Source: Akkermansia muciniphila (GTDB taxonomy: Bacteria > Verrucomicrobiota > Verrucomicrobiia > Limisphaerales > UBA9464). From it: a stretch of DNA of 64,000 nt. The stretch is from NCBI GenBank assembly GCA_945898055.1, contig CAMDGV010000014.1, forward strand, positions 1 through 64,000. Direction: 5' to 3'. The position numbers and the translations under genes were made by a program. The notes under the pieces are model-generated. The model was not told the DNA's origin and ran no database searches. It saw nothing but the letters and a program-made list of their open reading frames with translations. Shown here piece after piece: positions 1 through 64,000 of this stretch (the first letter of the stretch is position 1; each line of letters begins with the position of its first letter).

Positions 1-202
1 GCAGCGACCAGCCCTGGAAACAAGTCGCTACTTTCATCGTCTGGCATTCCCCACAATAAGTCTGCCTACGAAAAAAATCGCTCAAAATTCAGGGATTTGA
101 ACTCGCACCTGATTCCTAGGCTTTACCCCCATTCTTCTGAGGTCTGAAGATAGGGAGGCTACTGGACTTAGGCCGGCGCTGGAACCGGAAGGCTTCACCT
201 TA

Positions 203-775
203 ATGGAAGCGTTGAGCACACCCTCCTTCTGGATTGTTGGACTCTCGAGTGCCCTCTATTTATTGGTCGCTTCGGGCATTGGCCTTTTTAACGAGCGAAT
301 CCTTGCTGAACTCGGATTTGATCGATCGGTCTACGTTCAAACACTCATCCTTTCGGCTTTATCAGCTCTTGCCGGGAATTTCTTGAGTGGTTGGTGGGTG
401 GGCCGTGGTTCGGTCCCTCGGCTGCTAGCCTTGTCGATGGCATTGCTTGCGGTGGGCCTATTATCCTTGCCGCATTTGCATCATTTAGGTGCCGTTTATG
501 CGCAGGCGATTTTGATGGGGATTGCCGGAGGTTTTGTCACTGTCGTATTTTTCTCGTTTTGGAGCCGAGAATATGGACGTCGACAACTCGGGCGTATCCA
601 AGGAATGGCTCAGGCTCTAACAGTTGTGGGTTCAGCAGTGGGTCCCTTGGCGCTCGCCAAATGTCACACTGCCTTTGGGTCACACACCCCGGTCTTTAGG
701 ATCCTCGCTGCCGCGGTGTTATTGATGGCCTTGCTGGCCGCTTGGATGCCTGCGATCCGACGTAAAAGTCACTAA
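203..775 (+). pseudogene. MFS transporter, C-terminal half only
   Basis: The 190-residue product has about six hydrophobic segments and reads like TM7-TM12 of a major facilitator transporter; its first helix begins in the motif ALSTPSFWI and an LFNERIL segment follows. The same frame is open upstream to position 113 and encodes a charged, linker-like stretch (RSEDREATGLRPALEPEG) before a TGA at 110-112. A central cytoplasmic loop followed by helix 7 is what the middle of a 12-TM MFS protein looks like. None of the three frames of bases 1-110 resembles an N-terminal six-helix half. I infer a 5'-deleted gene rather than a functional half transporter, though half-size MFS proteins could in principle dimerise. 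The 3' end overlaps the end of the convergent ceramidase-like gene by 4 bp. Confidence 0.6.
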
Positions 776-2154
776 TGTAAAGGGCTTGCTGCTTTCTTTG
801 AAGCGACATGAAAGGTCGGAGGTAACAACTCTCGAACAGTGGCGTGAATCAACTCTTCAGATGCGGGCTGGAGTTGCTGCGGTTGGTCGTAATACCAGAG
901 GGACGATTCTGCTTCGTAGCCGCCTTCGCTTAAAATGCGTTTCGACGGAATATAACAGGGCACATCATTGGCGTAAGCGTTGATCCAAAGACGTTCAGAA
1001 TCTAAGTCGTGTTTGAGACGTAGACCGTAGTCCACCACCACTTCCCCCCCGAGGAACACGAGTGCGAGCTGATCGCCAAAGCTCCAAGTCTGGATTGGAT
1101 ACGGTAAAGAATTCGGCAGAAGAGTGCCTTGTTCGAGTCGTGCGAGCCATTTACGGGCGTGATAACCAACAATCCCAAGTTGTTTGGCACGGACTTGCCA
1201 CTGGGCGCGAGTGAAATGGGGTTGAAAGGGGAGTTGAATTATTTTGAGACGGCAGGCTGGTTTGCTTGTCACTGATTTGAGAGGCAGGGCCAGCAATCGG
1301 TTCGCTTCACGAGCAAGAACTTCACCGTGTAAATTCACCCACTCAATCGAACCACGAGGCTCTGGATTGGCGTCTGCGCCTGTGCCAATTGCGACCAAAG
1401 CAACACATCCAGGATGATCCCGTTCCAAGGCTTGGGCAGCGACGCCAGCCCAATCGCCATGAACTCCGTTTAGATCTCCACTCAAGGTGGTGCAATGACA
1501 GGCGTAGCTGGTAAAGACCGCACGAATCTGCCCATTGACTCCGGTAACACGAAGCACAGGTAGAGAATGATCGACCGGTCCTTGGGCAGTGCGACGGTTC
1601 TTCGCAAAGCCGACGGTACCCTGACCCCAATCCAACTTTGCGGGTCTACGATCCTGCATAGCAGCGACGGCCACTTCCTCTAACCGACCGATAAGAAAAT
1701 CGGTGTACAACGCAATTTGAGCCACATCGTCGCTTGTCAGGTCAGCCGCAAAAATGTTGGGTGCAGCCCCCTTCAAACACGGCGCACTGTGGGTGTGGGT
1801 GACACTTAAAGTGATGGCTTCGGGGGCCAGCGCCAGTCGCCGAACCAACCGAGCACGAACCTCTTCAGTAACAGCCCTAGGAAGGATACAATTATCGATG
1901 GTTAGGAGGAGCGCGGCGTTTTGGCCACTACCGATGAGCAGTGCCCGTGCATGAATTCGCTGGAGAATAGAGGTCGGGGCAGCCAATTGAGCCCGAGCCG
2001 CGTAGCCCATGAGCCGAACGGCGTTCGTCGGTGAAATGTCGACTCGAGCCACCCCGACTGGGATGAGTCCAGTCCTCGACGGAGGGCCGAGACACCCAGT
2101 AAGCGAAAGAAGAAGGACCCAGGCGATAACTCTGGGAAAAACAGACGATTTCAT
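772..2154 (-). CDS. neutral/alkaline ceramidase-like lipoprotein
   Basis: The 460-aa protein begins with a lipoprotein signal (hydrophobic stretch, then LTGC at residues 18-21), so it is probably anchored in a membrane facing the periplasm. The body matches the N-terminal domain of neutral/alkaline non-lysosomal ceramidases: VGVARVDISP near residue 33, the metal-ligand motif VTHTHSAP at 118-125, and CHCTTLSGDLNGVHGDWAG near 219-237, which corresponds to the second histidine-bearing segment of the family. It is shorter than classical ceramidases (about 650-700 aa) and lacks their C-terminal beta domain, a form common in Planctomycetes and Verrucomicrobia. The substrate is unknown; amide hydrolysis of a lipid is a family-level guess. 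It stands alone on this strand. Confidence 0.8.
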   Translation of the reverse strand: MKSSVFPRVIAWVLLLSLTGCLGPPSRTGLIPVGVARVDISPTNAVRLMGYAARAQLAAPTSILQRIHARALLIGSGQNAALLLTIDNCILPRAVTEEVRARLVRRLALAPEAITLSVTHTHSAPCLKGAAPNIFAADLTSDDVAQIALYTDFLIGRLEEVAVAAMQDRRPAKLDWGQGTVGFAKNRRTAQGPVDHSLPVLRVTGVNGQIRAVFTSYACHCTTLSGDLNGVHGDWAGVAAQALERDHPGCVALVAIGTGADANPEPRGSIEWVNLHGEVLAREANRLLALPLKSVTSKPACRLKIIQLPFQPHFTRAQWQVRAKQLGIVGYHARKWLARLEQGTLLPNSLPYPIQTWSFGDQLALVFLGGEVVVDYGLRLKHDLDSERLWINAYANDVPCYIPSKRILSEGGYEAESSLWYYDQPQQLQPASEELIHATVRELLPPTFHVASKKAASPLH

Positions 2155-2300
2155 TGGAGAGCGCTTAGTTTGACCTAGGGCCGGTTCCTTAGGAAAGTCT
2201 CCTTTAAGAAATTTAAGCCCAGTCAGAAAATGGTTTCTGCCAAAACGGAGTCACGCGGAGGTCTCGCCCTGAGCCGCTGTTGTGGCTTTCATGACCCCCT

Positions 2301-2657
2301 ATGTCGATCACTTCTTCGTGGTGGCTGCCTCTACTTCTCCTCCTTGTGAGCAATGTCTTTATGACCTTTGCTTGGTATGGCCATCTGAAAAACAAAGGGA
2401 TTGCCCTTTGGTAGGCAATTCTCGTCAGTTGGGGAATCGCCTTTTTTGAGTACCTCATTATGGTGCCAGCGAACCGATGGGGCAGTTCGCTTTACACCCC
2501 CTATCAACTTAAAATTATACAAGAGGTAATCACCCTTACTGTCTTCGCGATATTTGCCTTTTTTTATTTCGGTACAAAACCTCAATGGAACCATATCGCC
2601 GCGTTTTTTTGTATTTTAGCCGCAGTGGTTCTCACTTTTATACCTCTCGGGAAGTGA
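2301..2657 (+). pseudogene. DUF486 (DMT-like) small membrane protein, in-frame TAG
   Basis: From the ATG at 2301 the frame encodes a small four-helix membrane protein of the DUF486/DMT type: SNVFMTFAWYGHLKNKG, then WGIAFFEYLIMVPANR, YQLKIIQEVITLTVFAIF and a final hydrophobic helix, 118 codons in all, which is the usual family length. Codon 38 (2412-2414) is TAG, inside a helix where a hydrophobic residue is expected; one base change from TTG would explain it. Everything else is in frame and well conserved, so the loss is recent, or it is an assembly error. A short internal frame from 2460 covers only the C-terminal half. The function of DUF486 proteins is not established. Confidence 0.78.
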
Positions 2658-2784
2658 GAAAGAGTCCGAGCCTAAGCTCAGCTCATTACCCCAGTTTGCT
2701 GACTCACGAAGAGGCCGATGACGTCTGAGTTTCTTGAGCCTAGTAACCGAAATTTGCCTTTGAAAATTTATTACATATTCAAGC

Positions 2785-3396
2785 GTGACTCTTCTGCCGT
2801 ATCCCTGTCCAAGTGCTGTGTCGATGATGACAGAGAGAGCCTCTAATGACTGTGCTCCTGTGGAAACTCCCCAGGAGCTCGTGCTGGAAATGACTCTCGA
2901 ATTTGAAACAGTTTATGCCGAGCATTCGCGTCAGATCTTCTATTTAGCTCTTCGCCTTTTGGGCGATGCCGCTTTGGCTGAAGACGCCGCGCATGATGTT
3001 TTTGTAAAAGCATTCCGAAATTTTACCGGCTTTCGTGGCAGCGCAGATTGCCGCACTTGGCTCTATAAAATAACTATTAACCACTGCTCGAATCTTCGCA
3101 AAAGATGGTCGGCTCGTCATATTCATATCGCCGCCGAAGATGCCGTGTTCGATCAGTACGCATCCCTCGACTCAACCCCTCTTCAGAACTTGGAACTTAA
3201 GGAATTAGGGGAACGCACTCAAAAAACACTCGATGGGCTGCCTACCGAATATAAGCTGTTACTTCTTCTGGTTGGGGATCAGGACTTGTCCTACGAACAA
3301 ATTGGTACTTTAACCCAACAAACGGCCGCTGCCGTTCGCGGAAAGTTATATCGAGCACGGCGGGCCTTTTCTATCGCCTTTGCAAGATCTGCTTAA
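2785..3396 (+). CDS. ECF-type RNA polymerase sigma factor
   Basis: The protein has the two domains of an extracytoplasmic-function sigma factor. Region 2 runs from FETVYAEHSRQIFYLALRLLG through DAAHDVFVKAFRNFTGFRG and the WLYKITINHC segment that contacts the -10 element. Region 4 is the C-terminal helix-turn-helix (LPTEYKLLLLLVGDQDLSYEQIGTL, then AVRGKLYRARRAF). The GTG at 2785 gives 203 aa; ATG codons at 2824/2827 would give 190 or 189 aa, closer to the usual size, and I cannot decide between them. It is the first gene of a tight ten-gene run ending at 9816, so it may control that cluster. No classical anti-sigma with a membrane helix follows it; the next gene is a small soluble protein. Confidence 0.87.
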   Translation: MTLLPYPCPSAVSMMTERASNDCAPVETPQELVLEMTLEFETVYAEHSRQIFYLALRLLGDAALAEDAAHDVFVKAFRNFTGFRGSADCRTWLYKITINHCSNLRKRWSARHIHIAAEDAVFDQYASLDSTPLQNLELKELGERTQKTLDGLPTEYKLLLLLVGDQDLSYEQIGTLTQQTAAAVRGKLYRARRAFSIAFARSA

Positions 3397-3409
3397 TCCT
3401 CGTTTTACT

Positions 3410-3640
3410 ATGAACTCCCAAAAAAAACACCTGAGGCAGACCGTCCATCCAATCGGGAGCCAAGAGATTCAGGAGACCTTAGGCTCGGCTAAGGCCCTTG
3501 ATTTCGCAACGCCTGAGGCCCTGCTCCAGTTTGACCGATCGATAACCACGACTCCCGTCGCATTGCGCCATCGAATTGTGGAAACTTTAACCCAAACGCC
3601 GAAGAGCAATTCAATTCCATGGTGGAAACGCCTCTTTTGA
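3410..3640 (+). CDS. small protein of unknown function
   Basis: This is a 76-aa polar protein starting at the ATG at 3410, 13 bp after the sigma-factor stop. The frame extends upstream to 3380, but that start would lie inside the sigma gene. It has no signal peptide, membrane helix or cysteines, and ends in a tryptophan/arginine-rich tail (IPWWKRLF). The 3' end overlaps the radical SAM gene by 22 bp, which supports translation as part of one operon. Its position directly after an ECF sigma gene allows the inference that it regulates that sigma factor, but no anti-sigma fold can be recognised. Confidence 0.6.
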   Translation: MNSQKKHLRQTVHPIGSQEIQETLGSAKALDFATPEALLQFDRSITTTPVALRHRIVETLTQTPKSNSIPWWKRLF

Positions 3641-4509
3641 ACGCGACCCAAAATTTTAAACTCGCGCGAAATCGATCTGCTTTGGCCGCCGGTCGAGCGG
3701 CCGAGGCACGGACTCATTTAAAGGCCTGTTATCTTTGCGCTCACCGTTGTGGAGTGAATCGTCTCGAGGGACATCAAGGGCCGTGTCATGCCGGCCCAAT
3801 AGGGCGTGTCTTCCATTCCCAAATTGAGGTCGGCGACGAAGCAACGCTGGCCCCAGTCTTTGCTCTGGCTTTCAGCGGTTGCGATTTGCGTTGTGACTTC
3901 TGCAATACCGGACGCGAAAGCTGGGACGCAACTGCGGGCGAATCACCCGATCTACGCTCTTCCGGTGCGCTAATGGGTCGACTGCAACGTGCCGCTGCCG
4001 CTGGCACAGTTCGCAGCGTCATGATTCTGGGTGGCGAACCCACAATTCATCTCCCTTCAGCACTGGAATTAGTCGCCTGTATTCCAGAGAATCTGCCGGT
4101 TGTTTGGAAGACAAATGGCCACGGAACCGCTGAATCAAATGCGTTACTGGATGGCGTCTTTGATACTTGGGTCGTCGATCTTAAATTTGGCAATAACGAC
4201 TGCGCCCAACGCATCGCTCGGGTCGCCGATTACACCCAGACGTTGCACTCCAATCTCCGTTGGGCTGCATCAAGGACGCGCCTCATCATTCGTCATTTGC
4301 TCATGCCAGGACATTTGGAATGTTGCTGGCACCCGGTGGCCACATGGATTGCCGCAAATCTACCCGGAATTGAGGTCAGTCTGCGGTCTGGTTTCTGGCC
4401 GGGTTGGTTTAGTTCGCGCCATCCAGAACTCCGTCGCACCGGATCGATTGGCGAAGAACGCGACGCCCGCCAAATCGGAATCAACCTCGGACTTCATCTC
4501 ATCCCATGA
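3619..4509 (+). CDS. PflX-like (COG1313) radical SAM protein
   Basis: This 296-aa protein has the radical SAM cluster motif CDLRCDFC (CxxxCxxC) at about residues 91-98. An N-terminal cysteine motif (CYLCAHRCGVNR, then GPCHAG) is typical of the COG1313/PflX group. Other matching elements are LGGEPTIHLPSALE (the GGE motif contacting SAM), PVVWKTNGHGT and VVDLKFGN. It should bind a [4Fe-4S] cluster and cleave S-adenosylmethionine to a 5'-deoxyadenosyl radical; the substrate is unknown for the family. The gene overlaps its upstream neighbour by 22 bp and the next gene by 4 bp (ATGA), so it is translationally coupled to both. Related proteins are sometimes called pyruvate formate-lyase activases, but no formate-lyase gene is present here. 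Confidence 0.82.
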   Translation: MVETPLLNATQNFKLARNRSALAAGRAAEARTHLKACYLCAHRCGVNRLEGHQGPCHAGPIGRVFHSQIEVGDEATLAPVFALAFSGCDLRCDFCNTGRESWDATAGESPDLRSSGALMGRLQRAAAAGTVRSVMILGGEPTIHLPSALELVACIPENLPVVWKTNGHGTAESNALLDGVFDTWVVDLKFGNNDCAQRIARVADYTQTLHSNLRWAASRTRLIIRHLLMPGHLECCWHPVATWIAANLPGIEVSLRSGFWPGWFSSRHPELRRTGSIGEERDARQIGINLGLHLIP

Positions 4510-4718
4510 CCTCTGAATCGACCCCTCGGTTAACCACCAATGATCCGCTAAAACTCACGCCTTCTTTTGTTGATGAGGGCGATAAAGTCGGCGCTGAAAG
4601 CGAATTATTGATCCTGTCGGACGGCCGAATTTTAGCCCACTATTTGACCCCAGAACTTTCCGACGTCATTCAGGCTGCTTTGAACCCGAGCGACACATCT
4701 AAAGATTCCACAGTATGA
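4506..4718 (+). CDS. small protein of unknown function
   Basis: This 70-aa acidic protein lies between the radical SAM and AAA+ genes, with 4-bp ATGA overlaps on both sides, which strongly supports it as a real translated gene. The centre (ESELLILSDGRILAHYLTPELSDVIQAAL) looks like two beta strands followed by a helix; both ends are polar and probably disordered. There are no cysteines or membrane segments. I do not recognise the family. Coupling on both sides suggests a subunit or accessory factor of one of its neighbours. Confidence 0.65.
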   Translation: MTSESTPRLTTNDPLKLTPSFVDEGDKVGAESELLILSDGRILAHYLTPELSDVIQAALNPSDTSKDSTV

Positions 4719-6280
4719 ACGCTCAATCTTTTGCCACTGAACTCGAGATTCTCATCCGTGCTCGGTACCCACTCATTTACATTCAGACCACCGAGGAACT
4801 CCGGATTCTTCCCCTTATTCTGGAAATCGCCTCGCGTCGCGGAAAGAAGGCGTTTGAATGGTCCTATTCTACTGGGATCGTTCCAGCTGGGAGTAACCTT
4901 CAAAGCCAGAAAGGGCGATCAGTTGCCACCAAGGATCCACTAGCAGCCTTGGATCAAGTGATGGACCAAGTTGAGCCTGCGCTTTTTCTATTCAAAGACT
5001 TTCACCCCTTTCTAGCGCGATCGAATTTTGCGGTGATTCGCAAGCTCAAGGACATTGCTCTGCACCTGAAGAACAGTTTTAAAACAGTGATTCTGGTCTC
5101 GCCGATGCTCGAGATTCCTGTCGAATTGGATAAGGAAATTACCGTCCTCAATTTTCCTCTACCAACCAAGCAGGATCTGGGACTGCTGCTCGATCGGATC
5201 TTGGAAGATGTTCGGTTAGTCAAGGAACTCCAGATCGATTTAGACCCAGCGGGACGTGATCGATTGTTGCAGGCCGCATTGGGCTTGACCCTAGGCGAGG
5301 CGGAAAATGTCTTCGCAAAAATTATCGTCAAAGATGCCTGTCTCAGCGGTCACGACGTGAACCAAGTTTTCGCTGAAAAACAGCAAATTATTCGGAAGAG
5401 CGGGTTACTCGAGTACTATGCTACCAACGATAACTTTGAAAATGTTGGTGGCTTGACCATCCTCAAAGACTGGTTAGTAAAACGATCGTGCGCTTTCTCC
5501 GAAGAAGCGCGTCTTTTTGGATTACCTTTTCCCAAAGGCGTCCTGCTCCTCGGGGTGCAAGGCTGCGGGAAAAGTCTGTGTGCCAAAGCCATCTCCAGCC
5601 TGTGGCAATTACCTCTCCTTCGCTTCGATATGGGGCGCATGTTTGGAAGTTTAGTGGGTTCATCTGAAGAGAATGTCCGGCGGGCGATTGCCGTTGCCGA
5701 ATCGGTGGCGCCGGCCGTGTTATGGGTGGACGAAATTGATAAAGCCTTCTCGGGATCTCAAGGCAGCGGTTCGAGCGACGGTGGCACCGCAGCGCGGGTG
5801 TTTGGCACCTTCCTGACTTGGCTCAGCGAAAAGACAGCCCCCGTCTTTGTAATCGCGACCGCAAATGATATTTCCCATCTGCCACCAGAACTTCTTCGCA
5901 AAGGGCGTCTGGATGAAATCTTCTTTGTCGATCTTCCTGGGGAACCTGAACGGGCGGATATTTTCAAAGTTCACATCGGTCGACGGGGACGTTTCCCAGA
6001 GAACTTCGATCTTCTGCGGTTGGCGGCTGCCTCAGCAGATTTCAGCGGTGCTGAAATTGAAGAGTCAATCAATAGTGCTTTGTACGAGGCCTTTTATTCG
6101 GGATCGGATTTGGCGACTGACCATATCCTAACTTCGATTCAGCAAACGGTTCCCTTGGCTCGCACTATGGATGAGCAAATTAACCGATTACGGAGTTGGG
6201 CCGAGGGACGGGCCCGAAATGCGAGTACTCCGCGCAGTCCGGAATTCGGAACACACCTCGTCCGTAAAGTGGAGTTCTAA
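4715..6280 (+). CDS. Ycf46-like AAA+ ATPase
   Basis: The 521-aa protein has an N-terminal domain (residues 1-230) starting with the pattern [20 protein letters not shown], as in the Ycf46 family of cyanobacteria and plastids, followed by one AAA+ module. In that module are Walker A GVQGCGKS (280-287), Walker B VLWVDEID (335-342), sensor-1 ATAND (381-385) and an arginine-finger segment RKGRLD (395-400). A helical lid follows ([18 protein letters not shown]). The sequence predicts ATP hydrolysis and a hexameric ring. Ycf46 proteins have no firmly established biochemical role. The following DUF1257 (Ycf35-like) and DUF2997 genes often accompany Ycf46 genes in cyanobacteria, so the three probably act together. 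It overlaps the upstream small gene by 4 bp. Confidence 0.85.
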
Positions 6281-6361
6281 AATCAAAGCTTAAAAGGAAA
6301 TGAAATCTCGACGTGACGAAACCTGCCTGTCTCTGTCCATTACTGCGGAATCTTTTTAATC

Positions 6362-6835
6362 ATGAGTGCCATCGTCATTATTACCCCTATTGTCATTGCG
6401 GCTTGGCCGGCCTTTGGATCGGCGGTTGCGGCCGCCGCCGTTTCCATGGGATTCACCGTGCTCAACGAGGGAGTCAATCAAACTCGATTAACTGAACATC
6501 AACAAGGGGGACTCACCGTTACTCTCGATGTTCCAAATAGTGCAGCGGTCACGGGCGGACTAGGTCGTGATCAACGAATTCGGATTGCTCGTGATGGGAT
6601 CATCGCCGAATTTAGTCGCGATGCCCGAGGACGCGATTCGGTCTGCGTCACGGGCGAAGGCTATTCCCAAGATGCCCTCCGATCAATGGGTGAAGAGTTG
6701 GCTGGGCGAACGGTGCAACAGTACGTGCTTGCCAAGCTAAAGACCGAAATGGCTGGCCGTGGGATGGATTTGGTGGAGGAGACCGTGGGGGAAGATAATT
6801 CGGTCCGATTACGGGTGCGTCACTGGCAAAATTAA
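6362..6835 (+). CDS. DUF1257 (Ycf35-like) family protein
   Basis: This is a 157-aa protein. The C-terminal part resembles DUF1257/Ycf35: RTVQQYVLAKLKTEMAGRGM followed by a strand ending in VRLRVRHW, the typical end of that family. The N-terminal 40 residues differ from Ycf35: they are strongly hydrophobic and alanine-rich (about residues 3-29) and could form a membrane helix or hairpin. If so, the protein may anchor the AAA+ partner at the membrane, which is an inference. It lies 81 bp after the AAA+ gene and 34 bp before the DUF2997 gene. The function is unknown in all organisms as far as I know. Confidence 0.68.
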   Translation: MSAIVIITPIVIAAWPAFGSAVAAAAVSMGFTVLNEGVNQTRLTEHQQGGLTVTLDVPNSAAVTGGLGRDQRIRIARDGIIAEFSRDARGRDSVCVTGEGYSQDALRSMGEELAGRTVQQYVLAKLKTEMAGRGMDLVEETVGEDNSVRLRVRHWQN

Positions 6836-6869
6836 GAGACTCAATCTAAATCCTGAATTCCGTAAATTG

Positions 6870-7070
6870 ATGAAAACCCGCGAATACGAAATCACGATCA
6901 GCCCGACTGGCGAGGTCGAAGTCCACCTCGATGGTTTCAAAGGGAAAGGATGTTTGGAAGCGATCCGTTTTTTTGAAAAGGTCATCGGTGAAACTAAAGA
7001 TGTCCGTCAAACCTCGGCGTTCTATGAACCGGACGAAGATGTTCAGATTCATAACGAACAACGCCACTAA
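6870..7070 (+). CDS. DUF2997 family protein
   Basis: This 66-aa protein starts at the ATG at 6870. It has the compact DUF2997 pattern: YEITISPTGEVEVHLDGFKG, then KGCLEAIRFFEKVIG and a terminal region with TSAFY. One conserved cysteine sits in the KGCLEA motif. The same frame stays open upstream but runs over the end of the DUF1257 gene, so the ATG at 6870 is preferred. DUF2997 genes are commonly adjacent to DUF1257 and Ycf46 genes in cyanobacteria; finding the same trio here, in a clearly non-photosynthetic setting, supports a general role unrelated to photosynthesis. The function is unknown. Confidence 0.75.
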   Translation: MKTREYEITISPTGEVEVHLDGFKGKGCLEAIRFFEKVIGETKDVRQTSAFYEPDEDVQIHNEQRH

Positions 7071-7085
7071 TCAACGTCTGCACGG

Positions 7086-7967
7086 ATGGATCCAAACTTC
7101 TCCAGCTATTATCCGCCACGGGCCTCGGACCGTTGGATCCCAAAAGGTTGGAGCCAAGCTCTTGATCGAATTTACCTGTGGATTAAGCGAGGTTGGCTTT
7201 TTGCCCCCGCGTCCGAGAGTCTTTCTCTCCAGAGCTTTGATTTGATTCTGGGCGCGCTCATTCCTGGCTACGGCTACTCCTTGGTCGGTCAACGACGATT
7301 GGGTCAACTAATGTTCTCAGGTTGGGTCGTCTGCGGGCTGCTTTTGGTCATCTTCTTAGCCTCGAGCTTCACTGGGTATCTCTTGATCGCAATGACATCC
7401 TGTCATGCCAATGGGGTGGGAACTTTGTGGATGCAGTGTCTCAAAGCTATAAAAAAACAAAAATTGTCATTGGCGTTTCAAATCTTAATTCCTCTCGTTT
7501 GTTTTGGGGTGTACCTAGTCCTTTTATATCAACCTGCCCTCAAAGGTTTCCAAAATACGCTCGCTTCTCCCCAACGAATAGTTCCTTTGAACAAATCGGT
7601 TTTAATCAATCCTCGTGTTGCTGCATTCGAGTTGAGGCGCGGTGATTTTATCGCCTTTCATCATGCAGAAATTCGTACGGGGAACTTTCTGCTACGGAGG
7701 GGTTTGCTGACCGGACGAGTTCTGGCTTTGCCGGGGGATCGAATCGAGTTCACCCCCCATTCAGTGAGTATAAACGGACAATCATTACGTCGGGAACCAA
7801 GTATGCCAACGGAGGGGAAAATTGTCCTCCGCGGCAAGCAGTGGTTTGTCTGGCCGACGGTCCAATTTGATGGGCTGGATCCGCTGCACTTTGCGGTAGT
7901 CGATCAGACCGCATTGATGGGGCGCGCCTACGATCGATGGTGTTTTTTCAAACAGAATTTACCATGA
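7086..7967 (+). CDS. membrane protein with degenerate S26 (signal peptidase-like) domain
   Basis: The 293-aa protein has about three membrane helices between residues 50 and 160, including a GALIPGYGYSLVGQRRLGQ hairpin. A C-terminal domain follows whose strands match signal peptidase I/LexA-like S26 folds: RRGDFIAFHHAE, then GRVLALPGDRIEFTPHSVSINGQ. In active enzymes a serine in an SMxPT-like motif and a lysine just before RVxxLPGD are required. Here the first region reads VLINPRVAAFELRRGD with no serine, and the lysine position is glycine (TGRVLALPGD). It is therefore probably not a protease; a binding or scaffold role is inferred. It starts 15 bp after the DUF2997 gene and overlaps the TPR gene by 4 bp. 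Confidence 0.66.
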   Translation: MDPNFSSYYPPRASDRWIPKGWSQALDRIYLWIKRGWLFAPASESLSLQSFDLILGALIPGYGYSLVGQRRLGQLMFSGWVVCGLLLVIFLASSFTGYLLIAMTSCHANGVGTLWMQCLKAIKKQKLSLAFQILIPLVCFGVYLVLLYQPALKGFQNTLASPQRIVPLNKSVLINPRVAAFELRRGDFIAFHHAEIRTGNFLLRRGLLTGRVLALPGDRIEFTPHSVSINGQSLRREPSMPTEGKIVLRGKQWFVWPTVQFDGLDPLHFAVVDQTALMGRAYDRWCFFKQNLP

Positions 7968-8728
7968 GCCGCTTTGGAAAACTGGAATTTGAATCCGATC
8001 AAAAGAAAGAAAAGATTGAACGCCCGATCTTAGGCGAGACGCATTGGGTTGAGGTAGCAGATCGGAGCTTTTACCAAGCTGAATTTGAACCTGCCTTACG
8101 ATGGTACGCGCGGGTTCTAGAATATAATCCGGCGAATACAACCGCGTGGGCAGGACAGGTTCGTTGCCTTATCGAACTGGGAGAATATCGCGAAGCTCGA
8201 CTCTGGGCCGATAAAGCACTCGAACGATTTCCTCAGAGCCCAGACCTTTTAGCTTCTAAAGCAGTTGTACTGGCTCGCCTCGGTGACCTCGATACTGCCT
8301 TGGCTTTTTCTGATGCGAGTGTCGAAGAGCGAGGTGATACGGCCTATGTGTGGCTCGCACGTGGAGATGTACTGATCGCTAGAAATGAGAAGCATTCGGA
8401 TCATTGCTTTGAACGGGCGAACTCTATGCGGCCCAGCGATTGGACCATCGCTTGGTTAGGCGGTCGCATACGTTTGCACTACAAACAGTTTGCCAAGGCA
8501 CTGCAACTCGCCCGAGAGGCTTGCTCCCTGGCGCCCGGTGAACTTAACCCGTGGCTCCTTTCCGGCGAATGCCAATTAGCCCTTGGTTTCACAGAACAAG
8601 CCTACAATTCTTTCACTCAAGCAGGCCAAATTCAGCCAAATTCGATCGCCGCACGCGACGGCCTTTATCGGTCGGCACAGACCGGGTTGTTCAGCCGTCT
8701 CGGTTCTTTTTTCCGTCGCCTTCTTTAG
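7964..8728 (+). CDS. tetratricopeptide repeat protein
   Basis: This 254-aa protein starts at an ATG overlapping the upstream stop by 4 bp. From about residue 35 it consists of helical pairs with TPR signatures: YQAEFEPALRWYARVLEYNP, then a repeat with GEYREARLWADKALERFP, one with GDLDTALAFSDASVEERG, and a last with GFTEQAYNSFTQAGQIQP. There are about five to six repeats and a short basic aromatic tail (FSRLGSFFRRLL). No signal peptide is visible, so it is probably cytoplasmic, perhaps held at the membrane through the preceding gene's product. Such repeats mediate protein-protein contacts. The next gene starts 2 bp downstream. Confidence 0.8.
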   Translation: MSRFGKLEFESDQKKEKIERPILGETHWVEVADRSFYQAEFEPALRWYARVLEYNPANTTAWAGQVRCLIELGEYREARLWADKALERFPQSPDLLASKAVVLARLGDLDTALAFSDASVEERGDTAYVWLARGDVLIARNEKHSDHCFERANSMRPSDWTIAWLGGRIRLHYKQFAKALQLAREACSLAPGELNPWLLSGECQLALGFTEQAYNSFTQAGQIQPNSIAARDGLYRSAQTGLFSRLGSFFRRLL

Positions 8729-8730
8729 TG

Positions 8731-9816
8731 ATGAACGCCCTTATCTCAGATTTTATCCACCCAAGGCTGAATGGACTCCTTGCCTACGCCGCTGAATTGG
8801 GAGCTTCTGATCTCCATTTGATTGCAGGGGTTCCTCCGGCATTTCGAGTGACTGGTGAGATTATTCTGGCCGATCAAGACGCCCTCTCCCAGCAAGAGTG
8901 CAATGCGATGTCTCTGTCTCTTCTAAACGAGACTCAACAGCAGAGATTGGAACAAGACTGGGAACTCTGTTTGTCGATCCGCCATGCGATTAGCGGTCGG
9001 ATTCGGGTTACTTTTTATCGACGCAATGGCATCACTGAACTCAGTTGTCGCTTCTCCACGAACTACTTTCCCAGTCGCGACGAATTGGGACTGCCGGTGC
9101 GTCTTGATGAACTCACTCGTAAGCAGACTGGGCTAATCCTTATTACCGGTCCAACCGGGGCTGGTAAAACCACCACCTTCAACTACATGATCGACCGGCT
9201 CAACAGCGAGCGACGATGCAAAATCTTGACCATTGAAGACCCTATCGAACGCGTTCACGAAAATCGTCGAGCGATCGTTGTTCAACAAGAAGTGCTCACC
9301 GATGTCCGGTCTTTTAATCGCGCACTCGTCCATGCTTTACGACAGGATCCCGATGTTATTTGTGTTGGTGAAATGCGAGATCACGAGACGATTCAAACGG
9401 TTCTGACGGCAGCGGAGACGGGGCATTTAGTCTTAGCGACCTTGCATGCGCCCAATGCAGTTCATGCCATAGAACGAATCGTAGGCGTCTTCGAAGGAAG
9501 TGCGCAAAAGCAAGTTGTGCTCCAGTTAGCCAACACTCTCCAAGGGATTATTTCGCAAGATTTACTCCCCAGCATTGATCGGTCACGCCGGGTCTTGGCC
9601 TATGAGCTTCTAATGGTCTCGCAAGCCTGTCGGGCGATTATTCGGGAGAACAATTTACATCAATTGCCGACAGCCATGCAGTTGAGTGCTCGCGAGGGCA
9701 CGGTCCTGATGGACAACTGTCTTCATGATCTTTATTCACGGGCTATTATTAGCTACGATACTGCGATTTCTCGGGCGCGTGATCCCGAGCGATTTCAATC
9801 AGCGGGACTGTCGTAA
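8731..9816 (+). CDS. PilT-like type IV pilus retraction ATPase
   Basis: Starting at the ATG at 8731 the protein has 361 aa, the usual PilT length; the frame is open further upstream but only inside the TPR gene. The N-terminal PAS-like domain contains LGASDLHLIAGVPPAFRV. The core has Walker A GPTGAGKTTT (140-149), an Asp box ILTIEDPIE (165-173), Walker B DPDVICVGEMRD (206-217) and a His box TGHLVLATLHAPNA (230-243). These mark a secretion-superfamily hexameric ATPase of the PilT/PilU group, which drives pilus retraction in the cytoplasm. No other pilus genes are near, and it sits at the end of the AAA+/DUF1257 cluster, so it may power something other than a classical pilus. Confidence 0.85.
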   Translation: MNALISDFIHPRLNGLLAYAAELGASDLHLIAGVPPAFRVTGEIILADQDALSQQECNAMSLSLLNETQQQRLEQDWELCLSIRHAISGRIRVTFYRRNGITELSCRFSTNYFPSRDELGLPVRLDELTRKQTGLILITGPTGAGKTTTFNYMIDRLNSERRCKILTIEDPIERVHENRRAIVVQQEVLTDVRSFNRALVHALRQDPDVICVGEMRDHETIQTVLTAAETGHLVLATLHAPNAVHAIERIVGVFEGSAQKQVVLQLANTLQGIISQDLLPSIDRSRRVLAYELLMVSQACRAIIRENNLHQLPTAMQLSAREGTVLMDNCLHDLYSRAIISYDTAISRARDPERFQSAGLS

Positions 9817-10510
9817 GTTGTCTCCTTTCCTCGTAGATTTAGATGCTGAAGAGTCGCTGAATCCATCCGCCCTTCAATAGATCCAAAGGGCCGTGACAAA
9901 ACCGGGCTTTCCGCCTGTTCTTTGGCAATTCGCCCACGCTAGAATCCGTGCGTTCTGATGGGGAGCCGGATGGAAACCTCCGATCGAGAGCGCGTTGTGC
10001 GTGGATCCTTTAGAGTGTGGCCGGACTGATCCCTCGAAACAGTTCCCGCTGTCGTGAACTGTGTTTGCCCTGAAGCCCTTGGTAATGGGGTAACCACAAC
10101 GGCAACGCCGGTGCCAAGCGTTTTCCGCAAGGCTGCTCGGCGAGCTAGGCCAGGGGGTCGTATCACCCAGCAGTTTGATCGCCTACTTGCGCTCGTAACC
10201 CTAGTCTTCGTTTAACCATCAATCAGAGGAGAACGTCCAAGCACCGGTTTTCTGATCGCGTGTTAAGGAAAGAATTCAAGGTTGAATCTCGACTGGTCGG
10301 CGAGGTGAAAATGAATATCCTTCGCTTCAATTCGCCGCTGAGACAGGTTTAGGATATTCCGCTTAACTCATCCAGATTGAGGGTTCTGATTGTGTTGTCC
10401 TTCGAGGCCGTGACGACCGCGTTATAGCACAGTCCAAGAAGGTGGGGGTGAAGTGAAAACCCCTAAGTTTGTCCCTGTTCTGTGTCTGTTCATCACGAGG
10501 TTTTTTTAAA
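9817..10510. other. gene-free stretch before the RHS island
   Basis: About 700 bp with no convincing coding frame. Short frames occur on both strands but have no recognisable family and no good start context. I see no tRNA, CRISPR or clear terminator. The GC-rich part at about 10060-10160 is moderately self-complementary, but I cannot assign it to a known RNA family. Confidence 0.5.
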
Positions 10511-10664
10511 TTTAAATGAATTTTCCGACCGTCCGCGCTGCGCCTTCGATTCAAAAAAGGGAAAACGACCTAATGACCTTGAGCGAGAGAAGCTAGAGCG
10601 GCCTCGCCCATGAGTTGAACTGGCTGCTTTACCCTCCGCGTCAAAAAAGCAAATTACTATCAGT
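10511..10664. repeat. 154-bp direct repeat, left copy
   Basis: This segment, from TTTAAATGAATTTTCCGACC to ...ATTACTATCAGT, recurs in the same orientation at 12974-13128 with only a few differences (one extra A in an A-run and about three substitutions). It contains no convincing gene. The reading frame of the first RHS gene begins to look like RHS protein (NYNRYGGGG) exactly after this repeat ends, so the repeat edge marks the boundary of the RHS island. Confidence 0.85.
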
Positions 10665-10706
10665 AACTACAACCGCTACGGGGGTGGCGGCCTCAGCTTT
10701 GGTCCG

Positions 10707-11771
10707 GTGGGGCTCAAAGGTACGTCCAGCGGAGGCTCCTACGGGAAATGGGTCCTTGCTTCGGAGACCCGCTATTTCTATGACGGCATGCGGGTGATTC
10801 AGGAACGGAATGTTCAACGACAATTATTCTTCCCCCTGGGAATACTAATCGTCGTTGTACAACGGAACATCAACGGGGTTCCGACGGTGGCCTACACGCG
10901 AGGTCCGGACCTGAGCGGCACCCTGGAAGGAGCCGGGGGCATCGGCGGGCTTCTGGCCCGCAGCGAGTGGGATGGCAGCGCTTGGCGCAGGCACGCCTTC
11001 TACCACTCCGACGGCGTCGGCAACGTGACGGCGCTGGCCGTGCCCAACGGTAACGACATCGCGCTGGCAGGCAGTTACCGCTACGACCCGTTCGGCCGGC
11101 TGATCGGCACCCCCACCGACCTGGCCGCCCGCAACACCCAACGCTTCAGCAGCAAAGACTGGCACAACCCCAGCGGATTCTACTACTTCGGCTACCGCTT
11201 CTATGATCCCGCCACCCAAAGGTGGTTGAATCGGGATCCGATTGGGGAGGAGGGTGGGGTGAATTTGTATGGGTATGTTAAAAATGATCCGATCAACGGA
11301 ATTGACCCGTTAGGACTCAGCAGCATCCAAGCTCAGGTATTGGTCGCTATCGCAAAAGGTGATCTGGTAGCGCTTGAATCCTTGCTTGCGACCGGAATGC
11401 TGAGCCCAGTAGCAGCGGCACGGGTTCAGGAGGCGATCAACAGACTCAACTCACCAGCTGTACAAGCTGGTTTGGATAAGGCTTGCAAGGTCGCAAGGAC
11501 GCCAGCGCAAATTGGCGGCGAACTATCAAAACTCATTTCTCAACCACAAAGGAAATTGATTCATGATTTTTTTGGAGCAGGTTTAGAGGGTGCAGAATCG
11601 GCATTCCAGAATCTCGCTAAGGGTGGTAACCTTCCTCAAGGGTTGACCCAAGAAACCTTGGAGACTTATCGGAAAATTGCTCAAAATGCGATTAACGGTG
11701 GGATTGACATAATCGGAACACAAGCCGCAAGGCTCAAGGCGATTGAAGAGGCTTTGAAGAAATTTCAATGA
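10707..11771 (+). CDS. RHS repeat tip with novel C-terminal (putative toxin) domain
   Basis: The protein (354 aa from the GTG at 10707; homology extends back to about 10665) contains the end of an RHS barrel and its core motif: YRYDPFGRLIG, then FYYFGYRFYDPATQRWLNRDP, ending in YGYVKNDPINGIDPLG at about residue 205. After this PxxxxDPxGL-type junction comes a roughly 150-residue helical domain (LSSIQAQVLVAIAKGDLVAL to EEALKKFQ) with no cysteines and no family I recognise. Variable domains after the RHS core are typically toxins. There is no N-terminal delivery region, so this is an orphan tip, probably displaced from a full RHS gene. Residues 34-52 are encoded by an inserted palindromic element. 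The next gene overlaps by 4 bp and is the likely immunity gene. Confidence 0.72.
   Translation: MGLKGTSSGGSYGKWVLASETRYFYDGMRVIQERNVQRQLFFPLGILIVVVQRNINGVPTVAYTRGPDLSGTLEGAGGIGGLLARSEWDGSAWRRHAFYHSDGVGNVTALAVPNGNDIALAGSYRYDPFGRLIGTPTDLAARNTQRFSSKDWHNPSGFYYFGYRFYDPATQRWLNRDPIGEEGGVNLYGYVKNDPINGIDPLGLSSIQAQVLVAIAKGDLVALESLLATGMLSPVAAARVQEAINRLNSPAVQAGLDKACKVARTPAQIGGELSKLISQPQRKLIHDFFGAGLEGAESAFQNLAKGGNLPQGLTQETLETYRKIAQNAINGGIDIIGTQAARLKAIEEALKKFQ
10811..10860. repeat. 50-bp palindromic element inserted in frame in the RHS gene
   Basis: Compared with the second RHS copy (12527 onward), the first copy carries 57 extra bases: a 50-bp element plus a duplicated AACGGAA (10804-10810 and 10861-10867). 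The element is an imperfect palindrome: arms 10813-10834 and 10838-10859 pair at 18 of 22 positions around the loop CCT. The insertion adds exactly 19 codons without a stop. Sequence plus flanking 7-bp duplication indicate a small mobile palindrome (MITE/REPIN-like). Confidence 0.8.
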
Positions 11772-12178
11772 ACAAGTTGCTCGTAATCATAAATAGCCCC
11801 CCCACTTTTGCGTTCATAGATAAAAGCATTGATCGCGATTGGAGGGATAGCGGCCTTGGCGACTGGCTTGGTTTTTATGACGTTTTGCGAAATGAGTCTG
11901 GCCACCCGCAAGGGGTCCGATTTTGGCCATTTGAGGATGCTGCGAAGCTTATCTCGCGACTTGAGGCATCATCAAACGTGAGGTTTGGAGACGCTGGCAA
12001 CTCAATCTGCTTATTGTTTAGGCCAGATGCTGAGTGGGTTGAGTCCAGATCAGGAGACCAATGGATGGAAGAGGCTAGGCTATTGCTCGGGCCGAGTGGA
12101 TCACTGGCCCTGCTGTTCGGGTTCGACGTAATGCCGATGGACGAACGAAGAAGGCTTGAATTGGCTTTGCCTTCGTGA
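11768..12178 (+). CDS. putative immunity protein for the RHS toxin domain
   Basis: This 136-aa acidic protein starts at an ATG overlapping the RHS stop by 4 bp (ATGA). It has no signal peptide or membrane helix; the pattern of alternating strands and helices suggests a compact cytoplasmic alpha/beta fold (LLVIINSPPTFAFIDK, GDWLGFYDVLRNESG, WMEEARLLLGPSGSLALLFG). I do not recognise a family. Its role is inferred from position: small acidic genes immediately downstream of RHS C-terminal domains usually encode the antidote. Base composition is lower in GC than the RHS core upstream, as is common for toxin/immunity modules acquired separately. Confidence 0.6.
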   Translation: MNKLLVIINSPPTFAFIDKSIDRDWRDSGLGDWLGFYDVLRNESGHPQGVRFWPFEDAAKLISRLEASSNVRFGDAGNSICLLFRPDAEWVESRSGDQWMEEARLLLGPSGSLALLFGFDVMPMDERRRLELALPS

Positions 12179-12311
12179 ATTTTTCGGATGTTTGAACTAC
12201 TAACCGCCCGTTGTACCGCCAAAATGTGTAGAAGAATCTAGCGACGCTGAGGCCGTAAAAGGGTCAGTTCTTGATATTGATAGGTATATCGCCCAAAGCC
12301 ACTCTCCCGGC

Positions 12312-12489
12312 CTAGCCCGCAAATTGAGAGTCGAGTTTGCTGGCGCACATCATGAATGGTGGTGACAGGCGCGAATTGATCTTCATGGATGATGCGGATC
12401 GCCAGCGCTTCGTTGACGCGCTGGGCGAGGCTTGCGCCAAGGCGGCGCCGGGTCACCCGGGAAGAAATCAAGGGCTCGTCCGGGCAATA
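12312..12489 (+). pseudogene. REP-associated tyrosine transposase (RAYT) N-terminal fragment
   Basis: The sequence encodes the characteristic RAYT N-terminus in two frames: ARKLRVEFAGA (from about 12315), then, after a small deletion near 12345, HIMNGGDRRELIFMDDADRQRFVDALGEACAKA. In intact proteins the join reads like GAxYHVMNRGDRRE. The start position reads CTA instead of ATG. The catalytic HUH/tyrosine part is absent because the sequence fuses at about 12489 to an RHS fragment. Such enzymes mobilise REP-type palindromes, which may be relevant to the 50-bp palindrome 1.5 kb upstream. Confidence 0.72.
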
Positions 12490-12982
12490 GGTCCTTGCTT
12501 CGGAGACCCGCTATGTCTATGACGGCATGCGGGTGATTCAGGAACGGAACATCAACGGGGTTCCGACGGTGGCCTACACGCGAGGTCCGGACCTGAGCGG
12601 CACCCTGAAAGGGGCCGGGGGCATCGGCGGGCTGCTGGCGCGCAGCGAGTGGGACGGCAGCGCTTGGAGCAGGCACGCCTTCTACCACTCCGACGGCGTC
12701 GGCAACGTGACGGCGCTGGCCGTGCCCAACGGTAACGACATCGCGCTGGCGGGCAGTTACCGCTACGACCCGTTCGGCCGTCTGATCGGCACCCCCACCG
12801 ACCTGGCCGCCCGCAACACCCAACGCTTCAGCAGCAAGGACTGGCACAACCCCAGCGGATTCTACTACTTCGGCTACCGCTTCTATGATCCCGCCACCCA
12901 GAGGTGGTTGAATCGGGATCCGATTGGGGAGGCCGACGGCCCGAACCTCTACGCCTACGTTCGCAACCGGGCTTTTAAATGA
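12490..12982 (+). pseudogene. second RHS core fragment
   Basis: From GTCCTTGCTTCGGAGACC at 12490 this segment is nearly identical to the first RHS tip for about 440 bp and encodes the same core (YRYDPFGRLIG to WLNRDPIGEA). It lacks the palindromic insert. A TAG lies directly before the homology, and after the core the frame runs only ten residues (NLYAYVRNRAFK) before stopping at the right-hand direct repeat. It has neither an N-terminal region nor a C-terminal domain, so it is a remnant. An ATG at 12527 could allow a 151-aa product, but I doubt it is functional. Confidence 0.75.
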
Positions 12983-13128
12983 ATTTTCCGACCGTCCGCG
13001 CCGCGCCTTCGATTCAAAAAAAGGGAAAACGACCTAATGACCTTGAGCAAGAGAAGCTAGAGCGGCCTCGCCCATGAGTTGAACTGGCTGCTTTACCCTC
13101 CCCGTCAAAAAAGCAAATTACTATCAGT
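12974..13128. repeat. 154-bp direct repeat, right copy
   Basis: Same orientation as 10511-10664 and nearly identical. It begins inside the last codons of the second RHS fragment. The two copies bracket a 2.3-kb block containing the RHS tip, immunity gene, RAYT remnant and second RHS fragment, so recombination between them would delete or circularise that block. Its right end is 69 bp from a tRNA-Glu gene. Confidence 0.85.
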
Positions 13129-13197
13129 GAATAACATCAACCCCGAAAAGTTCTCTGGGAGGATCCAAACTGAAGAGAATGGGGGATTTTCGAAGAG

Positions 13198-13271
13198 TGG
13201 TAGCGCGCACGGGAATTGAACCCGTCTTTCAGCCTTGAGAGGGCCGTGTCCTGCCGATAGACGAGCACGCC
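13198..13271 (-). tRNA. tRNA-Glu (anticodon CTC)
   Basis: Read on the minus strand, the 74-nt sequence folds as a cloverleaf: acceptor GGCGTGC pairs with GCGCGCT (two G-U pairs), the D stem is GTC/GAC, the anticodon stem is CGGCC/GGCTG around loop CTCTCAA (anticodon CTC), and the T arm is ACGGG-TTCAATT-CCCGT. The discriminator base A is followed by an encoded CCA at 13198-13200. It lies at the edge of the RHS island. Confidence 0.93.
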
Positions 13272-13685
13272 ATCGAAGTCTCTATAAGAATCGAAAGATG
13301 AGCGCCGTGTCAAACTGAGATTCGAGATCCATTCCAGTTCTTCGTGACTGCCTCAAGCTCAGTTTAGTCAAGACCGGTGAGATCAGAACGGTTTTTTCAT
13401 TGGAATTAGTTACCTATCAATGGAACGAGTGATCAGATTTAGAAAGGTCCGAGGGTCAAAGTAGTTTTCTTTACCTCAGTCTATCGATGTCCCTTAGCGT
13501 CCAAAGTCTGAGGCGAGCGGTTTTCAATGCCCCAGCGCTGTTGCTCAAGCTTCAACCCTTGCGACCCGCTCAGTTGGCCTTGCGCTGGCGAGGCGACCAG
13601 CCAAGTCTGAATCAGTTGCCCTTGATCCTCAATTTGGCGATCCGCCCGTCCTCAGTCCGTTCGGTTCGATCGTCTTGGCTACAAT
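13272..13685. other. gene-free stretch next to tRNA-Glu
   Basis: About 400 bp without a credible gene. Read on the minus strand, 13490-13690 gives low-complexity basic frames interrupted by stops in every phase; this looks like decayed or extragenic repeat sequence. I see no terminator or RNA here. Confidence 0.45.
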
Positions 13686-13877
13686 CTATTGGGCGAAGTT
13701 CCATTTGACGTCGCCGGGGAAGGGGGAATCTGGGCCAGTGAGTTCGGAGTAGAGGGGATGTTGATTTGGGTCTTTGAGGTGAATTTGGGCCATGAGTGGG
13801 AAAGAGGTGACGAATTGGGACGTGGCGAAGGTTTTGATTTCGGGGTTGGAGGCGGATTCTTGGGCGCCGTCGTTCAA
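13686..13877 (-). pseudogene. glutathione peroxidase C-terminal fragment
   Basis: The 63 residues match the middle and C-terminal part of bacterial glutathione peroxidases: GAQESASNPEIKTFAT, then FPLMAQIHLKDPNQHPLY and PFPGDVKWNF, which carries the conserved WNF tryptophan region. The N-terminal half with the active-site cysteine is missing, since the adjacent anti-sigma-like gene ends only 6 bp away. The frame stops at KWNFAQ, before the last strand and helix of the family. It is therefore truncated at both ends and almost certainly non-functional. Confidence 0.72.
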
Positions 13878-13883
13878 TAGTAT

Positions 13884-14432
13884 TCAGCGGTCGCCGTTGA
13901 TCCCAAAGCCGACTCGAACCGAGCGCTGATCTGGAATTCGAAAAAGCCCATCAGGAAACAGGTTGGTCGACGGTAAATCCAGTGATCGAAGGCGGAGTTC
14001 AGAAGTTTGGTTTGCTGGATCAGCAATGGAGAGCAGGGAATTCTGCCGGCGAGGTAAAGAGGGCGGGATCGACGCAGCCACAGGGGCCTCAGAACTTCCC
14101 AACTCAACTAAGGTTCCCATAGGACTAGCCACTTGGGGTGTCCAAAAAAAAGAGAAGCAAAGTGTTGCAACCGCGAGCCCAGCCACCGTTACGGCAGACA
14201 TCCGCACAAGTCCATCCCAACCCAACTTAATCCCCGACTCGCTCTTCAACCAAGACGCCCCCAACCACCGTGAAACCCAAGACAACCCATCGACTCGGGC
14301 TTTGTCTTGCTCAAGGGATTTTACTCGGGTCATTACCTCCCGGGTAAAGGTTCGAAAATACCCCGGTGGAGGTTGCTCATTTCGCTTCATGCGAAGCAGT
14401 GACCGCAGAGCCTTGAAGTCGTTTTCACTCAT
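13884..14432 (-). CDS. putative anti-sigma factor, single membrane helix
   Basis: This 182-aa protein begins 25 bp after the ECF sigma stop on the same strand. The N-terminal 60 residues are cytoplasmic-like and polar, with a PPPGYFRTFTREVMTRV segment common in verrucomicrobial proteins that follow ECF sigma genes. One hydrophobic segment (about residues 78-98) is followed by a proline/serine-rich region that would face the periplasm. The arrangement sigma gene then one-TM gene suggests an anti-sigma factor, though no zinc-binding HxxxCxxC motif is present. The sequence itself belongs to no family I can name. Confidence 0.6.
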   Translation of the reverse strand: MSENDFKALRSLLRMKRNEQPPPGYFRTFTREVMTRVKSLEQDKARVDGLSWVSRWLGASWLKSESGIKLGWDGLVRMSAVTVAGLAVATLCFSFFWTPQVASPMGTLVELGSSEAPVAASIPPSLPRRQNSLLSIADPANQTSELRLRSLDLPSTNLFPDGLFRIPDQRSVRVGFGINGDR

Positions 14433-14457
14433 ATTTTAACTCTTCAAACTAAACTAA

Positions 14458-15105
14458 TTAGTCAACAAAATCGCCCAGAAAAACCTGAAGTTGCTGGCGA
14501 GCATAAAATAGCCGAGACCGAACTGTTCCGACATTTATCTTCAACAGCGAGGCAATCTGGTCATGGGGCATCCCCTGAATATCGTGAAGGGTCACCACCA
14601 AGCGGTGTTCCTCTGATAATTTTAAAAAAGCGTCGTTGAGTCGGCGTTGAAGTTCGGCCAAACGAGCGTCTCGATGGGGCGTCCTATAGGAAACTAACTC
14701 AACCAAAGCCGGGTCATTCTCCGCCTGAATGTCCAAATCATTAAGACTGATATGAACACTCCGATTCCGTCGACTTTTGAGATGATTTAAGCACGTATTG
14801 ACGGCAATTCGGTAAATCCAAGTGTAAAAACTTGAGTCCGCCTTGAATCCACGAAGTGCCTGCCATGCTTTGACAAAGGAATCCTGAGCAAGATCATTGG
14901 CGTCGTCATGATTGGAGCTCATGTGATAGCAGAGCCCGTAAATCTGCTCCTGATGCTTGCCAACCAAGGCGTCGTAAGCCTTCAAATCACCCGCCTGAGC
15001 TTGCCTCACCAAACGCCGCGACTCTTCTGCCTCCTCTGTCTTGGACAAGGAGTGGACCAACGCCACCGAGTCAACGGGTGCTTCCATTAGTAACGCTAAA
15101 CTCAC
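14458..15105 (-). CDS. ECF RNA polymerase sigma factor (RpoE-like)
   Basis: The 215-aa protein has sigma region 2 (YDALVGKHQEQIYGLCYHM, DANDLAQDSFVKAWQALRGF, SSFYTWIYRIAVNTCLNHLK) and region 4 (LSEEHRLVVTLHDIQGMPHD, QIASLLKINVGTVRSRLFYA), the latter being the helix-turn-helix for the -35 element. About 30 extra residues precede region 2, so an internal start is possible. It starts 6 bp after the polyprenyl synthase stop and is followed by a one-TM protein that may be its antagonist. Co-transcription with an isoprenoid-chain enzyme hints at a cell-envelope stress response, which is an inference. Confidence 0.9.
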   Translation of the reverse strand: MSLALLMEAPVDSVALVHSLSKTEEAEESRRLVRQAQAGDLKAYDALVGKHQEQIYGLCYHMSSNHDDANDLAQDSFVKAWQALRGFKADSSFYTWIYRIAVNTCLNHLKSRRNRSVHISLNDLDIQAENDPALVELVSYRTPHRDARLAELQRRLNDAFLKLSEEHRLVVTLHDIQGMPHDQIASLLKINVGTVRSRLFYARQQLQVFLGDFVD

Positions 15106-15111
15106 AACGGT

Positions 15112-16146
15112 CTAACCGGCGAGTAACGCGGTTTGTCGGGCAAGAAAACCGTTCAAGGCCAACAATGCATCTATCTCAGGTCCGGGCTTGATTTCGGACA
15201 ACGCCGATTCAGCAGCGTTCAAAAATTCTGCAATCACCCGACGCGACTCGTTAAGCGCCCCACACTGTTCTAGTTTTAAACGAATTTCTTGAAATTTTGC
15301 GGGCTCCCAAGAGTTTAGCGAGGCGATCAATTCTTCTCGTTCTCTGCTTTCGCATTGCTCAAGGCAAACAATCAAGGGAAGGGTGACCTTACCACTCGAA
15401 AGATCTGTTCCCAAGGACTTGCCAACGACGGATTCTGCGCCGAAAAGGTCCAAGCAATCATCGTAGATCTGGTAGGCTGTTCCTAAGGCTAACCCGTAGC
15501 GCCGAAGTGCCCCGATCTCCGCTGAGGTCCCTCCCGAAAGACGCGACCCTAAATCACAGGCTAAAGCAAATAATTCGGCGGTCTTCATCTCAATGACCTT
15601 AAAATAATCAGGTCGATCTAGACTCCAGCGCCGCCGCCGATGGCTCTGAAGGATTTCTCCAGCACAGACGCGTTCACTACTCGTTGCCACAAGTTTACAA
15701 ATCTCAGTGGAGGAAAGGCCTGATGCCAATTTCAGTGCATGAGCAAAAAGGCAATCACCTAACAAAACAGCCACCCCATTGCCCCAGCGATTCGCGAGCG
15801 TGGGACGACGGCGGCGCACCAAGGCCTCGTCCATAATATCATCATGCACCAAAGTCGCTAGATGGATCATCTCGATGATCGCAGCGATGGTGACCGATTC
15901 TTCGGTGACTTCACCCACCGAACCCCCACACAAGGCGACCAAAGTCGGACGCAATTGCTTCCCTTGGTTCTCCAACGCATACCGGGCATATTCCTGAATT
16001 TCTGATTCAAACTCGATGACCTGATCCTCAAGACGAAGAGCAACACGTTCGAGAAAGTCGCGAACCGGGGCAACAACAGGATCCCAATCGCTAGAGATCA
16101 GTTCAAGCGGCGCACTAGAAGGCATGGTGGGCAAAGCCGGCATCAA
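15112..16146 (-). CDS. trans-polyprenyl diphosphate synthase
   Basis: This 344-aa protein is an all-trans prenyl chain elongating enzyme. Both aspartate-rich motifs are present: DDIMD at 102-106 and DDCLD at 229-233, with the GKQLRPTLV region at 62-70 and KTAELF at 188-193. It should condense isopentenyl diphosphate onto farnesyl or geranylgeranyl diphosphate to make a C35-C45 chain, most likely the tail of menaquinone, matching the futalosine-pathway gene mqnC at 20.6 kb and the complex I operon. Product length cannot be read reliably from sequence. The gene leads a three-gene operon with an ECF sigma factor and a putative anti-sigma. Confidence 0.86.
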   Translation of the reverse strand: MMPALPTMPSSAPLELISSDWDPVVAPVRDFLERVALRLEDQVIEFESEIQEYARYALENQGKQLRPTLVALCGGSVGEVTEESVTIAAIIEMIHLATLVHDDIMDEALVRRRRPTLANRWGNGVAVLLGDCLFAHALKLASGLSSTEICKLVATSSERVCAGEILQSHRRRRWSLDRPDYFKVIEMKTAELFALACDLGSRLSGGTSAEIGALRRYGLALGTAYQIYDDCLDLFGAESVVGKSLGTDLSSGKVTLPLIVCLEQCESREREELIASLNSWEPAKFQEIRLKLEQCGALNESRRVIAEFLNAAESALSEIKPGPEIDALLALNGFLARQTALLAG

Positions 16147-16372
16147 TCACCCTCAGACTATGGCATCACTCCGTAAAGGGTCAAACTCCTCCTCAGTTTC
16201 TCGACCGGAATTCACCGACAGTCCCAAGTGTTACTCTGGTTAAAACATACAAAATAACCGCTTTTCACTCGAGATTAGTCTGGGGACCTCTGGGTCACCA
16301 TCCCCCTTTTTGAATAAATCACTGATCGAGAGTGTAGACCCTTCCAAAAAAATATGGGAAGACTAACCTCTG

Positions 16373-17107
16373 ATGTCCGCCTACGACACTTTTGTTTGCT
16401 CGGCTAGAAACCAATTCGATCGCGTCGCCGAAAGTCAACGTGCTGTTATCATCACAGCTGGAGAATGGGTCGCCGAGGCTCTTGCCGCGGATGGCTTTTT
16501 GTTTGCCTTCGGTACCGGCCATTCCCACATGGTTGCTGAAGAAATCTTCTACAGAGCTGGTCATCTAGCACGCGCTATCCCAATTCTCGAGGAAACCCTG
16601 ATGATGCATCTTCATGCCGTCGAGGCGACTCATCTCGAACGAAAAACTGGCCTCGCAAAGCAAATCTTAGACGGTTATCCGACTAAATCTGGGGATGTTC
16701 TGGTGGTTGCTTCCAATGGCGGGCGCAATGCTGTTCCAATCGAAATGGTTCTCGAAGCTAAGGCACGCGGAATTCGCACCGTTGCGATTACCAACGTCGA
16801 CCAGAGTTTCCGTTGGCCATCACGTCATGCCTCCGGTAAACGGCTCGCAGAAGTCGCCGATCTCACCATCGACAATTGTGGCGTCGACGGCGATGCCGCA
16901 GTTTCCCTGAGCGGCTTCCCTCATCGTGTAGGCCCCCCCTCGACAATCACCGGTATCCTAATTATAAATCTGATTGTCATTCATGCGATTGATCTCCTCG
17001 TCCAAAGGGGCGTGGATCCTGAGGTTTATATCAGTAGCAATACCAACGGCGATAATCACAACGATCGTCTTTTAGAAAAATACAAGTCGCAGATTCGACA
17101 CCTGTAA
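16373..17107 (+). CDS. SIS-domain protein (UPF0309-like)
   Basis: The 244-aa protein is a single SIS (sugar isomerase) domain. Visible elements are LFAFGTGHSHMVAEEIFYRAG (a phosphosugar-binding GTGxS loop), VLVVASNGGRNAVPIEMVLEAKARGIRTVAIT, and a C-terminal VYISSNTNGDNHNDRLLEKY. The last two features match the UPF0309 group, which is related to GmhA-type isomerases and often found beside N-acetylglucosamine or N-acetylmuramic acid genes. The true substrate is unknown. It stands divergent from the polyprenyl synthase operon and 33 bp before a secreted beta-propeller gene. Confidence 0.82.
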   Translation: MSAYDTFVCSARNQFDRVAESQRAVIITAGEWVAEALAADGFLFAFGTGHSHMVAEEIFYRAGHLARAIPILEETLMMHLHAVEATHLERKTGLAKQILDGYPTKSGDVLVVASNGGRNAVPIEMVLEAKARGIRTVAITNVDQSFRWPSRHASGKRLAEVADLTIDNCGVDGDAAVSLSGFPHRVGPPSTITGILIINLIVIHAIDLLVQRGVDPEVYISSNTNGDNHNDRLLEKYKSQIRHL

Positions 17108-17140
17108 CGGTCTCTATATCATCGGACTTATTGTTCCCTT

Positions 17141-18463
17141 ATGAATCTGGTTTTTTCCACGCTGCTCGTCGCCTTAGCAACCTCCTCAATCCTCGCCGCG
17201 GTCTCAAAGGAAGATTGGTCCCAATGGCGTGGGCCAACTCTCAACGGATCCAGTCGAGCCCGAGATCTGCCTGCCCTCCTTGACCCATCCTCTTTGAGTT
17301 GGACCGCGCCGCTCCCCGGAAAAGCCGGATCAACTCCGATCGTTTCCGGTGACCGAGTCTTTGTCACTTCGCCAGATGATCAGAAAAACTTACTATTGCT
17401 CTGCCTAGACCGAAAGTCTGGCCGCGAATTATGGAGGCAGACTGTGGGCGTCGGAGACAAAGAAGTTGGACGTAATAACATGTGCGCTCCTTCTCCGATT
17501 ACCGATGGGCACCGTGTTTACACACTTTTTGGCACCGGGGATTTTGCGGCATTCGATCTCGACGGGAAACCTCTCTGGAATCGTAACCTCGGCAAAGACT
17601 TTGGCTCCTTCGCCGTTATGTGGATTTTCGGTTCCAGCCCTCTTCTCCACGAGGGCCGCCTTTACCTACAGGTCTTGCAACGCGATGAAATGCCCCCTGA
17701 TTACCCGCGGTTCGATGGCAAATCAAAACGCGATTCCTTCCTCCTCTGTCTCGATGCAAAGTCAGGGAAAGATCTGTGGCGTCATATTCGAAAGACCGAT
17801 TCCACTAAAGAAAGTAGCGAATCTTATGCCACGCCGATTCCATTTCAGGGGCCTAACGGATTGGAATTAATTGTCGTCGGTGGTGATTATCTTTCGGGTC
17901 ATAAATTTCGGGATGGCTCAGAACTGTGGCGCGCGCGGCTCTATGAAAAGCGGGACGATTGGTACCGTATCGTGACTTCTCCAGTGATCGCCGCTGGTCG
18001 TATTCTCGCCTCAGGTCCCAAAGGCCAACCCGTGGTCGCTTTCCGAGGTGGAGGAAAGGGCGACGTGACCACCTCCCACCGTGACTGGGAATTCCGAGAC
18101 GCGCCGACTGATTGGAGCACCCCTTGCGTCCTTAACGGGGCCCTCTTTGTGCTCGACGGCCAGAAACGGCGGATCACGCGGATTAATCCGGAAACGGGTG
18201 CTCCGGTCTGGTCAGGAAAGATTCCCGGTGCCAGCCCTATTTGGGGCTCCCTCTCCGGTGGCGAGGGTAAACTCTATTGTCATGATGAGAACGGGACGGT
18301 CTACGCTCTCTCTGCGGGGGATAAATTCGAAGTCCTCTCCAGTCACTTCTTCGCAGGGGAAGCCCCTTGCAAGGGCAGTATCGCTCTCGCGAATGGCCAG
18401 ATCCTGGTACGGACAGCCAAAGCCCTTCATGCCTTTGGACAGGTCAAACTCAGAGCCAAGTGA
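17141..18463 (+). CDS. secreted PQQ-like beta-propeller protein
   Basis: This is a 440-aa protein with a signal peptide (about residues 1-20, ending ILAAVS). The first mature motif is EDWSQWRGPTLNGSS, typical of verrucomicrobial and planctomycetal outer-membrane-protein-assembly/PQQ-like propellers. Blades repeat the pattern LLLLCLDRKSGRELWRQ, FAAFDLDGKPLWNRN, LLCLDAKSGKDLWRH and ITRINPETGAPVWSG, about seven in all. No PQQ-dehydrogenase catalytic residues are evident, so it is more likely a binding or structural propeller than an alcohol dehydrogenase. The stop overlaps the start of comB by 4 bp. Confidence 0.82.
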   Translation: MNLVFSTLLVALATSSILAAVSKEDWSQWRGPTLNGSSRARDLPALLDPSSLSWTAPLPGKAGSTPIVSGDRVFVTSPDDQKNLLLLCLDRKSGRELWRQTVGVGDKEVGRNNMCAPSPITDGHRVYTLFGTGDFAAFDLDGKPLWNRNLGKDFGSFAVMWIFGSSPLLHEGRLYLQVLQRDEMPPDYPRFDGKSKRDSFLLCLDAKSGKDLWRHIRKTDSTKESSESYATPIPFQGPNGLELIVVGGDYLSGHKFRDGSELWRARLYEKRDDWYRIVTSPVIAAGRILASGPKGQPVVAFRGGGKGDVTTSHRDWEFRDAPTDWSTPCVLNGALFVLDGQKRRITRINPETGAPVWSGKIPGASPIWGSLSGGEGKLYCHDENGTVYALSAGDKFEVLSSHFFAGEAPCKGSIALANGQILVRTAKALHAFGQVKLRAK

Positions 18464-19257
18464 CCCCTCTCTCCCTGCCTCAAATCCGAGTTCTCTTTAG
18501 CCCTGCCGAGTTTCTGCAACTCCACGGTCAAGATCTCTCCCGGACCACCTGTGTGGTCTTCGATGTCCTGAGAGCGACCTCCACTTTGCTCGAAGCTCTT
18601 CATCAAGGAGCCAGAGGAATCTGGCCCGCCGAAACGATCGAAGAGGCGCTCGCCTTGAAACAATCTAATCCTCATTGCCTGCTCGCCGGTGAACGCGAAG
18701 GGTTGCGAATCACCGCTGCCCAGAGCGGTGGAGTTGACTTTGACCTCGGAAATTCTCCTCTGGAATTCACCGCCTCAGTCGTCGCGGATCGGGAGATTAT
18801 TATGACCACAACGAACGGAACCCGAGCGCTCTCTGCCTGTCGGGGTGCTGCGGAGATTCTCGCTGCTTCTTTCAGTAATATCGGAGCTGTTGCGGCTTAC
18901 TTAACTCTCAATCCACCCTCTCAACTTCTCTTAATTTGTAGTGGAACGTTAGAAAATGCCTCCTTCGAAGACGCCCTTGGAGCCGGCGCATTAGTCGATC
19001 GACTTTGGCCTCTTTACGGAGATCCAGTTAAAGCGCGCCCGGATGACTCCGCAGCTATCGTCCGTAGCCTCTTCCAGCATCACCAATCGAACCTTCTGGC
19101 TTCAGCGCGTCTTGCTCGTAATGGCCGACGATTATTGGCTGTCCCTCAACTAGCTCCTGATCTTCCCCTCTGCATGGATTTAGATCGACTCAACCTCGTT
19201 GCACGGGTCGATTCAGACGGAATCTTACGCGTCATTGATTCCCAATCTGAGAATTAA
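18460..19257 (+). CDS. comB: 2-phosphosulfolactate phosphatase family protein
   Basis: From the GTG at 18460, which overlaps the upstream stop as GTGA, the protein has 265 aa, the normal ComB length. Family motifs are VVFDVLRATSTLLEAL near the N-terminus, AGEREGLRI, FDLGNSPLEF, IIMTTTNGTRALSAC and ENASFEDALGAGALVDRL. ComB hydrolyses 2-phosphosulfolactate in archaeal coenzyme M synthesis; in bacteria the homologues probably serve sulfolactate or related metabolism, and the substrate here is not established. Coupling to a secreted propeller gene gives no functional clue. The upstream frame is open to 18367, but that part lies within the preceding gene. Confidence 0.87.
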   Translation: MTPLSLPQIRVLFSPAEFLQLHGQDLSRTTCVVFDVLRATSTLLEALHQGARGIWPAETIEEALALKQSNPHCLLAGEREGLRITAAQSGGVDFDLGNSPLEFTASVVADREIIMTTTNGTRALSACRGAAEILAASFSNIGAVAAYLTLNPPSQLLLICSGTLENASFEDALGAGALVDRLWPLYGDPVKARPDDSAAIVRSLFQHHQSNLLASARLARNGRRLLAVPQLAPDLPLCMDLDRLNLVARVDSDGILRVIDSQSEN

Positions 19258-19353
19258 CCGAGTTTCACTTTGACCTGACGAGGAACCGTCTCTACCCAGA
19301 ACCGTTGGGGTATAAGTGCAAAGAATAGGTGAGTGGAGAAGGATTACCTCGAC

Positions 19354-20580
19354 TCAACGGCGCCGGGTTGATCCACAAAAATAACCTTTTCCGATCCGCA
19401 TTCCCTTGGTCTTACGCTCAGACAATGGCCCCAGTTTCGCTTCGTCAAATAAGGCGGTGTACGTGTAATTAAAGCCGGCTAATTTAACCCGTTCCACTTT
19501 TCTAGAAATAAACCGCTCAATGGCCGCAACCTGAGGAGCCTCGCCCGCACAAAACAAAGTGAAAGCATCTCCTAAAGCTTGGGCTCGCCCGGTCCGACCA
19601 ATCCGATGCACATAATCTTCAGGATGCTCCGGCACATTGTAATTAATGACGTGCGAGACCTCAGCTATATCCAGACCGCGCGCGGCAATATCAGTAGCCA
19701 CTAATACCTCGTATTCCCCGGATTTAAACCCATTTAACGCCTGCTCTCGTTCCTTTTGCGAACGATCTGAATGGATGACCGCTGCTTTGTGATTGTGACG
19801 TTTCAACAAAGATTCCACCGAATCTGCATCCCGGCGCGTCCGGCAAAAAACGATGGCACTCTCCCAGTGAATCTCAGTCAAAATAGCCAGTAAAAGTGGC
19901 TGTTTCTGCAATTCAGCGACCGGATATAAAACATGCTTTACGGTTTCAGCCACCGAGCGCCGCGCTCCAATCTCAATGGTCACCGGATCCTTCATCGCCC
20001 AAGTAATCAAGGTCTCAATAGCCGGCGGGATCGTCGCCGAAAACAAAGAGGTCTGCCGTTCCTTGGCACACTTTAATAAAATCCGGCGGACGTCTGGCAG
20101 AAAGCCCATGTCCAACATCCGATCAGCCTCGTCGAGCACCAGAAATTTTACTCGCCCGAGATCAATTGCACCCTCGCCCATATGGTCCAGAAGGCGACCG
20201 GGGGTCGCGACAATTACATCCATCCCCGCTTTCAGATCGTCACGCTGCTTGCCGTAACCCACTCCGCCATAAATTAAACCCACTCGCAGTGGCGTGAATT
20301 TAGCGTACTTTACAAAATTCTCATGGGTCTGAACTGCCAATTCTCGGGTTGGCTCGAGCACAAGGCACCTTGGCCCAGGGCCGTGCTGGCCGAGTTCACT
20401 CAGAATTGGGAGCGCAAAGGCTGCTGTTTTACCCGTACCGGTCTGAGCAGACCCAATCACATCCCTCCCCTCCAAAAATCTTGGAATAGCCTCAGATTGA
20501 ATGGGTGTCGGCTCTTGGTAACCGAGTCCCTCGACCGCATCCAGAATGGATGGTCTCAGGCCCAGTTCAGAAAAACGCAT
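19354..20580 (-). CDS. DEAD-box RNA helicase (RhlE-like)
   Basis: Starting at the ATG at 20580 the protein has 408 aa and begins MRFSELGLRPSILDAV, the standard start of this family; the frame continues 30 codons upstream without support. All helicase motifs are present: Q motif (GYQEPTPIQ), AQTGTGKT (45-52), PTRELA, TPGRL, VLDEADRM (DEAD 150-153), SAT, ARGLDIAEV and HRIGRTGRA. It has a short basic C-terminal tail, GKGYFCGSTRRR, instead of a long RGG tail. ATP-dependent RNA unwinding in ribosome assembly or mRNA decay is the expected role. It is convergent with comB and follows mqnC by 50 bp on the same strand. Confidence 0.9.
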   Translation of the reverse strand: MRFSELGLRPSILDAVEGLGYQEPTPIQSEAIPRFLEGRDVIGSAQTGTGKTAAFALPILSELGQHGPGPRCLVLEPTRELAVQTHENFVKYAKFTPLRVGLIYGGVGYGKQRDDLKAGMDVIVATPGRLLDHMGEGAIDLGRVKFLVLDEADRMLDMGFLPDVRRILLKCAKERQTSLFSATIPPAIETLITWAMKDPVTIEIGARRSVAETVKHVLYPVAELQKQPLLLAILTEIHWESAIVFCRTRRDADSVESLLKRHNHKAAVIHSDRSQKEREQALNGFKSGEYEVLVATDIAARGLDIAEVSHVINYNVPEHPEDYVHRIGRTGRAQALGDAFTLFCAGEAPQVAAIERFISRKVERVKLAGFNYTYTALFDEAKLGPLSERKTKGMRIGKGYFCGSTRRR

Positions 20581-20630
20581 TAGTGATGTTAGCGAAATAG
20601 AGCTTAAGTAGGAAGATGGAATTTGGAGGG

Positions 20631-21842
20631 TTATTGAGCACGCGTGGACTTCTCCACTCGACGGTACCAATTGTCACGTTGGACCGCCCGGTATCCCAAC
20701 TCCTCAATCAATCGCTCCATGTCCGTTACCCCTAATCGAAAGGTCGCTCCAGCCGAACTCACCACGTTCTCTTCAATCATAATTGAGCCAAAATCATTCG
20801 CCCCATACTTCAAAGCCACCTGCCCAATTTCTGGCCCTTGGGTCACCCACGAACTCTGTAGATTAGTCACATTGTCCAAATAAATTCGGGCTAATGCTTG
20901 AGTCCTCAAATACGCGTGCCCGCCGACTGTCTCGGCTCTCAAGACCGTGTTTTCCGCTTGAAATGTCCAACAAATGAAAGCCGTAAAAGCCCCGCCGTTC
21001 AATCGCCCCGCTTCCAACGCTGCCGAATACTCTCTCGCTTGCTCGGCGGAGTCGCTCCCTCCCTGAATCAAACCTTTGGCGACCAAACGCTGCAAGGATC
21101 GGTCCTGTTGCGAACGTACTACTTCCAAATGCTCGATCCGGTCCGCTAAGGTCTCCACATGCCCAAACATCATCGTCGCCGTACTGGCCAAACCAAGCTC
21201 ATGGGCCACATCCATCACTCCCATCCACTGCACGGTATTCGCTTTCAAAGGCGCAATCCGTGCCCGAACCCGGTCGACTAAAATCTCACCGCCGCCTCCA
21301 GGTAAACTACCCAATCCAGCTGCCATAAAGTCTCGCAAAAGTGTCTCAACTGGCTCTTGGAAAAACTCAGAAAACGCCACAAACTCGCTTGGGCTAAATC
21401 CGTGGATATTAAAACCCGGATACTTTAAACGAACATGCGCGAGAAGCTTGAGGTACCAATCCTTGCTCAATTTCGGATGATGGCCTCCTTGCATCAGCAT
21501 CTGGGTGCCGCCCAAGGCTAATGTCTCTTCAATCTTCTGATCTAATTCATCCAAGGTTAGGACGTAAGCATCCGTATCCTTCTCCGATCGCCAGAAAGCA
21601 CAAAACTTACAGTAAACATTGCAGACATTGGTGTAGTTAACATTGCGATCGACGATAAAAGTCACCGACTGATTACCAGTCCCGTCTAAAGCATCCGCTT
21701 TAGCCAACTGCCGACGCCGGTCTGCGAGTGCGCCTAATTCTTCCAAAGGCAATCCATAAAGACGCTCTGCATCCGTAGCGAAAATCCGCTCCCCATCCCA
21801 AACTCGTTGAAGGAGACTCTCTAATGTCCGGTCAGCAACCAT
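20631..21842 (-). CDS. mqnC: cyclic dehypoxanthinyl futalosine synthase
   Basis: The 403-aa radical SAM enzyme carries CNVYCKFC (cysteines 74, 78, 81) after VDRNVNYTNVCNVYC, which is characteristic of MqnC. Further family motifs are MQGGHHPKL, IHGFSPSE, LPGGGGEIL, GVMDVAHELGL and ATMMFGHVET. It cyclises dehypoxanthine futalosine in the futalosine route to menaquinone in the cytoplasm. Residues about 248-283 (from SLQRLVAKGL to EAGRLNG) form an insertion of about 36 residues before GAFTAFICWTFQ, where the usual sequence has only a few residues. The core is otherwise intact, so activity is expected. Other mqn genes are not in the window. Confidence 0.9.
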   Translation of the reverse strand: MVADRTLESLLQRVWDGERIFATDAERLYGLPLEELGALADRRRQLAKADALDGTGNQSVTFIVDRNVNYTNVCNVYCKFCAFWRSEKDTDAYVLTLDELDQKIEETLALGGTQMLMQGGHHPKLSKDWYLKLLAHVRLKYPGFNIHGFSPSEFVAFSEFFQEPVETLLRDFMAAGLGSLPGGGGEILVDRVRARIAPLKANTVQWMGVMDVAHELGLASTATMMFGHVETLADRIEHLEVVRSQQDRSLQRLVAKGLIQGGSDSAEQAREYSAALEAGRLNGGAFTAFICWTFQAENTVLRAETVGGHAYLRTQALARIYLDNVTNLQSSWVTQGPEIGQVALKYGANDFGSIMIEENVVSSAGATFRLGVTDMERLIEELGYRAVQRDNWYRRVEKSTRAQ

Positions 21843-22102
21843 GGTGATAGTCTACCTCCGTTCCCAATCGATACAAGGAACCGGTCAGTCCTCGGGCCTT
21901 TCTCCTGTCTCATAGTTCCGCTCTTGCTGCTGGGATTCTCAGAATTCCTCAAGAAATCGTGTCTCGCCGCGCTAACATCTCTCCAAGGTTAGAGATTTAA
22001 AATAGGGACAAACACCCCCGTCGAGTTCTCTTCTTGAAGAAGTCCTCGCAGTTAAGCCGAGAGAAAAGATACCCCTTCGGCTTCGTCCCCTTAAAAAAGA
22101 AA

Positions 22103-25100
22103 CTACTCCTCCCACAGTCTAAAGAATCGCATCAATCGAGTCGGATCAACCGCCAATGGTATTCGAAGCATCCCCGATGGGGTCACCTGAATCTCGACCC
22201 CCGAGGGAATCCAGTTCGAGTCCGAGCCATTCAAATGCTCTGCTGACTGAACCTTCACCCCGCGCCCTTGGACCGAAACTGGTGCACCCAATGAATCAAT
22301 TGCCTGCATTTCAATGTTCCAGACCGCTCCATTTAACTCTTGGTTCACGATCCGCCCTCCCGCGATTCGCCGCCGTAGCCCGATATTTAATTGCTTGGCC
22401 TCTTTATCAATTTGACTCACCGACTCCGCACTCACCGTCGCGATCATGGTATCAACCGGCAAAGCTCCAAATCGAAGCGTGGTCCGCCCACCGACCCCTC
22501 TAACCTTAAAACCAATCTCGACGACGACTGACGAACCTGCTGGCGCGGCCGTACCCGCAGATCTCCAAAGAATTAGGCCGAGTCGCCCGCTCTTGGCCTG
22601 AATATTATTCTCGATCAAGGCGGTCCCTGGCGCAGCACGTGCCCCGATATAATCCATCACCGAAGCATCAAATTCGACATTGAATGAAAGTGCATTTTCG
22701 TTGCCCTGCCCGTTGAGCACAACTGGGACCCAAGTCTCTTGATTAACCACTAAATCCGACCATCCAAAATTAAGCCGTCTCGACTTCAATGGCTCCAGAT
22801 CCGAACCGAGTCTCTTTGATCCCTCTGCCGGACTAGACCGATTCATCACCGTCAGCCCAGCAGGTCCACCAGCCGGTTTCTTTGGATCCAAATTAGCAAC
22901 ATATCGCGCTATCTGAACTAGGTCCGCCAAGTCTAATTTAGTGTCTCCGCTCGATTCAAAGGGGGCCGTATCCATCCGACTTCTCGAAATCTCTGTCTGA
23001 AATGCAGTCAAATTCCTCGTGGACAAAACGGAAACGATCGAAGTGATATCCGCAACATTGACGGCAAAGTTACCGTCAACATCCCCCTCGTAAGAGTCCG
23101 CCAAAAATCGGATTAGCCCCGTCTCCGCCCCCATCGAAGCCAAGGTGGCATTCGTCAGCGCAACGCTAAGAGGAATGTCGTAGTCACCAAGCGAAGGAGT
23201 TGAGAAAGCGGTCAAAGGCCGGACGGCGATCTCCACCGAAGGAACCGGGCTCATCGATCGGATGGGTCCAATGGATGCCAGGTCTTGAGCTCGTAGGGTC
23301 AATTTTCCTAAACCGTTTGTCCCAAACTTAAAGGCTGAGGTTAAATCCTTTCTCGAGATCAAGATCTGCACATTAATTTGATTAAGAGATACGCCAGTTA
23401 ACGGTTCTGTGCTGACCATTGAACCAAACATCTGCATCACCGCCGTCGCTTGAGCCTCAATTTCAGCATCCAACTTAAATGCGATATTATTTGATCCAGA
23501 ATACAAATAAGGTGAATTAATCAAGAGACTAAACGAAATTGCCGACTCATCACCGAATCCAAAAAAACCTATAGGAACATCAAATATGGCACTTGGAACA
23601 GCCATTATATCTCTAGAAATCCTAAGTGTTCGATCCACATTAAGTGTAACTAATTTAGAAACTCCGACGACTCCACCAACTGAATTAGTTACGGTGACAC
23701 GATAAATCCCAGCGTTTGTTGGATGCCCAAATACCAAAAACTTTGAATTGTTAGTAAAAGCTTGGACGCTCTTGTAGGTACCACCTACTAGCTTCTCCCA
23801 CTTTATATTAGGTGCTGGAGTTCCTCTAATTGAAAGATAAGCACTTAGATCAATTATATCAAAAGCACCCACCGCCACTGTCATAGCAGTCCCCAGACTA
23901 GAATTCGGCGACCAACTCCCACCGCCTGAAATCGAATTCGGTAAAGAAACAGGAACAGTGACTAGGGCATTCTCAATCACAGAGACAAAAAATGAGGCAA
24001 CCTGTTGAGACCCCATTATCTCAGTTCCTCGTACTGAAGTGAATTGTCTTATATTAAAACGGTATTCTCCATTCATGGATCCACCCAGAGTCGCTGCGAG
24101 GGTCAGAGTCGCATTTCCAGGCGAATTCGTAAGTTTCACCGGATAAATACGACTCGCCGGCCACGCTGCCCCATTGATCGTAAATAAATGAGAAGCATCA
24201 ATCCAACCGCTCGTGCTCAATTGCTCCAATCTTACCTCTGCCGAAAGTGAACCGGTCAGCCGGGCCTCAAAAGTCACTCGAGAACCAATTGCACCATTTA
24301 GATTTGTTTTAGGTAAGTTGATTATAACCGGAAGAACAGGTATTACCGAAAGGGTAATAGCCTGTCCCTTGGATGCATCTATCGAGTCACTTGATTTAAA
24401 AAGAGGGGTTCGAATCCGAAGAGAATAGGCAGCAATTTGGTCGAAAGAAAAAGAGGGAAACTTTAGGGTTTGAGAGGTCGCACCCGGTATCTCAGCACCC
24501 CCCTTTAACCACTGAAAAAGAGTGTTTTCCGGGGCGATCCATTCATCTTCATTAAATAGAACAAGGTTTGTAGCACCCAGAGAAACAGGCCCAATAAAAG
24601 TTGATCCATGGGGATTATTTGAATAAGTAGCTACGAGCTGAGGAGCAATAACAGTCGGGTAACTCTCGAAATTCACCTTATTTGTTATCGAGACACCCAA
24701 CAAATTTTCCACAATAACAATATAACTTCCTGCGGCCATCTCCGAGATTTTCTGACGAGCTAATCTTCTGTAGGTCGTTCCAGAAGCAAGGCTTGATGCT
24801 CCGGTGATGTCTGATGGACCACAGAGTAAGTCAAGTGATAATGCATCGTAAATTCTCACATTTGGCGACGGATTTCCTTTTGATCTTACCTCGAATAGAA
24901 GATTTGTAAGGCTAGGATCATCGAGACCAACCGCATCCAGAAAAATGCCAGAATTATTTGTGCCAAATGCCTTAAAAGAGCCGTCAAGGCCGGGACTCCA
25001 GAGCGCAAGATTCTCTGAGACATTCCCTTTTATATTTTTACCAATCCGAATTGAGATATCACTAGGAAACGAACCTAATTTGACTTCAACAGATTTATTA

Positions 25101-26497
25101 AAACTACCGAAATTGTTGTAGGCATTCACCTCAATAATAACCTGATCCAATTGCTCAGTTTGAGGAATCTCTAAATTTAATGTCGGCAGCTTGGCTCCAA
25201 CAATAATAACTCCATTCTTGCGCCATCTATATTGAATTGGAGGCCCTCCACGTTTAACTTGTGCAGAGAGAACTAATGTTTTTTCTCGCATTAAGTAATC
25301 TGTCTTGAAATCGAATGTCTCTCGACCGATTGCTCCTTGGATTGCCTCAATGACTGGTGGGTCTTTAGAAGTTAAGGCCAAATTATGGTTTCCGCCTGCC
25401 GCAATATCTACAACGTTTGAAAGACCGTAGGGAACCGAGACCTGTCCAGAGCCATTATAGCCCCAAGCCACTACCGTCCCATCGTCTTTTAGCGCCAAGG
25501 TATGAGCGCGGCCGGTCGCGATTTTCTTTACACCTTTCAATCCTGCGGGCACCAGAGTTCGTCCATCAGTTCCATTGCCCCAAGCCACAACAGTGCCGTC
25601 AGCCCGCAGTGCTACTAGATGACTAGCCCCAGCTTTAATTGAAATAATGTTGGTCGCCGATGGGGGTATTTGCACCACACCCCAGTCGTCTGAACCCCAT
25701 ACGCTCACCTGCCCACCTTGAATAAGTGCGGCACTGAAGTATTCGCCAGCGGTAATATCAACCGCATTCACTAAGCTGACCGGCACAGAGTTCTCCCCCC
25801 AGAAATTATCCCCTCCAAATCCTAAGACAGAACCGGTTGAGCGCAGCCCGAGGGCGTGCGTTGAACTGGTCGCGACGGCAATAAATTTGTCACCATCAAA
25901 TCCGGGTGCTGTACCAAATGAAGGAAATGGGGTGGCCGCAATATCGCCGAAGAACCGAAGATTGCCGGGGAACTGCCCAAGTGCAGTCGGGGTTTTGGCC
26001 TCTTTAAGGATGACGACACCGTGGAGATATCCGAACGCGACACGGTTTAGAGAAATAGTATCATTTTTATCACTAAGAGCGGAATTCCAAGTTGTTGTGT
26101 CGCTGGTTCCTGGGGAGATTTGCCCGCTCGCACTCCCCTTTAGCCCACTCATTCCCGAAATAATAAAGCGGTTTCCTTTATAAGAGTCCCCATTTATTAT
26201 AATTCCTTTCCGAAGAGCTACAGCATTTACGAATTCGCCGGCGGCTATACCCTCAATATCCCCATCGGTAATACCTGTTGGTAGCGTTGGAATTTTATTT
26301 AGGCCCAGAATTGACTCACCCCACGCCACTAGCGTTTGAGCGGATTCGACTTGGGCAATGAGCGGATGATGACTGAGACCAGCAAAAAGGAGGACTAGTA
26401 GCAACCGACATAGGAGAAGGTTCCAATGCGTGGGTCTGAAGTCCCTCGTACCCATGGGAAATTGACTGTTAGTGTTTCCTGAGTCTGGCAAGTTCAT
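22103..26497 (-). CDS. giant secreted protein: RCC1-like repeats, Ig-like, dockerin and cohesin-like domains
   Basis: This 1464-aa protein has a signal peptide ending near residue 50. Residues about 50-385 contain RCC1-type propeller repeats (VVAWGNGTDGRTLVPAGLKG, then VKKIATGRAHTLALKDDG, and several variants). A long central region has Ig-like/beta-sandwich segments with the signature TYSLRIR and GIYRVTVTNSVGG. Near 1136 is a dockerin type I pair of calcium loops (GDVDGNFAVNVADITSIVSVL and SGDTKLDLADLVQIARYV). Residues about 1254-1332 resemble a cohesin domain (WVPVVLNGQGNENALSFNVEF). Having both partners in one chain suggests self-assembly or intramolecular contact at the cell surface. The coding sequence has lower GC in the centre than at the ends. 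Confidence 0.82.
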   Translation of the reverse strand: MNLPDSGNTNSQFPMGTRDFRPTHWNLLLCRLLLVLLFAGLSHHPLIAQVESAQTLVAWGESILGLNKIPTLPTGITDGDIEGIAAGEFVNAVALRKGIIINGDSYKGNRFIISGMSGLKGSASGQISPGTSDTTTWNSALSDKNDTISLNRVAFGYLHGVVILKEAKTPTALGQFPGNLRFFGDIAATPFPSFGTAPGFDGDKFIAVATSSTHALGLRSTGSVLGFGGDNFWGENSVPVSLVNAVDITAGEYFSAALIQGGQVSVWGSDDWGVVQIPPSATNIISIKAGASHLVALRADGTVVAWGNGTDGRTLVPAGLKGVKKIATGRAHTLALKDDGTVVAWGYNGSGQVSVPYGLSNVVDIAAGGNHNLALTSKDPPVIEAIQGAIGRETFDFKTDYLMREKTLVLSAQVKRGGPPIQYRWRKNGVIIVGAKLPTLNLEIPQTEQLDQVIIEVNAYNNFGSFNKSVEVKLGSFPSDISIRIGKNIKGNVSENLALWSPGLDGSFKAFGTNNSGIFLDAVGLDDPSLTNLLFEVRSKGNPSPNVRIYDALSLDLLCGPSDITGASSLASGTTYRRLARQKISEMAAGSYIVIVENLLGVSITNKVNFESYPTVIAPQLVATYSNNPHGSTFIGPVSLGATNLVLFNEDEWIAPENTLFQWLKGGAEIPGATSQTLKFPSFSFDQIAAYSLRIRTPLFKSSDSIDASKGQAITLSVIPVLPVIINLPKTNLNGAIGSRVTFEARLTGSLSAEVRLEQLSTSGWIDASHLFTINGAAWPASRIYPVKLTNSPGNATLTLAATLGGSMNGEYRFNIRQFTSVRGTEIMGSQQVASFFVSVIENALVTVPVSLPNSISGGGSWSPNSSLGTAMTVAVGAFDIIDLSAYLSIRGTPAPNIKWEKLVGGTYKSVQAFTNNSKFLVFGHPTNAGIYRVTVTNSVGGVVGVSKLVTLNVDRTLRISRDIMAVPSAIFDVPIGFFGFGDESAISFSLLINSPYLYSGSNNIAFKLDAEIEAQATAVMQMFGSMVSTEPLTGVSLNQINVQILISRKDLTSAFKFGTNGLGKLTLRAQDLASIGPIRSMSPVPSVEIAVRPLTAFSTPSLGDYDIPLSVALTNATLASMGAETGLIRFLADSYEGDVDGNFAVNVADITSIVSVLSTRNLTAFQTEISRSRMDTAPFESSGDTKLDLADLVQIARYVANLDPKKPAGGPAGLTVMNRSSPAEGSKRLGSDLEPLKSRRLNFGWSDLVVNQETWVPVVLNGQGNENALSFNVEFDASVMDYIGARAAPGTALIENNIQAKSGRLGLILWRSAGTAAPAGSSVVVEIGFKVRGVGGRTTLRFGALPVDTMIATVSAESVSQIDKEAKQLNIGLRRRIAGGRIVNQELNGAVWNIEMQAIDSLGAPVSVQGRGVKVQSAEHLNGSDSNWIPSGVEIQVTPSGMLRIPLAVDPTRLMRFFRLWEE

Positions 26498-27240
26498 ATC
26501 GAAGGAAATCAGATTGGGGATTAGGTATGATTTATAAGAATCTAGACGCTCTTGATATTTAGAATCTTAGTTAAGATCCAAAGAGCTAGCATTTTTTTGG
26601 CCAATCGCATTTTGTGGGGTTTTTATGGCGATTAGGGTGTCAATTCCGGCAAAGGGCCCGAGGTTGGGCGAGGGAGAGGCCTTCAGATGGGCAAGAACTG
26701 CAGGGTTCGACGAGGCGAAGAGGGTGCATTGGGCGAGTGAGGTAGGTCTCAGCGATCGCGAGGAATTAGGTATGTGTGATTGGCGATGATCAGTAAAATA
26801 AGGATTCAAATACAAATAACTTAGCTGTGATGTGCTTGATGTTTTTTGGTTTAATCCTCGATTCGTTGCTTTTAGAATTAAAAATTAGATTATTCGTGGC
26901 ACTTTTTTGTGAATCAAAACAAAACAAGTAGAGAGGCGAGGCGGCGATTAATGTCGCTGGTATTTATTTCCTGAGATGAGTTTATTGAAAACAAGGGCTC
27001 TCACTTTTGTCTATCCGCCTCAACTGTTTAGGAATTATCCCGCCATCGTTGAAGGAGGGGAAGTTTGGCTGATCGAGGATCCACTACTAGGAGTTGGCTC
27101 TCTGGAAGATCAGAGTTCTGCTGGAAATAATGAGTCGATTGCGTTCCTCAAATGACCTCCTGCCGACCCGGAGCACTCGCATTCTATGGAGGGTCGAGTG
27201 TCCAATTCCAAGTTGAGAAACTTTGCCAAGGAGACGATCT
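26498..27240. other. AT-rich gene-free stretch
   Basis: About 740 bp between two minus-strand genes, notably AT-rich around 26800-26950. Short frames (for example 26567-26815 on the minus strand) lack family resemblance. This part probably holds the promoter of the giant secreted protein, but I can point to no specific box. Confidence 0.45.
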
Positions 27241-29913
27241 CTAGGGAAATGAACGGACCGCAAAAAGCCGTATCTCGTGAATGCTCCATAGTTTCCCTTC
27301 CGCTGAGCCTGTTTGGGTGACACGCACAAACCGAGTCTTCGCTGCCACTAATGGAATTTCCATGACCGCACCGCCTCCGCTTCCCGTTGTACCCGCTCCA
27401 CTCCAATCGCGTCCATCATCGCTCACTTGCACTTTGTAGCCACGCGGATAGTCCTCGGGGGATCGCTCGCACTCCAACCGCAGACCCGTAATTTGTGTCA
27501 CTGCCGGAAGTTCAATTTGAAACCATTGCCCCGGTACTTGAGGAGTTCGCGTGTCCCATCGGGTCTCCGGCTTTCCGTCAACGGCAGCGGCACACCCTTC
27601 GGCCCCAATGCTCGCAGTGAGCTTCCAATTCCGAGTATTAGTCATGATTTCGGGCAACTTTCCGTGAAGTTCAACCTCGGTCCAAGGCTCGGTCCGTGAC
27701 GGATGTTCAGCACGTAACCGTTTAACCTCCTCGGCGCTGACAAAACCAGTTCGGTTACCAAAGGAGTTGCGAATGAAGCTACTAATATCGGCAATCCACT
27801 CATCTGGGTTTGTACTCATAGACACCATCTGAGCTTCGTAAGTCTTACCAGAAACCGGCCCCGCTAACCCATGCAGCAGGACTAACACAGGTCCTGTATT
27901 AGGCCCCGTTACAGTGCGTGAACCCGCGAGTGGCGGTCCCAGTGCGGCCCCTATAGTAGCAACTAAACCTCCCGCCTGCGGTGCCGCCTGTTGCACCATT
28001 CCTTTTCCATCGTTTCCATGACAGGCAAAACATAATTCCCTGTAAATAGCCTCACCCTTCTTTAGGACAGCCAACTCGGATTTGGTATAGGTTGACTCTT
28101 TTTTCTTCGGGCTAAGGGTCAAGGCTGTTCCAATCTCAATCACCCCCCGACTCGAACTGCCCGCTAGAATGATCCGAGCCCATTCAGCCCACTCACTAAT
28201 TCCCAATCGCTTGGCCGTCCCGATTGCTTGGATAACCACCTTCGGATCGGTGTCTTTACCCATCGCAAGAATATCTTTCTCAAGAACTTTACTCCCCATT
28301 TTAACCAAAGACTCTGAGACACGCAGGGCCGCCTCTCGAACTAATGGATGAGGATCCTTGAGTGAACTCCTCACCAAGGCGACATCGACTGCTGCCAGGC
28401 CTTCTAAAGTCCAAAGGGCATGGGCACGCCCGAGCGGGCTTGGATGGTTCCTCACACTTTGTACTAAGGCCGGGATCACTGTCTTGTCTTGGCGAACAAC
28501 AAGAAGCTTCTGAGCCATATCGCGCCACCACCCATTCGGATGACCTAAATAGGTAACTAAAAGGTGGCTGGCTTCGTCCAAAAGGCGCGGTTGAGGGCCC
28601 GGTTTAAAGTCACGATGAACCAAGCGCCAGATCCGGCCTCGGCCAACATTTTTATCTAACCCCCAACGCTGAATTTGGGGGCGTAAAAATGAATCTGCTT
28701 TCGTCCAATTTCCTTCCTGAATGATTCCACGATAGGTGTCAGCAATGTAGAGGCACCCATCCGGACCGGTCGCCATATTGACCGGACGAAAATTAGCATC
28801 CGTACTGCGAATAAACTCAGACTTGGTATACGGGTTATGAACCCGGGTAATACCATCGACCACCTCCACAACCCCGCGGCGGATGAGGCGCCCTACCGGT
28901 TCCGGTATGAAAACATTCCCTCGAAGCTCTTCAGGTAGCCTGTCGCCTCGAAAAATCTCGTGGCCGCAGGTGGCCGTGAAGTGATTCAAGGTCCCGTCAT
29001 CACGCAATCGGCCTGGCCCGCCCTGAACATCTCCTAGCCCAATCGCTGGCCAGACTTCCTTCCAATCGGCTGGCCATTGCGACGGCACATTGACGGCTCC
29101 ATACGCGATATGAGTTTGGAAATTCCAAATGCCGATTTCTCCTCCCGCATTACTGAACCAAGGGCGTCCCCAATCATCTTGAGTTAACCCCCACTGCCCG
29201 CCATTTGGTGCAGTGGGTTCTTTCAAGGTAACGCCCTCTGCGGTCCATCGAAGTCGGTAAGCGTTGTAAGTGGTGTAGAGCCAATTATCCATCGCCCACA
29301 ACAACCCGCTGGGTTGATGCTCCAAATTGCCGCCCCGCGGTCCTCCCGCATAAAAGACCCGGTTACTTTCCGCTACCCCATCTTCATCCCGATCGCGCCA
29401 AGCCAGAATGTCATTGGTATCCGTCGTTCCAATCAAAACTTCGTCCTGCAAAGGAAGAACCATCCGTGGTAACTTTAAATGATCAGCAAAAACAGAGTGC
29501 TTATCGAAAACGCCATCACGGCGAGAAGATTCATGACGCGAAACCCGCGAGGCAGCCTCCAATTCTCCTCTGCCTTCGATGTCCTGCATGTACGTTCGCA
29601 TTTCCACTACATACAATCGCCCATTACCATCAAAAGTGATCGCCATTGGCTCACGGATATCGGGCTCACTGAGGACCAATTCGAGACGATATCCCTCAGG
29701 TAATTGAAGTGTCTTTAACTCATCGGCCGGGGAGAGCGGCAAAAGGTGTTTCTCGACTGCGGCCGGTTTACCGCCTGGCAACGGCTTGAATCCATCGGCT
29801 TCCACTGTGGCGACGGCGAGGGTCAAAGCGAGGGCTAACCCGACCTGACCAACCAACGAAGACCGTGGGTGGATCCGTGAAGACAGGCTGCGAGGTAAGG
29901 TCGGGTGGGGCAT
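27241..29913 (-). CDS. PVC-type haem-binding CxxCH protein with discoidin-like C-terminus
   Basis: This 890-aa exported protein has a signal peptide of about 40 residues. Residues about 50-410 form the sugar-dehydrogenase-like propeller typical of the planctomycete/verrucomicrobial 'membrane-bound dehydrogenase' family (LPEGYRLELVLSEPDIREPMA, FDGNGRLYVVEMRTY, GPDGCLYIADTYRGIIQEG). HEAT-like helices follow (about 440-590), then a cytochrome c motif CFACHGNDGKG with haem ligands near residue 631. The last 130 residues resemble a discoidin/F5-8C carbohydrate-binding domain (WDTRTPQVPGQWFQIELP, LRLECERSPEDYPRGYKVQVS). It probably oxidises a sugar or binds polysaccharide in the periplasm and passes electrons to a cytochrome; the substrate is unknown. 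Confidence 0.86.
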   Translation of the reverse strand: MPHPTLPRSLSSRIHPRSSLVGQVGLALALTLAVATVEADGFKPLPGGKPAAVEKHLLPLSPADELKTLQLPEGYRLELVLSEPDIREPMAITFDGNGRLYVVEMRTYMQDIEGRGELEAASRVSRHESSRRDGVFDKHSVFADHLKLPRMVLPLQDEVLIGTTDTNDILAWRDRDEDGVAESNRVFYAGGPRGGNLEHQPSGLLWAMDNWLYTTYNAYRLRWTAEGVTLKEPTAPNGGQWGLTQDDWGRPWFSNAGGEIGIWNFQTHIAYGAVNVPSQWPADWKEVWPAIGLGDVQGGPGRLRDDGTLNHFTATCGHEIFRGDRLPEELRGNVFIPEPVGRLIRRGVVEVVDGITRVHNPYTKSEFIRSTDANFRPVNMATGPDGCLYIADTYRGIIQEGNWTKADSFLRPQIQRWGLDKNVGRGRIWRLVHRDFKPGPQPRLLDEASHLLVTYLGHPNGWWRDMAQKLLVVRQDKTVIPALVQSVRNHPSPLGRAHALWTLEGLAAVDVALVRSSLKDPHPLVREAALRVSESLVKMGSKVLEKDILAMGKDTDPKVVIQAIGTAKRLGISEWAEWARIILAGSSSRGVIEIGTALTLSPKKKESTYTKSELAVLKKGEAIYRELCFACHGNDGKGMVQQAAPQAGGLVATIGAALGPPLAGSRTVTGPNTGPVLVLLHGLAGPVSGKTYEAQMVSMSTNPDEWIADISSFIRNSFGNRTGFVSAEEVKRLRAEHPSRTEPWTEVELHGKLPEIMTNTRNWKLTASIGAEGCAAAVDGKPETRWDTRTPQVPGQWFQIELPAVTQITGLRLECERSPEDYPRGYKVQVSDDGRDWSGAGTTGSGGGAVMEIPLVAAKTRFVRVTQTGSAEGKLWSIHEIRLFAVRSFP

Positions 29914-30188
29914 AAGATCAAGACTGAGGAAACGTTACTTGGAACGGCAGCTGAAAATTGAATAATTCTTTCAGTCAAAAGAGCGCCTAGAATTATCAAC
30001 GGCCTTTTTTGGTCTTTTTCCAGACGAATTTGCGAAGCATCATTCTTCGCTGAGGAGGGTCCGTCGGGGCCAACTCTAGCCGAATCCGGGGGCGTCATCG
30101 GAGCGGTTGACCTCACTGTTAGCTTAATAAATGTAATCTTAGCGTGAGACAATCTTGTCGTTGCGCGCCGTCGCCCTAGTCTGACCCC

Positions 30189-30488
30189 ATGTCGAGCACC
30201 ACCGAACTACCAGCGCCGAAGGTTGATGACCTGAGCGATCCCAAGGAAATCCATGATCGAGGCTACCTTGTGCTTTGTTGGGACGATCCGGTAAATCTGA
30301 TGCCGTATGTCACCCATGTGTTTCGGCAAACCTTTGGATGGGACCGTGAGCGGGCGGAAAAACATATGCGAGAAGTTCATGAAATTGGGAAAAGTGTTTT
30401 AGTTCGGGATAACTTCGAGAAGGCTGAGTTTTACGTGCACGAGCTACAAAAATACTCCTTAACCGCAACCCTAGAACCAGCTGAGTGA
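30189..30488 (+). CDS. clpS: ClpS-like Clp protease adaptor
   Basis: This 99-aa protein has the ClpS core: LVLCWDDPVNLMPYVTHVF (the usual NDD motif reads WDD), FGWDRERAEKHMREVHEIGKSVL and a final strand YSLTATLEPA. ClpS delivers proteins with N-terminal Leu, Phe, Trp or Tyr to ClpAP/ClpCP. The tryptophan in place of asparagine before DD resembles the actinobacterial type and could change specificity. The gene is followed, with 4-bp overlaps, by a DUF2017-like gene and aat, whose product creates such N-degrons, so the operon is functionally coherent. Confidence 0.87.
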   Translation: MSSTTELPAPKVDDLSDPKEIHDRGYLVLCWDDPVNLMPYVTHVFRQTFGWDRERAEKHMREVHEIGKSVLVRDNFEKAEFYVHELQKYSLTATLEPAE

Positions 30489-30955
30489 AACTTCTTTCCC
30501 GAGAGACCGATAGAGCTGTCTGGTTATTGGATACGAAAGAGCGGGAAGGACTCCTTTTCTTGATGGGAACTGGGGCGCGGCGTCGTGAGGTAAACCCAGC
30601 GAAAGGCTTTGATGCAGTTGGGATTGAGGATTCGGATGAGACCGAACTAGAGGGGTGGCTAAGGGAGCACCGCAACAGCGCGAGTCTGGAGATTAGCGAT
30701 CAACTAAATGACCCGGAATTGTGCGTTCGCCGGCGCGGCGGTCATGCGTGGACGCTGTTGCATGGGCAATCAGAGCTGCTCTTACAGGTGTTGAATGAGT
30801 TACGGATTTCAGCGTGGAAACGGTTAGGTCAACCGCCGGAAGTCTTACCCGACCCGTTACCTCCACCGGGAACTGACGACTACATTGATTGTTGGATTAT
30901 GGAAACAGCTTCTATTTTTCAGTCCCAACTGTTGCAGGGGCTTGAAAATGAATGA
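30485..30955 (+). CDS. DUF2017-like protein linked to clpS
   Basis: This 156-aa protein starts with a GTG overlapping the clpS stop (GTGA) and ends overlapping aat (ATGA). It is soluble, with an acidic centre (EDSDETELEGWLREH) and a helical C-terminal half (LHGQSELLLQVLNELRISAWKRLG). The location immediately after clpS and the helical C-terminal pattern resemble DUF2017 proteins of Actinobacteria, which lie in the same place; the sequence match is weak, so this is a tentative assignment. A role in regulating ClpS or in N-degron recognition is inferred from context only. Confidence 0.55.
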   Translation: MKLLSRETDRAVWLLDTKEREGLLFLMGTGARRREVNPAKGFDAVGIEDSDETELEGWLREHRNSASLEISDQLNDPELCVRRRGGHAWTLLHGQSELLLQVLNELRISAWKRLGQPPEVLPDPLPPPGTDDYIDCWIMETASIFQSQLLQGLENE

Positions 30956-31626
30956 AGACGTCAGGGCCCGATTTCTCCAAGGCGACACTCTCCTTTCCCG
31001 ACCCTCGATTGGCCCGAGCGGATGGGTTGGTGGCTGTCGGTGGGGAACTGTCGATCCCTCGGCTTTTGTTGGCTTATCGTTCAGGAATCTTCCCGTGGTC
31101 TGCTCATCCGGTGACCTGGTGGTCGCCCGATCCTCGAGGGGTGTTTGAGTTAGGAAATTTACACCGACCCCGGAGCCTGCAGCGGGCGCTGAGAAAAAAA
31201 GCATTTCGAGTGACCTTTGACACAGCGTTTGAGCAAGTAATTCGGGCCTGTGCGGCGGTTGAACGGCGTGAGGGAGCGACTTGGATTTCACCCTTATTTG
31301 TAGAGGCCTATTGCGCCTTCGCTTTGGCCGGGCACGCCCACAGCGTGGAATGTTGGCAAGGGGATGAATTAGTCGGCGGACTCTATGGGGTCGCTATCGG
31401 TGGCTTATTTGCGGGGGAATCGATGTTTCATCGGGTCGACGATGCTTCTAAGGTCGCCTTGGTCCACTTGGAGTCGCACTTGGTTCGTCGAGGGTATCAA
31501 CTTTTTGACACCCAAATGGTCACCCCAACCACCCGTGCCTTGGGCGCTCGAGAAATCTCGCGTGACCTCTATTTGAACCAGGTGGCGGGAGTTGTGGACC
31601 AGTCGTGTACCTTCTTAACCCCCTAA
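30952..31626 (+). CDS. aat: leucyl/phenylalanyl-tRNA-protein transferase
   Basis: The 224-aa protein matches Aat over its full length: FPDPRLARADGLVAVGG, YRSGIFPWSAHPVTWWSPDPRGVF, RSLQRALRKK, WISPLFVEAYCAF, SVECWQGDELVGGLYGVAIG, GESMFHRVDDASKVAL and DTQMVTPTTRALGAREISR. It transfers Leu or Phe from charged tRNA to N-terminal Lys/Arg of proteins, marking them for ClpS and Clp proteases. It is the third gene of an overlapping operon with clpS. The gene ends 115 bp before nuoB, and that gap holds a palindromic operator-like sequence. Confidence 0.93.
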   Translation: MKTSGPDFSKATLSFPDPRLARADGLVAVGGELSIPRLLLAYRSGIFPWSAHPVTWWSPDPRGVFELGNLHRPRSLQRALRKKAFRVTFDTAFEQVIRACAAVERREGATWISPLFVEAYCAFALAGHAHSVECWQGDELVGGLYGVAIGGLFAGESMFHRVDDASKVALVHLESHLVRRGYQLFDTQMVTPTTRALGAREISRDLYLNQVAGVVDQSCTFLTP

Positions 31627-31648
31627 TTTTAGGCCTTTCGGTGAAAGA

Positions 31649-31666
31649 TTGTGAAATATTTCACAA
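31649..31666. promoter_or_regulatory. CRP/FNR-like palindrome upstream of nuoB
   Basis: TTGTGAAATATTTCACAA is a perfect 18-bp palindrome and contains TGTGA-N6-TCACA, the core recognised by CRP-type regulators of the CRP/FNR superfamily. It lies 75 bp upstream of the nuoB start in the only gap ahead of the nuo operon. Two further inverted repeats follow: GGAAACATAGTTTCC (31691-31705) and GGGGA-GATT-TCCCC (31715-31728), the last followed by a T-rich run up to the nuoB ATG. The regulator is not identified. Confidence 0.55.
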
Positions 31667-31741
31667 AACCAGCTTGCCGCTCAGGGGAATGGAAACATAG
31701 TTTCCTTCCGGTGCGGGGAGATTTCCCCAGCTTTTTCTTTT

Positions 31742-32344
31742 ATGGAAGTGACGTCCCCAGCTTTTCCAAGTGGTGTATCTACTGCGGAGTTCGGCTACAA
31801 TTCAAAGATCGAGGGTGAGGTCATCCACACCAAGGTGGATTCGGCCTTGAACTGGTTTCGCAAGAACTCTCTGTGGCCGATGCCGATGGGGTTGGCTTGT
31901 TGCGGGATTGAGTTGATGGCTGCGGGTGCAAGTCGTTACGACATTTCACGATTTGGTTCCGAAGTGATGCGATTTTCGCCGCGGCAATCGGATGTGATGA
32001 TCGTGGCGGGCACTGTCACCTACAAGATGGCCCTCGCTGTACGGCGGATTTATGAGCAAATGGCTGAACCAAAATGGGTTATTGCCATGGGTGCTTGCGC
32101 TTCAACGGGGGGTATGTATCGCAGCTATGCGGTCTTGCAGGGGGTCGATAATATTCTTCCCGTCGATGTTTATGTCGCGGGCTGCCCACCGCGACCGGAA
32201 GCGCTTCTAGATGCTTTGATGCGTCTGCAAGCAAAGGTGGGTCGAGAATCGACAGTGCATAATCTCAAGCGGGATGTGGCACCCGAAAAATATGGATCCC
32301 TAGGATTAGAACTTGGGGAGCGCGGCGAAGTGCTTCAAGGTTAA
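31742..32344 (+). CDS. nuoB: NADH-quinone oxidoreductase subunit B
   Basis: This 200-aa subunit binds cluster N2, the terminal [4Fe-4S] centre that reduces quinone. The ligands are visible: CC at 53-54 in [12 protein letters not shown]119 in MGACASTGG and C148 in VAGCPPRPE. It is the first gene of the complex I operon; nuoA, which normally precedes it, is absent, and the 115-bp gap to aat cannot hold it. The start ATG is preceded by CAGCTTTTTCTTTT with no Shine-Dalgarno sequence, so initiation may depend on an unstructured pyrimidine-rich leader. Confidence 0.95.
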
Positions 32345-32356
32345 ACCGACGAACTC

Positions 32357-32938
32357 GTGGCTACTCCTCTCGAAATAGCGATTCAACTTCGCGATCAATT
32401 TAGTGACTTATTCGGAACTCCTACTGAGTTTCGGGGGGAGGCGACCTTGACGCTGTCCGATCCCGCTCGAATTGCGGAGGTGTGTCTCTACGCGAAGACA
32501 GCTTTGGATTTTAATCTGCTGCTTGATCTTAGCAGTGTCGACAATTACGGGGAAGATCCTCGTTGGACGGTCGTGTATGAACTGTATGGCCTGAGTCATC
32601 ATCTTCATTTGAGAATCAAGACATCGGTGAGCGAGGAGATTTCAGAATTACCCACGGTCAGCACAGTTTGGCGCACCGCTGATTGGCATGAACGGGAGAT
32701 TTACGACATGATGGGAATTCGGTTTAGTGGTCATCCTGATTTACGTCGCATTTTAATGTGGGATGGGTATCCATATTTTCCTTTAAGAAAAGATTTTCCC
32801 TTGGCCGGAAAGCCCACCGTCCTTCCGGATATTGCTTTTAGTCGACCGGCTTCCCTTGAGGGTGGGCCCTTTGTTACTTTGCCCGGCGGCAAGGATTCCA
32901 CTGCCCGCGAACCGCGGGTGCGTACCTCGGAAGATTAA
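32357..32938 (+). CDS. nuoC: NADH-quinone oxidoreductase subunit C
   Basis: This 193-aa subunit begins at a GTG 12 bp after nuoB. Family motifs are LLDLSSVDNYG, FTVVYEL-like WTVVYELYGL, then TVWRTADWHEREIYDMMGIRFSGHPDLRRILMWDGY, and PLRKDFPL near the end, which together define the 30-kDa (NuoC) subunit of the peripheral arm. It supports quinone-site architecture with NuoD and carries no cofactor. NuoC and NuoD are separate here, unlike the fused NuoCD of E. coli. The tail after residue 160 is short and polar. Confidence 0.94.
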   Translation: MATPLEIAIQLRDQFSDLFGTPTEFRGEATLTLSDPARIAEVCLYAKTALDFNLLLDLSSVDNYGEDPRWTVVYELYGLSHHLHLRIKTSVSEEISELPTVSTVWRTADWHEREIYDMMGIRFSGHPDLRRILMWDGYPYFPLRKDFPLAGKPTVLPDIAFSRPASLEGGPFVTLPGGKDSTAREPRVRTSED

Positions 32939-32941
32939 CCC

Positions 32942-34225
32942 ATGGCCACCCAGACGATCGAATTCAAGGACCCCGCTGCCCGTGTCCCACAGGCTGTAGC
33001 TGCTGCCTCAGAAGAGGAACTGCAAGATATTCAAGGGGATAAGCTGGTTCTCAATATGGGGCCATCCCATCCTTCGACCCACGGGGTTCTCCGCATTCTA
33101 GTGGAGATGGATGGGGAGACCATTACTAAGGCGGTTCCGGATGTAGGGTACTTGCACCGAGGCGACGAAAAAATCGCCGAGAACATGACCTATAACCAGT
33201 TCGTTCCTTATACGGACCGACTGGATTATTTAGCGCCCCTCGCTAACAATGTAGCCTATGTGTTGGCCGTGGAGAAGTTGATGGGTATTGATGGGCTGAT
33301 CCCCCCTCGTGGCCAATATATGCGGGTGATCTGCTGTGAATTAGCGCGGATTTCGGCCCATCTTCTTGGATTGGGGGCCTTTGCAATGGATGTGGGAGCT
33401 TTGACGGTCTTCCTCCACACGTTTACTGAGCGAGAAAAAATCTATAATCTGTGCGAATCGCTCACGGGCGCACGTTTCACCACCAGTTACACCCGGGTCG
33501 GCGGATTGACCCGTGATTGCCCGCCCGGATGGGTCTCGGCTGTTCGCAAATTTCTCGATGAAGTGGTCATTAACTTTGATGAATCGGAAGCACTGCTAAC
33601 CCGCAATAAAATCTTTGTTGATCGCACCCGTGACGTCGGAGTTATCTCGAAAGAATTAGCGATCGATTATGGATTGACCGGGCCTAATTTGCGGGGGAGC
33701 GGTGTGGATTACGACGTTCGCAAAGCCAACCCGTATCTGGTTTACAAGGACCTCGACTTTGATGTGCCGGTAGGTTCGGTGGGAGACTGCTATGACCGCT
33801 ACTTGGTACGGATGGAAGAGATGCGTCAGAGTGTCCGGATCTTGAGGCAGTGTTTGGACCGATTGCCCGGCGGAGCAGACAATGCAAGTCGGGAACCGGT
33901 GAGCATTGCGGATGGTAAGATTACTTTGCCGCCGAAATCAAAAGTGCTCACTGGGATGGAAGAACTAATCCATCAATTTATGTTGGTGACCCAAGGAGTG
34001 AATGCGCCTCCTGGCGAAGTCTATTTCGGAGCAGAAAATCCCAAGGGAGAACTGGGTTTCTACATCAACAGTCGTGGTGGAGGGACCCCTTATCGTCTAA
34101 AAATCCGGGCTCCATCGTTTGTAAATTTGGGCATCCTGCCCGCCGTCTTACCTGGCCATCTGATGAGTGATATTGTGTCAATTCTCGGATCCTTCGACTT
34201 TGTAATGGGTGAGTGCGACCGATGA
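32942..34225 (+). CDS. nuoD: NADH-quinone oxidoreductase subunit D
   Basis: The 427-aa 49-kDa-type subunit has GPSHPSTHGVLRILVEMDGE, the histidine-bearing quinone-site loop, followed by VGYLHRGDEKIAE and YTDRLDYLAPLANN. The C-terminus ends in GSFDFVMGECDR, the usual close of the family. Together with NuoB it forms the quinone-binding pocket of the peripheral arm. About 30 extra N-terminal residues precede the conserved part. The first possible start of nuoE (a GTG at 34209) would overlap its 3' end by 17 bp, but I prefer a later one. Confidence 0.95.
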   Translation: MATQTIEFKDPAARVPQAVAAASEEELQDIQGDKLVLNMGPSHPSTHGVLRILVEMDGETITKAVPDVGYLHRGDEKIAENMTYNQFVPYTDRLDYLAPLANNVAYVLAVEKLMGIDGLIPPRGQYMRVICCELARISAHLLGLGAFAMDVGALTVFLHTFTEREKIYNLCESLTGARFTTSYTRVGGLTRDCPPGWVSAVRKFLDEVVINFDESEALLTRNKIFVDRTRDVGVISKELAIDYGLTGPNLRGSGVDYDVRKANPYLVYKDLDFDVPVGSVGDCYDRYLVRMEEMRQSVRILRQCLDRLPGGADNASREPVSIADGKITLPPKSKVLTGMEELIHQFMLVTQGVNAPPGEVYFGAENPKGELGFYINSRGGGTPYRLKIRAPSFVNLGILPAVLPGHLMSDIVSILGSFDFVMGECDR

Positions 34226-34238
34226 AAGAACTTCGCCG

Positions 34239-34730
34239 ATGAGTTTTTCTGTTCCATCCAGCCTAGAGGCTGAGCTCGATGAGCTCACCACTCACTATCC
34301 GGTTAAACGGAGTGCGTCCTTGATGTTCCTGCATGCCCTTCAGGAGCACTTTGGCTACATTTCCAAAGAAGCAATGGAGTGGACCGCATCCAAGCTTGAG
34401 CTTCAACCGATTAACGTCTTTGAGTTGGTGACCTTCTATCCGATGTTCCGTCAGGAGCCCTTGGGTAAGACGCACATTAAAGTCTGCCGCACTCTCAGCT
34501 GCGCGCTCCAAGGTAGCGCCGAGTTGCGTGAGCAATTCTGCAAACGGCTTGGTCTCGATTCGCAGGCTCACACAGCGCAGACCACGCCTGACGGTAAGTT
34601 TACCGTCGAATTTGTGGAATGCCTTGCCAGTTGCGGTACCGCCCCCGTGGTATTGGTGAACGAATCTCTGTATCAGATGGTCAGCCCAGCCGCCGCTGAC
34701 GAGATTCTACGAAAGGGAAATCTAAAATGA
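34239..34730 (+). CDS. nuoE: NADH-quinone oxidoreductase subunit E
   Basis: From the ATG at 34239 this subunit has 163 aa. It is the thioredoxin-fold [2Fe-2S] protein of the NADH-oxidising module: ligands are in CRTLSC (Cx4C) and ECLASC (Cx3C), with NVFELVTFYPMF typical of the helical part. A GTG at 34209 could add ten residues by overlapping nuoD. Unlike the rest of the operon, the next gene (nuoF) does not follow closely; 250 bp intervene and contain a tRNA-Gln gene on the other strand. Confidence 0.94.
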   Translation: MSFSVPSSLEAELDELTTHYPVKRSASLMFLHALQEHFGYISKEAMEWTASKLELQPINVFELVTFYPMFRQEPLGKTHIKVCRTLSCALQGSAELREQFCKRLGLDSQAHTAQTTPDGKFTVEFVECLASCGTAPVVLVNESLYQMVSPAAADEILRKGNLK

Positions 34731-34760
34731 CCCTAGTCGCCGATATCGGTGGGATTAGCG

Positions 34761-34784
34761 AAAACCGCCCAGAAAAAAGGCGGT
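34761..34784 (-). terminator. intrinsic terminator for tRNA-Gln
   Basis: On the minus strand ACCGCC and GGCGGT form a 6-bp GC-rich stem around TTTTTTCTG, followed by TTTT (plus-strand 34761-34764). It lies about 70 bp beyond the tRNA-Gln 3' end in its direction of transcription. On the plus strand the hairpin has no T-run, so it should not stop transcription of nuoE into nuoF. Confidence 0.55.
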
Positions 34785-34852
34785 CAAAATTGCTTTTGGC
34801 CGAGATGAATTTAGGTGGAACGAAAAGAAGCGGTTCAAATTTAGCTTCAAAA

Positions 34853-34926
34853 TGGTTGCCCGACATGGATTCGAACCATGACAAACAGATTCAGAGACTG
34901 TTGTGCTACCATTACACAATCGGGCA
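34853..34926 (-). tRNA. tRNA-Gln (anticodon CTG)
   Basis: The minus strand folds as a 74-nt cloverleaf: acceptor TGCCCGA/TCGGGCA, an anticodon arm ACAGT-CTCTGAA-TCTGT (anticodon CTG, one T-T mismatch at the loop end), T arm CATGG-TTCGAAT-CCATG, discriminator A and encoded CCA (34853-34855). It sits antisense between nuoE and nuoF, so any nuo transcript reading through carries the complement of this tRNA. Confidence 0.93.
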
Positions 34927-34980
34927 AACCGGCAAGGGACCGATAAATTAGGTGGATTCGAAATACAGTCAAGCATTGCC

Positions 34981-36414
34981 ATGGCGGAACAATTTAAATT
35001 GATCACGAAGCACCTCGATGAACCGGGCTTTTCGCCCGATATCGAGTGCTATTTGCAGCACGGCGGCTATGCAGCTCTCCGCAAAGCAGTCGCCTCACCT
35101 TCTCGTGAGCTGGCAGACGGCAAAAAGCTGTCTCCGCAAGAGGTGCTCCGAGAAGACGTCAAGGCTTCTGGCCTGCGAGGTCGCGGCGGCGCTGGTTTCT
35201 CGGCGGGGCTCAAATGGAGTTTCGTTGACCGCCGAAGTGGCAAGCCAATCTATCTGATCTGTAATGCCGATGAATCAGAACCTGGCACTTTCAAGGATCG
35301 TCAAATCCTCCATCGCGATCCGCATCAGCTCATTGAGGGAATGATTCTCTCCTGTTGGGCCAATGATGTGAAATTAGCCTACATCTACATCCGTGGCGAG
35401 ATGCCTGAAGGCGCTCGTTTGCTGAATGTCGCCCTCAAGGAGGCACGGTCCAAAGGGTTCCTCGGGAAGAATATTTTAGGAACTGGCTACGATCTAGAAA
35501 TTCACGTTCATCGTGGCGCTGGTGCCTATATTTGTGGCGAGGAAACTGGGCTCATCGAGTCGCTTGAAGGGAAACGAGCTTATCCGCGGATTAAGCCTCC
35601 GTACTTCCCCGCGATCCTCGGTCTCTATATGTGCCCGACGATCGTGAACAACGTGGAGACCCTGTGTCACGTTACCCACATTGTGAATATGGGTGCGGCC
35701 GAATATGCCAAGCTGGGTACCCCAAACAATACCGGCACTCGGATCGTCAGCCTAAGCGGGGATATTAACCGACCGGGTTATTACGAAATTGAAGTTGGGA
35801 AAGTTACCTTGGGTCAACTGATCCACGACTCTAATTTTGGGGGTGGTCTCAAGCCGGGTCGATCCTTGAAAGCCATTATTCCTGGGGGATCGTCCTCCAA
35901 GGTTCTTAAAGCTGGGGAAGTCTTTAAACTAAACCGCAAAGGGCCGGATGGACAGATGTCTAAGATCGATGTTCCCATGTTAGATTTGCCCTATGACTTT
36001 GATTCATTGCAGCAAGCAGGCACGATGTCGGGATCAAGTGCGGTCATTGTTTTAGATGATTCCCGAAGCATGGTAAAAACGTTGGGGAACCTTTCGGAGT
36101 TTTACGCTCATGAAAGTTGCGGTCAATGCACCCCGTGTCGTGAAGGTGCTTTATGGCTAGCCAAAGCGACCCATCGATTGACCCATGGGGAAGGGCGTAA
36201 AGAAGATACCGCCTACCTCGCCCACATTGCCCAGAATATCCAAGGCCGCACAATTTGCGCCTTCGGTGAAGCTGCAGCGTGGCCGGTGCTGAGCTTTGTG
36301 AAGAAGTTCAAAGACGAGTTTGATGCTCAGGGTGCTGCGGATGAAGCCGCCCGCGCCAAAGGTGCCCAGCCCACCCACCGACCCTCGCCGGTCGGCACTC
36401 TCAACCCTCACTGA
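34981..36414 (+). CDS. nuoF: NADH-quinone oxidoreductase subunit F
   Basis: The 477-aa subunit starts at the ATG at 34981; the frame extends 26 codons upstream into the tRNA region, which is not coding. It has the FMN-binding GRGGAGF (67-73), the NADH-site motif GAGAYICGEE (about 180-189) and the N3 cluster ligands in ESCGQCTPCREG (cysteines 380, 383, 386) with the fourth in TICAFGEA. It accepts hydride from NADH. The first gene after the tRNA-Gln interruption, it begins without a clear Shine-Dalgarno sequence. The C-terminal 30 residues are an alanine-rich polar tail. Confidence 0.95.
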   Translation: MAEQFKLITKHLDEPGFSPDIECYLQHGGYAALRKAVASPSRELADGKKLSPQEVLREDVKASGLRGRGGAGFSAGLKWSFVDRRSGKPIYLICNADESEPGTFKDRQILHRDPHQLIEGMILSCWANDVKLAYIYIRGEMPEGARLLNVALKEARSKGFLGKNILGTGYDLEIHVHRGAGAYICGEETGLIESLEGKRAYPRIKPPYFPAILGLYMCPTIVNNVETLCHVTHIVNMGAAEYAKLGTPNNTGTRIVSLSGDINRPGYYEIEVGKVTLGQLIHDSNFGGGLKPGRSLKAIIPGGSSSKVLKAGEVFKLNRKGPDGQMSKIDVPMLDLPYDFDSLQQAGTMSGSSAVIVLDDSRSMVKTLGNLSEFYAHESCGQCTPCREGALWLAKATHRLTHGEGRKEDTAYLAHIAQNIQGRTICAFGEAAAWPVLSFVKKFKDEFDAQGAADEAARAKGAQPTHRPSPVGTLNPH

Positions 36415-36422
36415 ATTTAGCG

Positions 36423-38144
36423 ATGTCAGCCCCTGCCATTCCAGCCCCGGCTCCCGCCGCTCCTGCTCCACCTCCGGTTGAGACACTGACCGTCAAGGTC
36501 AATGGAAAAACCCTGCAAGTCCCCAAGACTCATCCAGACTGGCAAGGAAGACCGCAACCGACGACGATGCTTCAAGCTGCCCGTTGTGGAGGGGTGGATA
36601 TTCCGCATTACTGTTATCACGACAAGTTGCCCATCGCCGGCAATTGCCGAATGTGCCTTGTGGAATTCGGTACGCCCATGATGGATCCGGCAACCCGCAA
36701 GCCGATTTTGAACGAAGATGGGACGCCGAAGATTGCTAAGTCGGTCTTACCCTATGAGCCAGGGACCCCTCGCGGCGCGATTTCTTGTGCGACCCCGATT
36801 TCGCCGGGCATGGAGATTTATGCAGATTCACCGGCCACCAAGCAGATGCGTGAATCGGTGCTGGAATCGCTCCTGATCAATCATCCTCTCGATTGCACCA
36901 TCTGCGATCAAGCAGGCGAGTGTAAGCTCCAAGAGTACTCGGTCGATCACGGGCAAGCCGGAAGTCACTTTGTCGAAGCTAAGGTCCATAAACCGAAGGC
37001 CGTCGATCTCGGGCCACGCATCGTTCTAGATGACGAACGCTGCATTCTCTGTACTCGTTGCATTCGATTTACCAAAGACATCGCCGGTGATGATGCTTTG
37101 GGCATCGTTAATCGGGGCTCCTACAATACCATCAGCGCCTTTCAAACAGGAAAATTTGATAATAATTATACCCTCAATACCGTCGATCTTTGCCCAGTAG
37201 GCGCGCTGACTTCGAAAGATTTTCGTTTCAAAATGAGGGTCTGGTTCCTCAAAGAAACCAAGAGCCTGTGCACCGGGTGCGGTACCGGTTGTAATATCAC
37301 CATCGGGTCTCGTGAGGGTACAATTCATCGCTTTGAACCCCGCGATAACGATGCGGTCAATGGTCCGTGGATGTGCGATACAGGCCGTTTGAATTACAAG
37401 TGGATCGGACGTCCAGACCGTTTGACTGAAGTCCGGGTTAACGGTCAGAAAGTTACTTGGGCAACCGCTATCAAAGATATCGGGTCGCGATTGACCCGAG
37501 CGAGTTCGGGTAGTGTGGCCTTGATTGCGAGTGCGCGTCAGACCACGGAAGAACTTTTCCTTTTAAAAAGCTTAGCGACGCGCTTGGGAGCCGTCACTGA
37601 TTCTGTTCCACGCGAGGGTGAGGCCGATCATTTGCTGGTCAATGCCGACCGTAATCCGAACACCAACGGCACTCGGTTAACTGGGATCGCCTTTACCGAG
37701 GCAGGGATGCAACTCCCGCTGATTGCTGCCGGTATTGAGGCTGGCACAATCCGCACGCTGATTGTCTTCGGTGAAGATGTAACCAAACACGGGATTGCCC
37801 CCGAATTGCTGGCTAAACTGGAGATGCTCGTGGTTAGCGATATCCTCCCCAACGCCACTACCGCACTAGCGACACACCTCCTGCCGGGAGCCTCGCATGC
37901 TGAGAAACGTGGAACCTTTATTTCAGTGAAAGGTCGACTTCAAAAATTGACCAAAGCCATTGAATCACCGGGTGACGCCCGGGCAGAATGGGAATTTCTC
38001 CACGAACTTGTCCACGATGTCACCGGACGGAATGGCTTCACCAGCATTGAAGGGTTGTTCAACCTCATGGCCCGCGAGACTCCTGCATTTGCTGGACTCG
38101 AATGGGCAAACATCGGCGATAAAGGCGTCGATGTGAAGATCTAG
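36423..38144 (+). CDS. nuoG: NADH-quinone oxidoreductase subunit G
   Basis: This 573-aa subunit opens with a proline/alanine-rich stretch, then the [2Fe-2S] domain (HYCYHDKLPIAGNCRMCLVE), the CxxCxxC clusters in CTICDQAGEC and CILCTRCIRF, and CPVGALTSKDFRF. The extra N7-type set CTGCGTGC plus a later WMC (27 residues on) is retained, as in E. coli and Thermus. The molybdopterin-like C-terminal domain is short compared with the 800-900 residues of E. coli NuoG. It passes electrons from NuoF toward NuoI. It starts 8 bp after nuoF. Confidence 0.94.
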   Translation: MSAPAIPAPAPAAPAPPPVETLTVKVNGKTLQVPKTHPDWQGRPQPTTMLQAARCGGVDIPHYCYHDKLPIAGNCRMCLVEFGTPMMDPATRKPILNEDGTPKIAKSVLPYEPGTPRGAISCATPISPGMEIYADSPATKQMRESVLESLLINHPLDCTICDQAGECKLQEYSVDHGQAGSHFVEAKVHKPKAVDLGPRIVLDDERCILCTRCIRFTKDIAGDDALGIVNRGSYNTISAFQTGKFDNNYTLNTVDLCPVGALTSKDFRFKMRVWFLKETKSLCTGCGTGCNITIGSREGTIHRFEPRDNDAVNGPWMCDTGRLNYKWIGRPDRLTEVRVNGQKVTWATAIKDIGSRLTRASSGSVALIASARQTTEELFLLKSLATRLGAVTDSVPREGEADHLLVNADRNPNTNGTRLTGIAFTEAGMQLPLIAAGIEAGTIRTLIVFGEDVTKHGIAPELLAKLEMLVVSDILPNATTALATHLLPGASHAEKRGTFISVKGRLQKLTKAIESPGDARAEWEFLHELVHDVTGRNGFTSIEGLFNLMARETPAFAGLEWANIGDKGVDVKI

Positions 38145-38150
38145 GCCACC

Positions 38151-39242
38151 ATGGAATTCCTCCAGTATCTCAGTCCAGCAACGCAGTTTGTCCTCTTTAG
38201 TGCTCTGAAAATCTTTGCGGTTTTCGGGGTGGTGATGACCGCAGTCGCGTATGCCGTTCTTGTGGAGCGGAAAGTCTCAGCGTGGATTCAGAACCGAGTC
38301 GGGCCGAATCGGACCGCCCCATTCTTCATCAATTATCTCCCCGTCATTGGTCCATTCCTAGTTCGTCTCGGTATCTTTCAACCGATGGCGGATGGTTTGA
38401 AGTTCCTGCTAAAAGAGGATTTCACCCCTAACTACGTCCGGAAGGTCTATTTTTGGATTGCCCCAGCGATTACGGTGATTCCTGCACTGATGACCGTCGC
38501 GGTGATTCCTTTTGGATCGACGCTGGGCACAGAAAAGATGGTCATCGCCGATTTAAACGTCGGGATTCTCTACACTTTCGGCATCGTTTCACTCGGGGTT
38601 TACGGCATCGTATTGGCTGGGTACGGATCAAATTCTAAGTACCCTTTTCTTGGCAGTATCCGATCAAGTGCCCAGATGATCTCCTACGAAATCGCCATGG
38701 GAATGAGTGTTATTCCGATCTTCCTTCTGGCTGGCAGCTTGAATTTGGGCGACATCATTCGTTATCAAGCGGAGCACGGTTGGATGATTCTTAAGCAACC
38801 AGTGGCTTTCGTCATTTTCCTGATCGCCGCTTTTGCTGAGACCAATCGACTCCCTTTTGATCTACCAGAATCGGAGAGTGAGTTGGTCGGCGGTTACCAT
38901 ACTGAGTACAGTTCGATGAAATTCGCGCTCTTTTTTCTGGGTGAATATGCCAACATGATTGCCTCTTCAGCGATGATGGTCACCTTGTTTTGCGGCGGTT
39001 GGACGCTGCCATTTGTGACTGCATTGAGCACTCCATCTTCTTCGATTCTCATTGGATTGCTTCATATTGGAGTGTTTTTTGCGAAGATGGCGCTCTTTAT
39101 GATTCTGTTCATTTGGGTTCGGTGGATGTTACCGCGATTCCGCTACGATCAACTTATGGACATTGGTTGGCGCCGTTTCATTCCAGCTGCGCTGATCAAT
39201 ATCGTTGTGACCGCCCTAGTGGTGGCCTTCTTGCACGACTAA
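38151..39242 (+). CDS. nuoH: NADH-quinone oxidoreductase subunit H
   Basis: This 363-aa membrane subunit has about eight helices. Diagnostic motifs are YAVLVERKVSAWIQNRVGPNR in the first loop, FQPMADGLKFLLKED, the acidic quinone-channel loop AETNRLPFDLPESESELVGG, and YSSMKFALFFLGEYANM. It links the quinone site to the proton-pumping arm. Codons follow directly on nuoG with a 6-bp gap; the start context is GGCCACCATGG, again without Shine-Dalgarno pairing. Confidence 0.95.
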   Translation: MEFLQYLSPATQFVLFSALKIFAVFGVVMTAVAYAVLVERKVSAWIQNRVGPNRTAPFFINYLPVIGPFLVRLGIFQPMADGLKFLLKEDFTPNYVRKVYFWIAPAITVIPALMTVAVIPFGSTLGTEKMVIADLNVGILYTFGIVSLGVYGIVLAGYGSNSKYPFLGSIRSSAQMISYEIAMGMSVIPIFLLAGSLNLGDIIRYQAEHGWMILKQPVAFVIFLIAAFAETNRLPFDLPESESELVGGYHTEYSSMKFALFFLGEYANMIASSAMMVTLFCGGWTLPFVTALSTPSSSILIGLLHIGVFFAKMALFMILFIWVRWMLPRFRYDQLMDIGWRRFIPAALINIVVTALVVAFLHD

Positions 39243-39274
39243 ACGACATTAACCTCCTCCCTCTAAAGACAGAC

Positions 39275-39835
39275 ATGAGCACCAAAGTCGTTGCCCGCGC
39301 CCCGCTAACCTTCTACGAGCGCACCTATCTTCCCACCATCCTCAGTGGACTAAAAGTCACGGCCAAGCACTTTGCCGATACCGTTTTTCGAGGTAAGGCG
39401 GTGACCATGGAATATCCCGAAGAGCGGTGGGTTGTGCCTGAGGGATACCGAGGGGCGCCGTACCTGGTGAAGGATCAGGAGGGGGCGACCAAATGTGTTA
39501 GTTGCCAATTGTGCGAATTTGTTTGTCCACCAAAGGCTATTCGTATCACACCGCCCGGTGCCGATGGCGCACCGGCTGACCGAACCAACGCCGAAAAAAT
39601 GCCGAAGGAGTTCGAGATTAACATGCTCCGCTGTATTTTTTGCGGCATGTGTCAGGAGGTTTGCCCTGAGGAAGCCATTTTCTTGCAAAAAGATTATTCC
39701 CTGATCGGTGAGACCCGTGCGGAGATGATTTTTGATAAGGCGAAGTTGCTGAAACTCGGTGGCACTCACGGCGGAGTACAGAAGTGGAAACACAAACTTG
39801 AGGAGGCCAAGGCTCAGGAGGTTTTCCCAGTTTAA
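39275..39835 (+). CDS. nuoI: NADH-quinone oxidoreductase subunit I
   Basis: The 186-aa subunit starts at the ATG at 39275; the frame is open far upstream but only over nuoH. It carries two [4Fe-4S] ferredoxin motifs, CVSCQLCEFVCP and CIFCGMCQEVCP (clusters N6a and N6b), which pass electrons to NuoB. The amino-terminal amphipathic stretch TFYERTYLPTILSGL would contact the membrane arm. A lysine-rich C-terminal tail of about 35 residues follows the second cluster. Confidence 0.94.
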   Translation: MSTKVVARAPLTFYERTYLPTILSGLKVTAKHFADTVFRGKAVTMEYPEERWVVPEGYRGAPYLVKDQEGATKCVSCQLCEFVCPPKAIRITPPGADGAPADRTNAEKMPKEFEINMLRCIFCGMCQEVCPEEAIFLQKDYSLIGETRAEMIFDKAKLLKLGGTHGGVQKWKHKLEEAKAQEVFPV

Positions 39836-39865
39836 GTCGAGGCCCACCGAAACCCAGTCAACTCC

Positions 39866-40381
39866 ATGCCCCAGTTCACCGACATTCTCTTCTTTGGCCT
39901 CGCCGGCCTCGTCTTACTCTTTGGCTTGCTGACGGTCGCCAATCCGTTCAGTCGCAACCCAGTGACGAGCGCGATGTTTCTAGTGCTCACCATTGTCTCG
40001 TTGGCGGGTCTTTACGTGCTGCTGCATGCCTTCTTCTTGGCTGCGATCCAAGTCTTAGTGTACGCCGGCGCGGTGATGGTTCTTTTCCTGTTTGTCATCA
40101 TGCTTCTTGATTTGAAGGAGGAAGAGCATCGCCGTTTGAAGTCAGGTATTTTAGCAGTGGGATCACTGGCCGTTGTCGCCTTTGTTGGTATCCTTTTAAC
40201 AACCTTGCTGAAGGCTAAACCCACCGCTTCGGCGGTAGCCGGCCGGTTAGTGGAGGGCGATACCGTCAAACTCGGAACGCTTCTTTTTGAAAACTGGTTG
40301 CTTCCCTTTGAAATTCTCTCGGTCCTCCTCTTAGTGGCCATGGTAGGGGTCATTCTCCTGACCAAAAAGGATCTAAAATGA
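39866..40381 (+). CDS. nuoJ: NADH-quinone oxidoreductase subunit J
   Basis: The 171-aa protein has five hydrophobic helices, with the conserved third-helix segment [24 protein letters not shown], where the pi-bulge and flexible helix of NuoJ are found, and a final helix [20 protein letters not shown]. Between helices 4 and 5 is a polar periplasmic loop. It belongs to the membrane arm next to NuoA, NuoH and NuoK. It starts 30 bp after nuoI. Confidence 0.92.
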
Positions 40382-40409
40382 TCGTATCCCGAAGAACCCT
40401 AACCCCACC

Positions 40410-40715
40410 ATGAACGTCGGCCTTCAACATTATCTCATCGTTAGCGGACTTCTTTTCAGCATCGGGCTGCTAGGCGTGGTTATCCGACGTAATCTAATCG
40501 TGATCTTTATGAGCCTCGAACTGATGCTTAATGCCGCAAATCTTAGCCTCGTCGCTTTCTCCCGCTACAATAGTAATCTCGATGGTCAGGTGATGGTCTT
40601 TTTCACCATCACAGTGGCTGCCGCCGAGGTCGCTGTTGGTCTCGCTCTTATTGTCGCCCTCTATCGCAAGCGCCAGACGGCTCACGTCGAGGATCTCACC
40701 ACTCTCAAATTCTGA
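40410..40715 (+). CDS. nuoK: NADH-quinone oxidoreductase subunit K
   Basis: This 101-aa protein has three helices, the normal NuoK size. The two functionally important glutamates are visible: one in [20 protein letters not shown] and one in [19 protein letters not shown]. They form part of the proton channel linking the quinone module to the antiporter-like subunits. It starts 28 bp after nuoJ, preceded by AACCCCACCATG with no Shine-Dalgarno match. Confidence 0.94.
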
Positions 40716-40723
40716 TCCACCGA

Positions 40724-42673
40724 ATGGAACACGCCGCCGTACTGCATGCCGTTGAATCCGGCTCAAAAATCCAAGATCTGGCTTGGATGATTCTTGTCGC
40801 ACCCTTGGTGATGGCTGTGGGAACAACACTGTTTGTTCCGCGAGACCGGACCCTCGCTGCTGTTTTTAATATCGGAGGGGTCATTCTTTCTTTCTGTCTT
40901 AGCTTTGTTCTTTTCTGTGTCTTCGGTGGCGGTTCGGCTCAGTGCACGCCGTTTGAATGGCTACCCATTGCGGGGCTCGACGTTCATATCGGATTACATA
41001 TCGATCCGCTCGCATCCCTAATGCTCTTGGTAGTCACTGGTGTGGCCTCTTTGGTGATGATTTATTCCATCGGTTACATGCACGATGATCGGTCTTACCC
41101 ACGGTTCTTTGCCAGTCTGAGCCTGTTTGTTTTTTCGATGCTGGGAATTGTGCTCGCTGACAATTTTGTAATGCTTTTTATCTTCTGGGAATTAGTCGGC
41201 ATTTCTTCCTATTTACTCATTGGATTTTGGTACGACCGCCCAGCTGCTGCCGATGCCTCCAAAAAAGCTTTCCTCACCAATCGCATTGGGGATTTCGGGT
41301 TTATGCTCGGGATTCTTATGGTCTGGTCGGCTCTCGGCACCGTCGACTTTGCTGTCGCTAAAGCCAAATTGGCAGAGAATCCCGCGTTACTCGGGTCCAT
41401 GGCTGGAATTGCTGGATTGCTGATTTTCATGGGTGCGATGGGTAAAAGTGCCCAGTTCCCCCTGCATGTCTGGTTGCCAGACGCCATGGAGGGCCCTACC
41501 CCTGTTTCGGCTTTGATTCATGCGGCGACGATGGTGGCTGCGGGTATCTACATGTTGTGCCGAGTTTTTTTCCTCTACACCGCAGCCCCAGGTTGGCCAG
41601 GTCCGTTGTCGATGCTGGGTGACCTTTCTGCGGCAACCCTTATTTCGCTGGTCGGTGCCGTCACCGCTCTTCTGGCTGCTCTCATCGCGGTTCAACAGAA
41701 TGATATTAAGCGGATTCTCGCTTTTTCGACTCTATCGCAACTGGGCCTAATGGTGATGGCGGTTGGACTGGGTGCCAAAGCGGCAAATCCGTCTGCAGCG
41801 ATGTTTCATCTCGTCACTCATGCCTTTTTCAAGGCGATGTTGTTCTTAGGAGCTGGGTCGGTGATTCACGCCTGCCATCATGAACAAGACATCTGGAAAA
41901 TGGGCGGCCTCAAGGCCAAGATGCCTATCACTTTTTGGACCTTCTTAATTGGGACAGCCGCCCTCGCGGGTCTGCCTCCGTTTAGTGGCTTTTATTCTAA
42001 AGACGAAATTTTCGCCCTCGCCCTCGAGACGAATCCCATTCTCTTTGGTGTCGGTGTCCTTGTCTCAGTTTTAACTACCTTTTACATGAGTCGCCTCGTC
42101 CTGGTGGCTTTTTTTGGCGCAGCTCGTAGTGAGTCTGCCGATCATGCCCACGAGTCACCAGGCAGCATGAAATGGCCTCTGGTAGTTTTGGCTATCCCTA
42201 GCCTGATGGTGGCTTGGTTACCTTTAGGCCCCTTTTTGTCTGAATCATTTGATCCGGCTCATCCGGTCCATTTAGGAGACATATTTTTTGGCCCATTCAA
42301 TCATAATCCTATCGCTGCTTTCTTTGGCTTCGGGGCGGCTCTTTTCGGGTTTTCACTCGCTTACTCTTTGTACTGGAAGGCAGCTAAAGATCCTTTGCCA
42401 ACCCAATTAGGGTTACTCTCCAAAGTGATGCGTAACCGATTTTACTTTGATGAGATTTACGAGACGATTTTTATCTCGTTGCACAACCTGTTTTCACATA
42501 TCGCTGATTGGATCGATCGCTGGGTAATTTCTGGACTTATGGTCCGCGGGGTGTCCGGCTTGGTTAACCTCTCTGGACGTGCTCTCCGCTTGGTTCAAAC
42601 CGGTAATATCCAATCCTACACCTTCTTCTTTACCGTGGGGGTGCTCCTCGTTGTCCTCCTAGCCCGCAAGTAA
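40724..42673 (+). CDS. nuoL: NADH-quinone oxidoreductase subunit L
   Basis: The 649-aa distal antiporter-like subunit has about 16 helices. The TM5 glutamate is present in FIFWELVGISSYLLIGFWY (E156) and the TM7 lysine in MGAMGKSAQFPLHVWLPDAM (K241), so its proton channel looks complete. The long C-terminal lateral helix region is represented by residues about 560-649 (FYFDEIYETIFISLHNLFSH). It begins 8 bp after nuoK and ends 2 bp before nuoM. Confidence 0.95.
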   Translation: MEHAAVLHAVESGSKIQDLAWMILVAPLVMAVGTTLFVPRDRTLAAVFNIGGVILSFCLSFVLFCVFGGGSAQCTPFEWLPIAGLDVHIGLHIDPLASLMLLVVTGVASLVMIYSIGYMHDDRSYPRFFASLSLFVFSMLGIVLADNFVMLFIFWELVGISSYLLIGFWYDRPAAADASKKAFLTNRIGDFGFMLGILMVWSALGTVDFAVAKAKLAENPALLGSMAGIAGLLIFMGAMGKSAQFPLHVWLPDAMEGPTPVSALIHAATMVAAGIYMLCRVFFLYTAAPGWPGPLSMLGDLSAATLISLVGAVTALLAALIAVQQNDIKRILAFSTLSQLGLMVMAVGLGAKAANPSAAMFHLVTHAFFKAMLFLGAGSVIHACHHEQDIWKMGGLKAKMPITFWTFLIGTAALAGLPPFSGFYSKDEIFALALETNPILFGVGVLVSVLTTFYMSRLVLVAFFGAARSESADHAHESPGSMKWPLVVLAIPSLMVAWLPLGPFLSESFDPAHPVHLGDIFFGPFNHNPIAAFFGFGAALFGFSLAYSLYWKAAKDPLPTQLGLLSKVMRNRFYFDEIYETIFISLHNLFSHIADWIDRWVISGLMVRGVSGLVNLSGRALRLVQTGNIQSYTFFFTVGVLLVVLLARK

Positions 42674-42675
42674 TT

Positions 42676-44199
42676 ATGGACTCGCTTTCTTTTGTCATTT
42701 TACTGCCCCTTCTTTCCGCCCTCTTGATCCTGCTGGTACCAGGGAACTACCGCGTCATTGTTCGGGCCATTGCGGTGCTAGGTTCAGGCCTGACGGCTTG
42801 GATCGCCGCCTCTCTTTTCTTCCGCTTTCAACCCGGCCACGAAGGGTTTCAATTTGAATCAATCCTGCCTTGGATTTCGGTTGGTAAATTATCCCTCGCT
42901 TATCATGTCGGCGCAGACGGTCTGAATATCGGACTAATTCTCGTCACTGGATTAGTTGGGTTCGCCTCGGTTTTGGTTTCGTGGAATATCGACCGTAACC
43001 CAAAACTGTTTTATATCCTTTTACTTCTGATGATCGGTGGAGCACTGGGGGCCTTCGCGTCACTCGACCTTTTGTTCTTCTACTTTTTTAACGAGTTAGC
43101 TTTGGTTCCCACCTTTATTCTCATCGGTGTCTGGGGCCGTGGTGAAAACAAAACCGTTGCTGCCTTTAAAATCTCTCTGTACCTCACCCTCGGCGCCTTG
43201 ATTGCCCTCGCTGGATTGTTGTTACTCCATGTCTCTACCGGGGCTCAGACTTTTGATGTCATCGCCTTAAAGACCCTGCTGGCTGGCAAACCTCTTTCGG
43301 TCACCCTGCAAAATTGGATCTTCCCCCTCCTCCTCTTTGGATTTGGAACGTTGGTTGGACTCTTTCCCTTTCATTCTTGGGCTGCGGAAGGGTACGCCGC
43401 CGCACCCACTGCCGCGGCAATGATGCATTCTGGCATTTTAAAGAAAGCAGGGCTGTATGCCCTTCTCCGAGTGGCTCTTCCATTTTTGCCGGACGGTGCT
43501 GCCCACTGGTTGCCGGTGTTGGCTTGGTTGTGCTTAGGGAACTTATTGCACTGCGGTTGGGTGGCGCTATGCCAAAAAGATCTGAATTTACTCATCGGCA
43601 ATTCCAGCTTGGCTCATATGGGTTTTGCTTTCCTCGGGATCGCCAGTCTCTCGGTGATCGGAATTACCGGGACGGTCATTGTCATGGTCGCCCATGCTCT
43701 CTTGGCTCCACTCTGCTTTGCTCTCAGTGGCTATCTGGAATCTCAGTCGGGTACCGTCGACCTGACCCGTTTAGGTGGGTTGCTCCGGCGGATGCCGGTC
43801 TTTGGGACTTTGATGGTCATGGGCTTTATGGCCGGTTGTGGATTACCGGGCTTCGCTAATTTTGCGGGTGAAGCCACTGTCCTTTTTGGGTCGTGGAAAT
43901 CACTACCTTGGATCGTGGTTGCCGCGTCGTGGAGCGGGCTCATTTTGGGAGCAGTTTACATGCTGCGGGCCTTGCGCTCGATTTTGTACGGTGAAGAACG
44001 CAAGGAGTTAACCGCCGTGATTGATTTGGGTTGGTGGCGACGGTTGCCATTTGCCCTCTTGATCGCAGCGCTGCTGCTCTTTGGTCTTGCGCCGAGTCTC
44101 TTGAGCCGCCGAATCGAACCGGTGGCAAAGGAAATAGTCAAAGCGGCTACAAATCGGTCTACTCCAAGTCGGGTGGCAGCCGTTGTTGTGACACCGTAA
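42676..44199 (+). CDS. nuoM: NADH-quinone oxidoreductase subunit M, atypical TM7
   Basis: This 507-aa subunit has about 14 helices and the TM5 glutamate (E140 in FFYFFNELALVPTFILIG). In the TM7 region, canonical NuoM reads AVKxPxxPLHxWLPDAH; here the aligned sequence is FGTLVGLFPFHSWAAEG, so the essential lysine is replaced by Leu226 and the LPDAH loop is lost. The TM8 lysines survive in SGILKKAGLYALLR (256-257). Either this antiporter unit uses another residue or it does not pump. The rest of the family pattern (AAAPTAAAMMHSG, GNSSLAHMGFAFLG) fits NuoM. It lies between nuoL and nuoN as expected. Confidence 0.88.
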   Translation: MDSLSFVILLPLLSALLILLVPGNYRVIVRAIAVLGSGLTAWIAASLFFRFQPGHEGFQFESILPWISVGKLSLAYHVGADGLNIGLILVTGLVGFASVLVSWNIDRNPKLFYILLLLMIGGALGAFASLDLLFFYFFNELALVPTFILIGVWGRGENKTVAAFKISLYLTLGALIALAGLLLLHVSTGAQTFDVIALKTLLAGKPLSVTLQNWIFPLLLFGFGTLVGLFPFHSWAAEGYAAAPTAAAMMHSGILKKAGLYALLRVALPFLPDGAAHWLPVLAWLCLGNLLHCGWVALCQKDLNLLIGNSSLAHMGFAFLGIASLSVIGITGTVIVMVAHALLAPLCFALSGYLESQSGTVDLTRLGGLLRRMPVFGTLMVMGFMAGCGLPGFANFAGEATVLFGSWKSLPWIVVAASWSGLILGAVYMLRALRSILYGEERKELTAVIDLGWWRRLPFALLIAALLLFGLAPSLLSRRIEPVAKEIVKAATNRSTPSRVAAVVVTP

Positions 44200-44229
44200 A
44201 AAATTCGGTGTGGGTATTTATTTTTTGAG

Positions 44230-45732
44230 ATGAACTATTCATTGATCATCGTGGAAATCACCGCAGTCCTAATCGGACTAGGGGTGCTAATGACAGACTT
44301 GTGGATATCGCCTGCGGCCCGGAAGGGGCTAGGGTATGCTGCTGCCGTCGCCGTAGGATGTTTACTCGCCTTCGCAACCGGATCGCTCGCCCCTCAGCAC
44401 GGACTCGGTTTCCGCGACTCTTTCGTTGTCGACGACCTCGCTCGGTTTTTTAAAGCGTTCTTTTTGTTCGGCGCTATCGTGGTTATTCTGATGACGGTCG
44501 AATTCTCATCAAGGATTGCCTCAGGCTTATCAGAATTCTTCGCCTTGGTAATCTTCGCACTGGTGGGAATGCTCTTCGCGGCCTCGGCCAATGACCTCGT
44601 CCTTCTCTTTGTTAGCCTCGAACTTATAACCGTCACATTTTACATTCTCACCAGTTTTCAACGTAACCGACTGGCCTCGCTAGAAGCTGGGGTGAAGTAT
44701 TTGATCCTAGGTGCTGTGGCGTCTGCTTTCATGGTCTTTGGAATCGCCTTAATTTTCGGTTCCGCAAATTCGACAAACTTTCGTGTCATTGCAGCGCATC
44801 AGACAGAATTAGCCACCTCGCCTGTGTTTCTCCTGGGGTTGTTGTTGGTTTTGGCAGGCTTGGGTTTCAAGATCGCTGCCTTCCCTTTTCAAGCTTGGGC
44901 GCCAGATGTTTACCAAGGTTCTCCGGCACCCGCCACGGCCTTCTTGGCGGTTGGTTCCAAGGCGGCGGGCTTTGTTCTCCTAATCCGTCTTCTAACTCAA
45001 GCTGTTCCACAGATTACCGCAGAATGGAGCCGGCTCTTGGTGGTTATGTCGGCCGCAACCATTATTTATGGAAGCCTTTGTGCCATCCCACAGCGTAATC
45101 TCAAGCGATTGATGGGCTATTCTTCAATCGCCAATGCCGGTTATCTCTTGCTGGGGATTGTAGCAATGTCCCGCTCAGGTTCCACGGCGATCTTGTTCTA
45201 TCTCGGAGGGTATTTCTTTACCGTGTTAGCTGCCTTTACAGCGATGAGTGCTCTCGCTGAACATATCGAGACCGACGAGATCGCCGGCCTAGCTGGATTG
45301 GGCCGACGGTCCCCCTTCTTGGCGGCAACCCTCACTTTGTCCTTAGTCTCGCTCGCGGGTATTCCGCCAATGGTGGGATTCTTCGGTAAAGTTTTACTGC
45401 TTCGTTCTGTCTTTGAATCCGCTCCAGGCCGTCCGGATTTATATCTCTTACTCGGGATTGCAGTTATTGGAGTTGTGATTTCACTTTATTATTATTTCGG
45501 CGTCATTCGCTCCATTTATTGGGGCGGTAGTACCCCTAATCTAGCCCCGATTCGGACCTCGTTAGGAACCAAGGTCGCACTGGGAACGTGTATCGCTGGG
45601 ATGGTATTTTTGGGAATAGCTCCGAACGGCTATCTGCGAATCGCCGAGACGGCTATTGGGGGAATAGACTCGGCGGCGGGGCGGCTTAAATCGCCTGCTC
45701 TTAAAAAAGTTTCCGCCCACGAAGCTCACTGA
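44230..45732 (+). CDS. nuoN: NADH-quinone oxidoreductase subunit N
   Basis: The 500-aa protein has about 14 helices. The TM5 glutamate is in LVLLFVSLELITVTFYIL, and the TM7 lysine in LGFKIAAFPFQAWAPDVYQG, so the third antiporter channel is intact. Conserved ISSSYGSLCAIPQRNLKRLMGYSS-like elements occur as YGSLCAIPQRNLKRLMGYSS. It is the last gene of the operon. The 3' end is followed by a 930-bp gene-free, repeat-bearing region; I see no strong intrinsic terminator. Confidence 0.94.
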   Translation: MNYSLIIVEITAVLIGLGVLMTDLWISPAARKGLGYAAAVAVGCLLAFATGSLAPQHGLGFRDSFVVDDLARFFKAFFLFGAIVVILMTVEFSSRIASGLSEFFALVIFALVGMLFAASANDLVLLFVSLELITVTFYILTSFQRNRLASLEAGVKYLILGAVASAFMVFGIALIFGSANSTNFRVIAAHQTELATSPVFLLGLLLVLAGLGFKIAAFPFQAWAPDVYQGSPAPATAFLAVGSKAAGFVLLIRLLTQAVPQITAEWSRLLVVMSAATIIYGSLCAIPQRNLKRLMGYSSIANAGYLLLGIVAMSRSGSTAILFYLGGYFFTVLAAFTAMSALAEHIETDEIAGLAGLGRRSPFLAATLTLSLVSLAGIPPMVGFFGKVLLLRSVFESAPGRPDLYLLLGIAVIGVVISLYYYFGVIRSIYWGGSTPNLAPIRTSLGTKVALGTCIAGMVFLGIAPNGYLRIAETAIGGIDSAAGRLKSPALKKVSAHEAH

Positions 45733-45929
45733 TAGATGGGGTGAGAGGTAGCCGTAAGCCCAACCCCATGGCTCCCTCGTTGCCGAAAGTAGGATATTCG
45801 ACGATCGAAGCCGGGGGCGAAAGGTCGACCAACCAGACTAGCCTTTCGCCGGTTCCCAGTTCCAAGGCAGGAGTTCGGCAACCGTAGGGTTCGTTGCCTG
45901 TGGAATACGCGGCAACCCATCCGTCAAAT

Positions 45930-46425
45930 TGATAGGAATTTGCATTTTGACGCGGAGGGTAAAGGGCGTTTCCTCCATCCCGTTGGCAGTGCGTTTGGCA
46001 CGACTTCATAGAGGGCGGGTGAGGTCTCACGCAAAGACGCAGAGACGCAAAGGGGAGAAGAGGATTGGGAGAGGTGTTTCATGGCTTTCTTAAATCCTTT
46101 GCGTCTTAGCGTTGAGCGAAGCGGGCGTGAGAAACTGATAGGAAATTGCTTTTTGACGTGGAGGAGAAAGGGCGGATGAGGTCTCACGCGAAGACGCGAA
46201 GACGCGAAGGGGAGAAGAGGATTGGGAGGGTCAAAACTATGGGGCAGGCTATTTATTTCTCCATCCCGTTGGCAGTGCGTTTGGCACGACTTCATAGAGG
46301 GCGGATGAGGTCTCACGCGAAGACGCGAAGACGCGAAGGGGAGAAGAGGATTGGGAGGGTCAAAACTATGGGGCAGGCTATTTATTTCTCTCCCTTTTGA
46401 CGTGGAGGAGAAAGGGTGGATGAGG
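45930..46425. repeat. mosaic repeat array between nuoN and the NagD-like gene
   Basis: Three modules alternate. Module C (GATAGGAAATTGCTTTTTGACG and on, about 38 bp) is at 45930 and 46137, with a shortened copy near 46394. Module A (CCATCCCGTTGGCAGTGCGT and on, 40 bp) is at 45974 and 46261. Module B (GGCGGATGAGGTCTCACGCG, then a GACGCGAA repeat and GGATTGGGAG) is at 46014 (diverged), 46171 and 46300; the last two share about 90 identical bases at a 129-bp period. An inverted version of the AAGACGC motif occurs near 46101-46130. Short frames here are translations of the repeat, not genes. The rest of 45733-46664 holds nothing recognisable. Confidence 0.8.
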
Positions 46426-46664
46426 TTCAAGCAAACCTAACGGCCTCCTCGAAATAACCTAACTGAGTGTCCTTTGCTGCGCACTTCTCACCGGAGCGGT
46501 GCGGCAGCCTTCACCCCGAAATCTTAATTCACCCTGAACAACACCGTGTTTGCGTCTGCTTATAGGTCCTGCATTCTCACGCAAGTTGACGCGTTCGGAG
46601 ACTCATTCCAAAGCTAAAGGAACTCGCCGTAGCCTTATCCCATTCTCAGCTCTAACACTCACTT

Positions 46665-47582
46665 ATGAAAACTGGTTATCTCATCGACATGGACGGCGTT
46701 ATTTACCGCGAAAACAACTTAATAAAGGGGGCAGTCGAGTTTGTCGCCGCGCTTTTAAATACGGGGACAGCCTTTCTTTTCTTAACCAATAATTCGGCTC
46801 CAACCGCGGAAGACCTCGCCGTTCGACTCCGACATCTTGGGGTCAACGGACTTTCTGCGAAGCATTTCTATACATCGGCGATGAATACCGCTGATTTTCT
46901 CGACGAAACCCATCCCAATTGCACGGCCTTTGTCATCGGTGAAGGTGGCCTGATGGCCGCGCTTCACCAACACAAGATCGCCAACGATAGCATTAGTCCG
47001 GACTATATCGTCGTTGGTGAAGGCGCGTTCATTGCCGAAAAGTTGACCAAAGCACACGAACTTATCGAAAAGGGAGCCCGCTTGCTGGCCACCAACCCCG
47101 ATAACTGGTGTCCTGTTTCTAGCCAAAAAACTCGCCCTGGCGCCGGTTCAATCGCAGCCTTTCTCGAAGCGAGTACAGGTCGGCGTGCCTACTATTTAGG
47201 CAAACCCAACGGCTATATGTTCCACCGAGCTTGCCAGAAACTAACGGAGTCCGCCCTGGGTCCGATCGAACGAATTGTGATGATCGGCGATACCATGGAA
47301 ACCGATATCCGTGGCGCAGTGGAGGCGGGTTTATACAGCTATCTCGTTCTCACGGGCGCAACCCAGATCGAAGATGTCGGTGATTATGTTTACCAACCGA
47401 CCCGGATCCTGCAAAGCATTGCTGATCTCGTCGAAGAAGTTAAGACGGGTACCGTTGCCGAAAATCCAGCTAGCCCGAGTTTGGGCAATGCGCGCCACTC
47501 AGGGGGGAAATTAGGGAACCGCCATCAAACCGATGTTCTCGCTCTTTACAAACCTCGCCCGCGACCGGCTATGACCAAATAA
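46665..47582 (+). CDS. HAD-IIA family phosphatase (NagD-like)
   Basis: The 305-aa protein has HAD motifs: IDMDGVIYRE (catalytic DxDG, residues 7-16), a FLTNNSAP motif II, LGKPNGYMF and VMIGDTMETDIRGA (motif IV). The C2-type cap lies between (GARLLATNPDNWCP to GAGSIAAFLEAST), which defines subclass IIA, the NagD/AraL group. These are phosphatases of nucleoside monophosphates or sugar phosphates; the specific substrate cannot be told. The C-terminal 35 residues are an extra polar tail. It stands alone, 930 bp after the nuo operon. Confidence 0.86.
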   Translation: MKTGYLIDMDGVIYRENNLIKGAVEFVAALLNTGTAFLFLTNNSAPTAEDLAVRLRHLGVNGLSAKHFYTSAMNTADFLDETHPNCTAFVIGEGGLMAALHQHKIANDSISPDYIVVGEGAFIAEKLTKAHELIEKGARLLATNPDNWCPVSSQKTRPGAGSIAAFLEASTGRRAYYLGKPNGYMFHRACQKLTESALGPIERIVMIGDTMETDIRGAVEAGLYSYLVLTGATQIEDVGDYVYQPTRILQSIADLVEEVKTGTVAENPASPSLGNARHSGGKLGNRHQTDVLALYKPRPRPAMTK

Positions 47583-47699
47583 GTCTGCAGCTTAGATCGT
47601 GCGGGCCATTGGGGTGAAGTGGGTCTCAAAGAGGAAATCTGTCCGATACACCTTGCCACGCTGAGACTTCCCAGCGATTCAATAGGCCATCCCTTTTTG

Positions 47700-49127
47700 A
47701 TGACCTTATTATCCCGCTTTCTTTGTTTGGTTTGTCTGGCGTCGCTCCGCACAACTCTCGGGGAAGAGGGGTGGCCGCAATTCCGGGGTTCCGGCGGCTT
47801 GGCTGTCGCTCAAAACGGCAATCCCCCAATACATTTTAGCCCTGAATCGAGCTTGCTTTGGAAGACTCCTTTCGGCTCGGGTAATTCCTCGCCGTGCGTT
47901 CGCGGGGATCGACTTTTCTTGACCACCTCCGGAGCGGCGGGATTGGAAACGGTGTGTGTCCGCCGATCCAACGGCCAGGTTCTTTGGCGGCGTGCCGCAC
48001 CCATGGGGCGGGTCGAACCGACCCATCGCTTGGGCAACCCAGCCACTCCGACCCCCGCTGCAGATGATCGCTCTGTCTATGTGTACTTTGGATCATTCGG
48101 CCTGATCGCCTACGACTTTGATGGCCAAGAACGCTGGCAAGTCCCATTAAAAACGCCCGTCGTTGAATTTGGGACGTCCGCGTCACCCGTGCTGGATGGG
48201 GACCGTCTCTTTGTGGTCTGCGATCAAGACGAGGGTGCTTTTCTTCTGGCTGTAGATAGCAGAAGTGGCCGGACTTTGTGGCGGGTCGAACGTCCCGAAT
48301 TTCGACGGAGCTTCGCAACGCCGTTGTTGTGGAAACATAATGGACAGGAGGAATTGGTGGTTCCCGGATCCATCTGGTTGAAAGCGTATAATCCCAAAGA
48401 CGGTCACGAATTATGGACGTATAGTGGGACTTCTCGGGTTGCTTGCAGTTCGCCAACTGCCGGCGATGGGCTGCTCTTCAGTGCGAGTTGGAATGTTGGC
48501 GGTGATGCGGATAGCCGCGTTTCTATGGAACCTTTCGATGACTTTGCCCGCAGCATTAAACAAGATCCCACCGCTGCTCTCGGCCCAGAACTAATCCCAG
48601 CGGGTCCGGTCCGCGAACGTTTCACTCAGATTGATCTCAATAAAGATGGAAAGGTCAACCGGGTGGAGTGGGAGGGGATGCGCACGATGTTTGCCCGCGC
48701 CGGAAATGCGGTGCTGGCTATTCGACCCAACGGCAAAGGGGACATCACCGCCTCTCATCTCGCTTGGAAATCAACGCGGAGCCTTCCGTATGTCGCATCG
48801 CCTCTTTTCTATCAAGGTCGGCTCTATACGGTAAAAAATGGCGGCCTGATCTCCTGCTATACGGCCGACACGGGCGAAGTTCATTATCAAGACCATCGCA
48901 TCGATGCCGCTGGTGATTATTATGCCTCCATCGTTGCCAGCCACGAACGTCTTTACTTCACCTCCCAAAAGGGGGTCATCACCGTTGTAGAAGCTGGAAA
49001 GGTACCACGTATTCTTGCAAAAAATGATCTGGGCGAAGCCATTATGGCTACCCCAGCAATTGTCGGATCTGCTCTTTACGTGCGGACGGAGACTCACCTC
49101 TATGCTTTCAGCGAGGCGGCCCGATAA
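47700..49127 (+). CDS. secreted PQQ-like beta-propeller protein with EF-hand
   Basis: From the ATG at 47700 the protein has 475 aa and a signal peptide (MTLLSRFLCLVCLASLRTTLG). The mature start EEGWPQFRGSGGLA matches the verrucomicrobial propeller family also seen at 17.1 kb. Blades include VCVRRSNGQVLWRRA, LIAYDFDGQERWQV, LLAVDSRSGRTLWRV and LKAYNPKDGHELWTY. At about residue 312 an EF-hand calcium loop (DLNKDGKVNRVEWE) is inserted between blades, a fusion frequent in this phylum. The function is unknown; a periplasmic binding role is likely. The frame is open back to 47619, but without a signal peptide at that start. Confidence 0.82.
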   Translation: MTLLSRFLCLVCLASLRTTLGEEGWPQFRGSGGLAVAQNGNPPIHFSPESSLLWKTPFGSGNSSPCVRGDRLFLTTSGAAGLETVCVRRSNGQVLWRRAAPMGRVEPTHRLGNPATPTPAADDRSVYVYFGSFGLIAYDFDGQERWQVPLKTPVVEFGTSASPVLDGDRLFVVCDQDEGAFLLAVDSRSGRTLWRVERPEFRRSFATPLLWKHNGQEELVVPGSIWLKAYNPKDGHELWTYSGTSRVACSSPTAGDGLLFSASWNVGGDADSRVSMEPFDDFARSIKQDPTAALGPELIPAGPVRERFTQIDLNKDGKVNRVEWEGMRTMFARAGNAVLAIRPNGKGDITASHLAWKSTRSLPYVASPLFYQGRLYTVKNGGLISCYTADTGEVHYQDHRIDAAGDYYASIVASHERLYFTSQKGVITVVEAGKVPRILAKNDLGEAIMATPAIVGSALYVRTETHLYAFSEAAR

Positions 49128-49186
49128 AGTGTGCACGGCACACAGTTTACTCGCTCTAAAACAGGCAAATTAAGGCTCTGTCTTGG

Positions 49187-50482
49187 TCAACCTTGAGCCA
49201 TTAAGTCTTCGATATCGTCTGCTTCAATCGGGATATCACTCATCAGGTCAACGGGTCCCGAATCGGTGATCAGCACCACGTTTTCTAAGCGAATAGCTAA
49301 CTGCTCCTTGGGAATATAAATCGCCGGCTCAACTGTCATCACCCACCCGGCAGCAAAGGGGACATTCATATTCCCAAGATCATGGACATCTAATCCAATG
49401 GGATGCCCGTTGCCGTGCATGAACCACTTCTTTACTGGCTTCGCCATCGGATCTGCTCCCTTCACTTTAAGATCTCGAGGCTTCAATAAACCCAGATCAA
49501 CGCACTCGCGCGCCACAAGATCTTCCGCTTCTGATTGCCATTGCCGCCAAGTCTTCCCCGGGACCAAGCCAGCTATTGAGGCTCTTAGCACACGCAGCAC
49601 GGCAGTGTAGACCTGTTTCTGACGCTTGGTATAGCGACCGTTGACTGGAATAGTTCGGGTTAAATCTGAATTATAATTCGCATAACTCGAGGCCACATCT
49701 AGAAGTAGAATATCGCCATTCTTGCAGTCTTTATCGTTGTCTACATAGTGGAGGACACAGGAATTCGCACCGGCTCCAATGATGGGATTATAGGCAAATC
49801 CACCGCGGCGACGGATAAATTCATGGGCAAATTCCGCCTCAATCTCGCACTCGTTGACCCCCGGTTTCACAAATTGACAGACTCGCTCAAAACCCGCCTT
49901 AGTAATTCCACACGCCTGCTGGATCAGTGCGATTTCCGCTTGGGTCTTGACCACACGCAACTGGTGCATCAAGGGGGCCAATCGTCGGAATTCATGGAGC
50001 GGATAAGTGTTCCGTAACTCTTTCGCAAACCGGACATCACGGCTCTCTACCTCGATCACTGCCCGCTTGTGTTCGTTGGTATTAAGATACACTTGGCCCG
50101 CTTCACAAATTAACCGGTGCAACATCCGCGGTAATTCAGATATCCAAAGAACGGTCTGAATACCAGAGACCTGAACCGCCTCGTCCTTGGTTAATTTGTG
50201 CCCCTCCCAAATCGCAATGGTTTCGCTGGTTTGACGGAGAAATAAAATCTCGCGCAAATGAACCTCTTCGGCCTCCGGAAACAAAAGGAGAACACTCTCT
50301 TCCTGCTCTACACCGGTCAGGTAAAAGAGATCGGTATTCGCCGCGATACGCAGCGTGCCATCGGCATTGGTGGGCGGAATGTCATTGGCATTGAGAATCA
50401 CTAAGGATCCAGCGGGTAAGAGAGCGCTGAGCCGTTGGCGATTTCCAATGAACAGTTTAGGATTGATGGGAGCATGACGCAC
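49187..50482 (-). CDS. pepP: Xaa-Pro aminopeptidase (M24B)
   Basis: The protein shows the creatinase-type N-terminal domain followed by the pita-bread fold of M24 peptidases. Metal ligands are visible in LLDVASSYANYNSDLTRTIP (two aspartates), HGNGHPIGLDVHD, MTVEPAIYIP and RLENVVLI. It removes N-terminal residues preceding proline using two metal ions in the cytoplasm. I choose the GTG at 50482 because family members begin with RHAPINPKLFIGNRQRL; a GTG at 50551 would add 23 residues of unlike sequence. Neither start has a good ribosome-binding site. It is convergent with the PQQ/EF-hand gene. Confidence 0.88.
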   Translation of the reverse strand: MRHAPINPKLFIGNRQRLSALLPAGSLVILNANDIPPTNADGTLRIAANTDLFYLTGVEQEESVLLLFPEAEEVHLREILFLRQTSETIAIWEGHKLTKDEAVQVSGIQTVLWISELPRMLHRLICEAGQVYLNTNEHKRAVIEVESRDVRFAKELRNTYPLHEFRRLAPLMHQLRVVKTQAEIALIQQACGITKAGFERVCQFVKPGVNECEIEAEFAHEFIRRRGGFAYNPIIGAGANSCVLHYVDNDKDCKNGDILLLDVASSYANYNSDLTRTIPVNGRYTKRQKQVYTAVLRVLRASIAGLVPGKTWRQWQSEAEDLVARECVDLGLLKPRDLKVKGADPMAKPVKKWFMHGNGHPIGLDVHDLGNMNVPFAAGWVMTVEPAIYIPKEQLAIRLENVVLITDSGPVDLMSDIPIEADDIEDLMAQG

Positions 50483-50617
50483 CCCTGCCAAATGAAGGAA
50501 GAGGGCTCGTACGTCAATCCTCAGAATTTTTACCGGCGTCTTTCTCGACACAACAGGTCGTCAGAAACCAAATCGCCCCCACTTAACCTAGTGCCTCTGT
50601 CCGCGCTTATTTGCCTC

Positions 50618-51136
50618 TCAGTCGCCATTTAATCCAGCGGTCTCAACCCGCCTCATCAAGGCGTCGGGCGGCAATGCATTGAGCAATTCTCTCATCGATA
50701 ACGTGTGTCCCGGCAAGAACCGGTCCGGTGCCAATTCAACCAATGGTTGCAGCACGAATCGTCGGCAGTACGCCCGTGGATGGGGCAGAATCAAAGCCAA
50801 TGAGTTCCACACAACCTCTCCCCAACTAATAATATCCAGGTCCAGAGGCCGAGCCTCATTCATTACCTTTTTCGGCAATCGCCCCGCCTCGGTCTCCAAC
50901 TGCTTGAGCCACTCCAGAAAACCTTCGGGCGTAATTCCATCGAGGGGAATAAGTTCTACCACGGCATTCAGAAAAACAGGGGATCCAAGGGGGCACTCTA
51001 AGGGCGTACTCGTCCAAATTGAAGAACGTCGGAGTGCCACTTTGGAAACGGTAGCTATTCGATCCATCGCCCAGATTAAGAGGTTTGTTGAATCGCCTAA
51101 ATTGGAGCCAAGGGCAACGATCACCGGTGGGTTCAT
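50618..51136 (-). CDS. folK: 2-amino-4-hydroxy-6-hydroxymethyldihydropteridine diphosphokinase
   Basis: This is a 172-aa HPPK. Motifs are VIVALGSNLGD at the N-terminus, SSIWTSTPLECP, FLNAVVEL, the central RPLDLDIISWG with the two catalytic aspartates, and LPHPRAYCRRFVLQPLVELAP. It transfers pyrophosphate from ATP to the pterin in folate synthesis. It is followed 135 bp on by pepP on the same strand and preceded by dapB 40 bp upstream, a loose housekeeping group with no shared pathway. Confidence 0.93.
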   Translation of the reverse strand: MNPPVIVALGSNLGDSTNLLIWAMDRIATVSKVALRRSSIWTSTPLECPLGSPVFLNAVVELIPLDGITPEGFLEWLKQLETEAGRLPKKVMNEARPLDLDIISWGEVVWNSLALILPHPRAYCRRFVLQPLVELAPDRFLPGHTLSMRELLNALPPDALMRRVETAGLNGD

Positions 51137-51175
51137 GTGTCCAAAGACCTTCGTTTTAGTCGGTTGTCAACGGTC

Positions 51176-51910
51176 TCACCTTAATCCAAGGACGTCTTGC
51201 ATATCATAGATGCCGGGAGGACGCCCAACGACCCAATCCGAGGCTCTAAGGGCGCCGTTGGCAAAGGTATCTCGGCTGCTGGCCTTGTGGGTTAATTCTA
51301 CTCGTTCGCCTGTCGCCGCAAAAATCACGGTGTGATCTCCGACCACATCTCCGCCACGAATAGCATGGATGCCAATCTCAGAGGCGGTCCTCTCTCCCAC
51401 AATTCCCTGCCGGCCATGCCGGAGTGCCTCATCGAGTTGCACCTTTCGAACCTCGCCCAAGATCTCCAACAGGGTGGTTGCTGTGCCGCTCGGGGCATCC
51501 TTTTTTAAGCGATGGTGCATCTCCAAAACCTCCAGATCAAAGGAAGGTCCAAGAATTTCGGCTGCCTTGCGGGTCAACCAAAACAAGGTGGTAACTCCGG
51601 TGGAATAATTAGAGGCCCACACCATTGGAATTTTAAGTGCCGCCGCCCGAATAGAGGCTTTCTCCACCTCGTTATGTCCCGTTGTGCCAATAACAAGCGC
51701 TTTGCCGGCCAGGGCACACAGTGATGCTACCGTCGCTGTCGCATCATGGTGGCTGAAATCAATGACGGTATCAGCTTGAGGCAGCAGCGATACCAAATCG
51801 TCGCCAACATCAACGCTAGCTACCACTTGAAGTCCAGAATGATTGCCAGCACAGGCAAGCAAAGCCTGCCCCATCCGGCCCTTGGAACCATTAATAATAA
51901 TGCGGGTCAC
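51176..51910 (-). CDS. dapB: 4-hydroxy-tetrahydrodipicolinate reductase
   Basis: From the GTG at 51910 the protein has 244 aa and begins VTRIIINGSKGRMGQAL, the NAD(P)H-binding glycine loop (G-x-x-G-x-x-G). Catalytic and substrate motifs are EMHHRLKKDAPSGTA, containing the HH pair and the lysine, with VIGTTGH and SNYSTGVTTLFW. The enzyme reduces dihydrodipicolinate precursor in lysine and diaminopimelate synthesis. A longer frame to 51940 adds ten residues ahead of the beta strand and is less likely. It is divergent from the membrane protein gene at 51991. Confidence 0.93.
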   Translation of the reverse strand: MTRIIINGSKGRMGQALLACAGNHSGLQVVASVDVGDDLVSLLPQADTVIDFSHHDATATVASLCALAGKALVIGTTGHNEVEKASIRAAALKIPMVWASNYSTGVTTLFWLTRKAAEILGPSFDLEVLEMHHRLKKDAPSGTATTLLEILGEVRKVQLDEALRHGRQGIVGERTASEIGIHAIRGGDVVGDHTVIFAATGERVELTHKASSRDTFANGALRASDWVVGRPPGIYDMQDVLGLR

Positions 51911-51990
51911 AAGTGAACTCTGACAGAAATGGGAAAACATGGCACGCCTTCGCTCGCTCTCCGCGCAAGGTTCCGCTTGGATCTCCAGAC

Positions 51991-52755
51991 ATGCACGGTG
52001 CCCCCATCTTGGCTCCTTCTTCGATTAACCGTCTCCCAGCGTGGTTTTTTATCGTCGCTTTAGGTCTCGGATTACTTCGTCTCCCCTTTAACCTTTCCGA
52101 TAAACTTTTCTTCGGTTGGCAATCTCAGTGCTTTGCTGTCCTGCTCCTCGTTATGGCCCTTCGTACTCTCGGTGGAAATCTGCCCACTCAAAATCGGGTC
52201 GCATTGACCCTTTTAACACTTGGTTCGGTCTGGACTGGGTTGACTTTAACGGTAAAGCTGATGCCGAGTGGGTTTCTCTCCAACTCGAGTGTAGTTGCCT
52301 CTGTCTTCCTCCACACCGCATCCATCCTTATTGCTCGTGGGACCGCTAAGCGGATGCTCTTGCCGCATCGGTCTTCCCCTCGCTTCGGCCTCTGGCTCAT
52401 TGGAATTGCTTCGGTCTTGAGTCCACTCTGGATCCACACTCTACGACCGGCGGCCTGCGGTCTCTTCGCAATTCCACTTCCTCTGTTTGCCCCAATGACT
52501 GCCCTAACTTTGGTGGCTCTTACCCCTTGGGTTTTAAGTAAGCGACCCGTCCCAGAAGTCGTCGATCGCAATCCCATTCTGCTTTGGAGTCTTTCACTTT
52601 GTCTCGGTGCGCCGACTTTTGGTATCCACCGCGCAAGTCTCGCCGAAATCCTAGCCGCAGTGGCTCTCGCCGCTCTGCCTTGGGTTGTCGAGTTGATTCT
52701 TGTGCGTTGGATCGCAGACAGAAGCCACCGACCTCAGAGCTGCCCAAACGATTGA
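51991..52755 (+). CDS. multi-pass membrane protein of unknown function
   Basis: The protein has 254 aa from the ATG at 51991 (a GTG at 51913 would extend it into the dapB promoter region). It has about seven to eight hydrophobic helices: WFFIVALGLGLLRLPF, CFAVLLLVMALRTLGG, VALTLLTLGSVWTGLTLTV, VASVFLHTASILIARG, GLWLIGIASVLSPLWI and three more toward the C-terminus. Loops are short with few conserved charged residues. I do not recognise a family. It is convergent with the CNNM/CorC gene cluster; the two stops are 20 bp apart. Confidence 0.65.
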   Translation: MHGAPILAPSSINRLPAWFFIVALGLGLLRLPFNLSDKLFFGWQSQCFAVLLLVMALRTLGGNLPTQNRVALTLLTLGSVWTGLTLTVKLMPSGFLSNSSVVASVFLHTASILIARGTAKRMLLPHRSSPRFGLWLIGIASVLSPLWIHTLRPAACGLFAIPLPLFAPMTALTLVALTPWVLSKRPVPEVVDRNPILLWSLSLCLGAPTFGIHRASLAEILAAVALAALPWVVELILVRWIADRSHRPQSCPND

Positions 52756-52775
52756 TACCTGATGCTGAGGGCGCT

Positions 52776-54137
52776 TTATTCCAGAGCAGTTCTTGGAGCG
52801 GATCCTAGCCCAAGGGTTGGGCGTTCTCGGCGCAAGGTCAGTTTTAAAACTCGCATGTCGTCTAATTCTGTGACGCTTAGAATATGTTGACTCCCGACTA
52901 AAGCTGTATCTCCGAGTCGAGCAAAGCCCCCCATTTTGACCATGATCCAACCCGCCACCGTGTGAACCCCGTCGGCAGTCACCGGTTCACGAATGAGTTC
53001 CGATAGTTCAAAAAGAGGAAGTGTCCCATCTAAAGCCCATTCTTCGTCTCCGATCTTTTCAATTCGGGCTTTTTCATGATCAAACTCGTCCTGAATTTGA
53101 CCCACTAACTCCTCTAGGACGTTCTCTAGGGTCACCATCCCCATCGTCCCACCGAGTTCATCCACCACAATAGCCAAATGCAAATGGCGCTCGAGAAAGA
53201 TTTGTAAAAGACGATCCAGCCGGGCTGTCTCGGGGATATAAATCACCGGCTTCACCAAGGGTCGTAAGGAAGCGACGGTTCCCGAAGAGGCGCGGGCCGC
53301 ATAAAGATCCTTGGTATGCAAAACACCGATCACTTGGTCTAAATCCCCATCTTCGCAAAAGGGTAACCGAGAAAACCGTGTTTCATCGGCCAGACGAAGG
53401 CCGTCGATTATCGAAAGGCGGGCACCAATGAAGACCATTTCCCGACGTGGTCGCATCACGTCTCGCGCCCGTCGACGGGTTAGATCAAAGGAATTAAGAA
53501 CAATTTCACGAGCCAAAGTTGATCCGCCCCCTGCTGCGAGAGAAGACCCCAACATCAACCGGAGTTCATCTTCAGAATGAGTCTCCGAATGTGCCCCACC
53601 GCTTTCAATTCCCAACTGTTTCAGGACCCACAACGAGGTCTTGTTCAACACCCAAATCAAGGGATAGGTCAGCGTGTAGAACCAGTGCAACGGATAGGCA
53701 ACCCATAATGAGGAAGGCAGAGGTCGCTTGATGGCGATAAATTTGGGAGCTTGTTCACCGATCACGACGTGGAAAAATGTGACCACAGTCAGACCGATGG
53801 TAGCCGAAAAAACATGCCGAATCTTCTCAGATTCAATCTGAAACCAGCCGAACAAAGGATTTAACAAGGTCTCGAAAATGGGTTCAGCCACCCACCCCAA
53901 GGCAAGGCTTGCTAAGGTAATTCCTAGTTGGCAGGCGCTTAGATAGGGATCGAGATGAGAAAGGATATGCTGGGTCATCTCTGCCCGGCGATTCCGATTC
54001 TGGATCAGCGGATCCAGTTGGGTTTCGCGGATTTTGACCAAGGCAAATTCGGCCGCGACAAAGAACCCGTTTAAGGTCACTAACCCCAAAGCCAAGAATA
54101 ACTTTCCACCCACATCCCAGAACAAATGGGTATTCAT
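52776..54137 (-). CDS. CNNM/HlyC-CorC-type transporter protein, full length
   Basis: The 453-aa protein has an N-terminal DUF21/CNNM membrane domain (four helices, LVTLNGFFVAAEFALVKIRE), a pair of CBS domains in the middle (VMRPRREMVFIGARL; VVDELGGTMGMVTLENVLEEL) and a C-terminal CorC/HlyC domain (EWALDGTLPLFELSELI, DGVHTVAGWIM). CNNM-type proteins are linked to magnesium or cobalt export. It is the last of three overlapping paralogues; its start overlaps the stop of the second by 4 bp. It is the closest of the three to the YtfL/YugS type. Confidence 0.85.
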   Translation of the reverse strand: MNTHLFWDVGGKLFLALGLVTLNGFFVAAEFALVKIRETQLDPLIQNRNRRAEMTQHILSHLDPYLSACQLGITLASLALGWVAEPIFETLLNPLFGWFQIESEKIRHVFSATIGLTVVTFFHVVIGEQAPKFIAIKRPLPSSLWVAYPLHWFYTLTYPLIWVLNKTSLWVLKQLGIESGGAHSETHSEDELRLMLGSSLAAGGGSTLAREIVLNSFDLTRRRARDVMRPRREMVFIGARLSIIDGLRLADETRFSRLPFCEDGDLDQVIGVLHTKDLYAARASSGTVASLRPLVKPVIYIPETARLDRLLQIFLERHLHLAIVVDELGGTMGMVTLENVLEELVGQIQDEFDHEKARIEKIGDEEWALDGTLPLFELSELIREPVTADGVHTVAGWIMVKMGGFARLGDTALVGSQHILSVTELDDMRVLKLTLRRERPTLGLGSAPRTALE

Positions 54138-55123
54138 CCTGAGGTCTCCATAAAGAGGGCTCGAAGAATATCAGTCAAGGTCACCACTCCCGTTTCTACT
54201 CCGTTAACGCCTCGAATAATTGCCATGTGCTGCCCAGAACGTTGAAAAATCCGGAGTGCCTCTTCAATTCGCACAGATCCATCCATAAACAGAGCCGGCC
54301 GCAGCCAATCTCGAACCAATGGGCGGGTGGGATCGAGGTCAGAATAAAGCAGATCCTTAAGACTGACAATTCCCTCTATTCGACGGGTCTTTGCCGCCGT
54401 ACTCCAGACCGGGAATCGGGTGTAGCCTGTTGTACCTCCAATTTCCATCCACTCCGCTACGGGCACGATAGAGGTCAGGCTAACCGCCGATTCTAACGGA
54501 TGCGCGACCCGCCCTACCGTCAAGTTCTGAGCATCCAAAATACGACCGATCAACGAACGTTCTGATTTGGAAAGTGCACCGGTGCTTTCTTGAATTAACG
54601 CTTTTAATTCATCGCGATTACCAAAGAGACGTCCGCTCAAGACTCGATCACCGGTGATCCACAACAGCACCGCGGAAAAACGTTCGATCAGAAAAACAAC
54701 GGGAGATAAAACGATGTGAATACCAGCAAAAACCCGCACGAGATACATGCACAATCGATTGGGAAATCGCTGGAATAACCGCTTGGGCAACAGTTCGCAG
54801 GTGAGATAAATGCACAGGCCCATTATCAACAAAAGTGGTGAAAAAACTTCGACCCGATCGCTCGACCACCGTCTCAAATCTCCGATCATCAAGGCAACTG
54901 CCGCGAAATTAGAAAGGGTGTTCCCTACCAAAATTGTCCAAAGAAAATCCTCCGGACGATCCATGTAACCAAGTAAACGACGCGCATTGCCCTTTCCAGC
55001 GCGAGCCATTTGACGAATCCGGAGGCGACTCAGCTCAAAGACGCCTGCCTCCATGCCCGATAGGAAAAAGGAAAGAAGCAACCATCCCCCAATCATCATC
55101 CAATGAAGTGAGGTCTCAGTCAT
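54134..55123 (-). CDS. CNNM/DUF21 protein lacking the CorC domain
   Basis: This 329-aa protein is the second of three overlapping paralogues. It has the DUF21 membrane domain (FLSGMEAGVFELSRLRIRQM, NTLSNFAAVALMIG, CELLPKRLFQRFP) and a CBS pair (GYTRFPVWSTAAKTRRIEGIV; IRGVNGVETGVVTLTDILRAL), ending directly after it. The C-terminal CorC/HlyC domain of its neighbours is missing. There is no frameshift or decay, so the shorter form appears to be a real variant, perhaps one partner of a heteromeric complex. It overlaps both neighbours by 4 bp (ATGA). Confidence 0.83.
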   Translation of the reverse strand: MTETSLHWMMIGGWLLLSFFLSGMEAGVFELSRLRIRQMARAGKGNARRLLGYMDRPEDFLWTILVGNTLSNFAAVALMIGDLRRWSSDRVEVFSPLLLIMGLCIYLTCELLPKRLFQRFPNRLCMYLVRVFAGIHIVLSPVVFLIERFSAVLLWITGDRVLSGRLFGNRDELKALIQESTGALSKSERSLIGRILDAQNLTVGRVAHPLESAVSLTSIVPVAEWMEIGGTTGYTRFPVWSTAAKTRRIEGIVSLKDLLYSDLDPTRPLVRDWLRPALFMDGSVRIEEALRIFQRSGQHMAIIRGVNGVETGVVTLTDILRALFMETSG

Positions 55124-56403
55124 ACCGCCGATTCCGTTTCCACCAAAAGTTCACGGACACGTCGTTCGTCAGCTTGTTGTACGGTGAGGCGTAATCCCCC
55201 ATACCGGAAGACCTCGCCGGTTCGTGGAATCACATCCGCTAGGTACGAGACTAAGCCGCCCAGCGTTTCGATATCATTTGGCACCACCAAAGTTGGGTAC
55301 TCACGAATAAAGTCATCAAGTCGCATCGCTCCATTCACTCGCCATCGACCTTTAGCAATTCGTTCGAAAACAAATCCCTGAGCCTCTCCTTCTCTTCGCA
55401 ACCCACCTACTACCGCCGAAAGAATATCCTGCAAAGTAATGAGTCCTGCAGTGCCGCCATACTCATCCAGAACAACCGCCACCCCGCGCCCTTGCCGTTG
55501 CATCGATTCAAACAAGGTCAGCAGGTTCATACTCTCGGGCACAAAAGCAGGAAACTCCATCGACAAAAACAAATCTGGGGTCGGCGACAGCAAGAGTGCC
55601 CGGCTATTCAAAATGCCGATCACGTCGTCCGGTGTTTCATCGTATAAAGGAATCCAGTGATGCCCAGAGCGGCGCGCCGCAATCACCATGTCCTCTAATG
55701 GCATCTCGTCGGATAACATAACCATGCCCGATCGAGGCCGCATTACCTCCCGAGCACACCGTTGGTCGAGGGATAAAACGTGCAAAAGAATTTCCTTCTC
55801 GCCTGCTCCCAAGGTTCCTTGCTGATGCGCAATCTCAATAAGATCCGCATATTCATCATCCGACACGCCTCCCACCGGTCTAATCGACTTTGGAATAAGC
55901 CGGTTCAGAATGGAATCAACAATCGCTTGGGCCACCCGTCGCACCGGTCGGGTCACTTGCACAAAAAGCCAAAGAGGAAAGGCGACTCGCAGGGCCCACA
56001 TTTCAGGTTGTCGAACTCCCAATGTTTTCGGCGTCACTTCGCAAACTAATAAAAGTAACAGCAGCAATCCCACGGTGATCAATCCTCCCCGCCATCCTTC
56101 ACCCATAATCTCAGAAGCCCCAGCTACCGTCAGCGCGACCAACAACGCATTGGACAGGGTATTGCCCAAGGCAATCGCCGCCAGAATATCGGAGGGTTGC
56201 GTTAAGAGTTGCCCGACCCGCTCCGCTCGCTCTCCACGCTGCTTTACCAAACGCCGCGTGCGCCAAGTCCCTAAGGAAAACAACGCGGATTCCGCTAAGG
56301 CAAAGAAAAAACTCGACGCACTTAGCGCCAACAATAACGAAATAACGATGCTGATTTCGAACCTCAACTGCTTAACGATACAGATTAAAGCGAACGGCAT
56401 CAA
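55120..56403 (-). CDS. CNNM/HlyC-CorC-type transporter protein
   Basis: The 427-aa protein is the first of the three paralogues. The DUF21 region has FALAESALFSLGTWRTRRLV and GNTLSNALLVALTVAG, then CEVTPKTLGVRQPEMWALRV; CBS domains follow (VMRPRSGMVMLSDEM; VLDEYGGTAGLITLQDILSAV) and a CorC/HlyC domain (WRVNGAMRLDDFIREYP, ETLGGLVSYLADVIPRTGEVF). It starts 61 bp after the LysR-type regulator gene on the same strand. The first M codons are not well conserved; a start a few residues later is possible. Confidence 0.84.
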   Translation of the reverse strand: MMPFALICIVKQLRFEISIVISLLLALSASSFFFALAESALFSLGTWRTRRLVKQRGERAERVGQLLTQPSDILAAIALGNTLSNALLVALTVAGASEIMGEGWRGGLITVGLLLLLLLVCEVTPKTLGVRQPEMWALRVAFPLWLFVQVTRPVRRVAQAIVDSILNRLIPKSIRPVGGVSDDEYADLIEIAHQQGTLGAGEKEILLHVLSLDQRCAREVMRPRSGMVMLSDEMPLEDMVIAARRSGHHWIPLYDETPDDVIGILNSRALLLSPTPDLFLSMEFPAFVPESMNLLTLFESMQRQGRGVAVVLDEYGGTAGLITLQDILSAVVGGLRREGEAQGFVFERIAKGRWRVNGAMRLDDFIREYPTLVVPNDIETLGGLVSYLADVIPRTGEVFRYGGLRLTVQQADERRVRELLVETESAV

Positions 56404-56464
56404 TACGGCAGTGAATGAGGATCGGGAATACCCTCGGGCTTCCCAATCGAAGGTCGGGATAAAT

Positions 56465-57385
56465 TTAAGAGCTTAGAAGTTCCGTCCGACTTTTACGTAG
56501 GGCGATAGACTGGTTGCGACAGGTGTGAATAAACACTTCCTCAACGTGACCCATTTTGCGGGTCTTCAGATAAGCCACTACCCAATGGCGTCGAAGAACT
56601 TTGCCTCCCAAGGGTCTCATTTTTAACTGTCCAAGGGAAAGTTCTAGGTCAGCAACCCAAGGCGCTAGCACGGCCACCCCTAGGTTCAGTTTTACTAACT
56701 CCTTGATCGCCGATAGACATCTCACCTCCATAGCCACTAGAGGACTGATGTTGCAGTCTTCCAGGTATCTCAACACTCTTTTAGCAGAGGGGGCCTCCCT
56801 CGAACTAAGGATCAGGGGTTGTTTGCGAATCTCCTCCTTGGTTAAGGGCCGACTTGAGTTCCAGTGATGGTTTTCGGCGAAGGTAAAAAGAAGCTCATCC
56901 TCAAACAAAGCCCTGCTTTCTAGGTCCGCTTCATTGGAATCTTCCACTCCAATAGCCACATCGATTTGACGAGCTCTCAACTGACGGGTCAGTTCGGGCA
57001 TATTACCGTTTTCCAGCACAAGTTGAAGCTTGGGAATCTCTTTGTTCATGGCAGCGATGACCTTAGGTAAGAAGTGTTGGCAGAGAGATGCTGCCGCCCC
57101 AACTCGAATCCTAGTGTGGCCCCAGCGGCTCAGTTCCTTGACGGATAAAGTGGCTCGATCAATCGCTGCGATGGGGCCTTCAACCCCAGCCATCAATTGT
57201 TCTCCGGCTTGGTTCAAGGTCATCCCACTGCCGCCTCTATCAAAAAGGCGACACCCCATTTCGAGTTCTAAGACCCTCAATCCATGGCTCAAGGCAGAAG
57301 GGGTCAGGTGGACCGACCGTGCCGCCTTAACCAAGCCTCCTTGCTTGGCGATTGCCAAAAAGACTTTTAGTAAACGTGTATCCAT
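56465..57385 (-). CDS. LysR-family transcriptional regulator
   Basis: The 306-aa protein has the LysR winged helix-turn-helix at the N-terminus (LLKVFLAIAKQGGLVKAARS, then SALSHGLRVLELEMGCRLFDR) and a two-lobed periplasmic-binding-like effector domain (IRVGAAASLCQHFLPKVI, LVLENGNMPELTRQLRARQI, DVAIGV). It is divergent from urtA across a 689-bp gap, the usual setting for a LysR regulator of the adjacent operon. Urea, amide or nitrogen status would be the likely signal, by context. On its own strand it runs toward the CNNM genes. Confidence 0.87.
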   Translation of the reverse strand: MDTRLLKVFLAIAKQGGLVKAARSVHLTPSALSHGLRVLELEMGCRLFDRGGSGMTLNQAGEQLMAGVEGPIAAIDRATLSVKELSRWGHTRIRVGAAASLCQHFLPKVIAAMNKEIPKLQLVLENGNMPELTRQLRARQIDVAIGVEDSNEADLESRALFEDELLFTFAENHHWNSSRPLTKEEIRKQPLILSSREAPSAKRVLRYLEDCNISPLVAMEVRCLSAIKELVKLNLGVAVLAPWVADLELSLGQLKMRPLGGKVLRRHWVVAYLKTRKMGHVEEVFIHTCRNQSIALRKSRTELLSS

Positions 57386-58074
57386 AATTTAAAAGACCCC
57401 AAGATATTGATCCGGTGAGGTTCGTCTGGGATGCATCCGCTTGATTGGGTTGTGAACGATTCTGTTCTCTTTTTGGCTACTTTTATTCATCGAGGGTTCT
57501 TTCAAACCTTATTCGTCCGGAGGCAGGAGTTATGCCACGCCATCCAGTCTCCTGCCGATCGATCAACTAAAAACTAAGACTGACTCGCAGGGATTCAATT
57601 TGAGGGGAAGATCCGAAGTTTCGATTAGATCACATTGTCCAAAAACCGACACTTCGGACCCGATAGAAAAGTACGCTTTCGGACTTAATAAGCTCTATAA
57701 CTTTGGGTCGACACACTCGCCTAAGCGCTTGTTTTGAAAACCGGCGATCACGAAAATTCCATCGATCGCCCTCTTTATATCGCTCTGTCATCGGATTCAT
57801 CTTAGCGATGAATTTCTTTCAATCTAAGTTGGCGTCTATCTGCGCTGTCTTGGCACGAGCAATGCAGAGGGTTCGTTAACGGAGGATGCGGAACACCCCT
57901 CTAGAGTTAGACACAATTGCTTGAGACTCGGCTCCAAATTCAGGCCAAGTCCGAGGGGGCCTTAAAGTTTCTGCAAATTCGTTTCGCTCGTCTGATTATG
58001 TTCACCGTTTGTGGAGCACTGTTTCAGTTCGAGCGCAGGATATATACAACATCTCAATCATTGAACCCCCTAAT
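57386..58074. other. intergenic region between LysR gene and urtA
   Basis: About 690 bp without a gene. It holds two perfect inverted repeats that could be operators: GGCAGGAG (57522-57529) with CTCCTGCC (57549-57556), and GGCGATC (57743-57749) with GATCGCC (57764-57770). A sigma-54-type promoter lies at 57851-57866. The leader from there to urtA is about 200 nt. Confidence 0.5.
57851..57866 (+). promoter_or_regulatory. sigma-54-type promoter for the urt operon
   Basis: TGGCACGAGCAATGCA matches the sigma-54 consensus TGGCACG-N4-TTGCA with one mismatch (A for the first T of the -12 element). The invariant GG (57852-57853) and GC (57864-57865) are separated by exactly 10 bases. It points toward urtA, 209 bp downstream. 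Sigma-54 control would suit a nitrogen-scavenging operon. Confidence 0.5.
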
Positions 58075-59337
58075 ATGAAACCCATAGTTAACACAACTCC
58101 ACTCGAACGTATGCCGCTTCGGAGCTTCCTGATGGCAGCGACGGCAGCTAGCACACTTGCTTTTTATAGCCCGCCTAGTTTTGCAGCCGCCACTTATCCG
58201 ACGTCGCAAGTGAACACCACGGGCCTCGCCGTAACCGATGACACCGTGACGGTAGGTCAACTCCATTCAGCGACGGGAACGATGGCTATTAGCGAAACGG
58301 GATCCATCCAAGCCGAACAATTAGCCATTGATCAGATTAATGCCTCAGGCGGTGTGCTGGGGCGAAAAATTAAAGTTATCGCCGAAGACGGTGCAAGCGA
58401 TTGGCCTACCTTCGCTGAAAAGGCAAAAAAACTGTTGGTCAACGATAAGGTAGCCTCTGTTTTTGGATGTTGGACATCCGCCTCACGCAAGGCGGTTTTG
58501 CCCGTGTTCGAGAAAGAGAATGGGATGCTTTATTATCCCACATTTTATGAAGGCCTAGAGCAGTCGAAGAATGTCATCTACACCGGCCAAGAAGCGACCC
58601 AACAAATTCTCGCAGGACTCGATTGGATCGCTAAGGAAAAGAAAGCGAAATCGTTTTACCTGATCGGCTCTGACTACATCTGGCCGCGCACCTCAAACAA
58701 GATTGCACGTAAGCATATTGAAAACGTTCTGAAAGGCAGTGTCGTGGGGGAGGAATACTACGCGCTAGGACATACTCAATTCGGATCCTTAATCAATAAA
58801 ATCAAGCTCAAGAAGCCAGATGTCATCTATGCCATTATTGTGGGTGGCAGCAACGTGTCCTTTTACAAACAGTTAAAGGCAGCGGGAATCACCAGCGACA
58901 AATGGACCGTCCTGACCATCTCTGTGACTGAAGATGAAGTACTCGGTATCGGGGGGGAGAACTTGGTGGGATTTTATTCTGCCATGAAATATTTCCAATC
59001 TTTGGACAATCCAAACAACAAGGCGTTCGTCGAAGCGTTCAAAACAAAGTATGGACCTAAATCGGTGATCGGCGATGTCACCCAAGCGGGCTACCTCGGG
59101 CCCTGGCTCTGGAAGTTGGCAGTCGAGAAAGCGGGAAGTTTCGACGTCGACAAGATTGCAGCAGCGTCTCCAGGTTTAGAATACACCCAAGCCCCTGAAG
59201 GCTACGTCAAGTTACATCCGAATCATCACCTCTGGAGTAAACTCCGGATCGGTCAGTGGAGCACTGAAGGACAGGCCAAGGTTCTTTATGAGTCTGGCCT
59301 CATTGAGCCCGATCCGTTTCCCAAGGGTTACCAGTAG
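58075..59337 (+). CDS. urtA: urea/short-chain amide ABC transporter, substrate-binding protein
   Basis: From the ATG at 58075 the protein has 420 aa with a signal peptide (MPLRSFLMAATAASTLAFY, cleaved near AAATYP). The mature part is a type I periplasmic binding protein of the UrtA/FmdD type: VTVGQLHSATGTMAISETGS, EQLAIDQINASGGVLGRKI, GCWTSASRKAVLPVFE, LYYPTFYEGLEQSKNVIYTG, and a tail with HHLWSKLRIGQ. These residues line the urea/amide pocket in the family. A frame extension to 58009 would lack the signal peptide. It leads urtABCDE; a formamidase gene follows, so amides such as formamide are possible substrates beside urea. Confidence 0.92.
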   Translation: MKPIVNTTPLERMPLRSFLMAATAASTLAFYSPPSFAAATYPTSQVNTTGLAVTDDTVTVGQLHSATGTMAISETGSIQAEQLAIDQINASGGVLGRKIKVIAEDGASDWPTFAEKAKKLLVNDKVASVFGCWTSASRKAVLPVFEKENGMLYYPTFYEGLEQSKNVIYTGQEATQQILAGLDWIAKEKKAKSFYLIGSDYIWPRTSNKIARKHIENVLKGSVVGEEYYALGHTQFGSLINKIKLKKPDVIYAIIVGGSNVSFYKQLKAAGITSDKWTVLTISVTEDEVLGIGGENLVGFYSAMKYFQSLDNPNNKAFVEAFKTKYGPKSVIGDVTQAGYLGPWLWKLAVEKAGSFDVDKIAAASPGLEYTQAPEGYVKLHPNHHLWSKLRIGQWSTEGQAKVLYESGLIEPDPFPKGYQ

Positions 59338-59427
59338 CCCACCTCATTCTCTACGCGGTTGGCGGTATGCCCAGCCGCCAACCGGCCCCTCTAACTTTAA
59401 CCTAAACCCTTTTTCTCCTCCGTTACT

Positions 59428-60351
59428 ATGTCCGAATATTCTTCTTCTGAGCTGTGGTCTATTTTTATTATGCAAAGTTTCGCTGGACTCAGTCTCTTCA
59501 GCGTCCTGCTGCTAATGGCTCTTGGCTTAGCTATTATCTTCGGACAGATGGGAGTGGTCAATTTGGCTCATGGCGAGTTTATGGCGCTTGGAGCTTACAC
59601 GGTTTATTTAATTTCGTCGGTCGTCCATTCCTACCTTCCAGCACTCGTTCCCTACTATTTTATAATCGCCATCGGGGCTGCTTTTATAGCGTCGGGCCTT
59701 GTGGGTTGGTTGGTCGAGTGGTCCCTCATCCGTTTTCTCTATAAACGCCCCTTAGACACTCTGCTCGCAACGTGGGGATTGAGCCTAATTATGCAACAGA
59801 GCTTCCGTTCGATCTTCGGAGCACGTGAGGTAACGCCCACTCTGCCTCAATGGTTGATGGGCAGCTTCAAGCCCAGTGAGACAGTTGATATTCCCATCAA
59901 CGGCGTTTTCGTTATGGCCCTCACTCTCACTCTCACTCTCGGTATCTGGTTGTTTACGTACCGATCTCGGGTTGGTCTTCAAATGCGAGCTACAGTTCAG
60001 AATCGGGTCATGAGCGGAGCAGCAGGAATCAATACTCGCTGGGTCGACCGGTTCACTTTCGCCTTGGGTTGCGGTATTGCCGGGGTGGCGGGGGCCGCTT
60101 TTACTACTATCGGCTCCACGGGACCCGACTCCGGTTCTCGTTATATCGTTGATACTTTCTTGGTGGTGGTTTTTGGCGGTACGGCCAGCCTGATGGGCAC
60201 AATCGCTTCCGCGTTCGGCATAGCTCAGGGGCAATCTATCTTAGAGTTTTTCCTCAAGGGGACGATGGGCAAGGTGGCTGTGCTTATGGTAATTGTGCTG
60301 GTTTTAATGATCCGCCCTCAGGGCCTCTTTGCCCCCAAGATCCGCTCCTAA
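59428..60351 (+). CDS. urtB: urea/amide ABC transporter permease
   Basis: This 307-aa permease of the LivH type has about eight helices. It contains GLAIIFGQMGVVNLAHGEFMALGAYTVYL and the permease loop VQNRVMSGAAGINTRWVDRFTF, with GCGIAGVAGAAFTTIGSTGP and VVVFGGTASLMGT near the C-terminus. It is shorter than some cyanobacterial UrtB proteins that carry a long N-terminal extension; the permease core is complete. It starts 90 bp after urtA with its own loosely spaced leader. Confidence 0.92.
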   Translation: MSEYSSSELWSIFIMQSFAGLSLFSVLLLMALGLAIIFGQMGVVNLAHGEFMALGAYTVYLISSVVHSYLPALVPYYFIIAIGAAFIASGLVGWLVEWSLIRFLYKRPLDTLLATWGLSLIMQQSFRSIFGAREVTPTLPQWLMGSFKPSETVDIPINGVFVMALTLTLTLGIWLFTYRSRVGLQMRATVQNRVMSGAAGINTRWVDRFTFALGCGIAGVAGAAFTTIGSTGPDSGSRYIVDTFLVVVFGGTASLMGTIASAFGIAQGQSILEFFLKGTMGKVAVLMVIVLVLMIRPQGLFAPKIRS

Positions 60352-60370
60352 TCCCAGAATCTCTTAACTT

Positions 60371-61522
60371 ATGAAAATGATTTATAAACGCCTTTTCTGC
60401 GGCACAACAGGAGTCCTCCAACTCGGTGTTCTTGCTCTGCTTTTGATGGTAGTGTTGCCCTTGAGCCTAGATATCTTCCGCCTTAATTTAGTGGGAAAAT
60501 ATCTTACCTACGCCTTTGCTACCCTAGGTCTGGTTTTGCTCTGGGGTAAAGCGGGCGTTCTTAGCTTGGGTCAAGGGGTCTTCTTCGGATTAGGCGGATA
60601 CTGTATGGCGATGTTCCTCAAGTTAGAAGCATCGGATCCAGTGAGTACAAAAATCCAGTCAACCCCAGGGATTCCCGACTTCATGGACTGGAATCAAATC
60701 ACCCATCTTCCCCTCTTCTGGATGCCTTTCAAAAGCCTTTCATTTAGTCTGATAGCAGTCGTTGTTATCCCGTCAATTATAGCTTTTATAGTGGGCCTAG
60801 CGATGTTTAAACGGCGGGTGGGTGGAGTCTATTTCGCTATTATTACTCAAGCTCTAGCGCTCATTTTATCACTGGTTATCGACGGTAATCAAGGGTACAC
60901 GGGCGGCCGTAATGGAATTACAGATCTGCGCACGCTTCTGGGTTGGGATATTCGATCAACGCACGCTCAATACCTCCTCTACTTTCTTACCTGCGGACTT
61001 CTGGTCCTAGCCATTTTGCTCAGTCAATGGATGTTATCCGGTAAATTTGGCAAGATGCTTCTAGCCCTGCGGGATCGGGAGGATCGAGTTAGATTCTCGG
61101 GCTATGATGTCTCCCTATTTAAGGTGTTTACCTTCTGCTTTGCCGCAGCTTTAAGCGGCGTGGGCGGGGCTCTCTTTGTTCTTCAAGTCGGGTTTATTTC
61201 TCCTTCGCTTGTGGGGATCGTGCCCTCTATTGAGATGGTAATATTTGCAGCGGTTGGCGGCAGAGTTTCCTTGCTGGGCGCGGTGTATGGAACCCTTCTG
61301 GTCAATACCGGAAAAAGCCTCTTCTCTGAGAATTTCCCCCAACTCTGGCTTTTTGCGATGGGCGGACTCTTTATTACGGTGGTGGTCCTTTTTCCCGATG
61401 GTCTGGCCGGTGTCTGGAAACTACTCAGCAAGAAGTCCCTGCCTTTCTTAAAAAATCTGCGGTCTTCATCAAAAATGACCGAGTCGGAGTCAACTCCTCA
61501 ACCCACCTCTGACAAGCCATGA
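60371..61522 (+). CDS. urtC: urea/amide ABC transporter permease
   Basis: This 383-aa permease of the LivM type has about ten helices. Features are KYLTYAFATLGLVLLWGKAG, VLSLGQGVFFGLGGYCMAMF, and a loop LALRDREDRVRFSGYDVSLFKV that contacts the ATPases, followed by SGVGGALFVLQVGFISPSLV and AAVGGRVSLLGAVYGTLLV. An N-terminal helix precedes the core. It partners UrtB in the membrane. The stop overlaps urtD by 4 bp (ATGA). Confidence 0.92.
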   Translation: MKMIYKRLFCGTTGVLQLGVLALLLMVVLPLSLDIFRLNLVGKYLTYAFATLGLVLLWGKAGVLSLGQGVFFGLGGYCMAMFLKLEASDPVSTKIQSTPGIPDFMDWNQITHLPLFWMPFKSLSFSLIAVVVIPSIIAFIVGLAMFKRRVGGVYFAIITQALALILSLVIDGNQGYTGGRNGITDLRTLLGWDIRSTHAQYLLYFLTCGLLVLAILLSQWMLSGKFGKMLLALRDREDRVRFSGYDVSLFKVFTFCFAAALSGVGGALFVLQVGFISPSLVGIVPSIEMVIFAAVGGRVSLLGAVYGTLLVNTGKSLFSENFPQLWLFAMGGLFITVVVLFPDGLAGVWKLLSKKSLPFLKNLRSSSKMTESESTPQPTSDKP

Positions 61523-62265
61523 GTTCAAAACAGAATTGTCTCCTCTATATTGAAGACTTAGAGGTTTCTTTCGACGGATTTAAGGCGGTAAACGGTTTAA
61601 ATCTTTATATAGAACGTAACGAACTCCGAGTGATCATTGGTCCGAATGGGGCTGGGAAAACCACAGTGCTGGATATGATTTGCGGTAAGACACAGCCGAC
61701 CTCGGGCAGTATCTGGTTTAAAGATCGGGAATTAGTGGGAATGCCTGAGCACCAGATCGTCCGATCCGGAGTTGGACGAAAATTTCAAACTCCTTCCATT
61801 TATGAAAATCTCACCGTTTTCGAAAATTTAGAGGTATCCTATCCGAAAGGCCGCAGTGTCTTCGGAAGCCTTTTCTTTCGCACCACCTCTGAGGTTGTCG
61901 ATTGCATTCATCAAGTGGCGGAGCAGATTTTTCTCAAAGAATGCCTCGATCTCGAGGGGGCTTTTTTAAGCCACGGCCAAAAACAGTGGTTAGAAATTGG
62001 CATGCTTCTAATGCAGAAACCGGATCTCTTAATGCTTGATGAACCCGTGGCCGGGATGAGCGCGCCAGAGCGGGAACAGACAGCCGAACTCTTAAACCGG
62101 ATTCGTAAGGATCGATCCATCATCATCATTGAGCACGATATGGAGTTTGTGGCGCGTATCGCTGACAAGGTTACAGTACTTCATTTAGGCAAAATTCTCA
62201 CTGAGGGCAGCATGCAGCAAGTTCAGCAGAATCCATCCGTCATTGAGGTCTATCTCGGTCACTGA
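61519..62265 (+). CDS. urtD: urea/amide ABC transporter ATP-binding protein
   Basis: The 248-aa ATPase has Walker A GPNGAGKTT, the signature LSHGQKQWLEI (Q-loop and signature typical of UrtD/LivG, with H in place of G), Walker B LLMLDEPVAGM and the H-loop IIIEHDMEFV. It hydrolyses ATP at the cytoplasmic face of UrtBC together with UrtE. The segment SYPKGRSVFGSLFFR between Q-loop and signature is typical for this branch. Overlap of 4 bp with urtC shows coupling. Confidence 0.93.
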   Translation: MSSKQNCLLYIEDLEVSFDGFKAVNGLNLYIERNELRVIIGPNGAGKTTVLDMICGKTQPTSGSIWFKDRELVGMPEHQIVRSGVGRKFQTPSIYENLTVFENLEVSYPKGRSVFGSLFFRTTSEVVDCIHQVAEQIFLKECLDLEGAFLSHGQKQWLEIGMLLMQKPDLLMLDEPVAGMSAPEREQTAELLNRIRKDRSIIIIEHDMEFVARIADKVTVLHLGKILTEGSMQQVQQNPSVIEVYLGH

Positions 62266-62284
62266 AGATTTAATATATTACGCT

Positions 62285-62974
62285 ATGCTTAGAGTTTCCA
62301 ATCTTTCTGTCGGCTACGGCCAGAGCTGTGTAATCCAAGATATGAACTTCTCCGTTGGTGAGGCAGAGATTCTCGCCATTATGGGCCGCAACGGTATGGG
62401 GAAAACTACCCTGCTAAAATCCTTAATCGGAATTCTTCCGTCGCGACAAGGATCGATACGGCTAGGCGATACAGAAATCTCAGGACTTGCTACCCATCAG
62501 CGAGTTCATAGCGGACTAGCTTTTGTACCACAGGGACGCATGATTTTCCCCGCACTAACGGTGGCAGAAAATATTTTAACTGGGTCTCGTGGTCCACTTG
62601 AGAAAAGCGATTGGGATGAGTTATATGCTCTCTTTCCAATTCTGTATGAGATGCGCAAACGCAAGGGCGGCAACCTATCTGGGGGGCAACAGCAGCAACT
62701 CGCGATTGCTCGGGCCCTAATTTCAAATCCAAAGGTTCTGGTGCTCGACGAACCAACTGAGGGCATCCAGCCCTCAATTATTAAGGATATTGCCCGAGCT
62801 CTGCGAGAGATTCGATCCACTCGCAAAATAGCCATCATCGTTACCGAGCAGGTCGTGAGCTTCATGATGGACGTTTGCGATCGGGCGCTCGTGATAGAGA
62901 GAGGGCGCTTTGTCCATGAGGCGCCTCGCGAGGGACTCAGTGCTGATCAAGTCAGATCATTACTGGCGGTCTGA
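62285..62974 (+). CDS. urtE: urea/amide ABC transporter ATP-binding protein
   Basis: From the ATG at 62285 the protein has 229 aa and starts MLRVSNLSVGYGQSCV, as LivF/UrtE proteins do; the frame runs 14 codons further back over the end of urtD. Walker A is GRNGMGKTT, the signature is LSGGQQQQLAIARAL, and Walker B is VLVLDEPTEGIQPS, with the EGIQPS motif characteristic of UrtE. The H-loop position reads VTEQVVSF, so the histidine is replaced by glutamine as in other members of this branch. It ends 69 bp before the formamidase gene. Confidence 0.92.
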   Translation: MLRVSNLSVGYGQSCVIQDMNFSVGEAEILAIMGRNGMGKTTLLKSLIGILPSRQGSIRLGDTEISGLATHQRVHSGLAFVPQGRMIFPALTVAENILTGSRGPLEKSDWDELYALFPILYEMRKRKGGNLSGGQQQQLAIARALISNPKVLVLDEPTEGIQPSIIKDIARALREIRSTRKIAIIVTEQVVSFMMDVCDRALVIERGRFVHEAPREGLSADQVRSLLAV

Positions 62975-63043
62975 TTTTTCGAATTTCAACTCCTTCCGTA
63001 GTACTGACCATTAACAAAATTGCCCCAAACAAAAATTAATTCT

Positions 63044-64000
63044 ATGGCAAAACCACTGATTAAAGTCGACTTCAAGACTCCCCCCGAAGAGCAATCTTAT
63101 TTGCACAACCGCTGGCATCCAGATATCCCTATGGTCGCTTGGGTGAAACCAGGTGATGAGTTTCGTATCGAGTGCATTGACTGGACAGGAGGTCAGATCG
63201 CCAATGACAACAACGCCCGAGATATCGAGGTGGTGGATCTTTCGAAGGTGCACTACCTCTCTGGTCCAATTGGAGTGAAGGGCGCTGAACCCGGCGATTT
63301 GCTGGTGGTGGATTTACTCGACGTTGGGGTCCTTCCGGAATCTGCCTGGGGTTTCACCGGTATTTTCGCCAAGGAAAATGGCGGTGGATTTCTCACTGAA
63401 CACTATCCAGATGCTCGGAAGGCCTGTTGGAACTTCAGCGGGTTATATGCAAATTCACGGCATATTCCAAATATCGAATTCGCCGGAATCATTCACCCAG
63501 GCTTGATCGGTTGCCTCCCCTCCAAGGAGCTTCTTTCCACTTGGAACACACGCGAGGGTGCCCTCTTCGCAACAGACCCTCAACGGGTCCCTCCCCTTTG
63601 CGCCATGCCCTACTCGCCCACAGCACACATGGGAGGAATGGCCAAATCGAAGATCCCCAAAGCGGCAGCCGAGGCCGCACGAACGGTTCCCCCGCGTGAA
63701 CATGGTGGAAACTGCGACATAAAAAATCTAAGCCGCGGTTCAAAGATCTTCTTTCCAGTCTATGTAAAAGGGGGAGGTCTCTCGATGGGGGACATTCATT
63801 TTTCCCAAGGCGACGGTGAGATTACTTTTTGTGGGGCAATCGAAATGGCCGGATTTCTCGATGTGCGTGTGTCCATTATTAAAGGAGGCATGAAAATGTA
63901 TGGGGTCAAAAATCCTATTTTCCAACCTAGCCCAGTCGAGCCTAAGTATAGTCGCTTCCTCATCTTTGAGGGCATCTCAGTCGATGAATCCGGAAAGCAG
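63044..64000 (+). CDS. fmdA: formamidase (FmdA/acetamidase family), 3' end outside window
   Basis: An open frame from the ATG at 63044 to the last base (319 codons, no stop) encodes the FmdA-type amidase: VDFKTPPEEQSYLHNRWHPD, KPGDEFRIECIDWTGGQI, DIEVVDLSKVHYLSGPIGVKG, GDLLVVDLLDV, IIHPGLIGCLPSKELL, PREHGGNCDIKNLSRGS and GDIHFSQGDGEITFCGAIEMAG. FmdA hydrolyses formamide (and related short amides) to ammonia and formate. About 90 residues of a normal 400-410-aa protein lie beyond the window. In methylotrophs fmdA is next to UrtABC-like fmdDEF transport genes, so the arrangement here suggests amide uptake and use as nitrogen source. Confidence 0.92.
   Translation, partial: MAKPLIKVDFKTPPEEQSYLHNRWHPDIPMVAWVKPGDEFRIECIDWTGGQIANDNNARDIEVVDLSKVHYLSGPIGVKGAEPGDLLVVDLLDVGVLPESAWGFTGIFAKENGGGFLTEHYPDARKACWNFSGLYANSRHIPNIEFAGIIHPGLIGCLPSKELLSTWNTREGALFATDPQRVPPLCAMPYSPTAHMGGMAKSKIPKAAAEAARTVPPREHGGNCDIKNLSRGSKIFFPVYVKGGGLSMGDIHFSQGDGEITFCGAIEMAGFLDVRVSIIKGGMKMYGVKNPIFQPSPVEPKYSRFLIFEGISVDESGKQ

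Follow-up and report, generated by a model that had tools for sequence, protein, structure and literature searches.

Gene content of the cluster

The window, that is the whole analysed stretch of 64,000 nucleotides, carries at the stated positions a cluster of ten genes on the plus strand (Table 1), in agreement with an earlier note on this DNA. Its family labels for the sigma factor, the radical SAM protein (rSAM), the AAA ATPase and the DUF2997, S26, TPR and PilT proteins were borne out by Pfam or NCBIfam matches. The junctions had to be recounted: instead of five overlaps, four of them ATGA, there are only four, one of 22 bp between orf2 and rSAM and three ATGA junctions (rSAM/orf4, orf4/AAA, S26/TPR), and the remaining gaps measure 13, 81, 31-34, 15 and 2 bp.

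Table 1 Genes and sequence features of the cluster, with positions in the window
Feature	Position	Strand	Evidence and remarks
Promoter-like motif 1, CGTGAC-N16-TGTCCAA	2784..2812	+	kept 5' of sigma across Verrucomicrobiota clusters
ECF sigma factor	2824..3396	+	Pfam Sigma70_r2 and r4_2 above cut-off; promoter position
orf2, small protein of 76 aa	3410..3640	+	own HMM; immediately 3' of sigma wherever sigma occurs
Radical SAM protein (rSAM)	3619..4509	+	Pfam Radical_SAM 46.7 bits, cut-off 29.5
orf4, 70 aa	4506..4718	+	alignment; position between rSAM and AAA
Ycf46-like AAA ATPase	4715..6280	+	Pfam AAA 96.6 bits
AAA C-terminal tail RKVEF, candidate docking peptide	6263..6277	+	tail/DUF1257/DUF2997 co-occurrence
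Promoter-like motif 2, CGTGAC-N16-TGTCCAT, 5' of DUF1257	6312..6340	+	within the 81-bp AAA-DUF1257 gap
Divergent DUF1257 (Ycf35) protein, N-terminus hydrophobic	6362..6835	+	orthologue PF06868 matches; hhalign
DUF2997 protein	6870..7070 (ATG 6870, or TTG 6867)	+	PF11211 43.6 bits, cut-off 24.1
S26-like membrane pseudoprotease	7086..7967	+	PF10502 (Peptidase_S26) 31.3 bits, cut-off 22.9
TPR protein	7964..8728	+	Pfam TPR; N-terminal motif MSRFGKLEF at 7964-7990
PilT-family ATPase, full length	8731..9816	+	TIGR01420 363.7 bits, cut-off 319.1

Conservation of the cluster

The same ten genes were found in the same order across the genus, in other families and in another order (L046-L048, L104, L138-L142), with unrelated flanks, and further classes of the phylum keep the order as well (L106-L109). 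Another phylum presented the same gene order without sigma and orf2. Among Planctomycetota loci with enough sequence, DUF1257, DUF2997 and S26 genes were present in 15 of 15, TPR and PilT genes in 14 of 15 and rSAM in 13 of 13; in the Riflebacteria (L202) the parts were present in a rearranged order. The neighbouring genes are thus conserved together with Ycf46, DUF1257 and DUF2997, both among related genomes and in a second phylum, contrary to the outcome that would have refuted the earlier note. Judged by these sequences the ten genes form one conserved system, more than a chance arrangement. The AAA ATPase and the cluster-type PilT occurred together in 21 and were both missing in 15 of 39 genomes (Fisher p 8e-8, a value that overstates the evidence, as do all p-values here, because the loci share their phylogeny). 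In seven genomes the two genes co-occurred in spite of being unlinked.

The always-kept core consists of AAA, TPR and PilT, and minimal genomes retain these three. The genes for rSAM, orf4, DUF1257, DUF2997 and the S26-like protein were mostly lost as a set. A cluster built around Ycf46, DUF1257 and DUF2997, as proposed before, does not fit these genomes, which drop DUF1257, DUF2997 and S26. Nor do the three lie together in Synechocystis, where DUF2997, ycf35 (DUF1257) and fed7 form one cluster (PMC4284462) and Ycf46 (slr0374) is part of a separate stress operon (PMC7496141). The cyanobacterial and plastid Ycf46, Ycf35 and DUF2997 are homologous to the AAA, DUF1257 and DUF2997 proteins of the window, an Fe-S partner is encoded nearby in both cases (fed7 there, rSAM here), and Ycf46 likewise shows stress-type regulation; the described cluster differs in lacking sigma, S26-like, TPR and PilT genes. 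Literature naming Ycf46 or DUF1257/DUF2997 deals chiefly with cyanobacteria and plastids. A literature search joining Ycf46/DUF1257 with PilT and Planctomycetes yielded no paper on such a cluster; the system is undescribed, yet widely conserved.

Canonical Ycf46-like AAA genes are carried by 70 plasmids and also occur in 54 phage records, which would suit a system for defence, or one belonging to mobile elements, comparable to the canonical Ycf46-DUF1257-DUF2997 clusters of plasmids and phages. Such a role is most improbable for the present genes. Their order is retained throughout the genus between unrelated flanks, the cluster-type AAA is just 37-51 % identical to the canonical type, and no PADLOC system model fits. 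A known anti-phage system was rejected, since the PADLOC matches were partial and at domain level, IetA and other weak matches reflecting mainly the shared ATPase domains of AAA and PilT.

Sigma factor, orf2 and promoter motifs

The open reading frame of the sigma factor extends back to position 2785. Because GTG 2785 falls in the -35 box of the conserved promoter motif 1, the sequence places the true start at GTG 2818 or ATG 2824/2827 rather than at 2785. Motif 1 ends 5-14 nt upstream of the possible start codons, and the sigma transcript is a candidate for a leaderless mRNA. The promoter consensus CGTGAC-N16-TGTCNAA has one copy before sigma and a second before DUF1257; in the majority of lineages with sigma the latter lies mostly 47-82 nt 5' of the point where the DUF1257 HMM begins. 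Motif 1 was the single strict match genome-wide, and shuffled sequence presented 0 matches of at least 14 in 510 kb. A wider sigma regulon was rejected: the relaxed pattern had 8 matches in the genome, of which 2 are the cluster promoters and 1 is a duplicated copy, and the other 5 are close to chance (control level 4). Of the features expected of ECF autoregulation, the protein has sigma regions 2 and 4, and a conserved promoter motif of its own was found at the motif level.

As regards a cognate anti-sigma factor, the small protein orf2 adjoins sigma, has the alignment consensus 'FatpEelLrfDa..tpvP..l..Rv..s....WW+RL(F)' and lacks a family match in Pfam and NCBIfam; it may possibly be a partner of the sigma factor. 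Sigma and orf2 are additions to the system in Verrucomicrobiota. Sigma is not universal, being absent from the Planctomycetota clusters.

AAA ATPase and its C-terminal tail

Sequence and alignment revealed a first, N-terminal AAA module without Walker A and an intact second, C-terminal module. The AlphaFold model (pLDDT 84.7) aligned to p97 residues 208-763 (D1-D2) with a VIA-align Z of 27.2 and an rmsd of 7.5 over 391 residues. The protein is thus predicted to adopt a p97-like fold, in which the first ATPase domain is dead and the second intact. As to its assignment to the Ycf46 type (SpoVK/Ycf46/Vps4), full-length similarity to a Ycf46-like AAA beside DUF2997/DUF1257 was found: the identity was 47.3 % over 97 % to an AAA on a Pseudanabaena plasmid that adjoins DUF2997 and lies near DUF1257. 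Cyanobacterial plasmid copies are just 45-47 % identical to the window AAA. Among plasmid matches the top one (Treponema, 53 %) is surrounded by injection-system genes; a contractile-injection ATPase was rejected, such genes being absent from the window cluster and from the neighbours checked at AAA-only loci.

The C-terminal tail of the AAA was present in 52 of 56 type I loci with DUF1257/DUF2997 versus 5 of 38 without. Three of these five tail-bearing genomes have DUF1257 elsewhere in the genome, and a fourth (L136) has a cluster-type DUF2997 at a contig end. A genome-wide check of tail-less genomes detected a type I copy in 0 of 22. Exceptions to the pairing are L160, with a tail and no DUF1257 found, and L161, L164, L168 and L218, which carry DUF1257 without the tail. 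The tail motif therefore appears largely to track DUF1257/DUF2997; in canonical-type AAA proteins the RKxEF tail is mostly missing or different. A single short motif (RFxxLEF / RKxEF / RLEL) recurs at the AAA C-terminus, at the TPR N-terminus (57 of 58 TPR orthologues) and at the C-terminus of a rhomboid protein described below.

The ten genes might instead be a stress operon under common regulation, with products that do not build one machine, as suggested by the stress-responsive operon of Synechocystis Ycf46 (PMC7496141), the ECF control of the present cluster and modules that can part (L044/L136, L045/L137). We consider this to have a low probability: the co-occurrence of AAA and PilT persists when the genes are unlinked, and common terminal motifs together with the tail/DUF1257 dependence suggest a physical coupling. 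The set behaves as one unit; the single membrane-associated machine that the earlier note suggested is no more than plausible.

DUF1257, radical SAM protein and orf4

The DUF1257 protein of the window had no Pfam match at E<=1. Among aligned orthologues 13 of 16 matched PF06868 (best 3.9e-8), and profile-profile comparison with hhalign gave 97.8 % probability for the C-terminal half, so that the label is correct for a divergent copy. Its AlphaFold model (pLDDT 73) had no Foldseek match at E<=0.001, and the best VIA-align Z of 6.7 is a level common among unrelated folds; with no clear fold match, a function derived from structure was discarded.

The rSAM has the CX3CX2C motif as 'CDLRCDFC' and an N-terminal Cys motif; orf4 has the alignment consensus 'ELLIL.DGRILAHNLTPELA..L'. 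Pfam detected no ferredoxin gene among the ten, rSAM being in place, unlike in the DUF2997-DUF1257-fed7 cluster. The system might be centred on maturation, with rSAM modifying orf4, DUF2997 or else the RFxxLEF-type tails, and with the S26-like protein and the ATPases assembling or exporting the product. The presence of rSAM in all Planctomycetota loci with enough sequence, the conservation of orf4 and the rSAM-like or ferredoxin genes beside canonical Ycf46/DUF1257/DUF2997 (L124-L126, L134; fed7, PMC4284462) are in line with this. It is nevertheless improbable, as rSAM, orf4, DUF1257 and DUF2997 are dispensable and missing from minimal genomes, and the cluster has neither precursor-peptide features nor a transporter or an active protease.

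Membrane proteins and PilT

The S26-like protein has two predicted transmembrane segments and a conserved N-terminal PPRA (family alignment, TM scan). At the position of the catalytic Lys the window protein has a G (4nv4 VKRIIGLPGD versus TGRVLALPGD), and the Ser box is absent. The earlier impression of an inactive domain was right, and protease activity was rejected on the missing Ser/Lys dyad. With signal peptidase I it shares a membrane anchor and a Pfam-detected S26 domain; it differs by the lost catalytic residues and the PPRA motif, and in Planctomycetota also by an N-terminal zinc ribbon. An eleventh part, a rhomboid gene, was present in 18 relative loci, with Pfam Rhomboid matches at L106 and L157, and 15 of the 18 proteins lack the catalytic Ser/His. 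It was not found in the window genome and is absent from the window's genus. A further recurring gene family was not found in the clusters.

PilT retains Walker A/B and the Asp and His boxes (PDB 2gsz, E 1.4e-80, motifs aligned) and is, as previously labelled, a retraction-type ATPase by family (TIGR01420). Like PilT/PilU it is of full length with every ATPase motif; unlike these it belongs to a distinct subfamily, with 52-76 % identity within and <=44 % to other full-length PilTs of the same genomes (<=37 % in the window genome), and is not encoded beside pilus genes. A type IV pilus or type II secretion accessory, in which this PilT serves as alternative motor for retraction or for pilin extraction, regulated or recycled by AAA, TPR and partners and docked on the membrane proteins, would account for the AAA-TPR-PilT core and the complete PilT motifs, and all 10 genomes checked hold other PilT/PilB-type ATPases. 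We regard it as rather unlikely. Pfam and NCBIfam detected no pilin, PilB, PilC, PilM, PilQ or secretin genes among the ten, the cluster PilT is distant from its paralogues, a genome without the system (G120) has PilT/PilB-type ATPases all the same, and rSAM, the pseudoprotease and the DUF parts are left unexplained.

Proposed function

Our preferred, still tentative reading, slightly short of an even chance, is that the cluster is a sigma-switched, self-contained operon encoding a protein-remodelling machine that is associated with the membrane, is driven by two ATPase motors and acts in a derlin/p97-like manner. On membrane or envelope stress, presumably the inducing signal, the ECF sigma factor would transcribe its own operon from two promoters, one in front of sigma and one in front of DUF1257. 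The AAA (dead D1, active D2) would be the unfoldase and a PilT-type hexamer the second motor, both linked in a complex by the TPR protein. DUF1257/DUF2997 may serve as adaptor gripping the AAA via its RKxEF tail. The S26-like pseudoprotease, in relatives also the pseudorhomboid, would be the membrane part. Its task, like that of derlin towards p97/Cdc48, would be to offer up membrane proteins (perhaps pilins or pseudopilins) so that they can be extracted, and maturation of one component would fall to rSAM and orf4. What the sequences show is a conserved operon, the joint occurrence of AAA and PilT, the promoter motifs, a predicted p97-like AAA fold, the lost protease residues and the pairing of the tail with DUF1257; the inducing signal, the complex, its client and the extraction step are inferred.

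Derlin-Cdc48/p97 retrotranslocation (PMC8641752) resembles the system in its p97-like D1-D2 AAA, in the inactive rhomboid of many clusters and in a short cytosolic terminal motif on a membrane protein. The present system differs in having no ubiquitin, Ufd1/Npl4 or proteasome, its AAA lacks the D1 Walker A and the p97 N-domain, and ERAD has no counterpart to PilT, TPR, rSAM and S26-like parts. As the rhomboid is absent from the window's genus, the analogy there rests on the S26-like protein. Against extraction stand the minimal genomes, which keep AAA, TPR and PilT in the absence of any membrane partner, so that the core can do without the membrane module, and also PilT, which suggests type IV pili over p97-type extraction. 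A full bacterial counterpart of derlin-p97 is a doubtful proposition; in it, inactive S26-like and, in relatives, rhomboid-like proteases would hand their clients to an unfoldase of the p97 type that is coupled to a motor of the PilT type, joined by the RFxxLEF / RKxEF / RLEL motifs and ECF-switched in Verrucomicrobiota.

To our knowledge, no molecular function has been established for the Ycf46, DUF1257 and DUF2997 families; through the cluster they gain defined partners, a promoter logic and a candidate binding peptide of five residues. If the extraction reading is true, Planctomycetota and Verrucomicrobiota would own a derlin-p97 analogue that incorporates a pilus motor.

Gene content and conservation of the cluster

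The window begins contig 14 of a 4.63-Mb genome of 136 contigs. Between 2.8 and 9.8 kb, the + strand encodes in this order an ECF sigma factor, a 76 aa protein (orf2), a radical SAM enzyme (rSAM), a 70 aa protein (orf4), a Ycf46-like AAA ATPase (AAA), DUF1257, DUF2997, a membrane protein with a signal peptidase I domain (S26-like), a TPR protein and PilT. Gene calls bore out the ten-gene cluster of the earlier note, with four overlapping junctions, three of them ATGA, in place of the five and four claimed. The families were backed by Pfam and NCBIfam, except that the DUF1257 of the window had no Pfam match, so its assignment needed its orthologues: 13 of 16 aligned ones matched in Pfam, and profile comparison gave the DUF1257 family at 97.8%, spanning the C-terminal half. 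The window has another ECF sigma gene at 14458-15105 (-), which shares 29% identity with the cluster sigma. Rhs-like C-terminal fragments are repeated at 10707-12982, with near-identical cores followed by differing tails.

A scan of 84,980 species genomes returned 80 loci; phylum names are the submitters' labels. By profile HMMs made from cluster orthologues, the ten-gene order was kept throughout the window's genus. Loci from other families and from another order of the class (L046-L048, L104, L138-L142) had the identical order between flanks unrelated to those of the genus. Minus sigma and orf2, the order was also seen in L106-L109, from other classes of the phylum, and across Planctomycetota, where loci with enough flanking sequence held DUF1257, DUF2997 and S26-like genes (15/15 each), TPR and PilT (14/15) and rSAM (13/13). 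Conservation of the neighbours with the AAA-DUF1257-DUF2997 trio, as had been proposed, thus held for rSAM, S26-like, TPR and PilT in Verrucomicrobiota and Planctomycetota and for sigma within Verrucomicrobiota: sigma and orf2 occurred in 21/24 Verrucomicrobiota loci and in 0/13 Planctomycetota loci with enough flanking sequence. The Planctomycetota-labelled L201, on a contig too short for these counts, had AAA, TPR and PilT only. Cluster parts were shuffled in Riflebacteria L202 and in L220. Tandem duplications were seen within the clusters of L157 (two DUF1257 genes, 5034-6005) and L220 (two AAA genes, 3-3164).

Core and dispensable parts

Of 39 relatives, 21 carried cluster-type AAA together with cluster-type PilT and 15 carried neither (Fisher p 8e-8; as the loci are related by descent, p-values are indicative only). 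Of the three exceptions, two were loci cut off at contig ends and the third was a genome only 74% complete. Since AAA and PilT were jointly kept or jointly absent, the core by gene content is AAA, TPR and PilT. Five genomes (G020, G021, G022, G026, G037) had sigma-orf2-AAA or AAA alone and PilT elsewhere, mostly beside TPR; the surroundings of the unlinked PilT in G021 and G022 contained no TPR. Split clusters carried the sigma-orf2-rSAM-orf4-AAA half in L044 and L045 and the downstream half on a separate contig (L136, L137). A second set, dispensable, comprises DUF1257, DUF2997, S26-like and, mostly, rSAM/orf4; it is not perfectly all-or-none: L049 retains rSAM/orf4 without DUF1257/DUF2997/S26, and L193 an S26-like gene without DUF1257. 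A cluster built around the trio, as the earlier note had it, was not supported, DUF1257 and DUF2997 belonging to this dispensable set. Where a cluster-type AAA is the only cluster gene, its neighbours are NHL/beta-propeller or TPR genes in L205, L212 and L221 and a peptide deformylase gene in L208 and L215.

Membrane pseudoproteases and the AAA protein

Both catalytic residues of the S26-like protein are gone, as seen in the family alignment and against signal peptidase 4nv4 (VKRIIGLPGD versus TGRVLALPGD in the window). In some relatives its N-terminus has a CxxC...CxxC-type zinc ribbon before a conserved PPR[AM] (L106, L107, L108, L145, L149, L157); such proteins occur in Planctomycetota and other classes. 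Clusters of relatives include an additional, eleventh gene that encodes a rhomboid and in most cases lies upstream of rSAM (Pfam Rhomboid 116.9 bits in L106 and 43.4 in L157, cut-off 22.6); a search of the window's own genome found none. GASG and the histidine are kept in only 3/18 rhomboids (L105, L106, L109); the other 15 are predicted pseudoproteases.

Residues 2-500 of the AlphaFold model of AAA (pLDDT 84.7) align to p97 208-763, D1 plus D2 (Z 27.2, Foldseek E 1e-22), with an rmsd of 7.5 over 391 residues, so high that the relative placement of the two modules is uncertain; D2 by itself superposes closely (rmsd 3.0 over 267 residues). By sequence, Walker A is absent from the first module, and Walker A and B are intact in the second.

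A shared terminal motif

Related motifs end the AAA (R[KR]x[LVIM]E[FLI]) and the rhomboid (RLEL, FDNIEL or FVDID) and begin the TPR protein (M[SG]RFxxLE[FLIMV] in 57/58). The AAA tail was present in 52/56 non-redundant cluster-type loci with DUF1257/DUF2997 versus 5/38 without. This led to the prediction that tailed genomes without a local DUF1257 carry one elsewhere and tail-less genomes do not. DUF1257 was found elsewhere in 3/5 such tailed genomes (L144, L147, G030); in the tailed G028, a contig end (L136) bears a cluster-type DUF2997, and the genome of the tailed L160 yielded no DUF1257. Type I (cluster-type) DUF1257 occurred in 0/22 tail-less genomes, one giving a weak 26-bit C-terminal match. 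In the simplest reading, the AAA tail would dock on DUF1257/DUF2997. As the TPR motif is kept where DUF1257 is missing, it must have another partner too.

Promoter motifs and probable sigma control

Alignment of sigma upstream sequences revealed CGTGAC-N16-[TG]GTCNAA, its spacer fixed at 16 nt, directly before the sigma start codon. A weight matrix built on 32 such sites detected a second copy in most sigma-bearing lineages, mostly 47-82 nt 5' of the DUF1257 HMM start.

Promoter-like motifs detected in the window by the weight matrix
Feature	Position	Strand	Location
Promoter-like motif 1	2784-2812	+	before sigma
Promoter-like motif 2	6312-6340	+	before DUF1257

The motif also precedes the split-off DUF1257 in L137 and, where DUF1257 is missing, TPR (L049, L171, L290, L296). 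Shuffled sequence (510 kb) gave 0 matches at threshold, and remaining genome-wide matches were about at control level. On this motif evidence, we read the ECF sigma factor as probably serving only the system that encodes it. Downstream of the cluster, at 10409, the matrix also gave a weaker match (score 17.2), before an Rhs-type fragment.

Two cluster fragments recur elsewhere. A 97% identical 179-bp copy of 6178-6356 (AAA 3' end and promoter 2) at G000:C71 11127-11305 (L054) precedes two unrelated paralogous genes and is flanked by a ~25-bp imperfect direct repeat, an arrangement that suggests insertion of a fragment with target duplication. A 91% identical 379-bp copy of pilT (8752-9130) at G000:C1 119234-119612 (L291 7235-7613) lies directly upstream of a response-regulator-like gene.

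Comparison with known systems and possible function

Synechocystis has DUF2997, ycf35 and fed7 in one cluster (PMC4284462) and Ycf46 in a separate stress operon (PMC7496141); in the window, AAA, DUF1257 and DUF2997 are together. Inactivated Ycf46 is cited as lowering EcaB carbonic anhydrase activity there (Jiang et al. 2015, cited in PMC7496141). A second cluster type in Verrucomicrobiota has canonical Ycf46-DUF1257-DUF2997 beside DUF3150, DnaN-like (weak Pfam match) and NrdG-like genes, and plasmids and phages also carry canonical copies. The window cluster is distinct from this type as a system, and the literature searched on it and its families held no description of it. Some canonical clusters have an NrdG-like 4Fe-4S gene (L124-L126, L134) and others a DUF3150 or DnaN-like gene (L114, L115), which suggests mobile elements. 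On Treponema succinifaciens plasmid pTRESU01 (L315), a Ycf46-like AAA (53% identical) and a Fer4_12 protein lie in a contractile injection system cluster.

The strongest rival explanation, in which the cluster serves as a type IV pilus accessory, is rather unlikely. Cluster PilT is a full PilT but forms a separate subfamily, and pilus genes are not found alongside it in the cluster. With derlin-p97 (PMC8641752) as model, we tentatively propose that the cluster may encode a sigma-switched machine that would remodel membrane proteins in the derlin-p97 manner, with a PilT-type second motor.
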